DNA of 64,000 bases from Mangrovibacterium marinum (GTDB taxonomy: Bacteria; Bacteroidota; Bacteroidia; Bacteroidales; Prolixibacteraceae): assembly GCF_003046625.1 (NCBI RefSeq), contig NZ_QAAD01000012.1:1-64000 (forward strand), given 5' to 3'. The notes beneath the pieces are model-generated. The model was not told the DNA's origin, searched no databases, and saw only the letters and a list, made by a program, of their open reading frames with translations. How positions within the stretch are numbered: position 1 is the first letter of the stretch; each line of letters opens with the position of its first letter. The translations under genes and the position numbers were made by a program. Positions 1-64,000 of the stretch are shown in pieces.

Positions 1-462
1 ATTGTGATGGTCTGTACATCGCTGCTGGTGTTACCCGCGCAGTCTGTTACGGTCCAGGTTCTCAGGATATCGCCAAAGCCGCAGTTATCCAATCCCGACA
101 GATCGTCGCTGTAGCTTGGTTCAAGCATGCCGTCGCAGTTATCCTCCGCGGTTGCCATTCCCGCATCGCCCATTTCACATTCGAAGCGGATATCGGCTGG
201 TAAGGTCAATACCGGTGCGGTATCATCATAGATTGTGATGGTCTGTACATCGCTGCTGGTGTTACCCGCGCAGTCTGTTACGATCCAGGTTCTCAGTACA
301 TCGCCAAAGCCGCAGTTATCCAATCCGGACAGATCGTCGCTGTAGCTTGGTTCAAGCATGCCGTCGCAGTTATCCTCCGCGGTTGCCATTCCCGCATCGC
401 CCATTTCACATTCGAAGCGGATATCGGCTGGTAAGGTCAATACCGGTGCGGTGGTATCTACA
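1..462 (-). repeat. Two near-identical 231-bp tandem repeats inside the HYR protein
   Basis: Positions 1-231 and 232-462 encode the same 77-residue module and differ at only about four bases in their first 220 bp. A third, clearly diverged module follows from about 463. The near identity at DNA level points to recent duplication or gene conversion. The array may continue past the left edge. Confidence 0.9.
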
Positions 463-2150
463 ACACTAATTGTTTGAGATGCACTAACACTGTTACCACA
501 TGCATCGGTCGCAGTCCAAGTACGGACAATAGTATATACGCTAGGACAATCAGTTCCTATAATTTCCTCACCTACATATTCAACAGCTACCTCTCCGTTG
601 CAGTTATCCGTAGCACTCGCAGTACCAACTGTTGGAACTGCATCACACTCTACGGTTACATCTTCAGGTACTGTTAACTCTGGTGCCACTTCATCCGGCA
701 GCACCGTAAAGGTTGCACTACAGGAATCCATATCGCCGCAATAATCCACCGCTTTGATCCAGTGAGTTACGGTAAAGCCACAGGAAACGTTTGATGGAAG
801 ATCTTCAGGCAGCGGTGTGTCGCCTTGAGTTATTGAAACCTCTGCAAAATCATTACCTGTTCCTTCCACCAGTTTAAAGGAGGTTCTCCAGTCGTCCCAT
901 TCCTGTTCCAGATTGAGTTCGGTACACGGCTCATATTCTACATTGCCGGGGCACTCCACAACCGGAGGATTCTTCAATACGCTTACTTGTGCGGGCGGGC
1001 CGGGGAAGTCTTTCAGCTCAGCTGTTGCAGACTCACCTGAAGTCCGGGTACGTGTAAATACGGTGGCAATACCGAAGCAAGGATTGATGACCTCATCGAA
1101 GAAGGCACTCAAATTTATGGCACCTTCACACCACTGGTTAATATCATAATAGGGCAACATACCGGTATAGCCCGGACCTCCGTTTGTTCCGGGCAAACTC
1201 ACCTCTTCCTGATTTCCAAAAGCCGGAAAATGGACATAGGTCTTTTCGGTATTAACCGTAGCCAAAATTGTTCCGTGCGGATAGTCGGTATAATGGACGT
1301 ACTGGTATGTATCGCCCACTTGCGTCCAGATCAGCACAATTACGTTGGCTACGGGTCCGCCATTGGTAAATTCAACGGTTACCAAAATATCGCCGGGAGT
1401 TCGCCCTCCCGTTGCCGGATCGGCTTCGCTGTAAAATTTTCCGTAATAGTAGCCAGCATTGTCCTGTCCCAGCGTATCCATATAAAATGGCTTTTGCAGA
1501 AACTCGAAGTCGATATAACTACTACCGTTGGTTACTTCGCGGTCGGCAGCCCAAGACACCCATAAGTCATTGGGATCGCCATACTCCCCATTAATCCCTT
1601 GTATTTCGGGATTACCTCGGGTAAAGATGACCCCGGCATTTTGAATCTCGTTTTTATTCGGATTCGAGCCGACGCCCCATTCATACGTGTTCGGATTATC
1701 GTTAATCTTATTCCGACCCAGGAAAATCGTCGGATCTTTGTTGGTAATATCATCAATGTACCGGACCACCGTGTAATCATCCACTCCGGGATAACTGTGT
1801 TCCGACACATCGAAATAAGGAGGAGTGGCTATCGGAAGAATATCGAATACACCACCGCCGTCACCGGGATACACCTGTTCCCAATAAAAAATATCTCCGG
1901 CAGTCCCATAGTTCTGGGGAAACCCGGAGGTATTATCAATCAACGTGAAGACATGATTGGCGTAAGCGTTTCCATCGATCGCCGTACCGTTCGTCGGTGC
2001 CATAACCGGCGCAATCCCCTGAATATTTCCGGGTTGAGCCTGAACAAATTGTGGCACACATAAGAATGTCAGCATCGCAAGCATAAGGCAGCAATGCCAA
2101 CACCAACAACCTTTTCTTTTCATAAAAGAAGCGAGGTCAAAGTCGTTCAT
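1..2150 (-). CDS. Large secreted HYR/Ig-like repeat protein, N-terminal part (C-terminus beyond window)
   Basis: The frame is open from the ATG at 2150 to the left edge, so only about the first 716 residues are seen. A second in-frame ATG at 2123 gives a cleaner signal peptide (MKRKGCWC..., hydrophobic core, cleavage near VQA|QPG) and may be the true start. Residues about 30-330 are an aromatic, Asn/Gly-rich beta region of unknown family. After that come cysteine-paired modules with phrases such as APVLTLPADI, ATDNCNG and RTWTATDACGN, typical of HYR-like Ig-fold repeats in Bacteroidota surface proteins. The last two visible modules are nearly identical. Such proteins are often exported by the type IX system, but the C-terminal sorting domain would lie outside the window. 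No enzyme domain is visible. Export is well supported; an adhesive or structural role is inferred. Confidence 0.85.
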   Translation of the reverse strand, partial: MNDFDLASFMKRKGCWCWHCCLMLAMLTFLCVPQFVQAQPGNIQGIAPVMAPTNGTAIDGNAYANHVFTLIDNTSGFPQNYGTAGDIFYWEQVYPGDGGGVFDILPIATPPYFDVSEHSYPGVDDYTVVRYIDDITNKDPTIFLGRNKINDNPNTYEWGVGSNPNKNEIQNAGVIFTRGNPEIQGINGEYGDPNDLWVSWAADREVTNGSSYIDFEFLQKPFYMDTLGQDNAGYYYGKFYSEADPATGGRTPGDILVTVEFTNGGPVANVIVLIWTQVGDTYQYVHYTDYPHGTILATVNTEKTYVHFPAFGNQEEVSLPGTNGGPGYTGMLPYYDINQWCEGAINLSAFFDEVINPCFGIATVFTRTRTSGESATAELKDFPGPPAQVSVLKNPPVVECPGNVEYEPCTELNLEQEWDDWRTSFKLVEGTGNDFAEVSITQGDTPLPEDLPSNVSCGFTVTHWIKAVDYCGDMDSCSATFTVLPDEVAPELTVPEDVTVECDAVPTVGTASATDNCNGEVAVEYVGEEIIGTDCPSVYTIVRTWTATDACGNSVSASQTISVVDTTAPVLTLPADIRFECEMGDAGMATAEDNCDGMLEPSYSDDLSGLDNCGFGDVLRTWIVTDCAGNTSSDVQTITIYDDTAPVLTLPADIRFECEMGDAGMATAEDNCDGMLEPSYSDDLSGLDNCGFGDILRTWTVTDCAGNTSSDVQTIT

Positions 2151-2875
2151 AATTATTTGAATTTAGATTTTACCTGCTTGCAAAAACCGCCGTTCGAAAG
2201 CATCTTTTTCGCTGACTTAAAGCAGCTTGCAAACATCACCATTCGTATATAGAAATTCCCTTCAAAACAGGGAATCACAGTAGAGAGTGTCGGGGCTGAT
2301 GGCCTCCGAGAAATTCAAAAAAAAGTTAGGGGAAATAAAATCACAGTTCAATCAGGAATTTTACGGATATTTTGCAGAAACAACTTCTTCATTTAACATT
2401 TAGACTACCAACTCCAGGCGACAGGCTCCAACAATGAAAGATCTACGAGTCAGAAGAAGAGAAGTAAATATCGATCGGATTTCGAATGACTCAACTTGGA
2501 AGACAGGAGCAACAAGCCTGGAACACGAATCAATCAACAAGCTGTTTTAACGTGCCTTAAGCTACCCTCCAACAACAAAACAGCCATCACCTGAGGCTAT
2601 CGAAGGCTATAATTTGTCGGATTAAGGCTTTCTTTACAAGTGGGAACAGAAGAGAAGAAGGAGTTTCGAAAAGCAGCTTACCGACTCAGACATGGTGAAT
2701 CATCTATTCTTAATTATTCTTATCCACACTGGTCGTTTTGCCTGACCGGCAGGAAAAACAAGCTCACCAATTGCAGGGATAGATCCCGGCCAGGAGAGAA
2801 TATCAAAGGGAGCTGGCGACGGGTATAGTCTACCACACCGACGGGCTTCCAATTCGTCAAGGCACATCCGGCCTA
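2151..2875. other. Long gene-free region upstream of the HYR gene
   Basis: No convincing gene is seen. It holds a small hairpin (ATTCCCT at 2255-2261 pairing with AGGGAAT at 2269-2275) in the presumed 5' leader of the HYR gene, and one operator-like motif at 2349-2373. The rest (2400-2875) is plain sequence with a 62-codon open frame at 2640-2828 that has no family resemblance. It could hold an untranslated leader or an undetected small RNA. Confidence 0.5.
2349..2373 (-). promoter_or_regulatory. Operator-like motif, copy 1
   Basis: The minus strand reads AATATCCGTAAAATTCCTG, matching the motif seen at 3877-3900 and twice at 4691-4732. It lies about 200 bp upstream of the HYR gene start. The binding protein is unknown; one of the two adjacent LuxR-type regulators is the obvious candidate. 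Confidence 0.4.
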
Positions 2876-3739
2876 TTACGGATTTACGCCACGTAATTCA
2901 AACTCGACATTCGATACAATTTCGTCGCCTACTTTGGCTTCGGCAGTAACCTGGATTGTATCGTCGGAAATGTATTTACTAATACGCCCCACAAAGCGAA
3001 CATGCTCCCCGGTAAAAGCCAGCCGGTAGGCACGGATTGATGTTCGCGGACTGATAATTCGCTTGAACCCCGGCACATTGTGTTTAAAAAGCGCGAAGCC
3101 GAGCTCCCCAAAGAGGTTTCCGATTAAGGCTACCGGCAATGCCGGATAGTTTCGGAAATGTCCTTCGCACTCGCTGGCCTGCACAATGCCAAACTCGCCG
3201 GTAGCACGCTCACCGTTCAGGGTGATGTCGGACAAGTGGCGCCGGTTAATATAGGGGCTCACGCCATTGTGAACGGGGGTGTCGACCTGGTATTTACCGT
3301 AGAATTTCGTAAACACCGCCGGACTCATCACCAGGTACTCCACCTCGGCGGTAAAAATCACTTCGTTGTCAGCGCTCAGCAGTTCGCCATAAACGGTTCC
3401 TTTTCGCTTTTCCATGAGTGTTGGCTTGGCGGTCAACAGAAGCTCTTCGGCCGCAAATACCTGATCGCTCTTCCGGCTTAGCAGTGCATGAACGGCCAGG
3501 TAATAGTGGCGCTTTTTATGATTGTAAGCGTGAGCCAGAACGATCGATCCCAGGATGGCCAGGTGCCGGCCGCACTCGCCGCCGCCCATCGGGCCGCCTT
3601 CGTCGCGGTCGATATATTCGTTCACCACGGTTGCCCGAATACTGCCATCGTCCTGCACTTCCAGATCCTGCAAAATGTTGTATGGTTCTTCCACCATTAT
3701 CAACTCCTCTAAATTCAACACTATCTTTTCCTGCTTCAT
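2876..3739 (-). CDS. Double-hotdog-fold hypothetical protein (FabZ/FabA-like)
   Basis: 287 residues counted from the ATG at 3739 (MKQEKIVLNLEEL); the frame extends upstream to a TTG at 3820, but the ATG is preferred. Two hotdog-like halves can be made out. The first carries GGPMGGGECGRHLAILGS followed by beta strands. The second has CEGHFRNYPALPVALIGNLF, resembling the GHF.(x)P.(x)P active-site helix of 3-hydroxyacyl-ACP dehydratases and thioesterases. A role in acyl-ACP or acyl-CoA chemistry is inferred from fold only; substrate and reaction are unknown. It follows the RR gene at 3906-4556 on the same strand with an operator-like motif between them, suggesting its own promoter and control by a neighbouring regulator. 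Confidence 0.7.
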   Translation of the reverse strand: MKQEKIVLNLEELIMVEEPYNILQDLEVQDDGSIRATVVNEYIDRDEGGPMGGGECGRHLAILGSIVLAHAYNHKKRHYYLAVHALLSRKSDQVFAAEELLLTAKPTLMEKRKGTVYGELLSADNEVIFTAEVEYLVMSPAVFTKFYGKYQVDTPVHNGVSPYINRRHLSDITLNGERATGEFGIVQASECEGHFRNYPALPVALIGNLFGELGFALFKHNVPGFKRIISPRTSIRAYRLAFTGEHVRFVGRISKYISDDTIQVTAEAKVGDEIVSNVEFELRGVNP

Positions 3740-3876
3740 AACTTCGATATTGACTTTTTCGACAAAAACGACAGTAAGACCATTGATCGCAACCTGTAGC
3801 CGTCGACTACGAATTTTCAAAGAGCTTATTCATTTAAATTGTCTGAATGAAAGTTAGTGACTTCCCCAAGGATATT

Positions 3877-3900
3877 CAATCAGGGATTTTACGGATATTC
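3877..3900 (-). promoter_or_regulatory. Operator-like motif, copy 2
   Basis: The minus strand reads AATATCCGTAAAATCCCTGATTG. It matches copy 1 in 20 of about 22 positions and lies about 140 bp upstream of the hotdog gene start, immediately after the stop of the RR gene. No TAnnTTTG box is evident nearby. Confidence 0.4.
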
Positions 3901-3905
3901 GGGGC

Positions 3906-4556
3906 TCAGATGATCAGGCGATTGTGGAAGGCATACTTGACCATTTCGGCTGTTGATTTTAGGCGAAGTTTAGTCAGAATGTTCTTCTTGTGAGTTTCCA
4001 CCGTCCGCGGACTGATAAACAGCTGCTTACCAATTTCCTTGTAGGTCAAGCCCTGACAAAAAAGTTTCAGGATAGAAATTTCGCGCTCGGTGAGAATATT
4101 CCGGCGGCTGGCCCCGGGCCGAACTGCTTTGGCGGGAGACACATCTTTCAGCCATTTTTGCATCTCGGCGGGGATATAATTGGTTCCGGAGGTTACCTTC
4201 CGAAGTGCTTTTCGCAAGTCGTCGGGGGTTTCATTTTCAAAAACAAAACCGCGAACGCCCAATTTCACCAGATCGGCAAAGCAGTCGGAAAACTGCATGC
4301 TGGTCATAATTACCACCGGGAGCTCCGGAAACTTGCGAATAATTTTTTTCAACATACTACTGCCGGCGCCATCGGTATGTAAGATGTCGAACAAAAGCAC
4401 ATCTGGCATATTCTTTCGAATTTGCACCATCAGGTCGGCGACCTTACTGCTTATCCCTGTAATTTCAAACTGATCCTGATCCGAAAGCATCGACCTCAAC
4501 CCGGAATTAAACAAGCTGTAATTCTCGAATATTGCAATTTTAACAGGCTGCTTCAT
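3906..4556 (-). CDS. NarL/LuxR-family response regulator with degenerate receiver
   Basis: 216 residues from the ATG at 4556 (MKQPVKIAIFENYS); the longer frame begins with TTG at 4664 and is less likely. Residues 1-120 form a receiver domain with the phospho-acceptor candidate Asp57 (LLFDILH) and Thr85, but the usual acidic pair is Glu11-Asn12 and the invariant Lys is Glu107 (FVFEN). Residues about 150-216 are a LuxR/GerE helix-turn-helix (LTEREISILKLF, ISPRTVETHKKN). It sits beside a related regulator at 4768-5415, and tandem operator-like motifs lie upstream, so autoregulation is plausible. Receiver changes suggest phosphorylation may be altered or unnecessary; that is inference. No partner kinase gene is adjacent. 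Confidence 0.85.
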   Translation of the reverse strand: MKQPVKIAIFENYSLFNSGLRSMLSDQDQFEITGISSKVADLMVQIRKNMPDVLLFDILHTDGAGSSMLKKIIRKFPELPVVIMTSMQFSDCFADLVKLGVRGFVFENETPDDLRKALRKVTSGTNYIPAEMQKWLKDVSPAKAVRPGASRRNILTEREISILKLFCQGLTYKEIGKQLFISPRTVETHKKNILTKLRLKSTAEMVKYAFHNRLII

Positions 4557-4690
4557 TGTATACCCTCCCACGACTAAAGTTTCCCGCAAATCCAACCTTG
4601 TTTGTTTGGATGACTCACTAAAGGGCAGCTCAAATTTGGTTTTTCCATCTGTAAGGATCTGCAAGTTACGACATACAGTCGGCGGAAATC

Positions 4691-4732
4691 AATCCGTAAA
4701 ATTCCGTATTCTTATCCGTGAAATCCCGTATT
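4691..4732 (+). promoter_or_regulatory. Tandem operator-like motifs, copies 3 and 4
   Basis: AATCCGTAAAATTCCGTATT (4691-4710) and TATCCGTGAAATCCCGTATT (4713-4732) are direct repeats 22 bp apart, about two helical turns, so both could be bound on one DNA face. They lie 135-176 bp upstream of the RR gene start at 4556, in the gap after the second RR gene. Their orientation is opposite to that of copies 1 and 2 relative to the genes. Confidence 0.5.
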
Positions 4733-4767
4733 ATTTGTAAGCGGTAAAAAAGGAGGGTAAGCGAACA

Positions 4768-5415
4768 CTAATCAACGAGTTTCGACCGCACAGCATATTT
4801 CACCAGGTCGATAGGTGTGTTCATATTCAGCTTGGAGAGCAAATTACTTTTATGGGTCTCAACAGTTCGGGGGCTAATCGAGAGTCGTTCGCCGATTTCT
4901 TTGTACGAGAAACCTTCAGCAATGAGTTTTAAGACTTGCAGTTCGCGCTGGCTCAGCATGGCTAATTCGCTTTGCAGGGTTTGCACCCGTTCGAACTGGT
5001 TGATCAGCTGGGTGTCGATTCCGTTTGGAGGCATCTGAAAATAGTTTTCGCCGGCCATCACAATATCCAGCGCCTGGTATAAATCCTCTTCGGAGCTTTC
5101 CTTCCAGACCACACCTTTCACCCCCCACATCACACAATCGAGCACTGCCCCCTGACTGGCATTAACAGCAATAACCACGACCGGTATGCGACTGTATGCA
5201 CGCTGAAGATACTTCAGCATATCGACAACAACTCCTTCGGGAAGCACCAGATCGAGCATTATAACATCGGGAAGCGAGTTTTCCATACATGCAATGAGCC
5301 CTTTTAAATCGGCTGCTTCACCAACCACATCAAATTCCTCTTTGCTCTCAAGTAGTAATTTTAGGCCGGTTCTAAGGATGTGGTAGTCTCCCACAATCAC
5401 GATCTCTCTTTTCAC
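4768..5415 (-). CDS. NarL/LuxR-family response regulator
   Basis: 215 residues with a GTG start at 5415; the only nearby upstream ATG is followed at once by a stop codon. The receiver domain (1-120) has Gly9-Asp10 in the acidic pocket, phospho-acceptor Asp55 (IMLDLVLP) and Lys105 (VVWKES), but the usual Thr/Ser near residue 83 is Ala. Residues about 150-215 are a LuxR-type helix-turn-helix (LSQRELQVLKLI, ISPRTVETHKSN). It is a paralogue of the regulator at 3906-4556, with the DNA-recognition helices almost identical, so the two may bind the same sites. Cognate kinase unknown; the two histidine kinases elsewhere in the window have no receiver domain and could signal to such proteins. Confidence 0.88.
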   Translation of the reverse strand: MKREIVIVGDYHILRTGLKLLLESKEEFDVVGEAADLKGLIACMENSLPDVIMLDLVLPEGVVVDMLKYLQRAYSRIPVVVIAVNASQGAVLDCVMWGVKGVVWKESSEEDLYQALDIVMAGENYFQMPPNGIDTQLINQFERVQTLQSELAMLSQRELQVLKLIAEGFSYKEIGERLSISPRTVETHKSNLLSKLNMNTPIDLVKYAVRSKLVD

Positions 5416-5537
5416 AAGTATAATTTACAGCATTTTATGCAGATTGTCAATCACTTCAGCCGATAAAATTCGAGCTTCGTAGTCTGAATTTGATTTCAAC
5501 TGTTAATTTTGGGCTCAACTTTAACCGGATATGTGCT

Positions 5538-6164
5538 ATGATGATCGAGAAATTTCCCTCGCGCTTACTGGAAAATGCCGTTAATGAATTTTCGAAACTC
5601 CCGGGAATCGGACGTAAAACGGCCTTGCGTCTGGTTTTGCATTTGCTGAAGCAGGAGAAAAATGATGTTGAACTTTTTGGCAACAGTATCATCCAGGCCC
5701 GCACCGAGATCAAACACTGCAAGGTCTGTCACAACATCTCGGACCACGACATTTGCAACATCTGCAGCCAGCCCGAGCGTACCGGTGAAATTATCTGCGT
5801 TGTGGAAACCATTCGCGATGTGATGGCCATTGAAAATACCCGCCAGTATATTGGTTTGTACCATGTGCTGGGAGGAATTATTTCGCCCATGGATGGCATT
5901 GGTCCATCCGATCTGGAGATTAACTCGCTGGTTTCCCGGGTTCGGGAAGGGCAAGTGAGTGAGGTGATCTTAGCATTAAGCACCACCATGGAAGGTGATA
6001 CCACCAACTTCTATATTTATAAGAAACTGAAAGAGCTGGATGTTAAAATTTCGACCCTGGCGCGGGGTGTTTCCATTGGCGATGAGTTGGAGTATGCCGA
6101 TGAGCTCACCCTGGCACGATCCATTAAAAACCGACTGGATTTTGAAAGCTCGCTTTCGCAATAG
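5538..6164 (+). CDS. recR: Recombination mediator protein RecR
   Basis: 208 residues from the ATG at 5538; an in-frame TTG at 5490 is not needed, and the ATG at 5541 is an alternative. RecR works with RecF and RecO to load RecA onto gapped DNA. Visible features are the N-terminal helix-hairpin-helix ([17 protein letters not shown]), a four-cysteine zinc motif (CKVC...CNIC), and a Toprim domain beginning [14 protein letters not shown]. Length matches the family (about 200 aa). It is followed after 9 bp by a glycosyltransferase gene, so the two may be co-transcribed, without obvious functional link. Confidence 0.97.
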
Positions 6165-6173
6165 CCCCCCACG

Positions 6174-7334
6174 ATGAAGCTATCCGTTATTATTGTCAAT
6201 TACAATGTTAAAACCTTGCTGGAGCAATGCCTGCTTTCAGTTGAGCGTGCTATGCAAGCTATTGAAGGCGAAATTATTGTTGTTGACAATGCTTCGGCTG
6301 ACGAGTCGTGCACCATGATTCAGGAGAAATTTCCGCAGGTTCGCCTGCTGGCCAACAAGCTGAACGAAGGCTTTTCGAAAGCCAACAACCGTGCCCTGCG
6401 AATCGCTCGCGGGGAATACTTGCTTTTGTTGAATCCGGACACTTTGGTTCCGGAAGATTGCTTCGATCGGTGTATCGATTTTATGGATCGCCACCCCGAT
6501 GCCGGAGCCCTGGGGGTGCGCATGATTGATGGTGGCGGGCACTACCTGCCCGAGTCGAAACGGGGGCTGCCAACCCCCTGGGTGGCCTTTTGCAAGATCT
6601 TCGGTTTAACCAGACTCTTTCCCGGCTCACGACGGTTCGCCGGTTATTACCTGGGCCATTTACCCAACGACAAAACCTGCCCGATTGATGTTTTGGCCGG
6701 CGCTTTTATGTTTATGCGCCGCAGGGCCATCGACCAGGCAGGCTTGCTCGACGAAAGCTTTTTCATGTATGGCGAAGATATTGACCTATCCTTCCGGATT
6801 GGGCAGTGTGGCTTTCAGAATTACTATTTTCCGGAAACAAACATTTTACACTATAAAGGCGAAAGTACCCGTCGGGGCAGCCTCAACTATGTTGTGTTAT
6901 TCTACAAAGCCATGCTGATTTTTGCCAACAAGCACTTTTCGGGTCAACATAACGGGCTGTTTAAAATCCTGATTAAGCTCGCGGTTTATTTCCGGGCGCT
7001 CCTATCGGTTCTTAGCCGGATAGCAGGCGTAATGGTCAGCCCGCTGCAGCGCTTGCGCCCACCTTTCGGAACAGGCAGCCCGAAACGAGCACTGCTTATT
7101 GCTGCTCGCGAGCGATTCGGGGCTTGCCAAAAGATGCTGAACAACTCGCCCACCCGCTATCAGCCCCTCGAGCTTATGGCACCGGAGAAGCTGGAACAAA
7201 CAGCCCGGGCAGTTGAAGCCTTTGCCCCGGACGTCCTCATCTTCGACCTGAATTCCGTTTCGGCCACGCTCATTATTCAAACGATGGATCGCCTTTGCAG
7301 ATCAAACATCCATTTTAAAATCGTCGGCCTGTAA
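6174..7334 (+). CDS. Family 2 glycosyltransferase (WbbL/rhamnosyltransferase-like) with C-terminal extension
   Basis: 386 residues, ATG start. Residues 1-about 230 form a GT2 GT-A fold: LSVIIVNYN at the N-terminus, VDNASADES, a NPDT metal-binding region, and MYGEDIDLSFRI near the acceptor site. Residues about 245-300 are a hydrophobic, possibly membrane-associated stretch. The last 90 residues (from PKRALLIAARE to FKIVGL) look like a Rossmann-type nucleotide-binding module of the kind at the N-terminus of polyprenyl-phosphate sugar transferases (CoA_binding_3-like), ending abruptly after one unit. Likely role is adding a sugar during polysaccharide or glycolipid synthesis; the substrate cannot be told. 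It lies 9 bp after recR. Confidence 0.88.
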   Translation: MKLSVIIVNYNVKTLLEQCLLSVERAMQAIEGEIIVVDNASADESCTMIQEKFPQVRLLANKLNEGFSKANNRALRIARGEYLLLLNPDTLVPEDCFDRCIDFMDRHPDAGALGVRMIDGGGHYLPESKRGLPTPWVAFCKIFGLTRLFPGSRRFAGYYLGHLPNDKTCPIDVLAGAFMFMRRRAIDQAGLLDESFFMYGEDIDLSFRIGQCGFQNYYFPETNILHYKGESTRRGSLNYVVLFYKAMLIFANKHFSGQHNGLFKILIKLAVYFRALLSVLSRIAGVMVSPLQRLRPPFGTGSPKRALLIAARERFGACQKMLNNSPTRYQPLELMAPEKLEQTARAVEAFAPDVLIFDLNSVSATLIIQTMDRLCRSNIHFKIVGL

Positions 7335-7454
7335 AAGGGCACAGCTGCCCCGCCAACACAGTTTCGCCCGCGCAACAGACCTGCTGTTTGCCCGAATTGC
7401 AAAAAAATCGCGACCTTTGGTTGTGAATATATCCTTAACGCCTAAAAACACCGC

Positions 7455-7982
7455 ATGCCGAATAATCAACTTCATTTTGGAAAAATCAATCTTCGTCCGC
7501 TGGAGCCAGAGGATTTAGAGCTTTTATACCAATGGGAGAACGACAGCTCGCTATGGCAAGTCAGCAACACCCAAGCTCCGTTTTCGCGCTTCATTTTGAA
7601 ACAATATCTGGAAGAATCGCATCGTGATATTTACGAGACAAAGCAGTTGCGCTTAATTATTGAAGCAGAAGAAGCGATTGCGGTCGGAGCGATTGATCTG
7701 TTCGATTTCGATCCTTTTCATCAACGCGCCGGCATTGGTATTTTAATTTATTCGCCAGCCAACCGGCAAAAAGGGTATGCTGCCGATGCCTTGCAGCTGA
7801 TGTGCCGCTACGCCAAAGAAACACTCGGGCTGCATCAGCTTTATGCCAACATTGGGGCAAATAATCCGGCGAGTATGGGCTTATTCGAGAAATGCGGATT
7901 CAGCCTTTCGGGAACGAAAAAAGATTGGCTGAACAGTCCAGCCGGACGAATTGACGAGCATATCTATCAGCGTATTTTGTAA
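7455..7982 (+). CDS. GNAT-family N-acetyltransferase (RimJ/RimL-like)
   Basis: 175 residues, ATG start. The N-terminus INLRPLEPEDLELLYQWEND is typical of the Acetyltransf_3 (RimL-like) group. The acetyl-CoA binding segment appears as IGILIYSPANRQKGYAADAL, and the late NPASMGLFEKCGFSLSG is the classic end of the fold. It transfers an acetyl group to an amine, perhaps a protein N-terminus, spermidine or an antibiotic; specificity is unknown. It stands alone between the glycosyltransferase and a convergent minus-strand gene 5 bp away. Confidence 0.9.
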   Translation: MPNNQLHFGKINLRPLEPEDLELLYQWENDSSLWQVSNTQAPFSRFILKQYLEESHRDIYETKQLRLIIEAEEAIAVGAIDLFDFDPFHQRAGIGILIYSPANRQKGYAADALQLMCRYAKETLGLHQLYANIGANNPASMGLFEKCGFSLSGTKKDWLNSPAGRIDEHIYQRIL

Positions 7983-7987
7983 TCCGT

Positions 7988-8443
7988 TTAAAGCAAGTCG
8001 CTGTATGCCGGAATGTCTTTAAAGAACCGGTAATTACGCGCTTCGAAATCAACCTGGCAACAATAATGGTTCATCCCGTTGGAGACAATCAGATAGGGAA
8101 CCATAAAGGTGAGGTTGTAGCGGGCAATCTGGTCGAACGCTTTTTGGGTGATTTTCACTTCGGGGGCTTTAAACTCGACAATCATCAGTGGTTTCCCGGC
8201 CTTGGAGTAGACCAAAAGGTCGGCCCGGAACTGGTTTTTGTTCAGCTTCAAGCCGGTTTCGATCGCCATGAGCGATGCCGGGAAGTTCTTTTCTTCAACC
8301 AGATAACGAATAAAGTTCTGACGCACCCACTCTTCAGGTGTCAGCACCAGAAAGCGCTTGCGGATATCGTCAAAAATCTGAACTTTCGAGTCTTGCTGAC
8401 GGGTGCGGAAGGAATAAGTGGGTAAATTTAGCTGTTTGAACAT
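7988..8443 (-). CDS. Stand-alone HSDR_N nuclease-fold protein
   Basis: 151 residues, ATG start. It matches the type I restriction enzyme R-protein N-terminal family (PF13588-like) as a free-standing domain. An (E/D)-x-K nuclease core is visible: RADLLVY supplies the Asp and MIVEFKAP the E-x-K pair. No helicase, HsdM or HsdS gene is nearby, so this is not a restriction locus. Such short proteins are common and uncharacterised in Bacteroidota; nuclease activity is inference. Its start region overlaps upstream sequence of the divergent AMP nucleosidase gene, leaving a 91-bp intergenic gap between start codons. Confidence 0.85.
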   Translation of the reverse strand: MFKQLNLPTYSFRTRQQDSKVQIFDDIRKRFLVLTPEEWVRQNFIRYLVEEKNFPASLMAIETGLKLNKNQFRADLLVYSKAGKPLMIVEFKAPEVKITQKAFDQIARYNLTFMVPYLIVSNGMNHYCCQVDFEARNYRFFKDIPAYSDLL

Positions 8444-8534
8444 TTTAAAGTATGCAAAGTTGTATTTTTGTCAAGCTGCCGGCTTTGCGGTCGCGGCAAA
8501 CATACAGAATCAGGTACAAATATATCAATTGCAG

Positions 8535-9305
8535 ATGAAGACAAAGAAAGAGATTGTGGACAATTGGCTTCCCCGCTACACCGGCAAAGCACTTGAAGAA
8601 TTTGGCGAATATATCATTTTAACCAACTTTCAGTTGTATGTTGAGATGTTTGCCAAACGATTTGACGTTCCGGTTGAAGGGGAAAACAAGAATATGCCGA
8701 GTGCCAGCTACGACGACATGACCATTATCAACTTTGGCATGGGCAGCCCCAATGCGGCAACCGTCATGGATTTGTTAAGTGCAATTACGCCCAAAGCAGT
8801 ACTCTTTCTGGGCAAATGTGGCGGACTGAAAGCAAAGAACAAACTCGGCGACCTCATCCTGCCTATTGCGGCCATCCGCAGCGAAGGAACCTCGAACGAC
8901 TACCTGCCCGCCGAAGTGCCGGCCCTTCCGGCCTTTACCCTGCAGCGGGCAGTATCGACAGCCGTCCGCGAAAACCAAAAAGATTACTGGACAGGGGTGG
9001 TGTACACGACCAACCGGCGGGTTTGGGAGTTCGACGAACGCTTCAAGAAATACCTGAAGAAAACCAGAGCCATGGCTATTGATATGGAAACAGCAACGAT
9101 TTTCACCGTTGGCTTTGCCAATAAAATTCCGACAGGTGCCTTGCTGTTGGTTTCGGATCAACCCATGATTTCGACCGGCATTAAGACCGATGCCAGCGAT
9201 AAAAAGGTAACCTCCGAATTTGTGGAGATGCACATTAAAACCGGCATCGACGCCTTGGTGGAGATCAAAACCAACGGCCGATCGGTAAAACACCTGAAAT
9301 TTTAA
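8535..9305 (+). CDS. amn: AMP nucleosidase (short Bacteroidota form)
   Basis: 256 residues from the ATG at 8535 (MKTKKEIVDNWLPRY); an upstream GTG at 8418 would overlap the divergent gene and add a non-conserved leader. It hydrolyses AMP to adenine and ribose 5-phosphate. The nucleoside phosphorylase fold is seen in FLGKCGGLK (phosphate-site region), AIDMETATIFTVGF (base/ribose site with the Glu-Met-Glu type motif) and LLLVSDQPM. It is followed 17 bp later by holA, so it may head a short operon amn-holA-rhomboid-aminotransferase. Confidence 0.93.
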   Translation: MKTKKEIVDNWLPRYTGKALEEFGEYIILTNFQLYVEMFAKRFDVPVEGENKNMPSASYDDMTIINFGMGSPNAATVMDLLSAITPKAVLFLGKCGGLKAKNKLGDLILPIAAIRSEGTSNDYLPAEVPALPAFTLQRAVSTAVRENQKDYWTGVVYTTNRRVWEFDERFKKYLKKTRAMAIDMETATIFTVGFANKIPTGALLLVSDQPMISTGIKTDASDKKVTSEFVEMHIKTGIDALVEIKTNGRSVKHLKF

Positions 9306-9322
9306 TCTTTTAATGCCCCGAC

Positions 9323-10324
9323 ATGACCTTTGACCAAATTCTGACTGCGCTCAAGAAAAAAGAATATCGTCCCGTTTATTTTTTGATGGGCGAAGAAAGC
9401 TATTTCATCGATCAGATTTCGGACTATATTACCGAACATGTACTGACCGATGCTGAAAAAGGCTTCAACCAGCACATTTTATATGGTAAAGACACCGACA
9501 TTGATACGATTATTACCTACGCGCGCCGTTTCCCGATGATGGCCAGCCACCAGGTTGTTGTTGTCCGAGAAGCGCAGAACATCAAAAAAATTGAGGAGTT
9601 GGAAGCCTATATCAAGAATCCGCTTCAATCGACCATTCTGGTGATCAACTACAAGTACAAAAGCCTGGATAAACGCAAAAGCTTCAGCAAGCTGGTGGAC
9701 AAAAACGGTGTTTTGTTTGAGTCGAAGCGCATTTACGACAATAAGCTCCCCGACTGGATCAAAAGCTACCTGGCTAACCGCAGCTTCACCATTGTTCCGC
9801 AAGCGGCGCAGCTGCTGGCCGAATACCTGGGAAGCGACCTGAGCAAGGTGTCCAACGAGCTGGAAAAGTTAATCATCAGCCTGCCGGCGAAAACCCAGAT
9901 TACCGCCGACCATATTGAAAAAAATATCGGGATCAGTAAAGACTATAATATTTTTGAGCTCCAGAATGCGCTGGGGCAGCGCAATATTCTGAAAAGCAAT
10001 CAGATTATCAACCACTTTGCGGCCAATCCGAATGCCAATCCGCTTCCGCGCACGATCTCGAGCCTTTATCAGTTTTTCATGAAGCTGCTCACCTTTCATT
10101 TTCTGGACGACAAATCGCCGACAGCAGCGGCATCGAAACTGGGCGTGAATTCGTATTTTGTGAAAGACTATATTGCCGCCGCCAGGCAATATCCGATCCG
10201 CAAGCTGGTTGCAATTATTGGAACCCTGCGCGAGTTCGACATGAAATCAAAAGGGCTTGGCAATGTATCGTCGAGCGCCGGCGATCTCCAGAAAGAATTA
10301 ATTTATAAAATATTACACGATTAA
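9323..10324 (+). CDS. holA: DNA polymerase III subunit delta
   Basis: 333 residues, ATG start. HolA is the wrench of the clamp loader that opens the beta sliding clamp. The N-terminus (YFLMGEESYFIDQISDYI) and the middle region (ANRSFTIVPQAAQLLAEYLGSDLSKVSNELEKL) are typical of the delta family AAA+ fold and lid, with the C-terminal collar domain after about residue 210. Length fits (about 340 aa). The next gene begins 2 bp after its stop, indicating translational coupling. Confidence 0.95.
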   Translation: MTFDQILTALKKKEYRPVYFLMGEESYFIDQISDYITEHVLTDAEKGFNQHILYGKDTDIDTIITYARRFPMMASHQVVVVREAQNIKKIEELEAYIKNPLQSTILVINYKYKSLDKRKSFSKLVDKNGVLFESKRIYDNKLPDWIKSYLANRSFTIVPQAAQLLAEYLGSDLSKVSNELEKLIISLPAKTQITADHIEKNIGISKDYNIFELQNALGQRNILKSNQIINHFAANPNANPLPRTISSLYQFFMKLLTFHFLDDKSPTAAASKLGVNSYFVKDYIAAARQYPIRKLVAIIGTLREFDMKSKGLGNVSSSAGDLQKELIYKILHD

Positions 10325-10326
10325 AT

Positions 10327-10932
10327 ATGACTACAATCCTGATTGTCATCACCTGTCTGATATCGATTGCGGCATTTGGCAAACCTGCGCTGCTGGACAA
10401 GCTTCAGTTTAACGCCAGTAAAATTGTTCATCAACACCAATATTACCGGCTGGTGACACATGGTTTTGTCCATGCCAACTGGGAGCACCTGATCGTGAAC
10501 ATGATTGTTCTGTATTCGTTTGGCCGGGCCATCGAGCAGTATTTCTTCGTGTTCGGACGAATGGCCAATGCCTATTTTCTGCTTTTATATTTTGGGGGAA
10601 TGCTTGTTTCCAATATCTATGCGCTGTACAAACACCGCAATAACTTCTACTACAACGCCGTGGGTGCTTCTGGTGCTGTCTCGGCAGTTTTATTTGCCGC
10701 CATTTTTTTCGATCCCTGGAACAAGATTTATTTCTTTGGGATCCTACCCATTCCGGGAATTGTTTTCGCCTTGTTATACCTGGCCTATTCGTACTACATG
10801 AGCCGCAAGCAGAACGATAATATTGCCCACGATGCGCACTTCCTGGGGGCTCTGTTCGGCTTCATTTATCCGATCTTATTAAATGCAAACTACTTTCAGC
10901 ATTTTGTCGACCGGCTGTTTGGTGTGATCTAA
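10327..10932 (+). CDS. Rhomboid-family intramembrane serine protease
   Basis: 201 residues, ATG start 2 bp after holA. About six membrane helices. Catalytic Ser115 lies in GASG (112-116 region) and the catalytic His is His171 in HDAHFLGALFGF; the HxxxN element is His54-Asn58 (EHLIVNM). It cleaves transmembrane substrates within or at the edge of the inner membrane; substrates are unknown. Four bases separate it from the class IV aminotransferase-like gene. Confidence 0.93.
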   Translation: MTTILIVITCLISIAAFGKPALLDKLQFNASKIVHQHQYYRLVTHGFVHANWEHLIVNMIVLYSFGRAIEQYFFVFGRMANAYFLLLYFGGMLVSNIYALYKHRNNFYYNAVGASGAVSAVLFAAIFFDPWNKIYFFGILPIPGIVFALLYLAYSYYMSRKQNDNIAHDAHFLGALFGFIYPILLNANYFQHFVDRLFGVI

Positions 10933-10936
10933 ATCG

Positions 10937-11755
10937 ATGGGGCAGTTCATCCTATACAACAAAAAGCTTCACCCTTGCGGGGAACCGGTTCTCACGGCCG
11001 GCAAACTGCAACATCTGCTGTTTACCGATCAGCTGCGTATGTTGAAAAGCCAGATGCCCTTTTGGGAGGATCATCTTCGATTATGGAAGTTACATTTTAA
11101 GATATTCAAAATTGATGAACCCGATTTTTTAGCTCACGAAGGCAAAGATCTCCGGCGACAGATTGAAAGAGCCATCCATAAAAACCGCTGTTTCAAGGGA
11201 GCAACCATCCGAATTAGTTTTCTCTTTAATGAAGGAACGGTAGGCTACCTCATTGAAATCAACCCGCATCGGGAATCCTCGTTCGTCCAAAATCCGGATG
11301 GCTATCAGCTGGAATTGTTCCGCCAGTTCCAGAAGTCCGACTCTCCCCTGTCGGCCTTGCAGCTGGGCTCGGAGCCGATATGGACAATAGCGCGTGCGCA
11401 CAGCCGCCAAAGCGGAAACATACCACTGATTACCAACACCAAGCACAGCCTACTGGAAACACCAGGCGCCAATATTTACTTTATCAAAAACAAACAGCTG
11501 TACACGCCCTCTCCCGGATCCGGTTGTTACATCAATCCCGCCAAACGGGTTATCGCCCAGCTTTGTGAGCAAATCGGCTTTGCGCTTCATGAGCTCGACC
11601 AGATCTACGAAGATGACATCCAGGATGTTGACGAGGCTTTTATTGCGAACGACACCGATGGGGTGCAATACGTGAGAGGTTTCGGCATGAAACGTTTTTA
11701 CCGGAGGTACAGTCAGCAGATCGCCAACGGCTTTGAGCGGCTATTAATTCATTGA
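10937..11755 (+). CDS. Class IV aminotransferase-like protein, PLP lysine apparently missing
   Basis: 272 residues, ATG start. The C-terminal half follows the BCAT/ADC-lyase fold: LLETPGANIYFI corresponds to the substrate and PLP-ring segment, and YTPSPGSGCYINPAKR to the TP..G..GI.R motif. By manual comparison with PabC (ADC lyase), the Schiff-base lysine should fall near ALQLGSEPIWTIARAH, where no lysine exists. If this reading is right the protein cannot work as a normal aminotransferase or lyase. The N-terminal domain is also long and poorly conserved. It ends 12 bp inside the convergent YqgE gene. Other possibility: a different nearby lysine (QKSDSP) serves. Confidence 0.75.
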   Translation: MGQFILYNKKLHPCGEPVLTAGKLQHLLFTDQLRMLKSQMPFWEDHLRLWKLHFKIFKIDEPDFLAHEGKDLRRQIERAIHKNRCFKGATIRISFLFNEGTVGYLIEINPHRESSFVQNPDGYQLELFRQFQKSDSPLSALQLGSEPIWTIARAHSRQSGNIPLITNTKHSLLETPGANIYFIKNKQLYTPSPGSGCYINPAKRVIAQLCEQIGFALHELDQIYEDDIQDVDEAFIANDTDGVQYVRGFGMKRFYRRYSQQIANGFERLLIH

Positions 11756-12337
11756 CGGGTTTTCGGGAAAGTGTTCCCACATCAGATATTTTCCACCGAT
11801 TCCTTTCACGATGTTGAGCCACATTTGCTTCTTGGACTCCTCGCCCATCACGGCTTGCTGGTCAATATCGGTCACCAACCAACTATTTTCGGCCAGTTCC
11901 TCTTCCAGTTGTCCGTGATCCCAGCCCGAGTAGCCCATAAAGAAGCGCACATCACCGGGTTTTACCATCCCCAGGCGGATCTTGCTTTTCAGCTCTTCGA
12001 AGTCGCCGCCCCAGTACAGATCGTCTTTAATGTGGATGCTTCCGGAAATTTCGGTTCCCAGCGAGTGGATAAAATAGATGGAATCGGTACTTACCGGTCC
12101 GCCAACATACACATCGGCATCGAAATCGGGAAAGTCGGGAATAATCTGATTTATTGGATAATCAACCTTTTTATTTAAAATGAATCCAACCGCTCCTTTG
12201 TCGCTGTAAGCGACCAACAAAATGACCGCTCGGTTAAAATAGCTGCCCGGCAAAAACGGCTCGGCAATCAAAATCCGTCCCTTTTGCGGAGCCACATGGT
12301 TGGTCTCAATTTTAAATATGTTGATATTCAGCTTCAT
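11744..12337 (-). CDS. YqgE/AlgH family protein
   Basis: 197 residues, ATG start. Family hallmarks are the early KGRILIAEPFLPGSYFNRAVILLVAY, the GAVGFILNK turn, the VGGPVSTDSIYFIHS strand and FFMGYSGWDHGQLEEEL. The fold is known from structures, but the function is unsettled (named AlgH after alginate regulation in Pseudomonas). In Bacteroidota it often neighbours class IV aminotransferase-like genes, as here, where the two genes converge and overlap by 12 bp. Confidence 0.95.
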   Translation of the reverse strand: MKLNINIFKIETNHVAPQKGRILIAEPFLPGSYFNRAVILLVAYSDKGAVGFILNKKVDYPINQIIPDFPDFDADVYVGGPVSTDSIYFIHSLGTEISGSIHIKDDLYWGGDFEELKSKIRLGMVKPGDVRFFMGYSGWDHGQLEEELAENSWLVTDIDQQAVMGEESKKQMWLNIVKGIGGKYLMWEHFPENPSMN

Positions 12338-12475
12338 AATTTGATATCAATTTAAAGAAAAATCTTTGATATATCAAATAGCTGAGGAAACGGAATTCGG
12401 GAATTTATTGCAGTTTCAGGTCTTCAGCCTGCCTTGCCCGAAAAACGGGAGCCTCGGGGAAAGCGGATTTGGGGT

Positions 12476-12775
12476 TCACTTCTCGACCACTACAAACACA
12501 TCTTCGTCCTGTTTGTGCATCAGAAACTGCTCACGGGCAAACTTTTCCAGATTCTTCTGACTGGTCTGAAGCTCCTCAATTTTCGTTTTGTCAGCTTCAA
12601 TTTTTTCACGCAGCAGGTCTTTCTGCTCCGTCAGCTGCTTCAATTTCGATTTATTTTGAAGATGTTGCCACACATTGTGCTCGTTGATCACAAGGATATA
12701 AACGGCAAAGGCCAGGGTAACAACTCCCCATTTGGTGAATACCTGTTCGCGAATCCATTTCGGTGTTTTCAACAT
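12476..12775 (-). CDS. FtsB/DivIC-family septum formation initiator
   Basis: 99 residues from the ATG at 12775 (MLKTPKWIREQVF); a TTG six codons earlier is less likely. Layout is a short cytoplasmic tail, one membrane helix (WGVVTLAFAVYILVI), then a coiled coil (about residues 35-75, leucine and glutamate rich) and a short extracytoplasmic end. This matches DivIC/FtsB, which bridges FtsL, FtsQ and the septal peptidoglycan synthase. It is small, as usual for the family. Upstream lies the long repeat region. Confidence 0.88.
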   Translation of the reverse strand: MLKTPKWIREQVFTKWGVVTLAFAVYILVINEHNVWQHLQNKSKLKQLTEQKDLLREKIEADKTKIEELQTSQKNLEKFAREQFLMHKQDEDVFVVVEK

Positions 12776-12899
12776 AGCTTGCAAATCTTTCAAACAAATG
12801 TAAGTAGTCTGGCAGAAAAAACAAACAGCTCGCCGGCGAAACAGCAGCTTGCGCTATCGGGACGAACTTCGCCTTGAGCAGCTGACGGCTGAAGGCAAG

Positions 12900-13413
12900 T
12901 CGCAGTCTCAGTCGCAGTCACAGTCGCAGTCGCAGGCGCAGGCGCAGTCTCAGGCGCAGTCTCAGGCGCAGTCTCAGTCTCAGTCACAGGCGCAGTCGCA
13001 GTCGCAGTCGCAGTCGCAGTCTCAGTCTCAGTCTCAGTCTCAGTCTCAGTCTCAGTCTCAGTCGCAGTCTCAGTCTCAGTCTCAGTCTCAGTCTCAGTCT
13101 CAGTCGCAGTCGCAGTCGCAGTCTCAGTCTCAGTCACAGGCGCAGTCGCAGTCGCAGTCGCAGTCGCAGTCTCAGTCTCAGTCTCAGTCTCAGTCTCAGT
13201 CGCAGTCTCAGTCTCAGTCTCAGTCTCAGTCTCAGTCTCAGTCTCAGTCTCAGTCGCAGTCTCAGTCGCAGTCTCAGTCTCAGTCTCAGTCTCAGTCTCA
13301 GTCTCAGTCTCAGTCTCAGTCACAGGCGCAGTCGCAGTCGCAGTCGCAGTCACAGTCTCAGTCGCAGTCACAGTCGCAGGCGCAGTCGCAGGCGCAGGCG
13401 CAGGCACAGGCGC
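12900..13413. repeat. CAGNCN hexanucleotide tandem array, about 85 units
   Basis: Uninterrupted hexamers CAGTCT, CAGTCG, CAGTCA and CAGGCG/A over about 514 bp. A 40-bp block starting CAGTCACAGGCG recurs at about 12981, 13131 and 13317 (spacings 150 and 186 bp, whole numbers of hexamers), so the array has also grown by segmental duplication. One plus frame reads as a Ser-Gln polymer and one minus frame as Thr-Glu/Ala-Thr; both are by-products of the repeat with no signal peptide or flanking domain. Most likely a non-coding expanded satellite. Copy number may be wrong in an assembly. Confidence 0.93.
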
Positions 13414-13414
13414 A

Positions 13415-13822
13415 TCAGTCGAAAGATCCCAGATCAACGAAGTTGTCAGGTTATCGAAAGTTGTCGAAAGTTGTCGGGTTGTCGTTCTAAACCTGACCGA
13501 AGCGATTTCGGCCATTTTTATTGATGGTGACGCGAGAACCTGCTGCTCAGTCCAATCCCGGAGGGATGCTACTGGGGTAGATAAACGCAACAATACTCAA
13601 AATTCCGTCCCGTACGGGACGGTACTGCCATCCTGTCGACTTGCGTGCTACCCAAATGGAATGGCTAAAGCCATTACCGAAAGATGAAAACCTATCCGAC
13701 AGGGAAAAACATCCGCTTTAAGTCGAAAGTTGAAACGAAGAAAGTGATCAGTCCCAGTGTTCAGTCACATTTGTCGAAAGATCCCAGATCAACGAAGTTG
13801 TCAGGTTGTCGAAAGTTGTCGG
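13415..13822. repeat. 50-bp direct repeat flanking a degenerate REP-like copy
   Basis: TCGAAAGATCCCAGATCAACG followed by AAGTTGTCAGGTT[A/G]TCGAAAGTTGTCG occurs at about 13418-13475 and again at 13772-13822. The first copy abuts the end of the hexamer array; the second is preceded by CAGTCCCAGTGTTCAGTCACA, which resembles an unexpanded seed of that array. GTTGTCG words of the same kind recur at 30800-30835. Confidence 0.75.
13551..13710. repeat. REP-like nested-hairpin element, degenerate 5' half
   Basis: Contains AATCCCGGAGGGATG, the palindrome GTCCCGTACGGGAC (13607-13620), GCTACCCAAAT (13646-13656) and ATGGCTAAAGCCATT. It has the same order as the full copies at 25911-26393 and 30931-31403, but the left arm of the outer inverted repeat is changed. 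Confidence 0.75.
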
Positions 13823-14149
13823 TCCACATCTAATGAAAACCAGTTATTGACGTTGCGCCTTAGCGTCTTTGCGTGGTAGACTTTCACAGAAAAAACCTAC
13901 ATGATTCGGAGGGAATCTCCAACAGGGATGAAAGTGGTGGAAGACAGCAGAAGGCATTTAAGAGAAGACGGAAGCTCGCTCGGAGCGGGACCGGCCTACT
14001 TTTTATCGATGGTGAGAGGCGAACCGGAAGCTTAGTGAATCCGGGAAGCTCCGCCGACAGAAGGAGATCACCCGGCTGAACTTAGCTTTCGGAAGCTGAC
14101 ACCTGAAGATAAAAATAAGCCTTGCGTTTTCTGTTTCGTCTTTGGGGCA

Positions 14150-14370
14150 AGCCAAAGATGAAAACCCGTCCGGTAGGACAAAAGATCCGAATTGCGCAAA
14201 AGTAGGAGTGAAAAACAGCCAGTTTTGGGGCAACCCTCATCAGCGCTGGTTTGCTACAAAAGAAGCCTGGCTTCCGGTTGAAGCTGGACCCCTATTCAAT
14301 ACATCCCCGGTGCAGTTTGGAAACCCGGCCTACCGCAGGCATCACCCGAAGAGACTTTCACAGAAAAACA
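14150..14370. repeat. REP-like nested-hairpin element, 3' half copy
   Basis: Runs from AAAGATGAAAACCCGTCCGG through AAAAGTAGGAGTGAAAAACAG and GGTTTGCTACAAAAGAAGCC to GGAAACCCGGCCTACCGCAGG and GAAGAGACTTTCACAG. These are the same ordered words as at about 26160-26390 and 31185-31403. The stretch between the two half copies (13823-14149) shows no gene. Confidence 0.75.
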
Positions 14371-14392
14371 CGGCCTTCAAGGGCGCAAAAAA

Positions 14393-14422
14393 AAGGAGAT
14401 GTCCCCAAAAGAACACCTCCTT
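14393..14422 (-). terminator. Rho-independent terminator of the P5C dehydrogenase gene
   Basis: AAGGAGATGT (14393-14402) pairs with ACACCTCCTT (14413-14422) with one G-T pair. The plus-strand A-run just left of it gives the U-tail for minus-strand transcripts. It lies 19 bp past the stop at 14441. Confidence 0.7.
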
Positions 14423-14440
14423 CATCGCATAAAAAAGTTT

Positions 14441-16078
14441 TTAATCCTGATCGGGCAAGAAATTCGGATAGCCGTATTCTTTGGCTGAAACAAAAGTCTC
14501 TTTCACGGTGCGGATGGAAGTCCAGCGCAACATATTGAAAACCGAGCCTGCCTTATCGTTTGTTCCCGAGCCGCGTGCACCGCCAAAAGGCTGCTGACCC
14601 ACCACGGCGCCGGTTGGTTTATCGTTAATATAGAAATTACCGGCTGCGTTTTCCAGTCGCTTGGTCATCCGCTCGATGCTGTAGCGATCCTGCGAGAAGA
14701 TGGCTCCGGTTAACGCATACATTGACGTTTGATCCACGAGCGCCAGGGTTTCATCAAGCTTTCTATCTTCATATACATAGACCGTCAACACCGGGCCGAA
14801 CAGTTCGTCGACCATGGTTTCGTAGTCGGCTTTGGCAGCTAAAATAACGGTAGGCTCAATAAAATAACCGACCGACTTATCGCATTTACCGCCCCAGATG
14901 ACCTGAGCATCCTTGCTGCTTTTGGCGCGCTCGATGTAGGCGGCCAACTTATCGAATGATTTTTCGTCGATCACCGCATTTACAAAATTGGTAAAATCTT
15001 CAACGGGTCCCATTTTTACGGTGCCCATCATTTTCTCGAAGCGCCCGCGCACATCAGCCCAGATACTTTCGGGAACGTACACCCTTGAGGCGGCCGAACA
15101 TTTTTGCCCCTGGTACTCGAAAGCACCACGCAGCATAGCCACGGCCAGGGCTTGCGGATCGGCTGTAGGATCGGCAAAGATAAAGTCCTTACCGCCGGTT
15201 TCGCCGACAATGCGCGGGTATGCCTTGTATTTATAAATATTCTCACCAATTGTTTTCCAGATATTTTGGAACACTGCCGTTGACCCGGTAAAGTGGATTC
15301 CCGCAAAATCGGGGTGGCTAAAGATCACCTCTCCGGCCACCGGCCCCGCCACATACACCAGATTGATGACCCCCTCGGGCAAGCCGGCTTCCTGTAAGAT
15401 TTCCATAATAACAGCCGCAGAGTACACCGAAGTATTGGAGGGTTTCCAGACGGCTACGTTGCCCATCATTACCGGTGCACTGGGTAAGTTACCAGCTATG
15501 GAGGTAAAGTTGAAGGGCGTGAGTGCGAACACAAAGCCCTCGAGCGGTCGGTATTCGTTATAATTCCAAATTCCGGCTGACGACTCAGGCTGCATCTGGT
15601 AGATATCAGTCATACATTTCACCCCATAGCGAAAAAAGTCAGCCAGCTCACACGCGGCATCAATCTCGGCCTGAAAGGCATTTTTCGACTGCCCAAGCAT
15701 GGTTGCTGCGTTCATTTTGTCGCGGTAAGGGCCTGCCAGCAAATCGGCGGCTTTCAGGAAAATTGCGGCACGGTGTTGCCAGCCCATATCGGCCCACGCT
15801 TTCTTTGCATCTAACGCGGCATCGATGGCCATCTGCACATGTGACGAATCTCCTTCAAAAAAATAGCCCAGCGTATGTTGATGGTCATGCGGGGGGGCAA
15901 TTCGCCGGCGACGATCCGTGGTCACTTCCTTTCCGGCAATAATCATGGGTAATTCAACTTCTACCGAACGCAATTCGGCTAGCTTAGCCTGTAAACTTTT
16001 TCGTTCGCCCGATCCGGGAGCATAAGTACGTACCGGTTCGTTTTTGGCAACCGGCACATTAAAAATTCCTTTTGGCAT
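14441..16078 (-). CDS. pruA: L-glutamate gamma-semialdehyde (1-pyrroline-5-carboxylate) dehydrogenase
   Basis: 545 residues, ATG start. It oxidises glutamate semialdehyde to glutamate with NAD+, the second step of proline breakdown. The aldehyde dehydrogenase core is complete: FTGSTAVF (NAD loop), VGETGGKDF with the general base Glu, YQGQKCSAASRVYVP with the nucleophilic Cys, and QQPFGGARGSGTNDKAG near the C-terminus. Length fits the monofunctional RocA/PruA group (about 540). The first-step enzyme, proline dehydrogenase, lies at 42786-43697, so the pathway is split. A terminator follows and REP-like repeats lie beyond. Confidence 0.96.
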   Translation of the reverse strand: MPKGIFNVPVAKNEPVRTYAPGSGERKSLQAKLAELRSVEVELPMIIAGKEVTTDRRRRIAPPHDHQHTLGYFFEGDSSHVQMAIDAALDAKKAWADMGWQHRAAIFLKAADLLAGPYRDKMNAATMLGQSKNAFQAEIDAACELADFFRYGVKCMTDIYQMQPESSAGIWNYNEYRPLEGFVFALTPFNFTSIAGNLPSAPVMMGNVAVWKPSNTSVYSAAVIMEILQEAGLPEGVINLVYVAGPVAGEVIFSHPDFAGIHFTGSTAVFQNIWKTIGENIYKYKAYPRIVGETGGKDFIFADPTADPQALAVAMLRGAFEYQGQKCSAASRVYVPESIWADVRGRFEKMMGTVKMGPVEDFTNFVNAVIDEKSFDKLAAYIERAKSSKDAQVIWGGKCDKSVGYFIEPTVILAAKADYETMVDELFGPVLTVYVYEDRKLDETLALVDQTSMYALTGAIFSQDRYSIERMTKRLENAAGNFYINDKPTGAVVGQQPFGGARGSGTNDKAGSVFNMLRWTSIRTVKETFVSAKEYGYPNFLPDQD

Positions 16079-16259
16079 AGTTATCTTTTGTATCGTTTAA
16101 TAAGTATTCTCCATTTAATCCGTGATCAACAAATCTAAAGAATACCCCCAAGCTAATCCATAATAAATATCAGCTTTCAGAAATTAGGGAGATAAAACGC
16201 TTCGATCCGCTTGCCCGTTCAAAAATTACTATATTTATCCAAAACTTTTTTTTTCATTC

Positions 16260-18344
16260 ATGCCAGTGCCAATTTTCAACCTGATTGCCGACAAACTATC
16301 CGTAAAAGCCAATGATACCAACCGCAAAACACTCGGTTTGTTTCTGGTGTTTTTAGCGACAAGTCTCTTTGGCTTGTACAGCCTGACGATGGGGCTTTCG
16401 GGGAAACTAAAATATGTATGCACCCCTGGCGACGTCAGCCTGATGGCCATCTCGGTTGTCGGTTTGTATCTGCTCTACATTCGGAAGACACGTCTGGCGA
16501 TCAACAGCATTTTTCTTTGGGTAATTCCGGCTTACTTTTATTATATATCGCCCGATCAGGCCATCATGCCAATCCATCATACCATTCAGTTCACCCTATG
16601 GACCGGCATTGCAGGCTTAGTGCTACTGTTGTTTCAAAGCAACAACCGCCGAAAACTCTTCCTGTTCTACCTGGTATGGCTTGGAGCCCTGGTACTGCAT
16701 ATAGTGCAAGCCAACAGAACCGAACTACTGGGGCAGCTTTACTGGAACCCGACAGAATATATCCTGAATCCGGTGATTGTGTTAACCATTGGGTTCATCA
16801 TCTGCTTTGTAACGGCTTGGACTTACGGCCATCACATGAAGCTGCTGATCACCCAACTGGCCGATACCGAAACGCGTATACAGCAGTTTGAAAAGCAACT
16901 TCCGCAGGGCTATCTGCTTCTTCAAATAAACCGCGACGAACTGGGCAACCCGGTCAACCTGTCGGTGGTTAAGGCCAATAAAGCCTTCGAGGCTACCTTT
17001 CGGGTATCGATGCGCGAAATACGCCATGTGGATATTGATGTAATCTTCCCGAAGCTTTTTAAAAACAGCTTCAACTGGAATTATTTCCTACTACACTCCA
17101 GGAAGCGCCAGATGGAGCTACACCTGCCGCATCTGGACAAATGGTTTGAGCTGACCACCGTGATGCCAACCAAAGATCTGATAGCCTGCGTATTTTACGA
17201 CATCACCAATAAGCAAAACGCGATATACAGTTTAAAGGAAAGCCGCAAACGCTTTCAGGTTTTACTGGAAGCTATTCCCGACCTGTTTTTCATTATCGAC
17301 AAGGACGGGGTGTATGTCGATTTTGTGATTAAGGACTCGGAACAACTCGAAATTGACCGGGAAGACATTATTGGCAATTCAATTTTCGAGGTTGGTTTCT
17401 CGGAAAAGATGTCGCGGAAAATCTACCAGTATATTCAGGATGCCATTCGCTTCGACTCGATTGAGACGATTGAATATGCGCTGGAGGTGAATAAAGGTAC
17501 GGCCATGTTTGAGATGCGCATTGCCAAACTCGACGACAACTCGGTAATTACCATTGCCCGCGACATTACCAAACGCAAGCTGGCCGAAATACGGCTGGAG
17601 CAAGCCAAACAAAAAGCAGAAGAGGCCGACCAGCTGAAATCGGCCTTTTTGGCCAACATATCGCATGAAATACGCACGCCCATGAATGCCATCATTGGTT
17701 TCTCGCGGATGCTGGGCTCCCCCGATTTTGACGATGACGAACGGGGCAAATTTATTGAGATTATCGTTAACAACGGGCGCTTACTCATGGAGATGATTAA
17801 TGACATGATCAGCATCTCGAAAATTGAAAGCAACCAAGTGGTGATGCACAAAGGCTTTTGCAAGATCAACGATTTAATGGTCGATCTGTTTCGGGAATAC
17901 AGCATCGATGTGGCCGGTAAGCCCATCAAGCTGAAGCTGAATAACGAAAATGCCAACCCCAAGTTTGGCGTGTCGACCGACCGCCAGCTGCTCACCGAGA
18001 TCCTGAAAAAATTAATCGACAACGCCATCAAGTTCACCACCGACGGGGAAGTTGAGTTTGGCTATCGGATGGAGGGCAACGACCGGCTGAAATTTTTTGT
18101 CCGCGACACGGGCATTGGCATCGACGAGCAGAACCTGGAACGCATCTTCGACCGCTTTCACCAGATCGATCATAAGAAAAGCCGCAAATACGAGGGCACC
18201 GGCCTTGGTCTGGCCATTGCACAACATTACGCTCATGTTTTGGGCGGCAATATTGATGTTCAGTCGGCGATCAATCAGGGCTCCAGCTTTTCATTCAGCA
18301 TTCCCTTCGAAAATGGCGATGGCCTGCTCACCGTCGTCCGCTAA
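16260..18344 (+). CDS. Membrane-bound PAS sensor histidine kinase
   Basis: 694 residues, ATG start. About six membrane helices fill residues 25-195, followed by a short coiled stretch, a divergent PAS-like region (about 200-325), a PAS domain (about 335-445; [19 protein letters not shown]), a linker coil, HisKA with phospho-acceptor His469 ([14 protein letters not shown]), and HATPase_c with the N box [10 protein letters not shown]1 DTGIGID and G2 GTGLGLA. No receiver or DNA-binding output domain is attached, so it must phosphorylate a separate regulator, not adjacent here. Signal unknown. Its stop overlaps the convergent T9SS plug gene by 4 bp. Confidence 0.94.
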
Positions 18345-19633
18345 AACGAGCGTGAGTTCAACTGCGTAAAGCCAACCAACTGCTCGTAACGATCGGAAAT
18401 CCCTTTATAATAAACAAAGATCTGATAATCGTTCTCGGTTTCGAAATGGCTCCCCTCGAGCACCGTTTCGTCGGCCACGGTGGCTCCCTCGGGCACATAC
18501 ACATACTCGTAGTTATAGTAGCCCTGCTTCAACAAGAGGGTTAAATCGTATTGTTTGTGCGCGGCATCCCAGCTCATAGCCGTTCCTTTGCCGGTCGTCC
18601 AGTTGGTGAGGGCTCCGAAAACATGCACCGTTCCGCCCACCAGGGGCACCGGCACAGCCAGGCTGAAGTGCACAAAGGCGTAATCGCATTCCGTGTCGGG
18701 ATCCTGAATACGGTCCTGACTTTCGACGGTGAAGTTGCCGTTCATTTCCTGGTATTCGAAATATTTTTTGTTCGACCGAATTTCATCCGGCATCACGCGA
18801 ACATGATAATAAGCCTGATAAAAGCCAATCTCATCGACATTCTCACCGGTATATTTCCACGATCGCATATCGAAATAACGAAACTCGTTCCCTCCGGGAA
18901 ACACATTCTGCTCATCGTAATCGTACACCAGCTCATTATCCCGCACAAAAATGGGTTTCAGGTCGCGGATGGCCGAGTCCCAGCGCCTGTTTTTCATCAC
19001 CACCACCCGAATCTCGCTAAAGGGATCCTCAATTTTCAGCTGTCGGTGCAACACCGAGAAGTCAACCTCCTGGTTGTCGCCCTGAAAAGGATCGAAGGTT
19101 GCCTTTTTCACCTGTCCCTGCACTGCAACCTGCTGATCGAGCACAAAAAAGCGACGGCTCAACACCGGGTGTTCGCGATCGTTTCCCTCATAAACCAAGA
19201 GGATATAATTCCCCGAGTAGTTCAAACGGACCTGTTGATTGGGAATGGCAAGCTGATAGTTCACATAATCCATAGACGTGTTGAAGCTCAGGGCATAATC
19301 GTCGAGCGGGTTTTCGGCAAAGCCATCCAGGTATTCCGACTGCATCACAAAGGACTCCCGCCAGTCGGCATCGCAATGCAGGATGGTATAGTTATAATTC
19401 TTCACCTGGCCCGACAAATCGTCAAATTTCAGGACCAGCTGCTCATCGGTCCCCAGCGATAAAACAGGCATCGACAGCACACTGCCGGACGAGAACAACT
19501 GCACCGAATGGATATCGGGAATAAAAACCTGGTTTCGGTATACCTGGTCGAAGGCAGCCTGTGCCCGAGAATTTAATGAAAAAATAACGATCGAAATGAG
19601 CGATAGAAAAAAACAATTCCGGAACATTTTCAT
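18341..19633 (-). CDS. Type IX secretion system plug protein (DUF5103 family)
   Basis: 430 residues, ATG start (a second ATG at codon 3). A signal peptide ([19 protein letters not shown]) precedes a beta-rich protein of the family formerly called DUF5103, recognised by [19 protein letters not shown] and the C-terminal [12 protein letters not shown]. In Flavobacterium the Plug protein binds the periplasmic face of the SprA translocon when PorV is absent and seals it. That role is carried over from family knowledge. Its presence implies a type IX system in the cell, consistent with large secreted proteins such as the one at the left edge. Confidence 0.9.
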
Positions 19634-19756
19634 TTTAAAATCGATGATAAAGAAAGGCTTTCAACCGATGGTGGACGAACAGTTAAACATACAGTTATAA
19701 AACGACAGAATAATTGTTAATCAACCGTTTCAAAAGCCCAGGTTTCCAGACAAAGA

Positions 19757-19788
19757 TTGTGAAAAGTTTTCAATAATAATTACTTTTG
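19757..19788 (+). promoter_or_regulatory. Bacteroidota-type promoter of the nqr operon
   Basis: TTG at 19757-19759, a 21-bp spacer, then TACTTTTG (19781-19788), matching the TAnnTTTG -7 consensus. It lies 34 bp before the nqrA start codon. Confidence 0.6.
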
Positions 19789-19821
19789 CTACCCATTAAA
19801 TCAAAACAACAAGGGATTACA

Positions 19822-21174
19822 ATGTCAAAGCATTTTAAACTAAAACGCGGATTGGATATCCGGTTGGAAGGTGCTGCGCAAGCGACCACAGCGAACGCAT
19901 CGGCTCCTGCAACCGTTGCCCTTAAGCCAACCGATTTTCCTGGCTTAACTCCAAAATTAAGTGTGAAAGTTGATGCCCAAGTGAAAGCTGGCGATGCCCT
20001 GTTCTTCGACAAATACAATCCGGAAATTTTCTTCACATCTCCGGTTAGTGGTACGGTAAAGACCATTAACCGCGGCGAGCGTCGTAAGATTCTGGAAGTG
20101 ATTGTTGAAGCCGACGGCAAAAACGAGTTTGCGAGTTTCACAAAGGCGGATCCTGCCAAGCTTAGCAAAGAAGAGATTGTTGCACAACTCTTAAACAGTG
20201 GACTTTGGCCGTTTATCAAACAGCGTCCTTACGGGACAATTGCCAAGCCGAGTGATCAACCCAAGAACATTTTCATTTCAGGATTCGACTCAAGCCCGTT
20301 AGCTCCTGATTATGAGTTCATTTTCAAAGACCAGATCGCCAGCATTCAAACTGGGATCAACGCGTTGGCGAAATTAACCGATGGAAAAGTTTACCTTGGT
20401 CTGCCGGGAAAAGTATCAAACAGCATTTTCAGCGGGTTGAAAAATGTTGAAACCAACAGTTTCTCAGGTCCGCACCCTGCAGGTAATGTTGGTATTCAAA
20501 TCCACAAAACAGCTCCGGTTAATAAAGGAGAAGTTGTTTGGACAACCAGCATTCAGGCTTTGGCTTATATGGGACGCTTATTCGAAACCGGACAGGTTGA
20601 TTTCAGCCGAACAATCGCCTTAGCAGGTTCCGAAGTCAAAGCACCTCAATATTACCAAACCATTCACGGGGCCCTTATCAGCTCCATTGTTGGTGGTAAA
20701 ACCAAAAAGAACGATCCCGAGCGTATCATCAGCGGCAACGTACTGACCGGTACAAAAGTAGAAGCTGACAACTACCTGGGATTCGCCGATCAGCAAATTA
20801 CCGTAATTCCGGAAGGCGAGCACTATGCATTTATGGGCTGGGCAGCTCCCGGATTTGACAAATACTCTGCTTCAAAAACTTTCTTCTCAAGTTTATTCCC
20901 GAAAAAAGCATACACACTGGACGCCAACATGAACGGTGCAGAACGTGCATTTGTCGTGACTGGCCAGTATGAAAAATACTTGCCCATGGATATTCTGCCG
21001 GTCTACTTGCTGAAAGCAATTCTGGCCAACGATATCGACAAAATGGAACAATTGGGTATTTACGAGGTGATTGAAGAAGACCTTGCACTATGTGAATATG
21101 CCTGTACTTCAAAAATTAAAGTTCAGGAGATTTTGCGCAAAGGACTTGACACCATGGTAGTAGAAGTGGGATAA
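19822..21174 (+). CDS. nqrA: Na+-translocating NADH:quinone reductase subunit A
   Basis: 450 residues from the ATG at 19822 (MSKHFKLKRGLDI); an in-frame TTG at 19786 overlaps the promoter. NqrA is the peripheral cytoplasmic subunit linked to quinone binding in the six-subunit pump that couples NADH oxidation to Na+ export. The N-terminal Rnf-type barrel-sandwich region (KLKRGLDIRLEGAA) and the C-terminal CEYACTSKIKVQEILRKGL are typical. First gene of nqrABCDEF; nqrB follows after 25 bp. Confidence 0.97.
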   Translation: MSKHFKLKRGLDIRLEGAAQATTANASAPATVALKPTDFPGLTPKLSVKVDAQVKAGDALFFDKYNPEIFFTSPVSGTVKTINRGERRKILEVIVEADGKNEFASFTKADPAKLSKEEIVAQLLNSGLWPFIKQRPYGTIAKPSDQPKNIFISGFDSSPLAPDYEFIFKDQIASIQTGINALAKLTDGKVYLGLPGKVSNSIFSGLKNVETNSFSGPHPAGNVGIQIHKTAPVNKGEVVWTTSIQALAYMGRLFETGQVDFSRTIALAGSEVKAPQYYQTIHGALISSIVGGKTKKNDPERIISGNVLTGTKVEADNYLGFADQQITVIPEGEHYAFMGWAAPGFDKYSASKTFFSSLFPKKAYTLDANMNGAERAFVVTGQYEKYLPMDILPVYLLKAILANDIDKMEQLGIYEVIEEDLALCEYACTSKIKVQEILRKGLDTMVVEVG

Positions 21175-21199
21175 ACGATTGCCTTAAAAAAGAAATTCA

Positions 21200-22363
21200 A
21201 TGAAAGCGATAAAGAATTTTTTCGAAAAAACGCAGCCTCATGTACAGAAGGGTGCCAAATTCCATTGGCTACACTCCACGCATGATGCGCTATTTACGCT
21301 ATTCTTTGTACCAAAGAATACGTCGAAGTCGGGAACACATATCCACGACTTTATTGACCTGAAACGGACCATGGGGATTGTTGTCCTGGCATTGGTTCCG
21401 GCTTTACTTTTTGGAATGTACAACGTGGGGTACCAACATTTCGGTGCTTTAGGCCAATTGGAAACAGCTTCATTCTTCGATCTGTTCCTGTTTGGTTTGC
21501 TGAAAGTGTTACCCATCATTGTTGTATCCTACGTTGTTGGTTTGGGTATTGAGTTCATCTTTGCTCAGTTCCGCGGCCACGAGGTAAACGAAGGCTTCCT
21601 TGTATCGGGTCTTTTGATTCCGATGGTTATGCCGGTGAACACACCACTTTGGATGATTGCCATTGCTGTTGCTTTTGCCGTTATTTTCGGTAAAGAAGTT
21701 TTCGGCGGTACAGGTATGAACATCTGGAACCCCGCGTTGGTAGCCCGTGCATTCCTGTTCTTTGCTTATCCCGGCCAAATGTCGGGCGACTCGGTTTGGA
21801 TCTCTGCCTCGGGCATTGATAAAGCCGTTGACGGTTTCACCGGAGCTACACCGATGGCACTGGCTGCCGCAGGACACACTGACGCATTAAACACCTGGAA
21901 CGCCTTTTTGGGCTTAATCCCCGGATCAATTGGTGAGACTTCAACCATTGCCATCCTAATTGGTGCCCTGGTACTGATCGTTACCGGAATCGGTAGCTGG
22001 AGAATCATGGTATCAACGGTGTTGGGAGGTTTGTTCATGGGTCTTCTTTTGAACATTTTCGCCGGCGACAACAGCTATATGGCACTTCCCTTTTACGATC
22101 ACCTGATTATCGGCGGTTTTGCCTTTGGTGCCATCTTTATGGCAACCGATCCGGTATCGGCGGCTCAAACCGTGAAAGGAAAATGGATCTACGGATTCCT
22201 GATTGGTTTGCTAGCCATCCTGATCCGCGTGGTGAACCCGGCTTACCCCGAAGGTATGATGTTGGCTATTCTATTAATGAACACCTTTGCACCTCTGATT
22301 GACCACTATGTTGTTGAAGGCAACATCAGTCGTCGGATGAAACGGGCAAAAGTAAATGTTTAA
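21200..22363 (+). CDS. nqrB: Na+-NQR subunit B
   Basis: 387 residues, ATG start. Integral membrane subunit with about ten helices that carries riboflavin and a covalently bound FMN. The flavinylation motif is TGAT at residues 214-217 (DGFTGATPMA), so Thr217 should take FMN from ApbE, encoded in this window at 33763-34785. It also contains the conserved FGKEVFGGTGMNIWNPALVA region. nqrC follows 18 bp later. Confidence 0.97.
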   Translation: MKAIKNFFEKTQPHVQKGAKFHWLHSTHDALFTLFFVPKNTSKSGTHIHDFIDLKRTMGIVVLALVPALLFGMYNVGYQHFGALGQLETASFFDLFLFGLLKVLPIIVVSYVVGLGIEFIFAQFRGHEVNEGFLVSGLLIPMVMPVNTPLWMIAIAVAFAVIFGKEVFGGTGMNIWNPALVARAFLFFAYPGQMSGDSVWISASGIDKAVDGFTGATPMALAAAGHTDALNTWNAFLGLIPGSIGETSTIAILIGALVLIVTGIGSWRIMVSTVLGGLFMGLLLNIFAGDNSYMALPFYDHLIIGGFAFGAIFMATDPVSAAQTVKGKWIYGFLIGLLAILIRVVNPAYPEGMMLAILLMNTFAPLIDHYVVEGNISRRMKRAKVNV

Positions 22364-22381
22364 CCTACAAAGACTACGATA

Positions 22382-23077
22382 ATGGACAGGAATAGTAATG
22401 TTTATACATTTATATATGCCTCGGTAATGGTTATTTTGGTTGCCGCAATCCTTTCGTTTGCAGCATTCAATCTGAAGCCCTATCAAGCAAAGAATGTTGA
22501 AATTGAGAAAAAACAGAATATTCTGGCTTCTGTAAACATTGCAGCGACAGCTGCCGATGCCGAACAGATTTACAGCGAGAAAATTGTGAACTCATACATC
22601 GTCAACGCCAAAGGTGAAACTCTTGAGGGAGATGCCTTTACAGTTGACTTAAAGAAAGAACGTGCGAAAAAAGTAGAAGACCGCCAATTACCGGTTTTCG
22701 AATGTAATATTGATGGTGGTATTAAATACATTTTACCACTTTACGGTGCTGGCCTGTGGGGGCCAATCTGGGGATACATCTCTGTTGAAAGCGATATGAA
22801 CACCATTTACGGTGCAACATTCGACCACCAGGGAGAAACACCGGGATTGGGTGCCGAGATCGCCACCAAAGCATTCCAGGAACAATTTAAAGGCAAAACC
22901 ATCTTCGATGAAGACGGAAAATTCTATTCAATCGTTGTTGCCAAATCAAACGAAACAGCACCTGCTGAACACAAAGTAGATGCGATTTCGGGGGGTACCA
23001 TTACCTCTAAAGGTCTGCAAACAATGGTCGAAGACGACCTGGGTGCCTATAAAGCATTTTTCAACCAGAAAAACTAA
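22382..23077 (+). CDS. nqrC: Na+-NQR subunit C
   Basis: 231 residues, ATG start. One N-terminal membrane helix (VYTFIYASVMVILVAAILSF) anchors a periplasmic FMN-binding domain. The covalent FMN site is SGGT at 203-206 (DAISGGTITSKG), Thr206 being the acceptor; the third position is Gly instead of the usual Ala. GETPGLGAEI is also conserved. It passes electrons between the NqrD/E iron site and NqrB. The next gene starts 6 bp on. Confidence 0.96.
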   Translation: MDRNSNVYTFIYASVMVILVAAILSFAAFNLKPYQAKNVEIEKKQNILASVNIAATAADAEQIYSEKIVNSYIVNAKGETLEGDAFTVDLKKERAKKVEDRQLPVFECNIDGGIKYILPLYGAGLWGPIWGYISVESDMNTIYGATFDHQGETPGLGAEIATKAFQEQFKGKTIFDEDGKFYSIVVAKSNETAPAEHKVDAISGGTITSKGLQTMVEDDLGAYKAFFNQKN

Positions 23078-23083
23078 AAGACG

Positions 23084-23734
23084 ATGAGCGATAAAGAAGC
23101 ATTATTTTCAAAGAAAAATATTGGTCTGTTGACCAATCCGCTCAACAGCGACAACCCGATTACCGTTCAGGTGTTGGGGATTTGTTCGGCCTTGGCGGTG
23201 ACTGCTCAGTTGAAACCAGCCATCGTGATGGCCATCTCGGTAACAGCTGTGCTGGCTTTTGCAAACGTGATTATCTCGCTTTTGCGTAACACCATCCCTA
23301 ACCGGATCCGGATCATCGTTCAGCTGGTTGTCATTGCTGCTCTGGTAATTTTGGTCGACCAGGTACTGAAAGCTTTCGTTTACGACGTGAGCAAGCAGCT
23401 ATCGGTATTCGTCGGGTTGATTATCACCAACTGTATCCTGATGGGACGCCTGGAAGCCTTTGCACTGGGCAACAAACCCTGGCCTTCGCTTTTGGACGGT
23501 ATTGGTAACGGTGCCGGTTACGGAATGATACTGGTGATCATCGGTTTCTTCCGCGAGTTGCTGGGTTCGGGTAGCTTGTTTGGCTACAAACTCATCCCCG
23601 AAAGCTGGTACATCGCCAACGGTGGCTTCTACTCCAACAACGGGATGATGATTCTGCCTCCGATGGCCCTGATTACTGTTGGGGTGATCATCTGGGTGCA
23701 ACGCAGTAAAAACCGGAAATTAATTGAAGACTAA
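23084..23734 (+). CDS. nqrD: Na+-NQR subunit D
   Basis: 216 residues, ATG start, about six membrane helices. NqrD and NqrE form a pseudo-symmetric pair that holds an intramembrane iron centre; the cysteines in GICSALAVT and ITNCILMGR fit that role. Typical phrases include [19 protein letters not shown] and [14 protein letters not shown]. Lies between nqrC and nqrE with no terminator. Confidence 0.97.
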
Positions 23735-23760
23735 ATCTGAAATTCAATTTAAGATACGAT

Positions 23761-24378
23761 ATGGAAAATTTGATTAATATATTCGTCAAGTCGATCTTCA
23801 TTGAAAACATGGTATTCGCGTACTTCCTGGGTATGTGTTCTTACCTTGCTGTTTCAAAATCGGTGAAGACCGCTACCGGTTTGGGCGCTGCCGTCATCTT
23901 CGTGTTGGCCATTACCCTGCCGGTTGACTACCTGCTTGAAAACTACGTATTGAAAGAAGGAGCACTAAGCTGGTTAGGCGCTCAATTTGCTGATGTAGAC
24001 CTGAGTTTCTTATCCTTCATCATGTTCATCGCTGTTATCGCGTCAATGGTACAGCTGGTTGAGATGATTGTTGAAAAATTTGCTCCGGTATTGTATACTC
24101 AGCTGGGGATCTTCCTGCCGTTGATTGCCGTAAACTGTGCCATCCTTGGGGGATCGTTGTTCATGCAGCAAAAAGCTTTCAACAACATTGCCGAGGCTAC
24201 TACTTACGGCTTGGGTTCCGGCATTGGCTGGTTCCTGGCAATTGTGGGTATTGCAGCTATTCGTGAGAAAATTAAATACTCTCAAATTCCGGCTCCGCTC
24301 CGCGGACTAGGTATTACCTTCATCGTTACCGGCCTGATGGGGCTGGCATTCATGGGATTCATGGGTATTAAACTGTAA
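23761..24378 (+). CDS. nqrE: Na+-NQR subunit E
   Basis: 205 residues, ATG start, six membrane helices, homologous to NqrD and RnfA. Conserved cysteines sit in [12 protein letters not shown] and [13 protein letters not shown] and complete the iron site with NqrD. The ending [19 protein letters not shown] is characteristic. nqrF follows 18 bp later. Confidence 0.97.
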
Positions 24379-24396
24379 TTCGTAAAAACTGAGAAT

Positions 24397-25668
24397 ATGA
24401 TATTATTAGCAGCACAATCAACAGTTGTTGTTACCAGCGTGGTCATCTTCCTTTTGGTGATCATCCTGTTGGTTTCAATCCTGTTGTTTGTTAAAAAGAA
24501 ACTGACTCCATCAGGAAAAGTTAAGGTTGACCTGAACGATGGTTATATGGAGATTGAGACAGACCCGGGAAACACCCTGCTATCAACACTAAGCAACAAC
24601 AAAGTTATTTTGCCGTCAGCCTGTGGTGGTGGTGGTACTTGCGGAATGTGCCGTTGTCAGGTTACTGAAGGTGGTGGTTCCATCCTGCCTACCGAAACTG
24701 GTTTCTTTACCCGTAAAGAGCAGGCCGACAACTGGCGTTTAGGTTGCCAGGTGAAGGTGAAAGAAGACATGAAAGTTCACATCCACCAGGAAGTTCTTGG
24801 GGTGAAAAAATGGGAATGCGAAGTGGTTTCCAACCGCAACGTGGCCACTTTCATCAAGGAGTTTGTAGTGAAATTGCCGGAAGGCGAAACACTGGACTTC
24901 AAATCGGGTGGTTATATTCAGATCGACGTACCTAAAATTGATGTCGATTTTAAAGATATGGACATCGATGAGAAATTCCGTTCGGAATGGGAGCAGTTTA
25001 ATATGTTTGACCTGAAGATGAAAAACCCGGAACCAACCTTCCGTGCTTATTCAATGGCCAACCACCCTGCCGAAGGAAACATCATCATGTTGAACATCCG
25101 TATTGCCACACCTCCGTTCGACCGGGTAAACGGTGGCTTCAAGAAAGTAAATCCGGGGGTTTGTTCGTCTTTTATCTTCTCGCGCAAGCCGGGTGATAAA
25201 GTAACCATCTCTGGTCCTTTCGGTGAGTTCTTCCTGAAAAATAACGATAGCGAAATGATGTTTATCGGTGGTGGTGCCGGTATGGCGCCTATGCGCTCTC
25301 ACTTGTTCCACCTGTTCCACACCGTGAAAGAAACCAAGAAAAACGTGACTTTCTGGTACGGAGCACGCTCATGGAAGGAAGTGTTCTACTACGAACAATT
25401 CAAAGAAATCGAGAAAAACTTCCCGAATTTCACCTTCCACCTGGCCTTGGACAAACCCGATCCGGAAGCTGATAAAGCTGATGTTCAATACAAAACAGGC
25501 TTCGTTCACCAGGTAATTTACGACAACTACCTGAGACAACACGAAGAACCGGAAGAGATTGACTACTATATGTGTGGTCCGCCAATGATGAACTCTGCGG
25601 TTCAGAAAATGCTTTACGATCTGGGAGTTCCCGACGAAAACGTCCTGTTCGACGACTTCGGAAGCTAA
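24397..25668 (+). CDS. nqrF: Na+-NQR subunit F (NADH-oxidising flavoprotein)
   Basis: 423 residues, ATG start. An N-terminal membrane helix (residues 8-32) is followed by a 2Fe-2S ferredoxin domain with Cys76, Cys82, Cys85 and Cys117, an FAD domain (FRAYSMANHP), and an NADH domain (FIGGGAGMAPMRSH, YMCGPPMMN). This is the entry point for electrons from NADH. Last gene of the operon, followed by a strong terminator. Confidence 0.98.
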   Translation: MILLAAQSTVVVTSVVIFLLVIILLVSILLFVKKKLTPSGKVKVDLNDGYMEIETDPGNTLLSTLSNNKVILPSACGGGGTCGMCRCQVTEGGGSILPTETGFFTRKEQADNWRLGCQVKVKEDMKVHIHQEVLGVKKWECEVVSNRNVATFIKEFVVKLPEGETLDFKSGGYIQIDVPKIDVDFKDMDIDEKFRSEWEQFNMFDLKMKNPEPTFRAYSMANHPAEGNIIMLNIRIATPPFDRVNGGFKKVNPGVCSSFIFSRKPGDKVTISGPFGEFFLKNNDSEMMFIGGGAGMAPMRSHLFHLFHTVKETKKNVTFWYGARSWKEVFYYEQFKEIEKNFPNFTFHLALDKPDPEADKADVQYKTGFVHQVIYDNYLRQHEEPEEIDYYMCGPPMMNSAVQKMLYDLGVPDENVLFDDFGS

Positions 25669-25690
25669 TCCCGAAAATATTACCTATTCA

Positions 25691-25720
25691 AAAAGAGCTG
25701 CTCATCAGGGCAGCTCTTTT
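25691..25720 (+). terminator. Rho-independent terminator of the nqr operon
   Basis: AAAAGAGCTGC (25691-25701), an 8-nt loop, and GCAGCTCTTTT (25710-25720) running into further T residues: an 11-bp perfect stem starting 22 bp after the nqrF stop. Confidence 0.92.
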
Positions 25721-25910
25721 TCGTTTACGAAAACCCAACTGATACCGCGGGAATATCCAACAGGGATGAAGTCCGAGGATTTTCAGCTGTCCGGTTGTTG
25801 GCTTATCCTCCACCAGATCATCAACCTGCAAGAAGGTCTTCTGATCAATGGGAAAAAATTGGGAACCGGTTGGCCTGGTTTTATCATGGCCGGAATCAAA
25901 CGGAAAGCTT

Positions 25911-26393
25911 CCTGCAATCCCGGAGGGATGCTATTTGGGTAGCTGAACGACTACAGAGGAAAATTCCGTCCCGTACGGGACGGGAGAGTCTGTTGTGTTG
26001 CCTTTGGTGCTACCCAAATTATACCGTTTTGAAGGCTAATTTATGCTATGAAATAGGACGGTATAATGCCGATAGACTGAAAAAGGAGCATTGGAACGAA
26101 GTAATAGGATGCGACACTTTTGAAGCTAATCGGTATTGCATGGCTAAAGCCATTGCTGAAAAATGAAAACCCGTCCGGTAGGACAAAAGATCCGCGTTGA
26201 TCAAAAGTAGGAGAGAAAAACAGCAAGGGTTGGGGTAAGGCCCATCAATACCGGTTTGTTACAAAATGAGCTTTTGCTTCAGGTTCGAGCTGAATCACCA
26301 TTGAAGGCATCCCCGATGCGGATTGGAAACCCTGCCTACCGCAGGCGGGCGCATCACCCAAAGAGACTTTCACCGAAAAAATCTCCACCCGTG
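25911..26393. repeat. REP-like nested-hairpin element, full copy A
   Basis: Starts at CCTGCAATCCCGGAGGGATGC. The outer arms ATTTGGGTAGC (about 25933-25943) and GCTACCCAAAT (26009-26019) are an 11-bp inverted repeat. Between them lies the palindrome GTCCCGTACGGGAC (25968-25981). Then come GCCGATAGACTGAAAAAGGAG, ATGGCTAAAGCCATTGCTG, ACCCGTCCGGTAGGACAAAAG and CCTACCGCAGG...AGAGACTTTC, in the same order and nearly the same spacing as copy B at 30931-31403. It lies in a gene-free stretch (25669-26572); a leader word GGAATATCCAACAGGGATGAA sits at about 25750. No transposase is nearby. Confidence 0.85.
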
Positions 26394-26572
26394 GTATAAG
26401 TGAGCGAACGAGGTGACTATCCATTAATGAGGAGGAGTTGTGGTCCGGCTGACCTGCTTTTATCAACTTTCTCGTCCCGGCAAAACGAAGAGCGGCAAAT
26501 TGGCTATCGGAAATTGAAGCGGATTATCCCCAATTTCGTAAACAAACAGAAAACCGATAAACGTATTTAGAG

Positions 26573-27814
26573 ATGACAACAAGACTATTAACATTCGTAG
26601 TACTCATCTTTGCCCTACTCTTCAGTTGCGGAAAAGATGACGATGATATCGCAGGAGAAGATGTCAATCCAACTGAACTACCAACACAGGGAGGATCGGA
26701 AGAGTATGATCATTCGAACTACGGCACCTACGTTGCCATGATTGCCGGCGGAAGTTACATCGCTGCCGATGCAGCCGCCACGCCTGATTATTTTGGAATT
26801 AGCGGTATGCTGACAATCGCGATCGACCAAAGCACCACGGCAACCTTATGGATTGATGACCAAAAAGAAAGCTTTACCGTTAACCAAAGTCCGACGCTAA
26901 ACAGTGCGATAAACAAGTTACAATTTAACGGCACCAACAATTCCACTTTTTGGTTTTCGGTTGATGCCAACGGAGGGAATCCTGCTATCGACAGCATCAA
27001 GGCTCCGGCTTTTGTACAAACAACGAGCGCCCCAACCTCCGGGGAAAATCCATTGCACGGAACAGTCCTAAAAAGCACATCGGACAATCCGGTAGCCGTT
27101 TATACCGGTGAAGCAATATTCAGTCTGCGCCCACATACCAAAGTATGCGCCATAACCAAAGGTGGAAATTGCTACTTTGATTTTGGAGGAACATATCGTT
27201 CTTACGATTTCGGAGCCGAGTGCATCGCAGCAAGCCTGCTGTTTAATGACATTAGTTACAACGCCGGAGGGAAAACACTTAACGCGACCATTCACGACGA
27301 GATGGTTCTGTCGGGATCAATCAACTCCGATTTAGGACTAGTCCCCTTCAGCTTGCTTAATACAGCGGCGATCCCCGAGTTTAAACTGCTATTGAGCGAT
27401 CCGGCCAACGACAATAGTCCGGCAGGTATTCCCGGATCCGACTTCAGAACTGTTTCGGCCTTAGCCACGGAGAACTATGTTTGCATCAAAGTTAGCACCA
27501 GCGGTAATATCGCCGATTTTCTCGAAGACAACAGTTCCGGTCTGTCGACAAACTTCATCCTATGGACCCCCTCCGAGGTTGACGACGTATTTGTTGGCCG
27601 CGACGAAGCAATGATAAAAAAAACAGACAATTCGTTTGTTTCATTCGCGCAGACAAACAATTATGCTGTTCGAGGCACCACGTCGTTCTATGTATTTCTG
27701 GATAAACAATGGTGCGTTGACAGTGCAAACGAATTTGAATTTAGCCTCGCATCAAACTACACAATATCGGATGCCTATGACACAACAGACAACATCATTT
27801 TAAAAATAAAATAA
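26573..27814 (+). CDS. Lipoprotein of unknown function
   Basis: 413 residues, ATG start. An SPII signal peptide ends at LLFSC with lipidated Cys19, followed by a very acidic linker (GKDDDDIAGEDVN). The rest is a Ser/Thr/Asn-rich, beta-type domain with cysteines at CAITKGGNCYFDF and CVDSANEF. I do not recognise a family. It is bracketed by REP-like repeats and has no operon partner; base use looks less biased than in neighbouring core genes, so horizontal origin is possible but untested. Location at the outer membrane or periplasm is inferred from the lipobox. Confidence 0.75.
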   Translation: MTTRLLTFVVLIFALLFSCGKDDDDIAGEDVNPTELPTQGGSEEYDHSNYGTYVAMIAGGSYIAADAAATPDYFGISGMLTIAIDQSTTATLWIDDQKESFTVNQSPTLNSAINKLQFNGTNNSTFWFSVDANGGNPAIDSIKAPAFVQTTSAPTSGENPLHGTVLKSTSDNPVAVYTGEAIFSLRPHTKVCAITKGGNCYFDFGGTYRSYDFGAECIAASLLFNDISYNAGGKTLNATIHDEMVLSGSINSDLGLVPFSLLNTAAIPEFKLLLSDPANDNSPAGIPGSDFRTVSALATENYVCIKVSTSGNIADFLEDNSSGLSTNFILWTPSEVDDVFVGRDEAMIKKTDNSFVSFAQTNNYAVRGTTSFYVFLDKQWCVDSANEFEFSLASNYTISDAYDTTDNIILKIK

Positions 27815-27846
27815 CGGCCAAATAGCTGTATCTCCAAGCCCGAAGA

Positions 27847-28044
27847 ATGAATAAGCGCCAACGAAGGAAAGCTATCGTGGCGAGCTTTTTTCAGAAAATA
27901 AATCAGGACTCACCGGTGATCATGGACAAAGCAGGAAATATGCTGTCATCCTTTCTGATCTCCCGAAAAGCCGTTTTGTCCGAACAGCCTGTCATTTCGC
28001 TTATTTTCAACCTGAAATCCGTTTATGATCGGGATATGAATTGA
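27847..28044 (+). CDS. Possible small basic protein, doubtful
   Basis: 65 codons from an ATG (MNKRQRRKAIVASFF). No family, no membrane segment and no promoter box are recognised. It fills part of the 293-bp gap between the lipoprotein and the L,D-transpeptidase, which otherwise holds nothing visible. It may be a chance open frame. Confidence 0.2.
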   Translation: MNKRQRRKAIVASFFQKINQDSPVIMDKAGNMLSSFLISRKAVLSEQPVISLIFNLKSVYDRDMN

Positions 28045-28100
28045 CCGAGAATTTTAAAATTATTAACACGCTACCCTATCGCATATCAATATTAATTCAC

Positions 28101-28108
28101 TAGTTTTG
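28101..28108 (+). promoter_or_regulatory. Candidate -7 box of the YkuD_2 gene
   Basis: TAGTTTTG matches TAnnTTTG and lies 12 bp before the ATG at 28120. No clear -33 TTG was found at the usual distance. A transcript from here would have a very short leader. Confidence 0.4.
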
Positions 28109-28119
28109 TGGCAATTGTA

Positions 28120-28794
28120 ATGGATATGCGCAGAGGGATACTTTTTTTCACTTTATTTTCGATTGTTTTTATTGGGATTTTGATCCTACCACCGATGTCG
28201 GAAAACCGGCAGGACCGGCTTGCTGCTGCGGCCAATGCAGATAGCTTATTTGTGCAGTATTCGGCCTTGAAACTGAATAACAGATTACCCTACCCGGTAT
28301 TTGCCCGGGCAGTAAAAGGCCTCGACCAGTTTCACTTCAACAATAAAAAAGTACTGACCATCATCGACTACAGCCGCCCTTCGACTGAAAAACGACTATT
28401 TGTACTTGATTTATCGCAGAATAAAGTCTTATTCGAAAGCTTAGTTGCCCATGGCAAAAATTCGGGGATGGATTATGCCACCCAATTTTCGAACAAGCCA
28501 CAGTCGTTGAAAAGCAGCCCCGGCTTTTATGCCACAGCTGAAACTTATCAGGGTAAGCATGGTTACTCGCTGCGACTGGACGGCCTCGAGAAGGGAGTCA
28601 ACGATCATGCCCGCCAACGTGCCATTGTCATGCATTCGGCCGCCTATGTGTCGGAGCAGTTTATCCAAAGCACGGGGCGCTTAGGACGAAGCTGGGGGTG
28701 CCCGGCCCTGCCCGACAAGCTGAACAAAGACATTATTGATTGCATCAAAAACGGCACCTGCCTGTACATCTACACCAATGCTACTACCGCCTGA
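28120..28794 (+). CDS. Murein L,D-transpeptidase catalytic domain protein (YkuD_2 family)
   Basis: 224 residues from the ATG at 28120; a GTG at 28108 falls in the -7 box and an ATG at 28126 is possible. One N-terminal membrane helix or signal anchor (GILFFTLFSIVFIGILIL). The YkuD_2 catalytic segment is visible as RAIVMHSAAYVS (His) and GRSWGCPALP (Cys), separated by about 25 residues. It probably forms or edits 3-3 cross-links or attaches partners to peptidoglycan in the periplasm; the exact reaction is not established for this subfamily. A second, unrelated-type L,D-transpeptidase is encoded 170 bp away on the other strand. Confidence 0.88.
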   Translation: MDMRRGILFFTLFSIVFIGILILPPMSENRQDRLAAAANADSLFVQYSALKLNNRLPYPVFARAVKGLDQFHFNNKKVLTIIDYSRPSTEKRLFVLDLSQNKVLFESLVAHGKNSGMDYATQFSNKPQSLKSSPGFYATAETYQGKHGYSLRLDGLEKGVNDHARQRAIVMHSAAYVSEQFIQSTGRLGRSWGCPALPDKLNKDIIDCIKNGTCLYIYTNATTA

Positions 28795-28963
28795 TTTTTC
28801 AGGAATACCGATACGCAGAGGCGCCACGCCGCCAGGTCGTCAAGTGACTTTGCTCATGTTCGGGCTGACAACGACTGACAACAGGATATCCGAAAATTCC
28901 CAACTTTCATCGCTAATGGTGCTGCTCAAAAACCGGCTCCACAAGCTTCGCGTGTTTTGATGC

Positions 28964-30667
28964 TTAAAAGGCCTTTTCGTTGAAACGCGGCTGGCTTTTA
29001 GCGTCCAACTGACGGAGTACGGGTTCATCGCGCCGGTAAATATCGGGATAGAAAATCAGCTTGCCGGTTTCGTCATAGCCAATAGTCCAATACAACACCA
29101 TCACATCGACCTGTTTGGCCGGATAGGCGCGGATAGTTTGTCCCGATTGCAGGATGGTGTCGATTCGAGCCCGGTCATAGTCCGTTCCTTCGAGCAAGAC
29201 AGCAGCCAGTGCCAGCGGGTTTTGAATACGAATGCAGCCGTGGCTAAAAGCTCGTTGACTCTCGCCGAACAGTTTTTTCGACGGTGTGTCGTGCATAAAA
29301 ACTGAATATTTGTTCGGGAAGGTCAATTTGACAAGTCCCAGCGCATTCCAGGCGCCCGGGCGCTGACGGACAACATAGGGAAAGCTGGCCAAGCTAGCTT
29401 GACTAAAATCGATGGTTGCCGGATTCAACTTTTTCCCTGCCCGATCCAACAGATCGAAATGATTTTTGCTCAAATAGGCCGGGTCCTTTTTCAGTTCAGG
29501 CAGAATGCTCGTTCGGATAATCGAGCGCGGGACAATCCAGGGCGGATTAAATTCAACGTACTCCAGCCGCGATTTAAACACCGGTGTTCTGGTGTAAGGC
29601 CTTCCTACCTGAACCCTGGACGTATAGCGCAGCTTTGTACCATCGACGTAATAAATTTTAAAAGCCGGAATATTGACTACAATATAACAGTCGCTGAGAT
29701 TGGATACCACCCAGCGTACCCGTTCCATATTGACGCGGATTTTGCCCAGGAGAAAATCAGCCGACTGATTGAGTGCTTCGCGTGTTTGAGGACCCACAAC
29801 ACCATCGGGCGTCAATCCGTTTGCCTGCTGAAAGCGGACGACGTCAGCCACCAGCGCATCATCATAAAATAGGCTCTGCGTATCGGCCGACAGCTGGCCT
29901 GTTTGCTGCAAGCGTTTGCGGATTTGGAGCACGGCGCTGTCCTGGTCTCCTGCTTCCAGCCAGCGTGTGCCGCCAACAGTTTGCCACGCTACGGTGTCCT
30001 TCTCTTTCGCATAATGCTGCAGCAGCTCACGATACGCCTGGTAGATTTCCAGCCGTGGGCGCAGGCGAGCAAGACTTCCCGCAACGTCCTTGGCGGCAAT
30101 CGCTTGTTCCAGCTTGGCGGGCACGCCCTCTTCCAGATCGCGCGAGCTGTAGTTCCACTTTTGATCCAGCGACTCCGGATTGACTTTCCCCTCGAGCAGA
30201 TGGTAAGCGTAAAGGAGTACCGCATCAGTCACCAGAATATCGAAACGGGCAACAGCCTGATAATCGATATAATCGCCACCAAGCATCCCCTGGAGATCAT
30301 GGGCCACAGCTTGAATTGTGGGTGCATGATAATCTGTCGGGGTCAGGCCATCTTCCCACGAATGGTTTAAAGCCTGCGCCGCATCAAGCAAAGTTGAAAA
30401 ATCAGACCACGCCGGTTTATAGGCACGTTTCCGGTAAAATTCGGGCAATATTTCTTCTGCCGAAATCAGCTCATCTCCAAACTGTAATTCCTTGCCGGCT
30501 GCCGCCTGCGCCAACGCCTCCTGAATCGCCAGGCTGATCTGCTCCTGATTGCGATAAATTTGCCGGTGAGCCCTTACATTCGTGCTATCGGCCCTGTAGG
30601 CATACAGCTTCGGCATTCCCGAAAACATCAGAACCGCAAAAACCAGGATATGGAGCAGTGCATTCAT
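28964..30667 (-). CDS. L,D-transpeptidase of the YcbB/LdtD type
   Basis: 567 residues, ATG start, signal peptide (LLHILVFAVLMFSGMPKLYA). Domain order: N-terminal scaffold domain (about 45-260), peptidoglycan-binding helices (FYDDALVADVVRFQQANGL..GVVGPQTREALNQ, about 270-305), then the YkuD catalytic domain (about 330-510) with VFMHDTPSK and the catalytic SHGCIRIQNP. It makes 3-3 cross-links between meso-diaminopimelate residues, as LdtD does. It stands alone; REP-like copy B lies upstream of its start. Confidence 0.94.
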   Translation of the reverse strand: MNALLHILVFAVLMFSGMPKLYAYRADSTNVRAHRQIYRNQEQISLAIQEALAQAAAGKELQFGDELISAEEILPEFYRKRAYKPAWSDFSTLLDAAQALNHSWEDGLTPTDYHAPTIQAVAHDLQGMLGGDYIDYQAVARFDILVTDAVLLYAYHLLEGKVNPESLDQKWNYSSRDLEEGVPAKLEQAIAAKDVAGSLARLRPRLEIYQAYRELLQHYAKEKDTVAWQTVGGTRWLEAGDQDSAVLQIRKRLQQTGQLSADTQSLFYDDALVADVVRFQQANGLTPDGVVGPQTREALNQSADFLLGKIRVNMERVRWVVSNLSDCYIVVNIPAFKIYYVDGTKLRYTSRVQVGRPYTRTPVFKSRLEYVEFNPPWIVPRSIIRTSILPELKKDPAYLSKNHFDLLDRAGKKLNPATIDFSQASLASFPYVVRQRPGAWNALGLVKLTFPNKYSVFMHDTPSKKLFGESQRAFSHGCIRIQNPLALAAVLLEGTDYDRARIDTILQSGQTIRAYPAKQVDVMVLYWTIGYDETGKLIFYPDIYRRDEPVLRQLDAKSQPRFNEKAF

Positions 30668-30930
30668 CAGTAAAGTGTATTAATAGCCGCCATGCTTGCT
30701 ACAAATTACGCATTCGCCAACGCAAACACAAGCGTGTGCCGGAGAATCGCCAACAAGGATGGAAGTGGAAGATTTTTGGTGATCGGGTATTAGAAGTTCT
30801 CGGGTTGTCGTTGTTGTCAAAAGTTGTCGTTCTAAACGCCATCAACAAGCAAGAAAGCCGTTCGATCAATGCCAAAAAGTCTGGAATCAGTTGGCCTATT
30901 TTTAAGAGGCCGAAATCAAACAAAAAGCTT

Positions 30931-31403
30931 CCTGCAATCCCGGAGGGATGCAATTTGGGTAGCTTTGGCATTTGCGTGGGTAAAATTTCGTCCCGTACGG
31001 GAGGGGACAATCTTCGTGTTATCGTTTGTGCTACCCAAATTATACCGTTGCACAGGCTAAATTTATACTCTGAAATAGGATGGTATAATGCCGATAGACT
31101 GAAAAAGGAGCATTGAAACGAAGTGATTGGATGCGACACTTTTGAAGCTAATCGGTATTGAATGGCTAAAGCCATTGCTGAAAAATGAAAACCCGTCCGG
31201 TAGGACAAAAGATTCAAATTGAGCAAAAGTAGGAGTGAAAAACAGCTCGGTTTGGGGTAAGGCCCATCAATACCGGTTTGCTACAGAATGAGGCTTTGCT
31301 CCTGATTCAAACTCAATCGCAAATCAAGGCATCCCCGATGCGGTTTGGAAACCCGGCCTACCGCAGGCAGGCACATCACCCGAAGAGACTTTCGCAGAAA
31401 AAA
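30931..31403. repeat. REP-like nested-hairpin element, full copy B
   Basis: The outer arms AATTTGGGTAGC (30952-30963) and GCTACCCAAATT (31030-31041) are a perfect 12-bp inverted repeat around the near-palindrome GTCCCGTACGGGAG (30990-31003). The downstream words match copy A in order and spacing (copy A 483 bp, copy B 473 bp). The leader word AATCGCCAACAAGGATGGAAGT at about 30746 and a GTTGTCG run at 30800-30835 resemble parts of the 13.4-14.0 kb region. The whole 30668-31406 stretch has no credible gene. Confidence 0.85.
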
Positions 31404-31406
31404 GAA

Positions 31407-31443
31407 GGAGCGGATCAAATTCAATATTGATTTGACCCGCTCC
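31407..31443 (-). terminator. Terminator of the YebC gene
   Basis: GGAGCGG-ATCAAAT pairs with ATTTGA-CCCGCTCC across a 9-nt loop with a single bulge. An A-run on the plus strand to its left supplies the minus-strand U-tail. Confidence 0.7.
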
Positions 31444-31498
31444 TCCCTACTACTTGTTTGCCGATGAACATCAGGCAAAGCGATGTATTGAAACTTGT

Positions 31499-32209
31499 TT
31501 AGGCGATGTTTGTAAACACGTGTTGCACATCGTCGTCTTCTTCAATTTTATCGAGTAATTTCTCGATGTCTTCCAGCTGTTCGTCGGTAAATTCAACCGG
31601 CGTTGTCGGGATACGCTTCAGCACCGCTTTCTTAACGTCGATCTGTTTATCTTCCAGGGCTTTCGAAAGCGTCCCAAAGCTTGTATAATCGCCTGTCACA
31701 TAAACCATGTCCTCTTCCACTTCAATTTCTTCCAGACCGGCATCAATCAGCTCCAGCTCCATCTCTTCGATATCGATGGCATCCGTTTTTTCGAACTCGA
31801 AAACAGCTTTGCGTGCAAACATGAACTCCAATGAACCTGTTGGCACCATACTGCCACCTGATTTATTGAAATACGACTTCACATTGGCTACGGTACGGGT
31901 TGTATTGTCGGTTGCACATTCCACAAAAACCAATACGCCATGTGGTCCTTTACCTTCGTAATTGACCTCCGAGAAATCGGAGGCATCTTTACCTGCCGCC
32001 CGTTTGATGGCCGAGTCGATGTTATCCTTCGGCATATTTTGGGCTTTTGCGTTCTGGATGGCAGTACGCAATTTCGCATTCATATCCGGATCTTGTCCGC
32101 CTTCTTTTGCGGCCATTGTAATAGCCCTTGATAATTTCGGAAAAATCCGGGACATGTGGCCCCAACGCTTTTCTTTGGCGGCCCGGCGATATTCAAATGC
32201 TCTTCCCAC
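31499..32209 (-). CDS. YebC/PmpR-family regulator or translation factor
   Basis: 236 residues with a GTG start at 32209; the conserved N-terminus [16 protein letters not shown] begins there, which decides the start. Conserved blocks include [32 protein letters not shown] and YEGKGPHGV. The family was annotated as DNA-binding regulators; recent work links members to relief of ribosome stalling at proline-rich stretches, so the precise role here is open. Monocistronic by appearance, with a terminator after it. Confidence 0.95.
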
Positions 32210-32286
32210 GGTAATATTTTATTTAGATGATACGTAAATTTTTGATGGCACAAAAGTAAAAAAATACTTTCTAGCCTGTATGCTTT

Positions 32287-33597
32287 TCAACGAAAATCAT
32301 TTTCAGGCACTTGCTTTCGGGGGATGGAGAAATAGAATTCAGATCCCTTTTGATGTTGCGATTGGAACCACATCTTTCCGCCCATCAAGGCAACGATTCG
32401 TTTGCTCAAATACAGCCCCATGCCCAGTCCGCGTTCGATGGTCGTTTCGCTGCTGGGACATTTCACAAACGAGTCGAAGATAAAGGCTTCGTATTCGGGC
32501 TTAATACCTCGCCCCTGATCCTTCACAAAAAACACAATGTCGGCGGCTTCCTCGCGGCAACCAAAACAGATGGAGCCGCGATCCGAGAAATGCATCGCAT
32601 TCTTGATCAGATGCCGCAAGACCTGCGAAAGGCGGTTTCTGTCGGCCCATACAACCGGATTATTCAGCGCCAGCTGGTATTGAAAATCGAGCTGCCTTTT
32701 CTGCTCCGTGGCGGCATAGCTCCTGAAATTATCGTTCAATTCGTCGAACATTTCCCGCAAATCCACCGGCTCCGGGAACAATTCCAGCTGATCAACTTCA
32801 AGCTTCGACAGATCGATCATATCTTCCACCAAATTCACCAGCTGTATGCCGTTGTAATGAATGATCTGATGGATCTTCTGCATATCCTCCTTTTGGTAAT
32901 CCATTTCGGGGATCACCGAAGTAAACCCCGATATTACGTTCAGCGGAGTCCGTACTTCGTGCGACAGGTTCGCCAGGAAAGCCGTCTTCAACTGATCCGA
33001 CGACCGGGCTCGCAGGTACTGCAATTCATAATTCCGCTTCACCGACAAGGTCGCCAGGAAAATCAAAATCATTGCAAAAGCGGTTCCCAAATACATATCG
33101 AAACTGCGCAGCTGATCCGACTCATAGTCGCCTAACAAGTGCGGAAAATGATATTCAATCAGGAAAAGCCCCAGCATATTCAACAGAAACAGACTGATGG
33201 GTAGCAGATAAGTTCCTCGCTTCGAGATCAGAATATAAAACACATAGACGCCGGTAATCACGATCAGCGTCGGCCCCTTAGAGCCATAGTTGAAATACCA
33301 CAGCAAATTGGAAAACAGAACCGCGCCCACAAAGATTGCCGGCACAAGCCACCGGGGAAACAGCCCCCTGCGAGCAGTTGTAAAAAAACTCAGCGTGACA
33401 AGGCAAAACACCAAAGTAACCCAGCCCATATTATACAGGCCGGTTGCAAAATTAGTCACCGTTGCAACAGCTGTCACCAACGATAGAGTCAGACAGCCAA
33501 TTATGATTAACCGCTGCTCAAATGTTCCTTCCTCAAAGTTTCCACAAACAACTCTCCGGGTTCCATCCACCAACCGCTTTGGGAAATTGTCATTCAT
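32287..33597 (-). CDS. Membrane-bound sensor histidine kinase without PAS domain
   Basis: 436 residues from the ATG at 33597; a GTG three codons earlier is an alternative. Six membrane helices cover about residues 27-190, with a short coil leading into HisKA, phospho-acceptor His213 (NLSHEVRTPLNVISGF). HATPase_c follows with LRHLIKNAMHFS (N box), VKDQGRGIKPEYE and GLGMGLYLSKRIVALMGG. No receiver domain is attached and no response regulator gene is adjacent. The signal is unknown. Similar overall design to the kinase at 16260-18344 but without its PAS modules. Confidence 0.93.
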   Translation of the reverse strand: MNDNFPKRLVDGTRRVVCGNFEEGTFEQRLIIIGCLTLSLVTAVATVTNFATGLYNMGWVTLVFCLVTLSFFTTARRGLFPRWLVPAIFVGAVLFSNLLWYFNYGSKGPTLIVITGVYVFYILISKRGTYLLPISLFLLNMLGLFLIEYHFPHLLGDYESDQLRSFDMYLGTAFAMILIFLATLSVKRNYELQYLRARSSDQLKTAFLANLSHEVRTPLNVISGFTSVIPEMDYQKEDMQKIHQIIHYNGIQLVNLVEDMIDLSKLEVDQLELFPEPVDLREMFDELNDNFRSYAATEQKRQLDFQYQLALNNPVVWADRNRLSQVLRHLIKNAMHFSDRGSICFGCREEAADIVFFVKDQGRGIKPEYEAFIFDSFVKCPSSETTIERGLGMGLYLSKRIVALMGGKMWFQSQHQKGSEFYFSIPRKQVPENDFR

Positions 33598-33734
33598 AAG
33601 ACGCACACATTTGGTTTACACTGAAAACCATTTTGAAAGGCCGAAAATAATTAAAAGCCCGAAACATACAAATTGCATCGGCTCCCCCAAAAGCATTAAG
33701 GTTCGTCAGATCATCAACAAGCGCGATTTTAACC

Positions 33735-33742
33735 TATCTTTG
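33735..33742 (+). promoter_or_regulatory. Candidate -7 box of apbE
   Basis: TATCTTTG matches TAnnTTTG and ends 20 bp before the ATG at 33763. No convincing -33 element at the normal distance. Confidence 0.45.
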
Positions 33743-33762
33743 TGCCAACAAAATTCAAAAAG

Positions 33763-34785
33763 ATGATGTACACCAGATCCGCCTCCGCACTTTTATTGTT
33801 TATTACAATACTCACGTCCTGCCAGTCGAAATCCCGCTACGTGCATAACGAAGGGATGATTTTTGGTACGATCTACCACCTCAGTTATGAAAGTCCACAA
33901 GGAGAAGATCTGCATGAAGGGGTGAAAGCGGAACTGGATCACTTCAACCAATCGCTGTCGACCTACGACCCGAATTCGGTCATCTCGAAAGTAAACAGCA
34001 ACCGCGACACGGTGCTGGATCGCTATTTCACCACTGTTTTTAAGAAAGCAGAGAAAGTTTCGGAAATCACAGATGGGGCTTTCGACATCACAGTGGCGCC
34101 AATGGTCAATGTGTGGGGCTTTGGTTTTAAAAATAAAGAAAATGTTACCGAAGCGCTTATTGACTCGCTGAAAGCGCTCGTTGGCTACCAAAAAGTCAAA
34201 CTCATCGACGGAAAGATCGTGAAAGAGCATCCCAATACCATGCTGGATTGCAGTGCTATTGCCAAGGGCTACGGTGTTGATGTGGTGGCGGCCTATCTGC
34301 GCGGGCAAGGCTGCAAAAACTATATGGTGGAGATTGGCGGTGAAGTGGTTACCCGTGGGGTGAATCCCAAAGGTGAAAGCTGGAACATCGGCATCAGCAC
34401 TCCCGACGAGAACAGCTTCTTCAAAGAACAACAAATGCAAGCCATTGTAGGGCTATCGAACAAAGCGCTGGCCACCTCGGGCAACTACCGCAATTTCTAT
34501 GTTGAAGATGGCAAAAAATACGCGCACACCATCGATCCCCACACCGGCTACCCGGTACAGCACAGTCTTTTAAGCACTACCGTACTGGCCGACAGCTGCA
34601 TGACTGCCGATGCATTTGCAACAGCCTTCATGGTTCTGGGGCTGGATAAGTCGATCGAGATTGCCAGCCAAGTTCCCGAAATTGAAGTCTACTTCATCTA
34701 TGCCGATGAAGACGGGAAATACAGAAGCTACTTTTCCGAGGGGTTCAAATCGTTGATTAAGGAAGAATTCAACGTTCAGCAATAA
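33763..34785 (+). CDS. apbE: FAD:protein FMN transferase
   Basis: 340 residues from the ATG at 33763 (MMYTRSASALLLF); an in-frame GTG at 33742 overlaps the promoter box. SPII lipobox with Cys20 (ILTSC), so a periplasmic lipoprotein. ApbE family features are FNQSLSTYDPNSVISKVN, GAFDITVAPMVNVWGFG, LDCSAIAKGYGVDVV (FAD/Mg site), GGEVVTRG and ADSCMTADAFATA. It transfers FMN from FAD to Thr in SGAT-like motifs, here most likely NqrB Thr217 and NqrC Thr206 encoded 8-14 kb away. Confidence 0.95.
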   Translation: MMYTRSASALLLFITILTSCQSKSRYVHNEGMIFGTIYHLSYESPQGEDLHEGVKAELDHFNQSLSTYDPNSVISKVNSNRDTVLDRYFTTVFKKAEKVSEITDGAFDITVAPMVNVWGFGFKNKENVTEALIDSLKALVGYQKVKLIDGKIVKEHPNTMLDCSAIAKGYGVDVVAAYLRGQGCKNYMVEIGGEVVTRGVNPKGESWNIGISTPDENSFFKEQQMQAIVGLSNKALATSGNYRNFYVEDGKKYAHTIDPHTGYPVQHSLLSTTVLADSCMTADAFATAFMVLGLDKSIEIASQVPEIEVYFIYADEDGKYRSYFSEGFKSLIKEEFNVQQ

Positions 34786-34800
34786 ATGGCCGGGGAAATA

Positions 34801-35049
34801 TCAGCAACTTCCCGGCTCTTCTTTGATCAGGCTCAGCTCTTTAAATCGCAATTCTTTACGGGCCTGTGCCTGTTCTATTTTATCGAAGGTTTGTGCACAG
34901 GTAATGCCTCGCTCTTTCATGTGCGGGTTGGCTCCAATGTGCAAATTAGGAAATTCACCTTTCTTTTCAGTCAAAATTTTGATGGCCAGGCCGGCAAAAG
35001 CAACAGCCATTAAAAGCACGGCAAACAATAAAACAACAACAAAATTCAT
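34801..35049 (-). CDS. Small single-helix membrane protein
   Basis: 82 residues from the ATG at 35049 (MNFVVVLLFAVLLMAVAFAGLAI). One N-terminal membrane helix, then a charged tail with KILTEKKGEFPNLHIGANP, a cysteine in RGITCAQTFDK and a last-residue cysteine. Proteins of this pattern, annotated only as membrane or secreted protein, are often found near apbE in Bacteroidota. The position recalls NqrM, the small Cys-containing factor for NQR iron-site maturation, but the cysteine pattern differs, so this is only a lead. Convergent with apbE, 15 bp apart. Confidence 0.65.
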   Translation of the reverse strand: MNFVVVLLFAVLLMAVAFAGLAIKILTEKKGEFPNLHIGANPHMKERGITCAQTFDKIEQAQARKELRFKELSLIKEEPGSC

Positions 35050-35254
35050 AATTCTTCTCCTTCTCTTTTCGTGGGCGAAATTAACTAAAAGCTTTGGTTT
35101 TTCCCTTCCGCATAGCGTTAATAAAAACAAATTTAGCGACTTATTGTTTTTTGGGCACCGCAAAACGGATGCCCCTTCTGCTTAATATCAAAAAGATCTT
35201 CGTATTTTTAAGCAACCAATTCGGGGCCTATGGTGCCCGTCAATAAATTTCGCT

Positions 35255-35635
35255 ATGGATTCACATGTTAAAATCATCGGCATCCTTTATCTGGTTTTCA
35301 GCATTCTTGGTATCATTGGTGCTCTCGTTTTATTTCTGACACTCAACCTCATTGGTCAGTTCATTGATGATTCGGAGGTCGTGGCCATCTTATCGATTGT
35401 AGCCACAGTCGTGGCCACGGTTATGGCAGTTTGCTCTGTTCCGGGCATTATTGCCGGCTGGGGACTGTTGAAATACCAGGAATGGGCGCGTATTCTGACC
35501 ATCATCCTGTCGGCGCTGAACATCCTGAACTTTCCTTTTGGAACAGCCCTGGGCATTTATGCGATCTGGGCACTTGTTCAACCCGAAACAATCGATCTGT
35601 TCGGGTCGGCAGCTCCTAATATCCAAAGCCGGTGA
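35255..35635 (+). CDS. Small integral membrane protein of unknown function
   Basis: 126 residues, ATG start. Three to four hydrophobic helices (IIGILYLVFSILGIIGALVLF; VVAILSIVATVVATVMAVCSVPGIIAG; a third around ILNILNFPFGTALGIYAIW) with short polar loops. It resembles the many small DUF4064-like membrane proteins but no family is certain. Its stop codon overlaps the GTG start of the acylphosphatase gene (GTGA), implying coupled translation. Confidence 0.75.
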   Translation: MDSHVKIIGILYLVFSILGIIGALVLFLTLNLIGQFIDDSEVVAILSIVATVVATVMAVCSVPGIIAGWGLLKYQEWARILTIILSALNILNFPFGTALGIYAIWALVQPETIDLFGSAAPNIQSR

Positions 35636-35913
35636 GTTCCAGCAAACGGATCCATATCATCCTGGTTGGGCGGGTTCAAGGCGTCGGCTTTCGTTCTTTC
35701 AGCCGACACAAAGCGCTTGAGCTAAAACTGAGCGGCTGGGTGCGCAACAAGATGGATGGCAGCGTGGAGATCGAGGTTGAAGGTCATCCGGAGACCATCG
35801 CCCGCTTTATTGCAGAGCTGAAAGCGGGCAACGGCTACAGCCGTGTCGACCGCATTTTCAAATCAGAACTGCCCGAGCTGGCCAACTACCCATCCTTTTA
35901 CATTAAATATTGA
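35632..35913 (+). CDS. acyP: Acylphosphatase
   Basis: 93 residues with a GTG start in the GTGA overlap. It hydrolyses acyl phosphates. The signature VGRVQGVGFRSFSRHKALEL holds the catalytic Arg, and GWVRNKMDGSVEIEVEG holds the catalytic Asn. Family length is about 90 aa. The decarboxylase gene begins 12 bp later, so the three genes from 35255 may form an operon. Confidence 0.95.
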   Translation: MSSSKRIHIILVGRVQGVGFRSFSRHKALELKLSGWVRNKMDGSVEIEVEGHPETIARFIAELKAGNGYSRVDRIFKSELPELANYPSFYIKY

Positions 35914-35925
35914 AACAAGATTAAC

Positions 35926-37371
35926 ATGAAAAGCTATCAGATGACTCCGGATGAATTCCGGGAGAATGGGAAAAAAATGATCGACTGGATAGCCGACTAT
36001 TACGAACAAATTGAAAAATACCCGGTTCTTTCGCAGGTTCAGCCGGGCGACATCAGTTGTCAACTACCGGAGCAAGCACCGGAGCAGGGCGAATCGATGA
36101 GCGATATTATGGCAGATGTTGATCGAATTATCATGCCCGGGATAACGCACTGGCAATCGCCCAATTTTTTCGCCTATTTCCAATCAAACAGTTCCTTTCC
36201 TTCTATTTTGGGCGACTTACTTTCGTCCGGGCTGGGCGTTCAGGGCATGTTGTGGGCCACCAGCCCTGCCTGCACCGAACTGGAAACCCGCGTGATGGAC
36301 TGGCTGGTTGATTTAATGGGTTTGCCGGAGCACTTTAAAAGTACCGACAGCGGAGGTGGCGTCATTCAGGATACGGCTTCGAGCGCAGCACTGGCTGCCT
36401 TACTGGCTGCCCGCGAACGCAAAACCAACTACCGGAGCCACCAAACCGGCGACACGGCAGGTCTGGTGGCTTATATATCGACACAAACGCATTCGTCGCT
36501 CGAGAAGGGCGTGAAAATAATGGGACTGGGAACCGACAGGCTGCGCAAAATAGCTGTCGACCCGCGCTTTGCCATGGATCCGCTGGAACTGGAAAAGCAG
36601 ATCGTGCAGGACTTGGCAGCAGGCATGAAACCCTTCTTTGTATGCGCCACCATTGGTACCACCTCCTCCAACGCGGTGGATCCCGTTCGGCGAATTGGCG
36701 AAATCTGTCAAAAATACGATCTCTGGCTGCACGTTGATGCGGCCATGGCTGGCTCGGCGGCGCTACTTCCCGACTACCGCCACTACTTTGACGGGCTGGA
36801 ACTGGCCGACAGCTACGCCTTCAACCCGCACAAGTGGCTGTTTACCAATTTCGACTGCGACTGCTTTTGGGTGGCCGACAAAGCCGCCTTAATCAAAACG
36901 CTCAGCATCCTGCCCGAATATCTGAAGAACGAAGCCACCGAGCAAGGGGCGGTGATCGACTATCGCGACTGGCATATTCAGCTGGGAAGGCGCTTTCGAT
37001 CGCTGAAACTTTGGTTTGTGCTGCGTCATTTCGGCGCCGAAGGTTTGCGCCATCACATCCGCCAGCACCTTGAACTGACAGGCGAGTTTGTGGCGATGGT
37101 CCAATCGTCCGATGACTTTGAGCTGCTTAACCAACCGCCCTTCAACCTGGTGTGCTTTCGTCATAAAGCCGGCAATACCTTCAATAAACAGTTGATGGAC
37201 ACCATCAACCGGACTGGTCGGTTATTTTTCACCCATACTGTTTTAAATGAGCAGTTTTGGCTGCGTATGAGTATTGGGCAGACACAAACCGAGCTGCGAC
37301 ACCTGAAAGATGCCTGGCAGCTAATTACGCAACAGGCAAAAACATTACCTTTGCCTCCGGAAAACAATTAA
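35926..37371 (+). CDS. Group II PLP-dependent amino acid decarboxylase (aromatic type)
   Basis: 481 residues, ATG start. It follows the DDC/TDC family throughout: an N-terminal ITHWQSPNFFAYFQSNSSFP block, TDSGGGVIQDTASSAAL, HVDAAMAGSAAL (Asp contacting PLP nitrogen) and the PLP lysine in FNPHKWLFTNFDCDCFWV. The overall likeness is to aromatic L-amino acid decarboxylases (tryptophan, DOPA, phenylalanine), so an aromatic amine such as tryptamine or phenethylamine is a likely product; specificity cannot be read from the sequence alone. Downstream gene is unrelated (44-bp gap). Confidence 0.92.
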   Translation: MKSYQMTPDEFRENGKKMIDWIADYYEQIEKYPVLSQVQPGDISCQLPEQAPEQGESMSDIMADVDRIIMPGITHWQSPNFFAYFQSNSSFPSILGDLLSSGLGVQGMLWATSPACTELETRVMDWLVDLMGLPEHFKSTDSGGGVIQDTASSAALAALLAARERKTNYRSHQTGDTAGLVAYISTQTHSSLEKGVKIMGLGTDRLRKIAVDPRFAMDPLELEKQIVQDLAAGMKPFFVCATIGTTSSNAVDPVRRIGEICQKYDLWLHVDAAMAGSAALLPDYRHYFDGLELADSYAFNPHKWLFTNFDCDCFWVADKAALIKTLSILPEYLKNEATEQGAVIDYRDWHIQLGRRFRSLKLWFVLRHFGAEGLRHHIRQHLELTGEFVAMVQSSDDFELLNQPPFNLVCFRHKAGNTFNKQLMDTINRTGRLFFTHTVLNEQFWLRMSIGQTQTELRHLKDAWQLITQQAKTLPLPPENN

Positions 37372-37414
37372 TCGCTGACCAGCCAGGAACAGCGAATGAA
37401 CAGAAAACAGAGCC

Positions 37415-38065
37415 ATGAGCTATTTGAGAAACAAAGGCAAGATTATTTTGCTTGGCATTTTATTGATCATCAGCCTGGGAGCCAGTGCATCGGGCCGTAC
37501 AGCCAATTACGAACTGCGGGTTTTCGGGATGAATATCGGCACCTTCAAAGTTAAGCAACAAACGGTTGGCAACGAGATCAGAACCGAAGGAATCACCGAG
37601 GTAAAAGTGAAGTTGATTTTTACCTACCACATCAAATATGTGCAGAACAGTCTGTACCGTGATGGGATCCTGCAACATTCGCATGTTGAAACTATCAAGA
37701 ATGACGAACTGAACTCGGACACCTGGCTAAAAAAGCAAAACGACAATTATTTATTGGTCAACGAGCAAGATTCGACTACGATCACCGACGAGATTAACTA
37801 CAGCGGCAGCCTGCTTTATTTCTTTGAACCGGAGAATGTGCATTCGATGTACAAAGAACGGACCGGCGAGCACAACAGCCTCGAAAAAACGGGCGACCAC
37901 AGCTACATATCCACCGACGAGAATGGCAAAACAGCCAACGAATACGAATATAAAAACGGGATCCTGACACACGCCAAACTCAAACACCCGCTGGCCACCA
38001 TTCAGATGATCCTGATTGACCAGACGGGAGAGTCGAAGACCGGAACAGCCAATACGATAGATTAA
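37415..38065 (+). CDS. Exported protein, DUF6134/DUF3108-like
   Basis: 216 residues, ATG start. Signal peptide (IILLGILLIISLGASA) followed by a beta-rich domain starting YELRVFGMNIGTFKVKQQ, a pattern of DUF6134 and the related DUF3108 proteins, thought to be lipocalin-like or LolA-like beta half-barrels. Function is unknown. A bidirectional terminator follows 25 bp after the stop. Confidence 0.8.
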   Translation: MSYLRNKGKIILLGILLIISLGASASGRTANYELRVFGMNIGTFKVKQQTVGNEIRTEGITEVKVKLIFTYHIKYVQNSLYRDGILQHSHVETIKNDELNSDTWLKKQNDNYLLVNEQDSTTITDEINYSGSLLYFFEPENVHSMYKERTGEHNSLEKTGDHSYISTDENGKTANEYEYKNGILTHAKLKHPLATIQMILIDQTGESKTGTANTID

Positions 38066-38090
38066 ACACACCTTCGTAAAAAATACCAAC

Positions 38091-38122
38091 AAAGCCCTTT
38101 GCTCGATTGAACAAAGGGCTTT
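38091..38122. terminator. Bidirectional terminator
   Basis: AAAGCCCTTTG (38091-38101) pairs perfectly with CAAAGGGCTTT (38112-38122), followed by T residues on the plus strand. It serves the gene ending at 38065 and possibly the convergent SDR gene ending at 38145. Confidence 0.88.
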
Positions 38123-38144
38123 TTCGATCTATAAAAGGCAATGC

Positions 38145-38987
38145 TTACAACGCTTTCGCGACCATCTCCGACAATGCTGTTGTTGGCCTTCCGATTAACG
38201 TAGACAACTGTTTACCGTCATCAAACAAATCTCCTGTCGAGGCACTAACGTCCCAGCCGGCAATTGCTCCGGCAAAAGCGTCGGGTATACCCAAACTTTT
38301 CAGGATCTCAGCATAACTTTCTTCAGGCAGGTTTTTATACGGCATGTCCTTGCCTGTTTGTCTCGAAATTTCACCAGCCAACTCACTTAATGTATAAGCA
38401 TTATCGCCGGCCAATTCATACACTTTACCTTCTTGATCTTCGCTGGTTAACACGACAACCGCGGCCTCTGCATAATCAGCGCGAGCAGCCGATGAAATCT
38501 TCCCCTCACCGGCACTGCCTATAAAAGCACCCCCTGCGAGTGCCCCCGCGATGGAACCGGTGTAGTTTTCGGTGTACCAGCCATTCCGCAAAATGGTGTA
38601 AGCAATGCCCGAAGCCTTTAAAAGTTCCTCGGTTGCCAAATGCTCACCAGCCAGACTCAATGTTGAGCTGTCGGCTCTCAACAAACTGGTATAAACGATC
38701 GATTTAACACCTGCTTTTTGAGCGGCCGCAATCACATTAGTGTGTTGCTCCAGACGCTTGCCAATTTCATTCCCCGAAATCAGCAACAACTTATCAATGC
38801 CCTCTAATGCTCCCGCCAATTCCTCAGCTTTTGTGTAGTCAAAAGCACGAGCCTCAACACCTAAATTTGCGGCCTTCTCCGGCGTGCGAACCAAAGCTAC
38901 CATGTTTTCACCAGCGACTCTTTCTTTCAATTTTTCGATGACAATTTGGCCCAATTGACCAGTTGCACCCGTTACTGCTATTTTCAT
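38145..38987 (-). CDS. NmrA-like SDR, NAD(P)H:quinone reductase type 2 (QorB-like)
   Basis: 280 residues, ATG start. Atypical short-chain dehydrogenase fold with the cofactor loop VTGATGQLGQIVIEKL at the N-terminus, LLLISGNEIGKRLEQHTN after the fourth strand, and ILRNGWYTENYTGSIAGAL, very like E. coli QorB and its relatives. It probably reduces quinones with NADPH, or senses redox cofactor state. An HxlR regulator gene is divergent, 161 bp away, as in QorR-QorB pairs. Confidence 0.9.
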   Translation of the reverse strand: MKIAVTGATGQLGQIVIEKLKERVAGENMVALVRTPEKAANLGVEARAFDYTKAEELAGALEGIDKLLLISGNEIGKRLEQHTNVIAAAQKAGVKSIVYTSLLRADSSTLSLAGEHLATEELLKASGIAYTILRNGWYTENYTGSIAGALAGGAFIGSAGEGKISSAARADYAEAAVVVLTSEDQEGKVYELAGDNAYTLSELAGEISRQTGKDMPYKNLPEESYAEILKSLGIPDAFAGAIAGWDVSASTGDLFDDGKQLSTLIGRPTTALSEMVAKAL

Positions 38988-39148
38988 ATCTACTCCTTCT
39001 TTTAGTTTTAATAATTATATTTGCTCCCTCATGGTATGTTAGTATCATTTGGTAAGTCAAAGGTATTGCCTCCGGCAGGTAAAAACAAGAACGAACCAAA
39101 AGATCAACGAGTTACCCAAAAGTTAGAAATATTGATTTTCAAGAAACT

Positions 39149-39514
39149 ATGGAAGAAAAAAATTTGAAATATTTTGGCGATGCCGAGCATTGTCCGGTAC
39201 GAAATGTTATCGATCGCATTGGCGACAAGTGGTCGGTACTGGTTTTACTCGTACTGGAAGAAGCTCAGGTTATGCGGTTCTCGGAAATTCATAAGACCAT
39301 TGAAACGATTTCGCAAAAAATGCTGACCGTCACCTTAAAGGGCCTGGAATCCGATGGACTGGTTAACCGAAAAGTGTACCCTCAAATCCCCCCGAAGGTA
39401 GAATACCGGCTCACAGAGCGCGGCGAAAGCCTGTTGCCTCATCTTCACAGCCTGGTCAAGTGGGCTCGCGAAAATATGAACGACATCATAGCATCGCGCA
39501 AACAATTTACGTGA
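39149..39514 (+). CDS. HxlR-family transcriptional regulator
   Basis: 121 residues, ATG start. Winged helix-turn-helix of the HxlR family: CPVRNVIDRIGDKWSVLVLL, FSEIHKTIETISQKMLTVTLKGLE, VNRKVYPQIPPKVEYRLTERG. The conserved Cys near residue 15 (EHCPV) is where relatives such as QorR and HypR sense oxidants or electrophiles. Divergent from the quinone reductase gene, which it most likely regulates. Confidence 0.93.
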   Translation: MEEKNLKYFGDAEHCPVRNVIDRIGDKWSVLVLLVLEEAQVMRFSEIHKTIETISQKMLTVTLKGLESDGLVNRKVYPQIPPKVEYRLTERGESLLPHLHSLVKWARENMNDIIASRKQFT

Positions 39515-39592
39515 TACCCCGAAGCCAACACGATGCAAAAGCAGCCAAGTGTTACACCAGGGTCAGCCGATTAAGGAAGGTCGTCAATCCGC

Positions 39593-40408
39593 CTACACAA
39601 ACAGCAAAAGGCTGACGGCCATCACGGCCATGCCGGCCACCAAGCCGCCAATTGCAATATGGTGCTCGCCGTACTCTTCGGCTGTGGGCAGCAGCTCGTC
39701 GAGCGAAATGTAAACCATAATACCGGCAACACTGGCAAAGATCACCCCAAACATGGAGTCGTTGAAAATGGTTCGTAAGATGAAGTAGCCGATAACAGCC
39801 CCCACCGGTTCGGCCAGCCCCGATAAAAAGGACAACCAAAATGCTTTGGTGCGGTTGCGGGTAGCATAGTAAATGGGAACCGACACGGCAATACCTTCCG
39901 GGATGTTGTGAATGGCAATGGCCACAGCAATGCTGATCCCCAAAGTTGGGTCGGTCAGTGCGCCCATGAAGGTTGCGAGCCCCTCGGGAAAGTTGTGTAT
40001 GGCAATGGCCAGCGCCGAGAACATGCCCATACGCAGAAGCTTTTTGTTATTCTCCGGGCTCAGGTTCTTCTCTTCAATATTTTTGATTTCGTGGGGGTTC
40101 TCAAACGAGGGTATCATCTTGTCGATCAAAGCAATGAGTACAATTCCCGAAAAAAAGGCGATGACCGTATACCAATTTCCGACTTTAACACCATGTGCCG
40201 CAATCAGTGAGTCCTTGGCTTTCACAAAAATCTCGACCAGCGACACGTAAATCATCACCCCGGCTGAAAAGCCCAGGGAACCTGCCAAAAACCGGGGATT
40301 AAACTTTTTCGACAAAAAGGACATCACACTGCCAATGCCTGTTGAGACACCGGCAAACAATGTTAACCCAAGGGCAAAAAGCACGTTTTGTGTTTCCATA
40401 TCAATCAT
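39593..40408 (-). CDS. zupT: ZIP-family zinc (divalent metal) transporter, ZupT-like
   Basis: 271 residues, ATG start (a second ATG at 40399). Eight membrane helices. The metal-binding motifs [12 protein letters not shown] in helix 4 and [13 protein letters not shown] in helix 5 are the ZupT hallmark, and [15 protein letters not shown] is the typical early helix. Imports Zn2+ and perhaps Fe2+ or Mn2+. A hydrophilic loop around residues 95-125 separates helices 3 and 4. No metal-responsive operator was recognised. Confidence 0.94.
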
Positions 40409-40643
40409 TTAACCTTAGTTGGAGTGTAGGTACCACTGCCCGAAACTAATAAAATAATCCGGAGCATCCTTATTTTCTGCGAGTGCTGCCGGAACTTTTC
40501 ATCGAATCTTGCTTAAGGTTAAGCAACGAGCTGCCGCCCTGATCCAGATCCTGCCCCAACCGCCACGAGTCTCATTTATCGCTGTGATATTAACCAATTG
40601 GCAGCTTGGAAGCCTATTTGTTTGGCAAGCCTGCAAAAAATCA

Positions 40644-41822
40644 TCATCCCAGTGCTTCCTGCAATTGCACCACAGCCTGCTGCAAGTCTTGAAAGGCGTA
40701 ATGGCGGAGATGGGCGTAATTGAGGAATTTCAGAATTTTAAAGGCGTTAAAATAGCCAAAGAAACGTTTTTCGAAGGCTTCTGCCGAGGCACTGTTTCTG
40801 CGGATTTCGGCAACAATGTCGGGTAATCCATCGGCCAGAACAAAGTCGGCAACGGATGGAGGAAGCTGCCTGGCATCAAACTCCTTCTGCCAAAAGCCGG
40901 GAATAAGTTGAAAAAAACTGTGCAGGTCGGCAAAGGCGCTGAAAGCATAAGTATGGCGAAGGCTTTCGTCGCCATCCACCCACTTTTGCAAACTTGGCCC
41001 GGTTCCGAAAGGCACTCGGTTCGATAGGCGCGCCGAAGGGTAAACGGCAGTGGAATTGATCTCGACAATTGGCCCCATAGCCGTCAGCTTATGCAAAAAG
41101 TAGAAATCCTCGCCGGCCTGTCGTTTGCTCATCCCCCCTTGCTTCACATAAGCTTCGGCGCGTACGGCAAAAGCCGAGCCAACGGTGTAAATGGCATGCG
41201 GAAAGCCAGTAAAAGCAAGTGCCTGCTTGTAGTAATGCAAATAAAGCTCGTAGAGATGCATCCCCTCTCGCTGGCGCGCATTATCCAGTTCATCAATGCG
41301 GTGCTGAAAACAAATGGTCGCCCCTACAGCGCGGGGATTTTCAGCAAAGCTTTTTTCCAGTTGCGTGAAATAGTTGGCAGCCACCAACGTATCGGCGTCC
41401 AGCGAAATGAGAATGCCATCGGGCCGATCCAGTGCTCCAAAGCGACGAATGGCTTCATCCATGCCTGTTTTCCGAGCCATTCCCACGCCGGCATGCTTAC
41501 GCCTGAAAGCTTTGGGGCGAATGATGTGCAGCGCAAAAAAACAAGCGGGATGCTGTTGCTTCCAACCAGCAACTTCGGCCTGTGCTTTATTATTTTGGGC
41601 AATCGCTTCAGCCGGCGCAATCTCGCTTTCATTAATCACCAGCAGCACTTCCACCCCACCCGCCGGTGCATTGCAGGCCTCCAGGCTGTTGAGCATCCGG
41701 CACAGCTCGGGTTCGTTATACACCGGGACCACCACAACCATGCGTAGCTGCGGCCGCGGAGCTTCGGTTACGAAAGGGGCACTGTTAATATTTCGTTCAA
41801 TATAGCGATCAGCAAAGCTCAT
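40644..41822 (-). CDS. Family 2 glycosyltransferase
   Basis: 392 residues, ATG start. GT-A fold with MVVVVPVYNEPELCRMLNSL, the metal-binding DxD motif in ILISLDADTLVAANYF, and a catalytic-base region RQAGEDFYFLHKL. The C-terminal 120 residues are helical without clear membrane spans. Acceptor and donor are unknown. It follows the OmpH-like gene on the same strand but a terminator lies between them. Confidence 0.87.
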   Translation of the reverse strand: MSFADRYIERNINSAPFVTEAPRPQLRMVVVVPVYNEPELCRMLNSLEACNAPAGGVEVLLVINESEIAPAEAIAQNNKAQAEVAGWKQQHPACFFALHIIRPKAFRRKHAGVGMARKTGMDEAIRRFGALDRPDGILISLDADTLVAANYFTQLEKSFAENPRAVGATICFQHRIDELDNARQREGMHLYELYLHYYKQALAFTGFPHAIYTVGSAFAVRAEAYVKQGGMSKRQAGEDFYFLHKLTAMGPIVEINSTAVYPSARLSNRVPFGTGPSLQKWVDGDESLRHTYAFSAFADLHSFFQLIPGFWQKEFDARQLPPSVADFVLADGLPDIVAEIRRNSASAEAFEKRFFGYFNAFKILKFLNYAHLRHYAFQDLQQAVVQLQEALG

Positions 41823-41845
41823 TCACGAAAAATAGGGATAAAAAA

Positions 41846-41866
41846 AATCCGGGCAAAACCCGGATT
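41846..41866 (-). terminator. Terminator of the OmpH-like gene
   Basis: AATCCGGG (41846-41853), loop CAAAA, CCCGGATT (41859-41866); the A-run to the left gives a minus-strand U-tail. It stands 24 bp past the stop at 41891. Confidence 0.85.
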
Positions 41867-41890
41867 CAGCTATTCTGTATTTGCAATGTT

Positions 41891-42487
41891 TTATTTATTC
41901 TTTTCAGCGTAGTCAACGTTCATCGCTTCCAACACTTCGTTGGTGATGTTGTGTGCTTCGTCGCCAATCAGGATGCCGCTCGAGTTGAAAATGTAAGCGT
42001 ATTTTTTATCGGCATTGAAGCGTTTCAGGTAGGCCATCAGGCTATCCACCAATTGGCCGTTGTTGGCATTTTGCATTTCAGTCAGTTTCGACGACAGCTC
42101 CTGATCCAATTTCAGGATTTCCTGCTCTTCGTTCACCAACCGATCGCGTTCCTGCACAGCACGTTGTTCGCTTAGGAATCCGCCACGTTGCACTTTTTCC
42201 TGGAAAGCAGCAGCTTGCTCTTCGAATTTTGAACGACGCGTTGCATACTCTTTGGTATAAGCTTCCTGATTTTTTGTGAACTCATCGTGTAAGTCCTGCG
42301 CTAAATCATAATTTACGATCAACGAATCAACTTTCACGTAAGCAATTTTCATATCGGTTAACTGGGCCGGCCCGCTGACTAAGGCTCCATCGGGTTTTGA
42401 ACCACTGCCCGAAGTAAAATGCAACACAAAAAGAACAATAACAGCAACCAATAAAACCAGGTTTAGGATCAATGACGAATTTTTCAT
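41891..42487 (-). CDS. OmpH/Skp-family periplasmic chaperone-like protein
   Basis: 198 residues, ATG start. An N-terminal hydrophobic segment (SLILNLVLLVAVIVLFVLHF) is followed by KIAYVKVDSLIVNYDLAQDL, then a long amphipathic coiled coil (about residues 70-150, Gln/Glu/Lys rich) and a closing KKYAYIFNSSGILIGDEAHNIT strand pair, as in Skp. Skp trimers hold unfolded outer-membrane proteins in the periplasm. The N-terminal segment has no obvious signal-peptidase site, so it may stay anchored. Confidence 0.9.
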   Translation of the reverse strand: MKNSSLILNLVLLVAVIVLFVLHFTSGSGSKPDGALVSGPAQLTDMKIAYVKVDSLIVNYDLAQDLHDEFTKNQEAYTKEYATRRSKFEEQAAAFQEKVQRGGFLSEQRAVQERDRLVNEEQEILKLDQELSSKLTEMQNANNGQLVDSLMAYLKRFNADKKYAYIFNSSGILIGDEAHNITNEVLEAMNVDYAEKNK

Positions 42488-42785
42488 GTTTATTTCTAGG
42501 GTTTTTGCAGAATATCAGGCATTTGAAACCGCAAGGATCGCAATTGCCACAATTTTCTTCTTTTTAACTATTCTTTTTAATCGAGGCCAAAAATAAAAAT
42601 TTATCAGCAGGAAAACAGTTATTCCTCAATTATTTTTCGCGATCCTGCCGAAGAAAATATCCGTAAAAGAAATATGCTAAAAGTCATAAAAAAGGCCTGA
42701 TAAAGGTCATTGACGAAAGGCTTCGGCTAGTCGTATTTTTAGGCTGAACGAAAAAAGACGAAATAACCTAAAGCGATATTTGAAG

Positions 42786-43697
42786 ATGATCAATAAACTA
42801 ATTGCCCAAATGCTACCGCACCTGCCCGAGAAACTGGTATGGCAATTCTCGAAGCGCTATATAGCGGGCGAAACAATGGAGGATGGAATTGCGGTTGCCC
42901 GACAGCTGAATGCAGAAGGCATCGAAGTAACCATGGATTTGCTTGGCGAATTTATCAGCAATCTTCAGCAGGCCGAAGCCAACAAGAACAATTACCTGGA
43001 GCTTATAGACCGATTCACGAGCGAAAAAATAAAGGGCAACTTTTCGCTGAAACCGACCATGTTTGGCCTTTTGCTCGATCAGGAAGTATGCTACCAACAT
43101 TTGCGTGCCATCGTGCAAAAAGCCAAAGACTGCAACAGTTTTGTGCGTGTTGATATGGAAGATTCGCAGTGTGTAGATCCGGAGCTTGATATTTTTAAGC
43201 GGCTGAAAAAGGAGTTTTCGGGCTATGTAGGCTTAGTGGTACAAGCCTATCTGCGTCGGACCTTCAACGACATTATGGATCTGAATAAGCTACCGGCAAA
43301 CGGCCATCCGCTGAATTTTCGTTTGTGCAAAGGAATCTACATTGAACCAGCAGAGATCGCTTATAAAGAATACCAGTCGGTTCGGGATCACTATATCGAA
43401 GATCTGGAGTTTATGTTGCGTCATCAAATTTATGTCGGCATTGCAACACACGACAAATATTTGGTTGAGCAAGCGCTGGAGCTGATCAAACGCTATCGGG
43501 TTTCGAAAGACCTTTACGAGTTTCAGATGCTTTACGGGGTTACCCCCGACTTACGCAAATCGATTGTTGAGCAAGGACACCGGATGCGCGTTTATGTTCC
43601 CTTCGGCAAAGACTGGTTTGGTTATTCGACCCGCCGGCTCAAGGAAAATCCAAAGATGGCCAACCATATCATAAAAGCATTGTTTTTTAGGGGTTAG
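42786..43697 (+). CDS. Proline dehydrogenase
   Basis: 303 residues from the ATG at 42786; a TTG two codons earlier is in frame. FAD enzyme that oxidises proline to pyrroline-5-carboxylate, feeding the dehydrogenase at 14441-16078. Visible family features are FVRVDMEDSQCVDPEL, VVQAYLRRTFNDI, FRLCKGIYIEPAEIAYKE, VGIATHDKYL and the C-terminal YGVTPDLRKSI..VYVPFGKDWFGYSTRRL. It is the short, monofunctional PutA-domain type. A weak relative of the operator-like motif (42657-42675) lies upstream. Confidence 0.95.
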   Translation: MINKLIAQMLPHLPEKLVWQFSKRYIAGETMEDGIAVARQLNAEGIEVTMDLLGEFISNLQQAEANKNNYLELIDRFTSEKIKGNFSLKPTMFGLLLDQEVCYQHLRAIVQKAKDCNSFVRVDMEDSQCVDPELDIFKRLKKEFSGYVGLVVQAYLRRTFNDIMDLNKLPANGHPLNFRLCKGIYIEPAEIAYKEYQSVRDHYIEDLEFMLRHQIYVGIATHDKYLVEQALELIKRYRVSKDLYEFQMLYGVTPDLRKSIVEQGHRMRVYVPFGKDWFGYSTRRLKENPKMANHIIKALFFRG

Positions 43698-43710
43698 TTT
43701 TGAAAAGGGA

Positions 43711-43740
43711 TATGGAGAGGAGTTCGCTTCTCTCCTCCCC
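43711..43740. terminator. Possible hairpin between convergent genes
   Basis: GAGAGGAG-TTCG-CTTCTCTC is an imperfect stem between the proline dehydrogenase and nitroreductase stops. There is no strong T-run, so its terminator role is uncertain. Confidence 0.35.
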
Positions 43741-43742
43741 TG

Positions 43743-44312
43743 TTATCGTTTCAAAATCAGCTCATCGAGACTTCGTTTGGGAACATGATGAACAGCCCGT
43801 TCATCGCGCCAATACTTAAAATCGCCGTCTTTCATTTCCTCCAACACCACTTTCTCGATCGGCTTTCCCAAGGCCAGGACCATAACGATCTGATATCTTT
43901 CAGGTATTCCGAATTGCTCGCGAAGCGCATCCCGTTTCACAGCAGCAATCATGCAGCCCCCATAGCCGGCTTCAACAGCTCCCAGCAAAATACTTTGGGC
44001 TGCGATGCCATCGTCGCAAAAATAGTTGGTCGCAATTTCGGTATCATTCACCAAAATAATATAGGCTGCAGGGCGCTCCCCGTCCCGCGGGCCCGGCCAA
44101 TCCTTCAGGTAACCGGCCCAGGCTAAGGTGGGAAACAATTTATCACAATCTCCTTTTTCAGTTACCGGGATATATTTCAGCGGCTGTGCATTCCGGCCGC
44201 TGGCACAGTAGCGCGTCAGGCTTATCCACTCGCTCAGCTGCTCCCCGCTGATGCGCTCTCGTTCATCGAAGCGTCGGTAGCTGCGGTTGCGTTTTAACAG
44301 ATCGTTTAGCAT
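43743..44312 (-). CDS. Nitroreductase-family FMN oxidoreductase
   Basis: 189 residues, ATG start. Typical N-terminus LLKRNRSYRRFDERERIS with FMN-binding Arg residues, RYCASGRNAQPLKYIPV, DDGIAAQSILLGAVEAGYGGCMIAAV and a final KYWRDERAVHHVPKR. Probably reduces quinones, nitro compounds or similar with NAD(P)H. It is divergent from xylR with only 99 bp between start codons, so the xylR promoter region is shared, although no functional link with xylose is evident. Confidence 0.92.
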   Translation of the reverse strand: MLNDLLKRNRSYRRFDERERISGEQLSEWISLTRYCASGRNAQPLKYIPVTEKGDCDKLFPTLAWAGYLKDWPGPRDGERPAAYIILVNDTEIATNYFCDDGIAAQSILLGAVEAGYGGCMIAAVKRDALREQFGIPERYQIVMVLALGKPIEKVVLEEMKDGDFKYWRDERAVHHVPKRSLDELILKR

Positions 44313-44375
44313 GGGATTTTCTTTTCAATATTAATAAAATCGCTGATTTCGACGGCAATTTCTACGGATCTTTCC

Positions 44376-44408
44376 TATGTTTGCATACCAGAACAGAACA
44401 CCAGAACC
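44376..44408 (+). promoter_or_regulatory. xylR promoter -7 box and candidate XylR operator
   Basis: TATGTTTG (44376-44383) fits TAnnTTTG. Immediately downstream is ACCAGAACAGAACA (44387-44400) followed by CCAGAACC. The same 14-bp word occurs at the same place relative to the -7 box of xylB. Binding across the transcription start would block initiation. Confidence 0.6.
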
Positions 44409-44411
44409 GTT

Positions 44412-45407
44412 ATGAGTAAATTTAAGTTTCAGATTGATCCGCTTTCCAACCAGTTAAAATTTCAGCAGCTTGTTGATGCTGTTACCGATGCTATTAGCCG
44501 CAATTTGCTTCAGGTTGGCGATATCCTGCCATCGGTGAATCAACTGGTCAAAGAAAGTTCGCTTTCGCGCGATACGGTGTTCAAAGCCTATGCTGAATTG
44601 AAGAACCGCGGGATTGTGGAATCGGTTCCTAACAAAGGCTATTTTATAGCCAAGGCAACCACCAAAGTGTTTCTGTTTCTCGATACCTTCAAAGCCTACA
44701 AAGAGGTTTTGTATGGCTCGTTTCTGGATAACCTGCCCGATAATTTTACGGTCGATCTGCACTTTCACCATTACAACATCGAGATTTTCGAGAAAATCAT
44801 TACCGAAAGCATTGGTAAATACTCGAAATACATTGTAATGAACTTCGACCACGAGCGCGTGCCGGAAATTATCCAACAAATTCCACCGGCAAAGCTGTTG
44901 TCGATCGACTGGCAGGTCCATACCATCGCCGAAGCTTCGTCGATTTATCAGGATTTCGGGCCGAGCCTTTACCAGGCCCTGCAAACCGAAGTGCCGCTGA
45001 TTAAAAAGTACCAACGATTTATTTATCTCTACCCCGAGTTCACCTACCACCCGCCCGAGTCGCTTGAATATTTCGAGCGCTTTTGCAAGGACAATAACAT
45101 CCGCTTCGAGATTTTCAAAAGCTCCCGGCAGATGACCGTAGAACAGGGCGACCTGTACCTGTTGGTAAGCGACAGAACACTTGCCCGCTTCCTGGATCAG
45201 TGTGCAACAAAAAATTTAACCATCGGGCAGGATGTTGGCGTCATTTCGTACAACGAAACACCGATGAAAAAATATGTCAAAGACGGAATAAGTGTGATAT
45301 CCACCGATTTCGAGTCCATGGGGAAAAAGGCCGCCGAATTTGTAAAAAGCGGTGAATCAATCCATCTGCAAATTCCCACCCACTTGACGATTCGCGCATC
45401 GGTCTGA
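44412..45407 (+). CDS. xylR: GntR-type xylose-responsive regulator
   Basis: 331 residues, ATG start. An N-terminal GntR winged helix (QLVDAVTDAISRNLLQVGDI, SLSRDTVFKAYAELKNRG) is joined to a LacI/periplasmic-binding-like sensor domain (about residues 90-330; GQDVGVISYNETPMKKY, ISTDFESMGKKAAEFV). This architecture is that of the Bacteroidota XylR. It stands directly before xylB, xylA and the xylose porter, and the same operator-like repeat sits in its own promoter and that of xylB, which supports autoregulation and control of the pathway. Xylose as inducer is inferred from context. Confidence 0.88.
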   Translation: MSKFKFQIDPLSNQLKFQQLVDAVTDAISRNLLQVGDILPSVNQLVKESSLSRDTVFKAYAELKNRGIVESVPNKGYFIAKATTKVFLFLDTFKAYKEVLYGSFLDNLPDNFTVDLHFHHYNIEIFEKIITESIGKYSKYIVMNFDHERVPEIIQQIPPAKLLSIDWQVHTIAEASSIYQDFGPSLYQALQTEVPLIKKYQRFIYLYPEFTYHPPESLEYFERFCKDNNIRFEIFKSSRQMTVEQGDLYLLVSDRTLARFLDQCATKNLTIGQDVGVISYNETPMKKYVKDGISVISTDFESMGKKAAEFVKSGESIHLQIPTHLTIRASV

Positions 45408-45438
45408 CAAAACATGCTCTAAAACACATTTTTCGCGC

Positions 45439-45490
45439 TTTGAAATCGGAAAGACTGTCCTAAATTTGCAGAACACACCAGAACAGAACA
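45439..45490 (+). promoter_or_regulatory. xylBA promoter and candidate XylR operator
   Basis: TTTG (45439-45442), 18-bp spacer, TAAATTTG (45461-45468), then CAGAACACACCAGAACAGAACA, containing ACCAGAACAGAACA at 45477-45490. The repeated AGAACA half-words suggest a direct-repeat operator at the transcription start. Confidence 0.65.
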
Positions 45491-45524
45491 AACAAGTATC
45501 CGATACTAAATAAAACACAGAAAA

Positions 45525-47009
45525 ATGTACCTACTAGGATTTGACATTGGCAGTTCATCCGTAAAAGCGTCGATTATCAACGGCGACTCGGGCGAATGCC
45601 TGGCCTCTGCCTTCTATCCGAAGCAAGAGATGAAGATGACCGCCATCCAACCGGGATGGGCAGAACAGGATCCGGAGCAATGGTGGGCCAACCTGAAGCT
45701 GGCGGTTGCTGAGATCATGGATAAATCGAAGGTTGATCCGACGGCGATTGACTCAATCGGTATCTCGTACCAGATGCACGGATTGGTTGTTGTGGACAAA
45801 GACCAAAACGTTTTGCGCCCGTCAATCATCTGGTGCGACAGCCGCGCTGCTGCCATCGGCGATAAGGCCATGAAGGAAATCGGCGAACAAAAATGTTTGG
45901 AAAACCTGCTGAACTCTCCGGGAAACTTCACCGCTTCGAAATTGAAATGGGTGAAAGACAACGAACCGGAACTGTACGCAAAGATTGATAAAATCATGCT
46001 GCCGGGCGACTATATCGCCATGAAACTGAGTGGCGAGGTTAAAACAACAGCAGGCAACCTGTCGGAAGGCATTCTTTGGAACTTCAAAGAAAATTCGGTG
46101 GCTAAAATGCTGATCGACTACTACGGCTTTGAAGAAAGTTTTATTCCGGAAATTGTACCAACGTTCTCCGTACAAAGCGAGGTTAACGAAACCGCTGCAA
46201 AAGAATTGGGGCTGGCACCCGGTATCAAAATCAGCTATCGCGCCGGTGATCAACCCAACAATGCCTTATCATTAAACGTGTTGAACCCGGGCGAAATCGC
46301 CACAACCGCCGGAACATCGGGCGTTGTGTACGGGGTGAGCGACGAGGTAAAATACGACCCGAAATCGCGCGTAAACACCTTTGCCCACGTAAATCACAGC
46401 ACCGAAGCCAATCGCTTGGGTGTACTGCTTTGCATCAACGGAACAGGAATCCTGAACTCGTGGTTGAACAAACAAGTTGGTGGCGGCAATATCTCTTACG
46501 AAGGCATGAACGAAGCGGCCTCGAAAGTCGCCATCGGCTCCGACGGCATCAGCATTCTGCCTTTCGGCAACGGTGCTGAGCGCGTTCTCGAAAATAAAAA
46601 CCTGGGCTCAGTCATGTCCGGCATCAACTTCAATATTCACTCCAACGCACACCTGTTCCGCGCAGCGCAGGAAGGCATCGTCTTCTCGTTCAAATACGGA
46701 ATGGAGATCATGGAAAGCATTGGCATTGACGCCAAAGTAATCCGTGCCGGAAAAGCGAACATGTTCCTAAGCCCGATTTTCCGCGAAACGCTCGCAGGCG
46801 TATCCGGTGCAACCATCGAATTGTATAACACCGACGGATCAGTGGGAGCTGCCCGCGGTGCCGGAATCGGTTCAGGCTACTACAAGTCGCCGGCCGAAGC
46901 CTTTTCAAACTTAACCAAACTGGAAACCATAGAACCTGATTTAAACAAAAAGGCGGAATATGAAGCTGCTTACGGCAACTGGAAGAGTATGCTGGAGAAA
47001 TTCATTTAG
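45525..47009 (+). CDS. xylB: Xylulokinase
   Basis: 494 residues, ATG start. FGGY-family sugar kinase that phosphorylates D-xylulose. Motifs: YLLGFDIGSSSVKASI (phosphate-1), SYQMHGLVVVD, the FGGY substrate region DYIAMKLSGEVKTTAGNLSEG, GDQPNNALS, GTSGVVYGV and the late GAARGAGIGSGYY. First gene of xylBA; xylA follows after a 143-bp gap with G/C-rich inverted words (CCCCCGTGGGGGGAGG and CCTCCCCCCGGGGAGG), possibly a processing or attenuating hairpin. Confidence 0.96.
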   Translation: MYLLGFDIGSSSVKASIINGDSGECLASAFYPKQEMKMTAIQPGWAEQDPEQWWANLKLAVAEIMDKSKVDPTAIDSIGISYQMHGLVVVDKDQNVLRPSIIWCDSRAAAIGDKAMKEIGEQKCLENLLNSPGNFTASKLKWVKDNEPELYAKIDKIMLPGDYIAMKLSGEVKTTAGNLSEGILWNFKENSVAKMLIDYYGFEESFIPEIVPTFSVQSEVNETAAKELGLAPGIKISYRAGDQPNNALSLNVLNPGEIATTAGTSGVVYGVSDEVKYDPKSRVNTFAHVNHSTEANRLGVLLCINGTGILNSWLNKQVGGGNISYEGMNEAASKVAIGSDGISILPFGNGAERVLENKNLGSVMSGINFNIHSNAHLFRAAQEGIVFSFKYGMEIMESIGIDAKVIRAGKANMFLSPIFRETLAGVSGATIELYNTDGSVGAARGAGIGSGYYKSPAEAFSNLTKLETIEPDLNKKAEYEAAYGNWKSMLEKFI

Positions 47010-47152
47010 AAGCCCCCTCCGACTCCCCCGTGGGGGGAGGAATCAGAAAAACGGAATTAGGAGTCTGATACGAAAAATAGAAAATTAAAATTAATAGCAA
47101 TGTCCTGATAGCCTCCCCCCGGGGAGGATTGAAGGGCCTAACAATTCACAAC

Positions 47153-48469
47153 ATGAGCACAACAGTTTATTTCCCATCAGTGGAAAAAATCAAATTTGAA
47201 GGAAAAGAAAGTAAAAACCCAATGGCCTTCCGTTACTACAACCCGGAAAAAGTTGTTTACGGCAAAACAATGGCCGAATGGTTTAAGTTCTCCATGGCTT
47301 GGTGGCATACGCTATGTGCCGACGGTGGCGATCCTTTTGGCGGTGCAACCCAAAACCACCCATGGGTTGGTGCGGAAAATGCGGTAGAAGCAGCTAAAAA
47401 CAAGATGGATGCCGGTTTCGAGTTCATGCAAAAAATGGGCATCGAATACTATTGCTTCCACGATCTTGACTTGGTTAGCGAAGGAAACAGCATCGAAGAA
47501 TACGAAGCAAACATGAAAGCAATTGTAGAGTATGCCAAGCAAAAGCAAGCTGAAACAGGCATCAAACTGATGTGGGGTACTGCTAACGTTTTCTCACCTG
47601 CTCGCTACATGAACGGCGCCAGCACAAACCCTGATTTTGACACAGCTGCCCGTGCCATGCTTCAGATTAAAAACTCGATTGATGCAACAATCGCCCTGGG
47701 TGGTAAGGCTTATGTTTTCTGGGGAGGACGTGAAGGTTACATGTCGTTGTTGAACACCAACATGAAACGTGAAAAACAACACCTGGGAACCATGTTGAAA
47801 ATGGCTCGCGATTATGGTCGTTCAAAAGGTTTCACCGGAACATTCCTGATTGAGCCAAAGCCAATGGAACCCATGAAACACCAGTACGACGTTGACGCTG
47901 AAACTGTGATTGGCTTCCTGAAAGAATTCGGTTTGGAAAAAGATTTCAAATTGAACATTGAAGTAAACCACGCAACCTTGGCTGGCCACACCTTCGAGCA
48001 CGAATTGCAATGTGCTGTTGACGCAGGCTTGCTTGGTGCAATCGACGCCAACCGCGGTGATGTTCAGAATGGCTGGGATACTGACCAGTTTCCGGTTGAC
48101 CTGTACGAATTGACGCAAGCCATGATGGTTGTATTGAAAGGTGGCGGCATGCAAGGTGGCGGTACCAACTTCGATGCGAAGATCCGTCGTAACTCAACGG
48201 ATCTGGATGATTTGTTCATCGCACACATCGCCGCTATGGATGTGATGGCTCGCGCGCTGGAAACTGCAGCTGCAATTCTGGAAGAATCTCCTTATGAAAA
48301 AATGATTGCAGATCGCTATGCTTCTTATGATTCAGGCAAAGGAAAAGAATTTGAAGAAGGCAAATTGACTTTCGAACAAGTTTACGAATACGCTAAAGCA
48401 AACGGAGAACCAAAACAAATTAGCGGCAAACAAGAATTGTACGAAGCTATTGTAAATATGTACATTTAA
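47153..48469 (+). CDS. xylA: Xylose isomerase
   Basis: 438 residues from the ATG at 47153 ([15 protein letters not shown]); an in-frame TTG at 47129 is not needed. Class II type isomerase converting D-xylose to D-xylulose with two divalent metals. Visible: [30 protein letters not shown] (catalytic His), [33 protein letters not shown] (metal Glu), [18 protein letters not shown] and GSIDANRGD-like [17 protein letters not shown]. Very close in pattern to Bacteroides enzymes. Confidence 0.98.
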
Positions 48470-48519
48470 GATTTCAATAAATGGAATGAATTTCATTTCA
48501 GACATAAAATAATTTGTAT

Positions 48520-48554
48520 AACCCGATTCGTGACCCTTTAAAACGAATCGGGTT
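48520..48554 (+). terminator. Terminator after xylA
   Basis: AACCCGATTCG (48520-48530) pairs with CGAATCGGGTT (48544-48554), then TTATCT. An 11-bp stem 50 bp after the stop; its modest T-run may allow some read-through to the porter gene. Confidence 0.75.
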
Positions 48555-48644
48555 TATCTGCTTTTCAATGCCTCACGAACCAAAAAAAGATGGACCCTGA
48601 CAAATGCCCACACAGCAGGCAGGGTCGACACAAACCAATGAAAC

Positions 48645-50054
48645 ATGAAACAGAATAAGTTCTTCATCATCGCGATCACCATTGTTGCGACACTGGGCGG
48701 ACTGCTCTTCGGATACGACACCGCAGTAATTTCAGGAACAGTTGGATCGCTGGACGTTTTTTTTATCAAACCAATGGGCTTGGGGGAAACTGCCGCCAAC
48801 TCGCAACTTGGATTTATTGTATCGAGTGCGCTGATCGGCTGTATCATCGGCGGCCTTTCCGGTGGTCTTATCAGCTTAAAGCTGGGCCGCAAAAAAGGGC
48901 TAATCCTGGCGGCTATTTTGTTTTTCATCTCCGCAATGGGCTCGTCCTACCCCGAGTTGTTCTTTCGTCCGTTTGGCGAAGGTGATCATACCTTTTACTG
49001 GCATTTCATCATTTACCGCATTATCGGAGGTATCGGCGTCGGGCTGGCATCGATGCTGTCGCCCATGTACATTGCCGAAATTGCTCCAGCCGACATTCGG
49101 GGCCGCTTAGTGTCCTTTAACCAGTTCGCCATTATCTTCGGTATGCTGGTCGTTTATTTTGTGAACTATGCCATTGCCCGACAAGGAGATGACAGCTGGC
49201 TGAACAGCATTGGCTGGCGTTATATGTTCGCCTCGGAAATGATTCCCGCAGGCTTATTTCTATTCCTGTTATTTTTTGTTCCCGAAACGCCCCGCTACAT
49301 GGCTCTCAGAGGAGATGACACTAAGGCGCTGAAGGTTCTGAACAAGATCAATGGGCCAGAACGGGGCTCTCAGGTGTTGAGTGAAATCAAACAAACCCTG
49401 ACCACTACCTCCGGAAAATTATTTTCATTTGGTATTTTGATTGTGGTTATCGGTATCCTGCTTTCAGCTTTCCAGCAATTCGTCGGAATCAACGTGGTGT
49501 TGTACTACGCCCCTGAGATCTTCAAGAATATGGGATCAGGAACCGACACCGCACTGCTGCAGACCATCATCGTGGGTATTATCAACCTATCGTTTACCGT
49601 TGTGGCTATTCTTACCGTCGACAAATTTGGCCGTAAACCATTAATGATTATTGGTGCTGCAGGGATGGCCTTCTTCATGTTCGCCTTGGGCTTTGCCTTC
49701 TTCTTCCAACAAGTGGGACTAGCTGCCCTGGTTTTCATGCTGGGGTATGTGGCTTGCTTTGCGGTAAGTTGGGGGCCGGTTGTTTGGGTGCTGCTGGCCG
49801 AGATTTTCCCGAACCGAATCCGTGGGCGTGCCATGGCTGTGGCCGTTGCGGCACAGTGGATTTCGAACTACCTGGTATCGTGGACTTTCCCCATGATGAA
49901 CAAAAGCAGCTTCCTGGTCGATAATTTTCACAATGGATTTGCCTACTGGATCTATGGCATCATGGGTATCCTGGCCGCTTTGTTTATGTGGAAATTTGTT
50001 CCCGAAACCAAAGGAAAAACCCTGGAAGAAATGGAACAACTTTGGAAAAAATAG
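48645..50054 (+). CDS. xylE: MFS sugar porter, probable D-xylose:H+ symporter
   Basis: 469 residues, ATG start, twelve membrane helices. Sugar porter signatures: GGLLFGYDTAVISGT, KLGRKKGL, the RIIGGIGVGLASMLSPMYIAE segment, FVPETPRYM mid-protein, FQQFVGINVVLYYAPEIFKNM, DKFGRKPL and the C-terminal FVPETKGKTLEEME. Xylose specificity is inferred from the adjacent xylBA genes. Ends just before a bidirectional terminator. Confidence 0.93.
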   Translation: MKQNKFFIIAITIVATLGGLLFGYDTAVISGTVGSLDVFFIKPMGLGETAANSQLGFIVSSALIGCIIGGLSGGLISLKLGRKKGLILAAILFFISAMGSSYPELFFRPFGEGDHTFYWHFIIYRIIGGIGVGLASMLSPMYIAEIAPADIRGRLVSFNQFAIIFGMLVVYFVNYAIARQGDDSWLNSIGWRYMFASEMIPAGLFLFLLFFVPETPRYMALRGDDTKALKVLNKINGPERGSQVLSEIKQTLTTTSGKLFSFGILIVVIGILLSAFQQFVGINVVLYYAPEIFKNMGSGTDTALLQTIIVGIINLSFTVVAILTVDKFGRKPLMIIGAAGMAFFMFALGFAFFFQQVGLAALVFMLGYVACFAVSWGPVVWVLLAEIFPNRIRGRAMAVAVAAQWISNYLVSWTFPMMNKSSFLVDNFHNGFAYWIYGIMGILAALFMWKFVPETKGKTLEEMEQLWKK

Positions 50055-50104
50055 AGATCAACAGAGTAACAAAGAAGTTAGTCGATACGTTCAACTAACA
50101 AATA

Positions 50105-50130
50105 AAAAAGGGGCCCTAAAGCCCCTTTTT
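50105..50130. terminator. Bidirectional terminator
   Basis: AAAAAGGGGC (50105-50114), loop CCTAAA, GCCCCTTTTT (50121-50130): a perfect 10-bp stem with A and T tails, serving xylE on the plus strand and the small minus-strand gene ending at 50131. Confidence 0.92.
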
Positions 50131-50307
50131 CTATTTTTTAGGTTCCCAGGCACAACGCACCGGGGATACAATTCTACCTTCTTTCTTCAGTTGATTCATT
50201 GCTTTATCAACTTCTTTCCGGTCCAAACCGGTGGCTGTAACAATTTCTCCGGCTTTTACCGGTTTTCCGGCAGCCTCCATCGCTGCCAATACTTTCTCTG
50301 CACTCAT
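50131..50307 (-). CDS. 58-residue winged-helix protein
   Basis: Read directly from the minus strand: it begins MSAEKVLAAMEAAGKPVKAG at 50307 and ends CAWEPKK* at 50131. The pattern helix (EKVLAAMEAAG), turn, helix (KAGEIVTATG), recognition helix (DRKEVDKAMNQLKKEG) and wing (RIVSPVRCAWEPK) is a minimal winged helix-turn-helix, a type annotated in Bacteroidota as a transcriptional regulator without known targets. It shares a bidirectional terminator with xylE. Upstream (50308-50429) is low-complexity sequence with repeated GGATTxx/ATCCAx words. DNA binding is inferred. Confidence 0.75.
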   Translation of the reverse strand: MSAEKVLAAMEAAGKPVKAGEIVTATGLDRKEVDKAMNQLKKEGRIVSPVRCAWEPKK

Positions 50308-50429
50308 TTTTTCAAGATTTTTAGATTGTTGAACTGGCAGATTTCCGGACTATTGGACTATCGGATTGTTAGATTTTCAGACTTCCAGACATCTAATAAT
50401 CCAAAAATCCAGTAATCCGGCCATCCGTC

Positions 50430-51005
50430 TTAGAACCGACTTTCAACAACTTTCCAGTCCAGTACTTTGAAGAAGTCTTCGATGTACTTTGGACGCAGGT
50501 TTTGCTTGTCGAGGTAATAAGCATGTTCCCAAACGTCGCAAGTCATCAGCGGAGTCAATCCGTCGCGCAACGGACAAGCCGCATTGCTGGTTTGAACGAT
50601 GCTCAGTTTTCCTGCGGCGTCTTTCACCAACCAGGCCCAGCCAGATCCGAACAGGGTTGCTGCTGCTTTCGAGAAAGCTTCTTTAAACGCATCAAACGAT
50701 CCGAATGAAGCATCGATTGCCGCTTTCAGCGCACCAGTTGGCTCAGTTACCGGTGTAGCCGAGAATTGGAAAAAGTAGAAGGTGTGGTTCCAAACCTGTG
50801 CACCGTTATTGAAAATCCCGCCTTCTGCCTTTTTAACGATGGTCTCCAGATCGGCATTTTCGAACTCAGTTCCCGGAACAAGATTGTTCAGGTTGGTAAC
50901 ATACGCATTGTGGTGCTTGCCGTAATGAAAATCCAATGTTTTTTCACTGATGTAGGGTTCCAATGCATTTTTTGCATAGGGTAATGCAGGTAATTCAAAT
51001 GACAT
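50430..51005 (-). CDS. Superoxide dismutase, Fe type
   Basis: 191 residues from the ATG at 51005 (MSFELPALPYAKNALEPY); the frame is open further upstream without conserved sequence. Metal ligands His27, His74, Asp157 and His161 ([10 protein letters not shown]). Gln70 in GAQVWNH and Ala142 in TSNAACP are the iron-type pattern for the second-sphere glutamine. Converts superoxide to H2O2 and O2 in the cytoplasm. A second, Mn-type paralogue lies at 53437-54036. No clear TAnnTTTG box, only a near match in the upstream AT-rich region. Confidence 0.95.
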   Translation of the reverse strand: MSFELPALPYAKNALEPYISEKTLDFHYGKHHNAYVTNLNNLVPGTEFENADLETIVKKAEGGIFNNGAQVWNHTFYFFQFSATPVTEPTGALKAAIDASFGSFDAFKEAFSKAAATLFGSGWAWLVKDAAGKLSIVQTSNAACPLRDGLTPLMTCDVWEHAYYLDKQNLRPKYIEDFFKVLDWKVVESRF

Positions 51006-51201
51006 AATTTCTCTTTTAAAAGTTAGACTTTTTGATTTTTGACTCCTAGAACGTGGAGTTCGCCGAAATGTTTGAGAAAGGATGCCGAACAAAAGCTATT
51101 TAAAGTGATTCCAAATAATTCGCTTACGACAAAAACAATCCGAAGACTATTAATCGTCTCCGGATCAGCGTGCAATCCATTTACTGAGAGCAACTGCATC
51201 G

Positions 51202-52188
51202 TTAAAGTTTGACCACCACCCTACCGCGGCTTTTCTTTGTCAACATCAATTGGATGTAATTGTCCAGCCCGTCGAGCTCAGTTTCGTGAATCAGATGATC
51301 GCTGAAATCAATTTTCCACTGATTAGCCAGCAGGTTCCAGATCTCTTCGCGGATATTCATCGGGCAATTTTGCGAATCGACGCCCAACAAACTAACTCCT
51401 CTTAGGATGAAAGGGTAAACCGTCATCGCCAAATCGCCGGAACCGATGTTGCCACAGGTCGTTACATTTCCCAGCGGCTTGCATCCCTTCAGCAGCGTTG
51501 TAAGCGTATTGCCGCCAACCACATCGATAGCACCGGCCCAGCTTGTCTTCAACATTGGTCGTCCCGACTGGTCATCTGTTTCAGCTTTCGTGATTTGTGC
51601 CGAAGCCCCCAAACTCTTCATTTCGTCCGCTCCCATTCCTTCCGAACTGGCCGCGATCACCTCAAAATTCAATTTATCCAAAATCCGACAGGCAATACTT
51701 CCAACGCCGCCCAAAGCGCCGGTTACAACAATTGGTCCCATTTCAGGCGTTTGACCGTTTTGAATCAACCGGTAAACCGACAATGCCGCTGTGAAACCAG
51801 CCGTCCCGTGAATCATGGCTTCCAGCGAGGTCAACCCTTTTGGTGTAGCCACTACCCAGGCATCGGGAACCTGTATATATTCGGCAAAACCTCCCGGGTG
51901 GCTCATCCCTAAATCGTAGCTGGTAACAATGACCATATCTCCAACATAAAATCCCGGGCTTTTGCTTTTTGCGACAATACCCGCGGCGTCAATGCCCGGC
52001 ACATGCGGATACTTCCGGGTTACGCCTTTATTCCCACTGGCCGACAAGGCATCTTTATAATTCAACGAACTATATTCTACTTTTACCCGGACTTCCCCTT
52101 CGTTCAAATCCCAGGAATCTACTTTTTCAACCTTTCCCAAATATGCCCCGTCATTTTCGCGGACGACATAAGCTTGATAACTACTCAT
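51202..52188 (-). CDS. YhdH/YhfP-family quinone oxidoreductase (MDR superfamily)
   Basis: 328 residues from the ATG at 52188 (MSSYQAYVVRENDGAYLGKV). Zinc-free medium-chain reductase: SSLNYKDALSASGNKGVTRKYP near the active site, GIDAAGIV, GAMIHGTAGFTAALSVYRL-like MIHGTAGFTAALSVY, and the NADPH loop VTGALGGVGSIACRIL. The closest known function is the AcuI/YhdH acryloyl-CoA or enone reductase group. Divergent from an HxlR regulator (137 bp), suggesting electrophile-induced expression. Confidence 0.93.
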   Translation of the reverse strand: MSSYQAYVVRENDGAYLGKVEKVDSWDLNEGEVRVKVEYSSLNYKDALSASGNKGVTRKYPHVPGIDAAGIVAKSKSPGFYVGDMVIVTSYDLGMSHPGGFAEYIQVPDAWVVATPKGLTSLEAMIHGTAGFTAALSVYRLIQNGQTPEMGPIVVTGALGGVGSIACRILDKLNFEVIAASSEGMGADEMKSLGASAQITKAETDDQSGRPMLKTSWAGAIDVVGGNTLTTLLKGCKPLGNVTTCGNIGSGDLAMTVYPFILRGVSLLGVDSQNCPMNIREEIWNLLANQWKIDFSDHLIHETELDGLDNYIQLMLTKKSRGRVVVKL

Positions 52189-52325
52189 ATCTTGTATCGT
52201 TTTTATCGTTATTTTTGAACAAACCTGCTGAAAATAAATCACATCAGAAAGAACGAACAAATGATGCGCCTACTTACATTTCTTTCGGATTTGAAGAAAA
52301 TCAGTCAATTAAGATTTCGGTTTTT

Positions 52326-52673
52326 ATGAAAAAAAGTTACTGTCCGATCGATACGTTTATCAATGTGGTAAAAGGAAAACGAAAAGCAACCATTATTCTG
52401 CACCTTTTTCAAGGCGAAAAAAGGTACAGCGACCTTGTTCGCTTGCTTCCCGACCTAAGCGAACGCATGTTGAGCAAACAACTACGCGAATTGGAACAAG
52501 ACCTTTTGATTGAGAAAACTGTTTTTCCGGAGGTGCCGCCACGGGTCGAATACAGACTTACCGAGCTTGGCAAAACCATTCGTCCCATTTTAAAGAGCAT
52601 GATCAAAGGTGGTATTCTACTCGAAACCCTGATCGATACCGAAATATCAAACGCATCGAAAAAAAGCGACTAA
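52326..52673 (+). CDS. HxlR-family transcriptional regulator
   Basis: 115 residues from the ATG at 52326 (MKKSYCPIDTFINVVKGKRK); the frame is open far upstream but over the divergent gene. HxlR pattern with Cys6, ATIILHLFQGEKRYSDLVRLL, LSERMLSKQLRELEQDLLIE and VFPEVPPRVEYRLTELGK. The N-terminal cysteine at the sensing position fits thiol-based control of the divergent YhdH-type reductase. Convergent with the VOC gene, 8 bp apart. Confidence 0.92.
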   Translation: MKKSYCPIDTFINVVKGKRKATIILHLFQGEKRYSDLVRLLPDLSERMLSKQLRELEQDLLIEKTVFPEVPPRVEYRLTELGKTIRPILKSMIKGGILLETLIDTEISNASKKSD

Positions 52674-52681
52674 ATGGAAGG

Positions 52682-53356
52682 TTAAATTGAAGTCGCTTCA
52701 ACAATTTTTCCGTTCCGAAAAACAAGGAAAAAAGAGTTCCCGAGATTCTCAAACTTCAGTTCAAAATCAGATGAAAAGGTGTCATCGTTGGTCGGGTACC
52801 AACGCTTCTGGTGTTTGTTGACAACAATAAACAGTCCCTCTTCATCGCCTATCGCGCAAAACCGCTCCATACTTCCATCATAAATATTGAAGTCGGATAA
52901 CTGTTGCAGCTGGTTGTAAAAAGTAGCAATATCGTCGACAGGTACGCCAATCTCACTGATTCGGATCAAGGAATGGTAATCGAAGGCGTCGGTATTTTTA
53001 CCGGGAAGGTTCTTGCGGGCTATGAACTCGAGGATAGTTTGATCGGGATCGTAAAAATAAACGGACTCGGCATTCCAGCTTACAAAGTTGATAATGTCGT
53101 GCCCTTCGTCTTGAATAATGGAAACTCGTTTGTGCAACCAGGCCAAAGCATCGCCAAGTTGTTTGGGAGGAATATTTACAGCCCAATGATAGGGCGTGGA
53201 TTTCGCTTTGTAGGAAAACCACAACACCGATTGGCCGACTAACACTTTAAAATCTGTTTGGGAGGATTCCAGCAACGGCAGGCTCAAAACCTCCTGGTAG
53301 AACTCTAATTGTTCATCCAACCGGGACGTGTAAATATGCAATTCTGTAATCTTCAT
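52682..53356 (-). CDS. VOC-superfamily (glyoxalase/dioxygenase-like) protein
   Basis: 224 residues, ATG start. Two beta-alpha-beta-beta-beta modules: the first with MKITELHIYTSRLDEQLEFYQ, WAVNIPPKQLGDALAWLHK and SVYFYDPDQTILEFIAR, the second with LIRISEIGVPVDDIATFYNQL and FCAIGDEEGLFIVV. The single-metal VOC fold is clear; His in the first strand (LHIYTS) and Glu in ILEFIA are candidate metal ligands. The reaction is unknown. It sits between the two SOD genes on the same strand as SOD, QOR. Confidence 0.88.
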   Translation of the reverse strand: MKITELHIYTSRLDEQLEFYQEVLSLPLLESSQTDFKVLVGQSVLWFSYKAKSTPYHWAVNIPPKQLGDALAWLHKRVSIIQDEGHDIINFVSWNAESVYFYDPDQTILEFIARKNLPGKNTDAFDYHSLIRISEIGVPVDDIATFYNQLQQLSDFNIYDGSMERFCAIGDEEGLFIVVNKHQKRWYPTNDDTFSSDFELKFENLGNSFFLVFRNGKIVEATSI

Positions 53357-53396
53357 GCTAAAAAAATGGTTGGACAGTCCCTCTAAAAAAGAAAAA

Positions 53397-53418
53397 CCCC
53401 GAGACCACTGCCTCGGGG
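53397..53418 (-). terminator. Terminator of the Mn-type SOD gene
   Basis: CCCCGAG (53397-53403) pairs with CTCGGGG (53412-53418); plus-strand A-runs flank both sides, giving a U-tail for minus-strand transcripts 19 bp after the stop. Confidence 0.85.
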
Positions 53419-53436
53419 AAAAAAACCAAAAATCAA

Positions 53437-54036
53437 CTAACCTTTAAATCGTTTAGCGACTTCATCCCAGTTAATCACATCGTAGAACGATGAGATATAG
53501 TCAGGACGTCTGTTCTGGTAATTCAAATAGTAGGCATGTTCCCAGACATCGAGACCAAGGATTGGAGTTCCCTGAACCTCTGCAACATCCATAAGCGGAT
53601 TGTCCTGATTCGGTGTGGATGAAACCACCAAACTATCACCCTGCTTTACCAGCCAGGCCCAACCCGAACCGAAACGGGTAGCGGCGGCTTTGGTAAAAGC
53701 TTCTTTAAATTTATCGAATGACCCAAATGAGTCGTTAATCGCTTTTTCAAGTTCGCCTTTCGGCGCTTTTGCTCCACCCGGTGTCATCACTTCCCAGAAC
53801 AAACAGTGATTGTAATAACCACCTCCGTTGTTGCGAACAGCAACCGAAGCTTTTGATATTCCGGCCATCAATTCTTCAATTGATTGACCTTCCAGTTCTG
53901 TTCCCTGAATAGCCGCATTCAGGTTTGTTGTATAAGCACCGTGGTGTTTCGTATGATGAATCTCCATCGTACGGGCATCGATTACGGGTTCAAGCGCATC
54001 GTATGCATATTGTAATTTTGGTAATTCGAATGACAT
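53437..54036 (-). CDS. Superoxide dismutase, Mn type
   Basis: 199 residues, ATG start. Metal ligands His27, His77, Asp163 and His167 ([10 protein letters not shown]). Gly73 in NNGGGYYNH and Gln144 in TPNQDNP are the manganese-type pattern, the reverse of the paralogue at 50430-51005. Monocistronic: consensus promoter upstream, terminator downstream. The pair would let the cell keep superoxide protection under both iron-replete and iron-poor or oxidising conditions (inference). Confidence 0.95.
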
Positions 54037-54110
54037 ATTCTCTTTTCTTTTAATATTGGTTCATTGTTATCTTGGCGTCAAGACTAATCAGATATTTAAA
54101 TCTTTTAATG

Positions 54111-54142
54111 CAAATCTAAAGACTATTCAGACTCGTTCCAAA
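54111..54142 (-). promoter_or_regulatory. Promoter of the Mn-type SOD gene
   Basis: On the minus strand TTTG (54142-54139), a 20-bp spacer and TAGATTTG (54118-54111): a full match to the Bacteroidota vegetative promoter, 75 bp before the ATG. Confidence 0.72.
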
Positions 54143-54260
54143 TAAAGAAGCTCTTTTCTTTATTGAAAAAATCTATCTCCAATCATTATTCTCAATTAAC
54201 CAACAGAATCAAGGCTTTAGCAAGCGGCATTTTTTTTGTTTCTTTGCCCAAAAAATTTCC

Positions 54261-55562
54261 GTGAACAGAAAAATCCTCCAACTCGCCATCCCCAATATCA
54301 TCAGTAACGTAACCATTCCGCTGTTAGGCTTGGTGGATATGGCCCTGATGGGGCATCTTGACTCGGAAGTCTACATCGGTGCCGTTTCTCTGGGGACCGT
54401 CATTTTCAACTTTATTTATTGGGGGTTTAGCTTTTTGCGCATGGGGACAAGTGGCTTTACGGCTCAAAGTTATGGTGAGGGCGACGAAGCCGAGAGTTTC
54501 TCTATTCTGGCCCGCTCGCTAACCGTATCAACGGTGATTAGTGTCTTGATTATCCTGCTGCAAGTCCCAATTGAATGGATCAGTTTTGCAGCCATCGGAG
54601 GAAGTGCGGAGGTAGAAACGTTGGCCCGCGAATATTTCAGCATTCGCATCTGGGCTGCACCGGCAACCTTGGGCCTGTATGCTTTAAACGGCTGGTTTCT
54701 GGGGATGCAGAATGCCCGCTACGTGATGATCACCTCCATTTTGGCGAATGTCTTCAACCTCATTTTCAGTTTCATCTTTGTTTATTTTTTGCAAATGAAC
54801 TCTGCCGGCGTAGCCTGGGGGACGGTCATTGCGCAATATACCGGTATATTGACAGGCTTGTTTCTTCTGCGCAAAAAGTATAAACCGCTGTTTGCCCACT
54901 ACCAGCAAAGTTTGGTGTTTAACCTGGCTGCCCTGAAACGATTCTTTAAAGTCAACAGCGACATTTTCATCCGTACCTTCTGCGTCATCTTTGTCTTTAC
55001 CTTTTTCACCTCCAAATCGGCCAGCATCAACGATCATATCCTGGCAGTTAATTCAATCCTGATCCAGTTTCTGCTGCTTTTCTCCTTTTTTATTGATGGC
55101 TTTGCCTTTGCCGGCGAAGCACTGGCCGGCAAATACAAAGGTGAACAACGCAAAGATTTATTTTACGAGTTAACCCGCCGTCTGTTTGTGTGGGGTATTG
55201 GCTTGGCACTGGCTTTCAGCTTCCTGTTTTTAGTTGGCAACAAGTTTGTCATCGGGCTGCTGACCAACCAGGATGGTCTGTATGACACAGCCAGTCATTT
55301 TATTGTTTGGGTGATTCTCACGCCACTGATTACCTTCAGTTCCTTTGTGTGGGATGGCATTTACATTGGTGTGACCGCATCAAGAGAAATGCGCAACAGC
55401 ATGCTTGCGGCCACCTTATTGCTCTTTGCTCCGAGTTTCTACTTCTTACAGGACGTACTCGGCAACCACGCCCTCTGGCTGGCGATGATGCTGTTTATGC
55501 TTGGCCGGGGTATTTTTCAGGCGATCCTATTCCCTAAAGTGCTGGCGAAAAGTTTCCACTAG
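54261..55562 (+). CDS. MATE-family multidrug/cation exporter
   Basis: 433 residues with a GTG start at 54261 (MNRKILQLAIPNIISNVTIP). Twelve membrane helices in two pseudo-symmetric halves; the DinF-like branch is suggested by DMALMGHLDSEVYIGAVSLGTVIFNFIYWGFSFLRMGTS split over the first helices. Exports organic cations or metabolites using Na+ or H+. No operon partners. A 7-bp-period repeat follows its stop. Confidence 0.92.
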   Translation: MNRKILQLAIPNIISNVTIPLLGLVDMALMGHLDSEVYIGAVSLGTVIFNFIYWGFSFLRMGTSGFTAQSYGEGDEAESFSILARSLTVSTVISVLIILLQVPIEWISFAAIGGSAEVETLAREYFSIRIWAAPATLGLYALNGWFLGMQNARYVMITSILANVFNLIFSFIFVYFLQMNSAGVAWGTVIAQYTGILTGLFLLRKKYKPLFAHYQQSLVFNLAALKRFFKVNSDIFIRTFCVIFVFTFFTSKSASINDHILAVNSILIQFLLLFSFFIDGFAFAGEALAGKYKGEQRKDLFYELTRRLFVWGIGLALAFSFLFLVGNKFVIGLLTNQDGLYDTASHFIVWVILTPLITFSSFVWDGIYIGVTASREMRNSMLAATLLLFAPSFYFLQDVLGNHALWLAMMLFMLGRGIFQAILFPKVLAKSFH

Positions 55563-55572
55563 TGCGAGCGAG

Positions 55573-55700
55573 TTACTGGTTACTAGTTACTGGTTACTGG
55601 TTACTGGTTACTGGTTACTGGTTACTGGTTACTGGTTACTGGTTACTGGGCGGAACCTGGAACCTGGAGTTTGGAATTTGGAATTTGGAATTTGGAATTT
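55573..55700. repeat. 7-bp-period tandem repeats, two adjoining units
   Basis: About eleven copies of TTACTGG (one TTACTAG variant) cover 55573-55650. After GCGG, AACCTGG occurs twice, then GAATTTG-type heptamers about four to five times up to 55700. Both tracts keep a 7-bp period. Lies just after the MATE gene in a 212-bp gap; no gene is seen there. Confidence 0.9.
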
Positions 55701-55774
55701 CAGTGAATGGTAACCTGAAAATGGCTAAATCGTAAATTGTCTGATCACTGCAACTGCATACTGATCACTCCCCC

Positions 55775-57445
55775 TTAGTATTTAAAGCTGCTGCCACCCA
55801 AAAATTCCCGAATAACCGATGTTGGTGGAATTTCTATATCGTCGATATGATGAAAGTAGCTGAAAAACTTCAGCAGGCGGTTAGCCTCACAATGTTCTTC
55901 GCAGGTTTCGGGCACGGCTTTCAGCAAAGGCTCCACATACTTTTTCAGTACAGCCAACTCGTACATCAAGGCCGAATTAAACATCACATCAGCATTTTCC
56001 TGATAGGGAAAGATGTTCCGTTCTTCGCCATTACGCACACTGGGCCAACGCTTAATGGTATCGGCAGCCGAATAGCCCCGGTACTTGCTATCGCGCAAAA
56101 TACGGCGTATCAATCGGTTGTCGGTTGTTGAGATATGATTGTGATCGTCGATCGAGATTTGTGTTAAAGCTGACAGGAAGATTTTGAAACTCATCGTCCC
56201 ATCCACCAGAGGCATCAGTTTGGGGTTCATGCCGTGAATCCCCTCAACAATCAGGACATGTCCGTCTCCCAGCTGCAGCTTATGACCGGAAGGTTCGCGG
56301 CGCCCTACGATAAAATTGAAGCGAGGCAATTCAACCTCCATTCCTTGAAAGAGCTGTAATAGCTGTTGATTGAAAAATTCAATATCAATGGCTTCCAGCA
56401 CTTCAAAGTCATAATTACCATGTTCATCGCGCGGTGTTTTCTCCCGGTCGACAAAATAATCATCCAGCGAGATCAGGTGCGGAACAATGCCATTGACGGC
56501 CAGCTGAACCGACAAGCGCTTGCTGAACGTTGTCTTTCCCGAGGCCGAGGGGCCGGCAACTAAAACCACCTTCAGCTGATCCCTTCGGGCATCAATCATA
56601 TTGGCTATTTCCACGATTTTCTTCTCATGCAAAGCCTCCGATATTTTAATAATATCGCCTCCCCGTTCACTCTCGATATAGTGATTCAGCATTCCCAGGT
56701 TGGGAACATTCATCAGCTCCGCCCAGTTTTTATGTTCTTTGAAAATGCCGAACAACTTCTGCTGATGCTCCACTTCATTAAGCTCATCGAAATCGTCGGG
56801 CTTAGGCACCTGCAAAAGGATACCATCAAAATAAGGCACCAGGTTGAAGGTTGTCAAGTAGCCCGTTGACGGCACATGATGCCCGTAAAAGTAGTTGCAA
56901 TAACCATTCAGGTAATACAGAAATGAAAACAACATGCCCTGCTGATCAAACAGCTTGGCCTTTTCTTCCAGGCCTTGACGCTGCAATTCGTCAACGGCAT
57001 CGCGGGTGAGCAGGCCTTTTTTCTCGAAAGGAATATTTCGCTTCACCCAATACTCCATTTCTGTTTTTATCCCGAAGATATCCGAATCATCAATCTTGCG
57101 TTCCAGGCCCAGAAGCTCGCAATAATAGCCCTGGCTAATTCCGTTCATCACCTTTAGCTTCACCTCGGGGAAGGTCTCGCGCACGGCAACGTACAACAAA
57201 AAGATGAGCGAACGAACATACAAGCGCCGCCCGTCAATATGGGTGTAATCGATAAACCGAACCTGCTTGGATTTAACAACGGCAAACGAAAGTTCTTTCA
57301 CCTTATTATTCACCAGTGCCCCGCATATCGGGTTATCGAGCTGAACACCCAGGTCATCCCTAATTTCTTCGAGGGTAATTCCCACCGGATAGGCTGTAAC
57401 TGTGTTGGTGTTCTCGCAGTAAATATCAATTGTTTTCGAGCTCAT
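55775..57445 (-). CDS. Nucleoside kinase with N-terminal TGS/ThrRS-like region
   Basis: 556 residues, ATG start. The N-terminal 60 residues resemble a TGS domain, and residues about 60-270 resemble the editing-domain region of threonyl-tRNA synthetase (SQGYYCELLG). The C-terminal half is a uridine kinase/phosphoribulokinase P-loop fold: Walker A GPSASGKTTFSKRL, HLISLDDYFVDREKTPRDEHG, LIVEGIHGMNPKLMPLVD. This fusion is widespread in Bacteroidota and annotated as nucleoside kinase; the nucleoside substrate is not certain. It lies 51 bp downstream of uvrA on the same strand. Confidence 0.92.
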   Translation of the reverse strand: MSSKTIDIYCENTNTVTAYPVGITLEEIRDDLGVQLDNPICGALVNNKVKELSFAVVKSKQVRFIDYTHIDGRRLYVRSLIFLLYVAVRETFPEVKLKVMNGISQGYYCELLGLERKIDDSDIFGIKTEMEYWVKRNIPFEKKGLLTRDAVDELQRQGLEEKAKLFDQQGMLFSFLYYLNGYCNYFYGHHVPSTGYLTTFNLVPYFDGILLQVPKPDDFDELNEVEHQQKLFGIFKEHKNWAELMNVPNLGMLNHYIESERGGDIIKISEALHEKKIVEIANMIDARRDQLKVVLVAGPSASGKTTFSKRLSVQLAVNGIVPHLISLDDYFVDREKTPRDEHGNYDFEVLEAIDIEFFNQQLLQLFQGMEVELPRFNFIVGRREPSGHKLQLGDGHVLIVEGIHGMNPKLMPLVDGTMSFKIFLSALTQISIDDHNHISTTDNRLIRRILRDSKYRGYSAADTIKRWPSVRNGEERNIFPYQENADVMFNSALMYELAVLKKYVEPLLKAVPETCEEHCEANRLLKFFSYFHHIDDIEIPPTSVIREFLGGSSFKY

Positions 57446-57496
57446 AGCAGATTGGTTTCTGTTGGTCCTGTCCGGCCCTGGCCGAACCTTGGAGCT

Positions 57497-60361
57497 CTAT
57501 AAAGCTAACTCTTTTTTCAGAAATTCGGCGGTATACGATTCATTCTTTGCCACAATTTCCTCCGGAGTACCGGTTCCCATAATGGTGCCGCCACCTCGGC
57601 CACCTTCCGGCCCCAGATCGATAATATGATCGGCAACTTTGATGACATCCAGGTTATGCTCGATGACAATAACGGTGTTCCCGCGATCGACCAACTTGTA
57701 CAAGACCTCCAACAACACACGGATATCCTCGAAGTGAAGCCCTGTTGTGGGTTCGTCCAGAATGTACAAGGTTTTGCCGGTATCCTTTTTAGCCAGCTCG
57801 GTGGCCAGCTTCACGCGCTGCGACTCTCCGCCCGACAAGGTTGTTGACGATTGCCCCAGCGTGATATAGCCCAGGCCCACTTCCTGCAAGGTTTTCAGCT
57901 TATGAGCAATGGAAGGCAGCGCTTCGAAAAACTCCACGCCCTGGTTGATGGTCATATCCAGAACATCGCTGATCGACTTGCCTTTGTAGCGCACTTCGAG
58001 CGTTTCGCGGTTATAGCGTTTCCCGTTGCAGGCATCGCAATGCACATAAACATCGGGCAGGAAGTTCATCTCAATCAATTTCAGTCCACCTCCCTGACAG
58101 GACTCACAACGACCTCCTTTTACGTTGAAGGAAAAACGTCCCGGCTTGTAGCCTCTGATTTTTGCTTCCGGAAGCTGTGCAAACAAAGCACGGATATCGG
58201 AAAAAACACCGGTATAAGTCACCGGATTGGAGCGCGGTGTTCGTCCCAAAGGCGATTGATCCACCTGAACCACTTTATCGATGTACTTCAGTCCATCAAT
58301 TTTTTCATAAGGAAGCGGATCTTTCAGCGAATTATAGAAATACTGACTCAGCAGCGGTTGTAAGGTTCCGTTTATTAAGCTTGACTTGCCACTTCCGGAA
58401 ACTCCGGTTACACAAATCATTTTTCCCAGAGGAAATTCCACCGACACATCTTTCAGGTTATTGCCCGTGCAACCGGTCAGTTTCAGACTTTTGCCATTGC
58501 CTTTACGCCGTTTTTCAGGCACCTGAATCTGGTGTTCTCCCTTCAGGTATTTCGAGGTTAAGGTATCGGCTTTCAGCACTTCTTCCGGTGTTCCGGCAGC
58601 AACAACTTCGCCGCCATGCCGCCCGGCAAAGGGGCCCATATCCACCAGATAGTCTGCCGACATCATCATGTCTTTATCGTGTTCAACAACGATGACCGAG
58701 TTGCCGGTGTCGCGCAGTTTTTCGAGCGAATGAATCAGGCGCACATTATCGCGCTGGTGCAAGCCAATACTGGGCTCATCGAGGATATACAACACATTAA
58801 CCAGCTGCGAACCAATTTGGGTGGCCAGGCGTATGCGTTGCGACTCTCCGCCCGACAAGGTGCCCGACGAACGATCCAGCGACAGATATTCCAAACCAAC
58901 ATCCAGGAGGAAACTCAGACGGGTGCGAATTTCTTTAATCACCTCGTGTCCGATTTTCAACTGCCGCGACGAAAGCCGTTCTTCCAGGCCTTCAAACCAA
59001 TCGCGCAGCTCGGCGATATCCATGCGGGCCAGCTCCGAGATATTCTTTTTATCGATTTTAAAATAGAGCGATTCTTTGCGCAAACGACTCCCCTTACATT
59101 CGGGGCAATCCTGTTCCTTGACAAATTGATTGGCCCACTTTTGGGCTGTTCGCGAAGGGTTATCGTCGCGTTGGCTATCGATGTATTTAACAATCCCTTC
59201 GAAGTTCATCATGTAATTCACCGAACTGCCAAGCGGCGAGTTTTTCAGCTGAATACGTTCATTGGTTCCGTAAAGAATCGCATCCAGGGCTTCCTCGGGG
59301 ATCTCTTCGACCGGTGTTTTCAGGTTGAAGCCATATTTTTCGCCGAGGGCTTCAATTTGCCAAAAGATGAGCGTATTTTTTTGGGAGCCCAAAGGCGCAA
59401 TTCCCCCTTTGGCAATGCTCAGTTTGGGATCGGGGATGATTTTATCGCGGTCGATTACGGCAATGCGCCCCAGGCCATTACATTTATGACAGGCACCTTG
59501 CGGCGAGTTGAAGGAGAAGTTATGCGGTGCCGGCTCGTGATAGGAAATACCGCTGGTGGGACACATCAGCTGACGGCTGTAGAATTTCAGCTGATCCGAA
59601 TCATGATCCTTGATCAGGCAGACGCCATGTCCTTGTTTCATGGCCATCTGAACCGACTCCTTCAAGCGTTTTGTAATTCCCTCCTCAACCTTTATGCGAT
59701 CGATCACCACTTCAATAAAGTGATTTTTATAGCGATCCACACGCATATTGGGTTTCAGTTCAACAACTTCATCATCAACACGGGCATATAAGAAGCCTTT
59801 TTTGCGCAGCGACTCAAACAATTCGCGGTAATGTCCTTTTCGGCCACGCACCAAAGGGGCCATAATCAGGATTCGCTTTTGACCAAACTGCTCCTGAATC
59901 AAATTTAAGATCTGCTCGTCGGTGTACTTCACCATTTTTTCGCCTGTTTCGTACGAAAAAGCCTCAGAGGCACGGGCATATAACAAACGCAGGAAGTCGT
60001 AGATCTCGGTTACCGTGCCGACCGTCGACCGGGGGTTCTTATTGGTTGTTTTCTGCTCGATGGAAATCACAGGGCTCAGACCGGTGATCTTATCCACATC
60101 GGGGCGTTCCATATTTCCGAGAAACGAGCGGGCATAAGCCGAGAAGGTCTCAATATAGCGACGTTGCCCCTCGGCATAAATGGTATCGAAGGCCAGCGAC
60201 GACTTTCCGCTTCCGCTAAGTCCGGTAATTACCGTGAGTTTATTGCGGGGAATTTCGACATTAATATTTTGCAAATTGTGAACACGGGCACCGTGTACCG
60301 CAATTTTCTCGTCCTGATCGAGCAGTTCCTCTTCGGCGTACAAGCTATCTTTCTCCACCAT
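57497..60361 (-). CDS. uvrA: Excinuclease ABC subunit A
   Basis: 954 residues, ATG start. Damage-recognition ATPase of nucleotide excision repair. Two ABC modules: Walker [20 protein letters not shown] and [15 protein letters not shown]; signatures [17 protein letters not shown] and [17 protein letters not shown]. Zinc motifs [16 protein letters not shown] and CESCQGGG...CDACNGKRY are intact. Length matches UvrA. It starts 1 bp after the stop of the lytic transglycosylase gene, so these two are translationally coupled. Confidence 0.98.
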
Positions 60362-60362
60362 T

Positions 60363-61310
60363 CTAATTGTTTTCGTTGGTCCGGAATCCTTCAGCCGGCA
60401 CTTTAATCGTGTATGTCTTTCGCTTGGAGTTTATCAAGTTATCATCGCGCAACCAAGGATTCAACATCTTCAAAATCTTATAATTTGTTCCATGTTCTTT
60501 GGCAAAATCGGCAAAGCTGGCTACCGGTCCGTTCAAGGTCACCGTATTGAACCGCCATCGGGGATACACTTCATTTTCGCGAATATCGAACCCATATTTC
60601 CGGGGGTTCTCCATAATCAGCTTGAGGGCTAAAATGCGAAACACGTAGCGCGATGTTTCTTCGCCCAGCAGCAAATCGTAGTAGCTGCTCACCTTCTGGC
60701 GTTCCAATTGCCGATCGATATGATTGCGGCCGGCATTATACGAAGCAGCCACCAAGGTCCAGCTACCGTACCTCCGGTACGAGTCTTTCAGGTATTCGCA
60801 AGCAGCCTTGGTCGACTTCTCCAGATGATAACGTTCGTCCACCTGGGGATTGATCTCCAGTCCATAGTCGGTTGCTGTTCCTTTCATAAACTGCCAAAAA
60901 CCAACCGCTCCGGCCGGCGACAACGCTTTTTCGTTGAAGCCGCTTTCCGCCAAAGCCAGGTAGGCAAAATCCTCCGGCACCGTATCGGCTTTCAAAATCG
61001 GCTTGATAATTTCCATATAGCGCGGCGCCAACTTCAGAAAACGCAGGGTTTGCGAATGAAAGTTCGCATTCACCAGCAACTCCCGATCCAGGCTTTCGCG
61101 AACATCGAAGTATTCCAAAGGAACCGGTTCGCCCATAAAGGTTAATTTCGATGGCACATCCACCGAACCGTGCATCGGAACTTCTACCCGTTTTACATTG
61201 GGGTTTTCCTCCTGTTTGGGAACTGTATAGGCTTGCAGGAAATAATAACATCCAACAAAAGCAACAAGCACCAACAGACTAAATAAGCTGCGTCCAACAA
61301 TCTTTCTCAT
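60363..61310 (-). CDS. Lytic transglycosylase (SLT) with LysM-like tail
   Basis: 315 residues, ATG start, N-terminal membrane helix or signal (SLFSLLVLVAFVGCYYFL). The SLT domain (about residues 105-235) has catalytic Glu in YLALAESGFNEKALSPAGA, then GFWQFMKGTATDYGL and AASYNAGRNHID. The C-terminal 60 residues (FADFAKEHGTNYKILKMLNPWLRDDNLI) resemble a LysM-type glycan-binding module. It cleaves peptidoglycan with anhydromuramyl formation, as MltD does. Coupled to uvrA downstream with 1 bp between genes, which is a curious pairing without known functional reason. Confidence 0.93.
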   Translation of the reverse strand: MRKIVGRSLFSLLVLVAFVGCYYFLQAYTVPKQEENPNVKRVEVPMHGSVDVPSKLTFMGEPVPLEYFDVRESLDRELLVNANFHSQTLRFLKLAPRYMEIIKPILKADTVPEDFAYLALAESGFNEKALSPAGAVGFWQFMKGTATDYGLEINPQVDERYHLEKSTKAACEYLKDSYRRYGSWTLVAASYNAGRNHIDRQLERQKVSSYYDLLLGEETSRYVFRILALKLIMENPRKYGFDIRENEVYPRWRFNTVTLNGPVASFADFAKEHGTNYKILKMLNPWLRDDNLINSKRKTYTIKVPAEGFRTNENN

Positions 61311-61785
61311 ACCCTACATGCAATTTTAAACAGCAAAAATAATGGTTTTCAATGGGGCTATCAACCAAGTTGAATTTTTAATTTTTAAGACAACTGAATT
61401 GCCAGCTTGTTCAGGCAAAAATTGCTTTTTGAACCACTGCCACCGCCATCGTTTTCAGCTTTGCGACGGGCGTCTCAATTTGAATGCCTGCTTTCTCAAA
61501 ATAAAACTCCGTTCATCCTACTTCATCCTCGGCCGGGGAACTGAAAAACGGGGAAAACACCGGTAAAAGGTGGCCTCTGGTATCCGGCCGTCTGAATTTC
61601 CCGATCGAGGCGGAATCGGTATTCCGGACCCCGCATCCTCTTGCAAAACAGGCACGACCGACTATTTCTTCTACGGAATGAAAATCTTCATCACCATGGC
61701 GATCGTTTTCTGTTGTCAATGCTTGTTCTAATGCCCTCCTGTTACGACCTATAAACAGGAAGGTCAAATCAATGGATCAAAAAAA
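61311..61785. other. Gene-poor intergenic stretch
   Basis: An 84-codon minus-strand frame at 61513-61767 (MTFLFIGRNRRALEQA) shows no family, odd Arg/Ser-rich composition and no promoter. I regard it as chance. No RNA or repeat was recognised. Confidence 0.5.
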
Positions 61786-61814
61786 AGGACAACATCCGGT
61801 TGGGTGTTGTCCTT
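61786..61814 (-). terminator. Terminator of the collagen-like lipoprotein gene
   Basis: AAGGACAACA (61786-61795), 9-nt loop, TGTTGTCCTT (61805-61814): a perfect 10-bp stem with an A-run on the left (U-tail for the minus strand), 22 bp past the stop. Confidence 0.9.
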
Positions 61815-61836
61815 CTCCTCTGGCTGCAAGCCTGCC

Positions 61837-62391
61837 TTACAGGTCGGAATTGACCAGCGTTGCGCGGTTGATTTTTCCGCCCCAAAGTAACATGGCCCGG
61901 TTTACTTCGTCGTAGTTGGTAATATCGATCGACTTGTTACTGTACAGGTCGGCCGGAATGACGGCAATGCGGAAGGTTTGATCCACCAGGTCGCCCGATC
62001 CCAACCAGGCCGGATCCAGTTCACCATCAATAAAGATTTGAACATCGCCGGTTGTATAGTCGAAATTATACTGAAAGGCTCCCGATTCCAGGAAGATGGT
62101 TTGTGGCAACGCGCGCCAAACATCCAAACCATCTACGACTTTCCACAGGATATACACCACGACAGCATCGCCATTGTAAACCTGAAAATCATCCGGGAAA
62201 GGATAATACAAGGTATATTGATTATTCTCGGTAAAATCGCCGTTCACTTCGAACACGGTTCCCAGAATGTTTACCCCATCCTGTCCGTCCTGCCCATCCA
62301 GCCCGTCGTATCCGGGAGGGCCCATGGGACCTTCACAAGCCCCAAAGGCAACCACGGCTAATAGTAAAAAGAGTTTGTGTATTGTTTTCAT
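61837..62391 (-). CDS. Lipoprotein with short collagen-like repeat
   Basis: 184 residues, ATG start. SPII lipobox with Cys19 (AFGACEG), directly followed by six G-X-Y triplets at residues 21-38 (GPMGPPGYDGLDGQDGQD). The remaining 145 residues form a beta-rich domain with VWRALPQTIFLESGAFQYNFDY and QTFRIAVIPADLY, a pattern seen in Bacteroidota lipoproteins of unknown function. Surface or periplasmic location is inferred. Eighteen collagen residues are too few for a stable free triple helix, so the tract may only act as a spacer. Confidence 0.82.
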   Translation of the reverse strand: MKTIHKLFLLLAVVAFGACEGPMGPPGYDGLDGQDGQDGVNILGTVFEVNGDFTENNQYTLYYPFPDDFQVYNGDAVVVYILWKVVDGLDVWRALPQTIFLESGAFQYNFDYTTGDVQIFIDGELDPAWLGSGDLVDQTFRIAVIPADLYSNKSIDITNYDEVNRAMLLWGGKINRATLVNSDL

Positions 62392-62721
62392 AGCAATATG
62401 TTTTGGTATTAATAACGTGATTTGCTTTCTCGTAAAAACAACATTCGTGCCGTAAATTGAAAAGCAAAGCCAGCAGTTACTAGTCCTGTTTGTTGCAACA
62501 AGTTACAACTTTTACCGGGATAATTTCGCGCTTGCCGGCTATTTATCGAAGTACAGGCAAGCTTGCAGAACTGTTGCCTCGGTTCGGGGACCAAAACCAA
62601 AGCCGCTTGGCAAAAAGCCCCGGGGGCAACGAAAAGTTGACGCCGACGATCAGCAAAAAAAACAAAAGCAGCCCCATCATCATGCGGACTGCTTCAGTAT
62701 TCGCGGGCAACGAATTAGCCC
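62392..62721. other. Intergenic region, no gene seen
   Basis: 330 bp between two minus-strand lipoprotein genes. It must carry the promoter of the downstream lipoprotein, but no full TTG/TAnnTTTG pair was identified. A 93-codon plus-strand frame at 62490 has no family resemblance. Confidence 0.45.
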
Positions 62722-63924
62722 TTAATTCTGATATAAAGCTTGTATCATCTGCGGTTCATCGGTCGTTCTGATTTTTTTGGAAATCAGCTCTCCATTGGCA
62801 CCGGCGTATTCCAGGCTGTACTGTTGGTTGCGTTTCACCCGGAAGACCAGATAATTGTTCATGTCGTCGGTTGGTGAGGGTGAAAAGCCAAAGTCAACTT
62901 CGCTTCCTTTTTCTTTCAGGCTGATGCGTTCGGGCACGCGGTTGTTGCCATCGGGCGTACAACTTTCGTCTTTAAACAAAACCACATTCAGCAACATAAG
63001 ATCAGCGGGCAAGCTATCGGCTTTCATTTGTTCCTGATACACTTCGATGTAACGTTTGGTCACATTATTGGCATGCACATAGCGGATGTTGTAATCCCAG
63101 ATGAGGCGAAACCAGGTTTGTGCCGGCTTAAAGGAGCTGGCGTAAATACTATAATCCGGATCGTCGGGATTTGCTTTCCCTGCATCAGCAATAAACCAAC
63201 CGGTATCCAGCTTTTCGGGAGCATAATATTCGGTAGCTTTCCACTGTCCGTCAACCATCACTTCCACCCAGTTGTGGTTTCCCTCTTTGGTGGTCCAGTT
63301 GGGGATTCCCACCAAACGCGCCGGAATGCCTACCGAGCGAAAGGCATCAACCATCAGAATTGACAAACCGGTACAGGTGGCCATGCCTTGTTCCAGCGAT
63401 TCAAAGGGACTTTGATCCACTTTTCGTCTTTTAACGTTGTATTCTGTTTTCAGCACTTTGTTAATATCCTTGCTCACCGAGTCGATTGCTGCCTGAATAT
63501 CGGTGCAAGCTGCCACGCGCGGTGCAAACAGATCGTAAAATTGCTGACGCCAGTTATCGCGGCGCTCATTCAAAATGGCATAGGGCAACACTTCGTTAAA
63601 GAACACCGAATCGGGTAACGCTTGTGCCCAGGCATACTGCTGGCGTGCCTGATAAGCGATCCGGGTATTTTCGAGCAGGAAATCAGCCGTTAAAGAATCC
63701 AGGTCTCGCTGGGGCATATAGGCAATCAAAAAAGCCATCCCTTCCAGCTGATCGGCAGGAACCTGCTGTAAAGCCTGCTCCAATTGAGAACGGTTACTAC
63801 CCGCTTTGTTTAAAGCCACGTTAAGCTGCTCAACTTGTTGCGGCTCCAGCTTGTTTTGCCAACTGCTGCTACACGATACGAAAATAGCACAAAGCAGCAG
63901 GGCTACACTTGTTAAATGTCTCAT
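62722..63924 (-). CDS. Transglutaminase-like domain lipoprotein
   Basis: 400 residues, ATG start. SPII lipobox with Cys18 (IFVSCSS). The transglutaminase core (about residues 145-245) has the papain-like triad candidates Cys in GMATCTGLSILMVDAFRSVG, His in GNHNWVEVMVDGQWK and an Asp further on (WFIADAGKANPDDPD). GIPARLVGIPNW is characteristic of the bacterial transglutaminase-like group. These are probably cysteine proteases or amidases of the envelope rather than cross-linkers. The C-terminal 130 residues are unassigned. It is the last gene before the right edge; 63925-64000 is its upstream region. Confidence 0.9.
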   Translation of the reverse strand: MRHLTSVALLLCAIFVSCSSSWQNKLEPQQVEQLNVALNKAGSNRSQLEQALQQVPADQLEGMAFLIAYMPQRDLDSLTADFLLENTRIAYQARQQYAWAQALPDSVFFNEVLPYAILNERRDNWRQQFYDLFAPRVAACTDIQAAIDSVSKDINKVLKTEYNVKRRKVDQSPFESLEQGMATCTGLSILMVDAFRSVGIPARLVGIPNWTTKEGNHNWVEVMVDGQWKATEYYAPEKLDTGWFIADAGKANPDDPDYSIYASSFKPAQTWFRLIWDYNIRYVHANNVTKRYIEVYQEQMKADSLPADLMLLNVVLFKDESCTPDGNNRVPERISLKEKGSEVDFGFSPSPTDDMNNYLVFRVKRNQQYSLEYAGANGELISKKIRTTDEPQMIQALYQN

Positions 63925-64000
63925 GGTTTTCTATTTGGTTGGTAATTGGAGGGGCAAAATAAAGATAGTTTGAGCAAAAGAACAACAGCCAAAGGCCTTT

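Follow-up and report, generated by a model that had tools for sequence, protein, structure and literature searches.

A probable mosaic of nested non-autonomous mobile elements in Mangrovibacterium marinum, with a core of the MITE kind that is shared with related Bacteroidota

Introduction

ERIC duplicates a TA target, and the Tourist/PIF-Harbinger MITEs and the IS1031 group of IS5 make three-base duplications, TWA or TNA; tyrosine (Y1/RAYT) transposases are, to our knowledge, not known to make target duplications. In the excerpted texts of PMC3733652 and PMC2267715, ERIC and other bacterial MITEs (NEMIS, RUP, Nezha and EFAR) are presented as short, non-coding, palindromic and intergenic. ERIC consists of one long stem-loop of 127 bp, and the Efa-1 and Pae-1 families are described as a pair of adjacent stem-loops (PMC2267715, excerpted text). 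The MITEs of Porphyromonas gingivalis (BrickBuilt, MITE239, MITEPgRS/464 and MITE700) have ends of the form GAGAC.. or ACGT.., which resemble the ends of IS5-type ISPg elements (PMC4596501, excerpted text), and REPs carry a GTAG or CGTC tag (PMC3733652, excerpted text).

Here we analysed a 64,000-nucleotide stretch of the M. marinum genome, referred to as the window, in which a sequence-only reading had pointed to one interspersed nested-hairpin element. With a probability of about three in four, we regard the feature as a mosaic of nested non-autonomous mobile elements, the core of which, X, is a miniature transposon of the MITE kind. Like ERIC and the other bacterial MITEs of the excerpts above, X is short, non-coding, palindromic and intergenic, and like Efa-1 and Pae-1 it has two adjacent stem-loops. 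Where ERIC forms one long stem-loop, X has a pair of hairpins that share a central box, along with TACC ends and TWA flanks, and its hosts are Bacteroidota. It belongs to the same phylum as the P. gingivalis MITEs, but its TACC ends, compared with the excerpted descriptions of those elements, are different and match no insertion sequence examined here. The TWA flanks are shared with Tourist/PIF-Harbinger and IS1031, although no DDE_Tnp_1 gene with X ends was seen among those examined and the duplication of X may be one base. The feature also resembles REP/REPIN/BIME arrays in being a mosaic of short extragenic palindromes, and RAYT genes with similar hairpins are present; however, the flanks of X point to a duplication and its ends are not the GTAG or CGTC tag of the excerpted REP description. 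By eye, GTAG lies inside the arms (GGGTAGC) and in GTCCGGTAGGAC, and not as an unpaired tag. MITEs, including the two-stem-loop families and those of Porphyromonas, are a kind already known and, measured against these excerpted accounts, X is a new variety of them.

Results

Layout of the repeat

When positions 25501-26600 were searched by blastn against the window itself, copy A (25819-26381) and copy B (30840-31403) aligned with 84.6% identity over 566 columns. Their similarity begins near 25819, to the left of the start given in the sequence-only reading. Shorter matches lie at 14154-14368 (79.7%), 13553-13657 (77.6%) and 13661-13730 (80%), and a 41-bp piece at 13892-13932 matches as well. 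The conserved words that had been listed were found by position search where they had been placed: GGAGGGATG at 13560, 25922 and 30942, TTTGGGTAGC at 25934 and 30954, GCTACCCAAA at 13647, 26009 and 31030, and CCTACCGCAGG at 14329, 26335 and 31357. The palindrome GTCCCGTACGGGAC, which had been assigned to both full copies, is exact at 13607 and 25968, and the second full copy reads GTCCCGTACGGGAG instead.

The description of an interspersed, nested-hairpin, non-coding repeat with two full copies, larger than a REP, therefore holds. That of a single element does not, as the feature is made of nested modules (Table 1). The partial copies reported at 13.5-14.4 kb are indeed matches but are not one kind of half; they are a module M without X and a Y element with its tail.

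Table 1. Features of the nested repeat in the window
Feature	Positions	Strand	Basis or remark
Module M without X: ...GCTACCCAAAT-GG-AATGGCTAAAGCC	13551..13730	+	sequence
Complete Y core, rod of ~130 nt	13993..14122	+	located by eye; family alignment and fold
Right block/tail of the Y element at 13993..14122	14154..14368	+	BLAST matches
Y left arm, right arm missing (GGCC...-type hairpin and GGAAAGCTT)	25872..25910	+	same words open complete Y cores in L071, L076, L093 and others
Short REP-like palindrome ATCCCGGAGGGAT	25917..25929	+	every pair retained in at least 33 of the 34 aligned copies
Module M, copy A: arms ATTTGGGTAGC / GCTACCCAAAT around the GTCCCGTACGGGAC palindrome (25968-25981)	25933..26019	+	sequence and M alignment
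TTA left of X copy A	26019..26021	+	right counterpart 26136-26138 is TTG, an inexact duplicate
X copy A, probable miniature transposon, TACC...GGTA, 114 bp, two hairpins	26022..26135	+	R1 match 26066-26137
REP-like palindrome ATGGCTAAAGCCAT	26140..26153	+	sequence
Right block: GTCCGGTAGGAC hairpin (26173-26184) and tail with CCTACCGCAGG (26335-26345)	26159..26380	+	matches covering query 280-501 only, i.e. block also alone in the genome
Y left arm, copy B	30893..30930	+	sequence
Module M, copy B; inner palindrome one base off, GTCCCGTACGGGAG	30953..31040	+	sequence and M alignment
X copy B, 115 bp, flanks TTA (31040-31042) / TTG (31158-31160)	31043..31157	+	X search
GGCTAAAGCC palindrome, GTCCGGTAGGAC hairpin and tail, copy B	31164..31403	+	sequence and blastn

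The nest as a whole had at least 76 BLAST matches in the 4.6-Mb source genome, a lower bound since 40 of the 158 first-look candidates were scored. The pattern CCCGTACGGGA occurred at 46 genome sites, versus 0 for a reversed control pattern. Counts of this size are not due to chance. Many nest matches span only query positions 1-346 or only 280-501, which suggests that the parts move or recombine separately. Besides its own genome, the nest query matched nine of 99 relatives, by fragments only: fragment 185-258, which is X, in two genomes (G053 and G039), fragment 1-43, part of Y, in three (G048, G002 and G025), and fragment 279-349, also part of Y, in four (G003, G019, G051 and G035). At six loci (L009, L010, L015, L131, L137 and L138), a further module of ~55 bp (TTCACATTC.AAAATGCTATAAAGAAAAGAAACAG.GTGATGTTTCTTAA) sits within the loop of a GGCCT...AGGCC hairpin, another level of nesting. 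Degenerate short-repeat tracts of the AACGACAACCCGACAACT type border nests at three loci of the source genome (L014, L027 and L028).

Copy A has as neighbours a gene for a 2Fe-2S/FAD/NAD oxidoreductase (24397-25668) and an ORF without a Pfam match (26573-27814), and copy B an L,D-transpeptidase gene (28964-30667, minus strand) and a YebC-type gene (31499-32209, minus strand). Mechanical ORFs of 123-175 codons overlap both copies, each of which has one frame open across the module, a different frame in each; this counts against a MITE reading. Repeats that are moderately diverged and clustered between genes could be the remains of one degraded insertion sequence or gene, but 24 of 26 genome copies have no frame open from one end of the module to the other, and the parts recur in other genera, each conserved as a discrete unit of its own. 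We consider such an origin very improbable.

A plasmid search with the nest and a phage search with one X copy gave no match, and neither did two exact pattern scans of viral contigs. Rfam 15 had 0 matches at the gathering threshold in the window and, on 15 loci with X, Y or the nest, just two weak matches at E<=1, both outside the elements. X and Y were not found described in the open-licence literature, a body without most subscription journals.

The X element and its distribution

X is 114-127 bp long and consists of two adjacent hairpins with ends TACC...GGTA, which were built into the search used for the length and flank counts, and with TTA or TAA as flanks. Its terminal inverted repeats are four bases strictly and longer with mismatches. 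The retrieved copies have the boxes TACCAATTGT, ACAATGGTTAATGCCGAT and ATCGGTA in common, and the hairpins between the boxes vary. Across 29 diverse copies from several genera (alignment A3, 25 of 34 copies and four others), the fold has 31 pairs, 18 of which are changed on both sides. In this alignment, 93.4% of the cells are paired versus 77.0% in shuffled controls, with 0 of 500 shuffles as high, and the covariation score is 0.398 versus 0.117; control structures slid along the alignment were at most 47% paired. The first, narrower alignment of the right hairpin (A2, 17 of 28 rows used) had no pair changed on both sides. The hairpins of X vary in sequence yet keep their pairing.

A covariance model of the right hairpin (R1) detected 28 sites in the source genome, of which 27 scored strongly and correspond to the 27 nests (L007-L033). 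At E<=0.01 it matched 29 of 140 family genomes, own included, with up to 33 matches in one genome; this count includes three weak matches (L167, L168 and L170) that are not X-like by eye and are possibly due to chance. At E<=0.001, a full-length model (R2) had matches in 43 of the 393 genomes searched from the order, the source genome among them, and these 43 belong to 35 of 207 genera and, as counted from the genome table, to 28 family labels; eight candidates per genome were scored, so that copy numbers are lower bounds. Several of the 30 X loci inspected sat at contig ends and were unreadable at the expected place. Five named contigs carry the exact X pattern; they come from a Prolixibacteraceae MAG, Draconibacterium mangrovi and D. 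orientale. In one genome (G013), eight further places are 99-100% identical to an X copy over 130-137 bp, approximately the element and both triplets, and such near-identical copies at unrelated places point to recent movement.

The Y family

The Y cores (alignment A4, 26 of 33 cores used) fold as one rod of 41 pairs, 23 of them changed on both sides across genera; 97.0% are paired versus 84.1% in shuffled controls, and 0 of 500 shuffles were as high. A kissing-loop structure considered for Y was replaced by this one long rod once the alignment was folded. A Y query from a same-genus genome matched 18 of 99 relatives besides its own genome (E<=0.001), some by short pieces only. In copies A and B of the window, the M-X block occupies the place of the remaining Y core, between the Y left arm and the GTCCGGTAGGAC hairpin.

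Complete Y elements at four Draconibacterium-group loci (L122, L123, L124 and L127) have, by eye, a similar hairpin at each end, inverted and a few hundred bases apart (CCTATCAGGC...CAAGGCTG-like and CAGCCTTG...CCGGCAGG-like), and these inverted end hairpins suggest that Y may be a second, larger mobile element. At two further loci (L132 and L133; G000:C2:4300-6300 and C3:223300-225200), Y units stand head to tail and have a common linker with CTCTCCCCTGAATTAAATCAATCC...GAGCGGGG hairpins; here unequal crossing-over looks possible.

Target sites of X

Outside M, 65 of 77 X places have TWA on both sides (39 TTA/TTA, 18 TAA/TAA and 8 mixed), and the triplet is the same on both sides in 57 of these 65, versus 35.8 expected (Fisher p 4e-9). 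For this count, two of 79 places had been set aside beforehand as lying in M; none was set aside before the later merging of places with similar flanks, after which 64 X places remained. In the merged set, TWA is found on both sides at 53 places, with the same triplet in 48 of them (31 TTA/TTA and 17 TAA/TAA; Fisher p 3e-9) and mixed triplets in five, and 11 of the 64 are without TWA on a side. Of the 64 merged places, 61-62 retain the outer T and A, and the next positions are mixed. Since the left and right triplets agree while the middle base varies, at least the middle base is duplicated; a one-base and a three-base duplication look alike here because the outer T and A are nearly invariant. 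Similar X copies of G013 carry either triplet (L301 and L325 versus L313 and L321), and the triplet is thus a property of the target and not of the subfamily. In the source genome, X stands outside M on two contigs, C23 (TAA/TAA) and C6 (TTA/TTA). X therefore has the target-site duplication of a MITE, one or three bases in length, and the M site is not clean in this respect.

These flanks bear on two other accounts of the feature. The first takes the feature in its entirety to be a large mosaic of the REP/REPIN/BIME type that Y1/RAYT enzymes move via single-stranded hairpins, without target duplication. Agreement of the triplets in 48 of 53 merged copies is unexpected for duplication-free insertion, and near-identical copies of one G013 subfamily carrying TTA/TTA or TAA/TAA also speak against it. 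This account has lost weight because the left and right triplets of X vary together, and we judge it unlikely, with further evidence on both sides given below.

According to the second account, X and Y are repeated by coincidence and are in fact structured RNAs with a regulatory or sRNA-like role. The very strong covariation in both families would suit such RNAs, as would the fact that single sequences fold well (z -3.4 to -4.8 in the five examined). The downstream genes, however, are by eye unrelated (e.g., DUF368-like, nif-type and lysS genes near L068, L082 and L069), copies A and B of the window have different genes as neighbours, and transposition is indicated by flank triplets that agree and by near-identical copies lying at unrelated places. 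Repeated RNAs alone are an improbable explanation, although X or Y may act as RNAs as well as being mobile.

Module M and the X insertion site

In copies A and B, X follows the right arm of M in the arrangement CCCAAATTA-X-TTG-AATGGCTAAAGCC. The 27 filled M sites comprise 21 TTA/TTG, three TTA/TTA (L020, L027 and L319), two TTA/TAT and one TGA/TTG; L319 carries a different type of X at this site and L027/L311 a chimera, in both cases between TTA triplets. Five M forms are without X, namely CCCAAATTGAATGG (second copies in L024 and L028), CCCAAATATAATGG (L137 and L138) and CCCAAATGGAATGG (window 13640-13670). They read TTG (two), TAT (two) and TGG (one), none reading TTA or TAA, and their length is that expected from the removal of X and three bases. 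For the TTG and TAT forms, a duplication of one base or none is no worse a fit than one of three bases. The X-less forms are paralogous copies and could also stem from recombination or excision.

M-site forms without a clean TWA duplication weigh against a MITE reading and for movement by RAYT enzymes, as the X-less sites can be read as a TATACC...GGTAT insertion without duplication. They are also compatible with duplication-free insertion of the IS200/IS605 type, against which the genome-wide X flanks speak.

The arms and palindromes of M are kept in 34 own-genome copies (alignment A5; from 42 candidates, with six false, one short and one duplicate left out), in which 96.2% of the cells are paired. 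None of the 24 pairs is changed on both sides, and the score equals that of the shuffled control. The M palindromes are conserved as sequence, and the retention of their arms is not in itself evidence for structural selection. The selection on structure proposed in the sequence-only reading is therefore seen for X and Y, which covary across genera, but not for the palindromes that it had named. By eye, the M palindromes resemble hairpins beside several RAYT genes of the same family, and an affiliation with REPs may be correct for the REP-like palindromes that surround X.

Search for a helper transposase

The search for a helper covered PF01797 (Y1) and PF01609 (DDE_Tnp_1) only. Neither had a match in the window stretch of the own genome, in agreement with the earlier remark that the window holds no transposase. 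The source genome has six Y1_Tnp matches and six Draconibacterium-group genomes together have 42, and by eye several RAYT genes of the latter are flanked by hairpins of a similar style (e.g., GGGCTAAAGCCC and GTCCCGTAGGGAC), like ATGGCTAAAGCCAT and GTCCCGTACGGGAC of the window; both observations favour a mosaic moved by RAYT. Matches to the Y1_Tnp domain of the REP-associated transposases that had been suggested as something to look for are present elsewhere in the genome. In a word search of 36 Y1 loci, however, none had the left, centre and right boxes of X bracketing the gene, single boxes being scattered in some, and RAYT was rejected as the helper of X on this count.

Two RAYT loci deserve mention. 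One, a single case outside the 36, has a RAYT-type gene of ~186 codons with an X copy 57 bp downstream (L381, G128:C1:5013500-5016500). The other has a partial RAYT match, a remnant, within the same kind of mosaic and with hairpins of its own (L006, G000:C1:120716-120877). Both count in favour of the RAYT account.

The DDE_Tnp_1 loci examined were 41 of 75 matches in three genomes (30 and 11 more) and all four in G013. None of these 45 had X end words on both sides, several having one word on one side, and one genome (G204) has eight X matches yet no PF01609 match; DDE_Tnp_1 of the IS5/IS1031 type was therefore rejected as the helper of X. In eight stretches around X end words, no gene was bracketed by X ends. 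An autonomous element with the same ends, as expected for a MITE, was not found among the 36 Y1 and 45 DDE_Tnp_1 loci. Together with the M-site duplication that is not clean and the flanks that are mixed (5/53) or without TWA (11/64), this stands against the MITE reading.

Discussion

If X is a miniature transposon of the MITE kind, which is the reading that we favour, a candidate transposase would act in trans, binding the ends of X and perhaps the central box. This enzyme would cut at T-W-A targets and duplicate one to three bases; the duplication would be of three bases if the unit is TACC...GGTA and of one if the unit is ATACC...GGTAT. In the source genome, X would have landed at the right arm of module M, with M standing in place of the Y core. 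The whole nest may then have spread as a composite to ~27 places, through its own mobility, the mobility of Y, or recombination between repeats.

A bolder proposal, which we regard as possible but doubtful, is that X, and perhaps Y, represents a class of folded mobile elements spread through the order, whose movement depends on a transposase or recombinase that has not yet been tied to any MITE, with recognition via the hairpins and with selection keeping structure rather than end sequence. If this is true, an unusual cut would have left the minimal duplicated base at T-W-A as its trace.

X combines a fold conserved over 28 family labels of one order and recent activity with no helper among the loci examined, which makes it unusual and testable. 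An enzyme search by co-occurrence would have a defined target, two structural modules and a large number of genomes to work with. Y is a second strongly covarying structure without an Rfam match within the loci scanned. The nesting of these elements accounts for intergenic repeats in Prolixibacteraceae and shows palindromic elements building larger apparent "elements".
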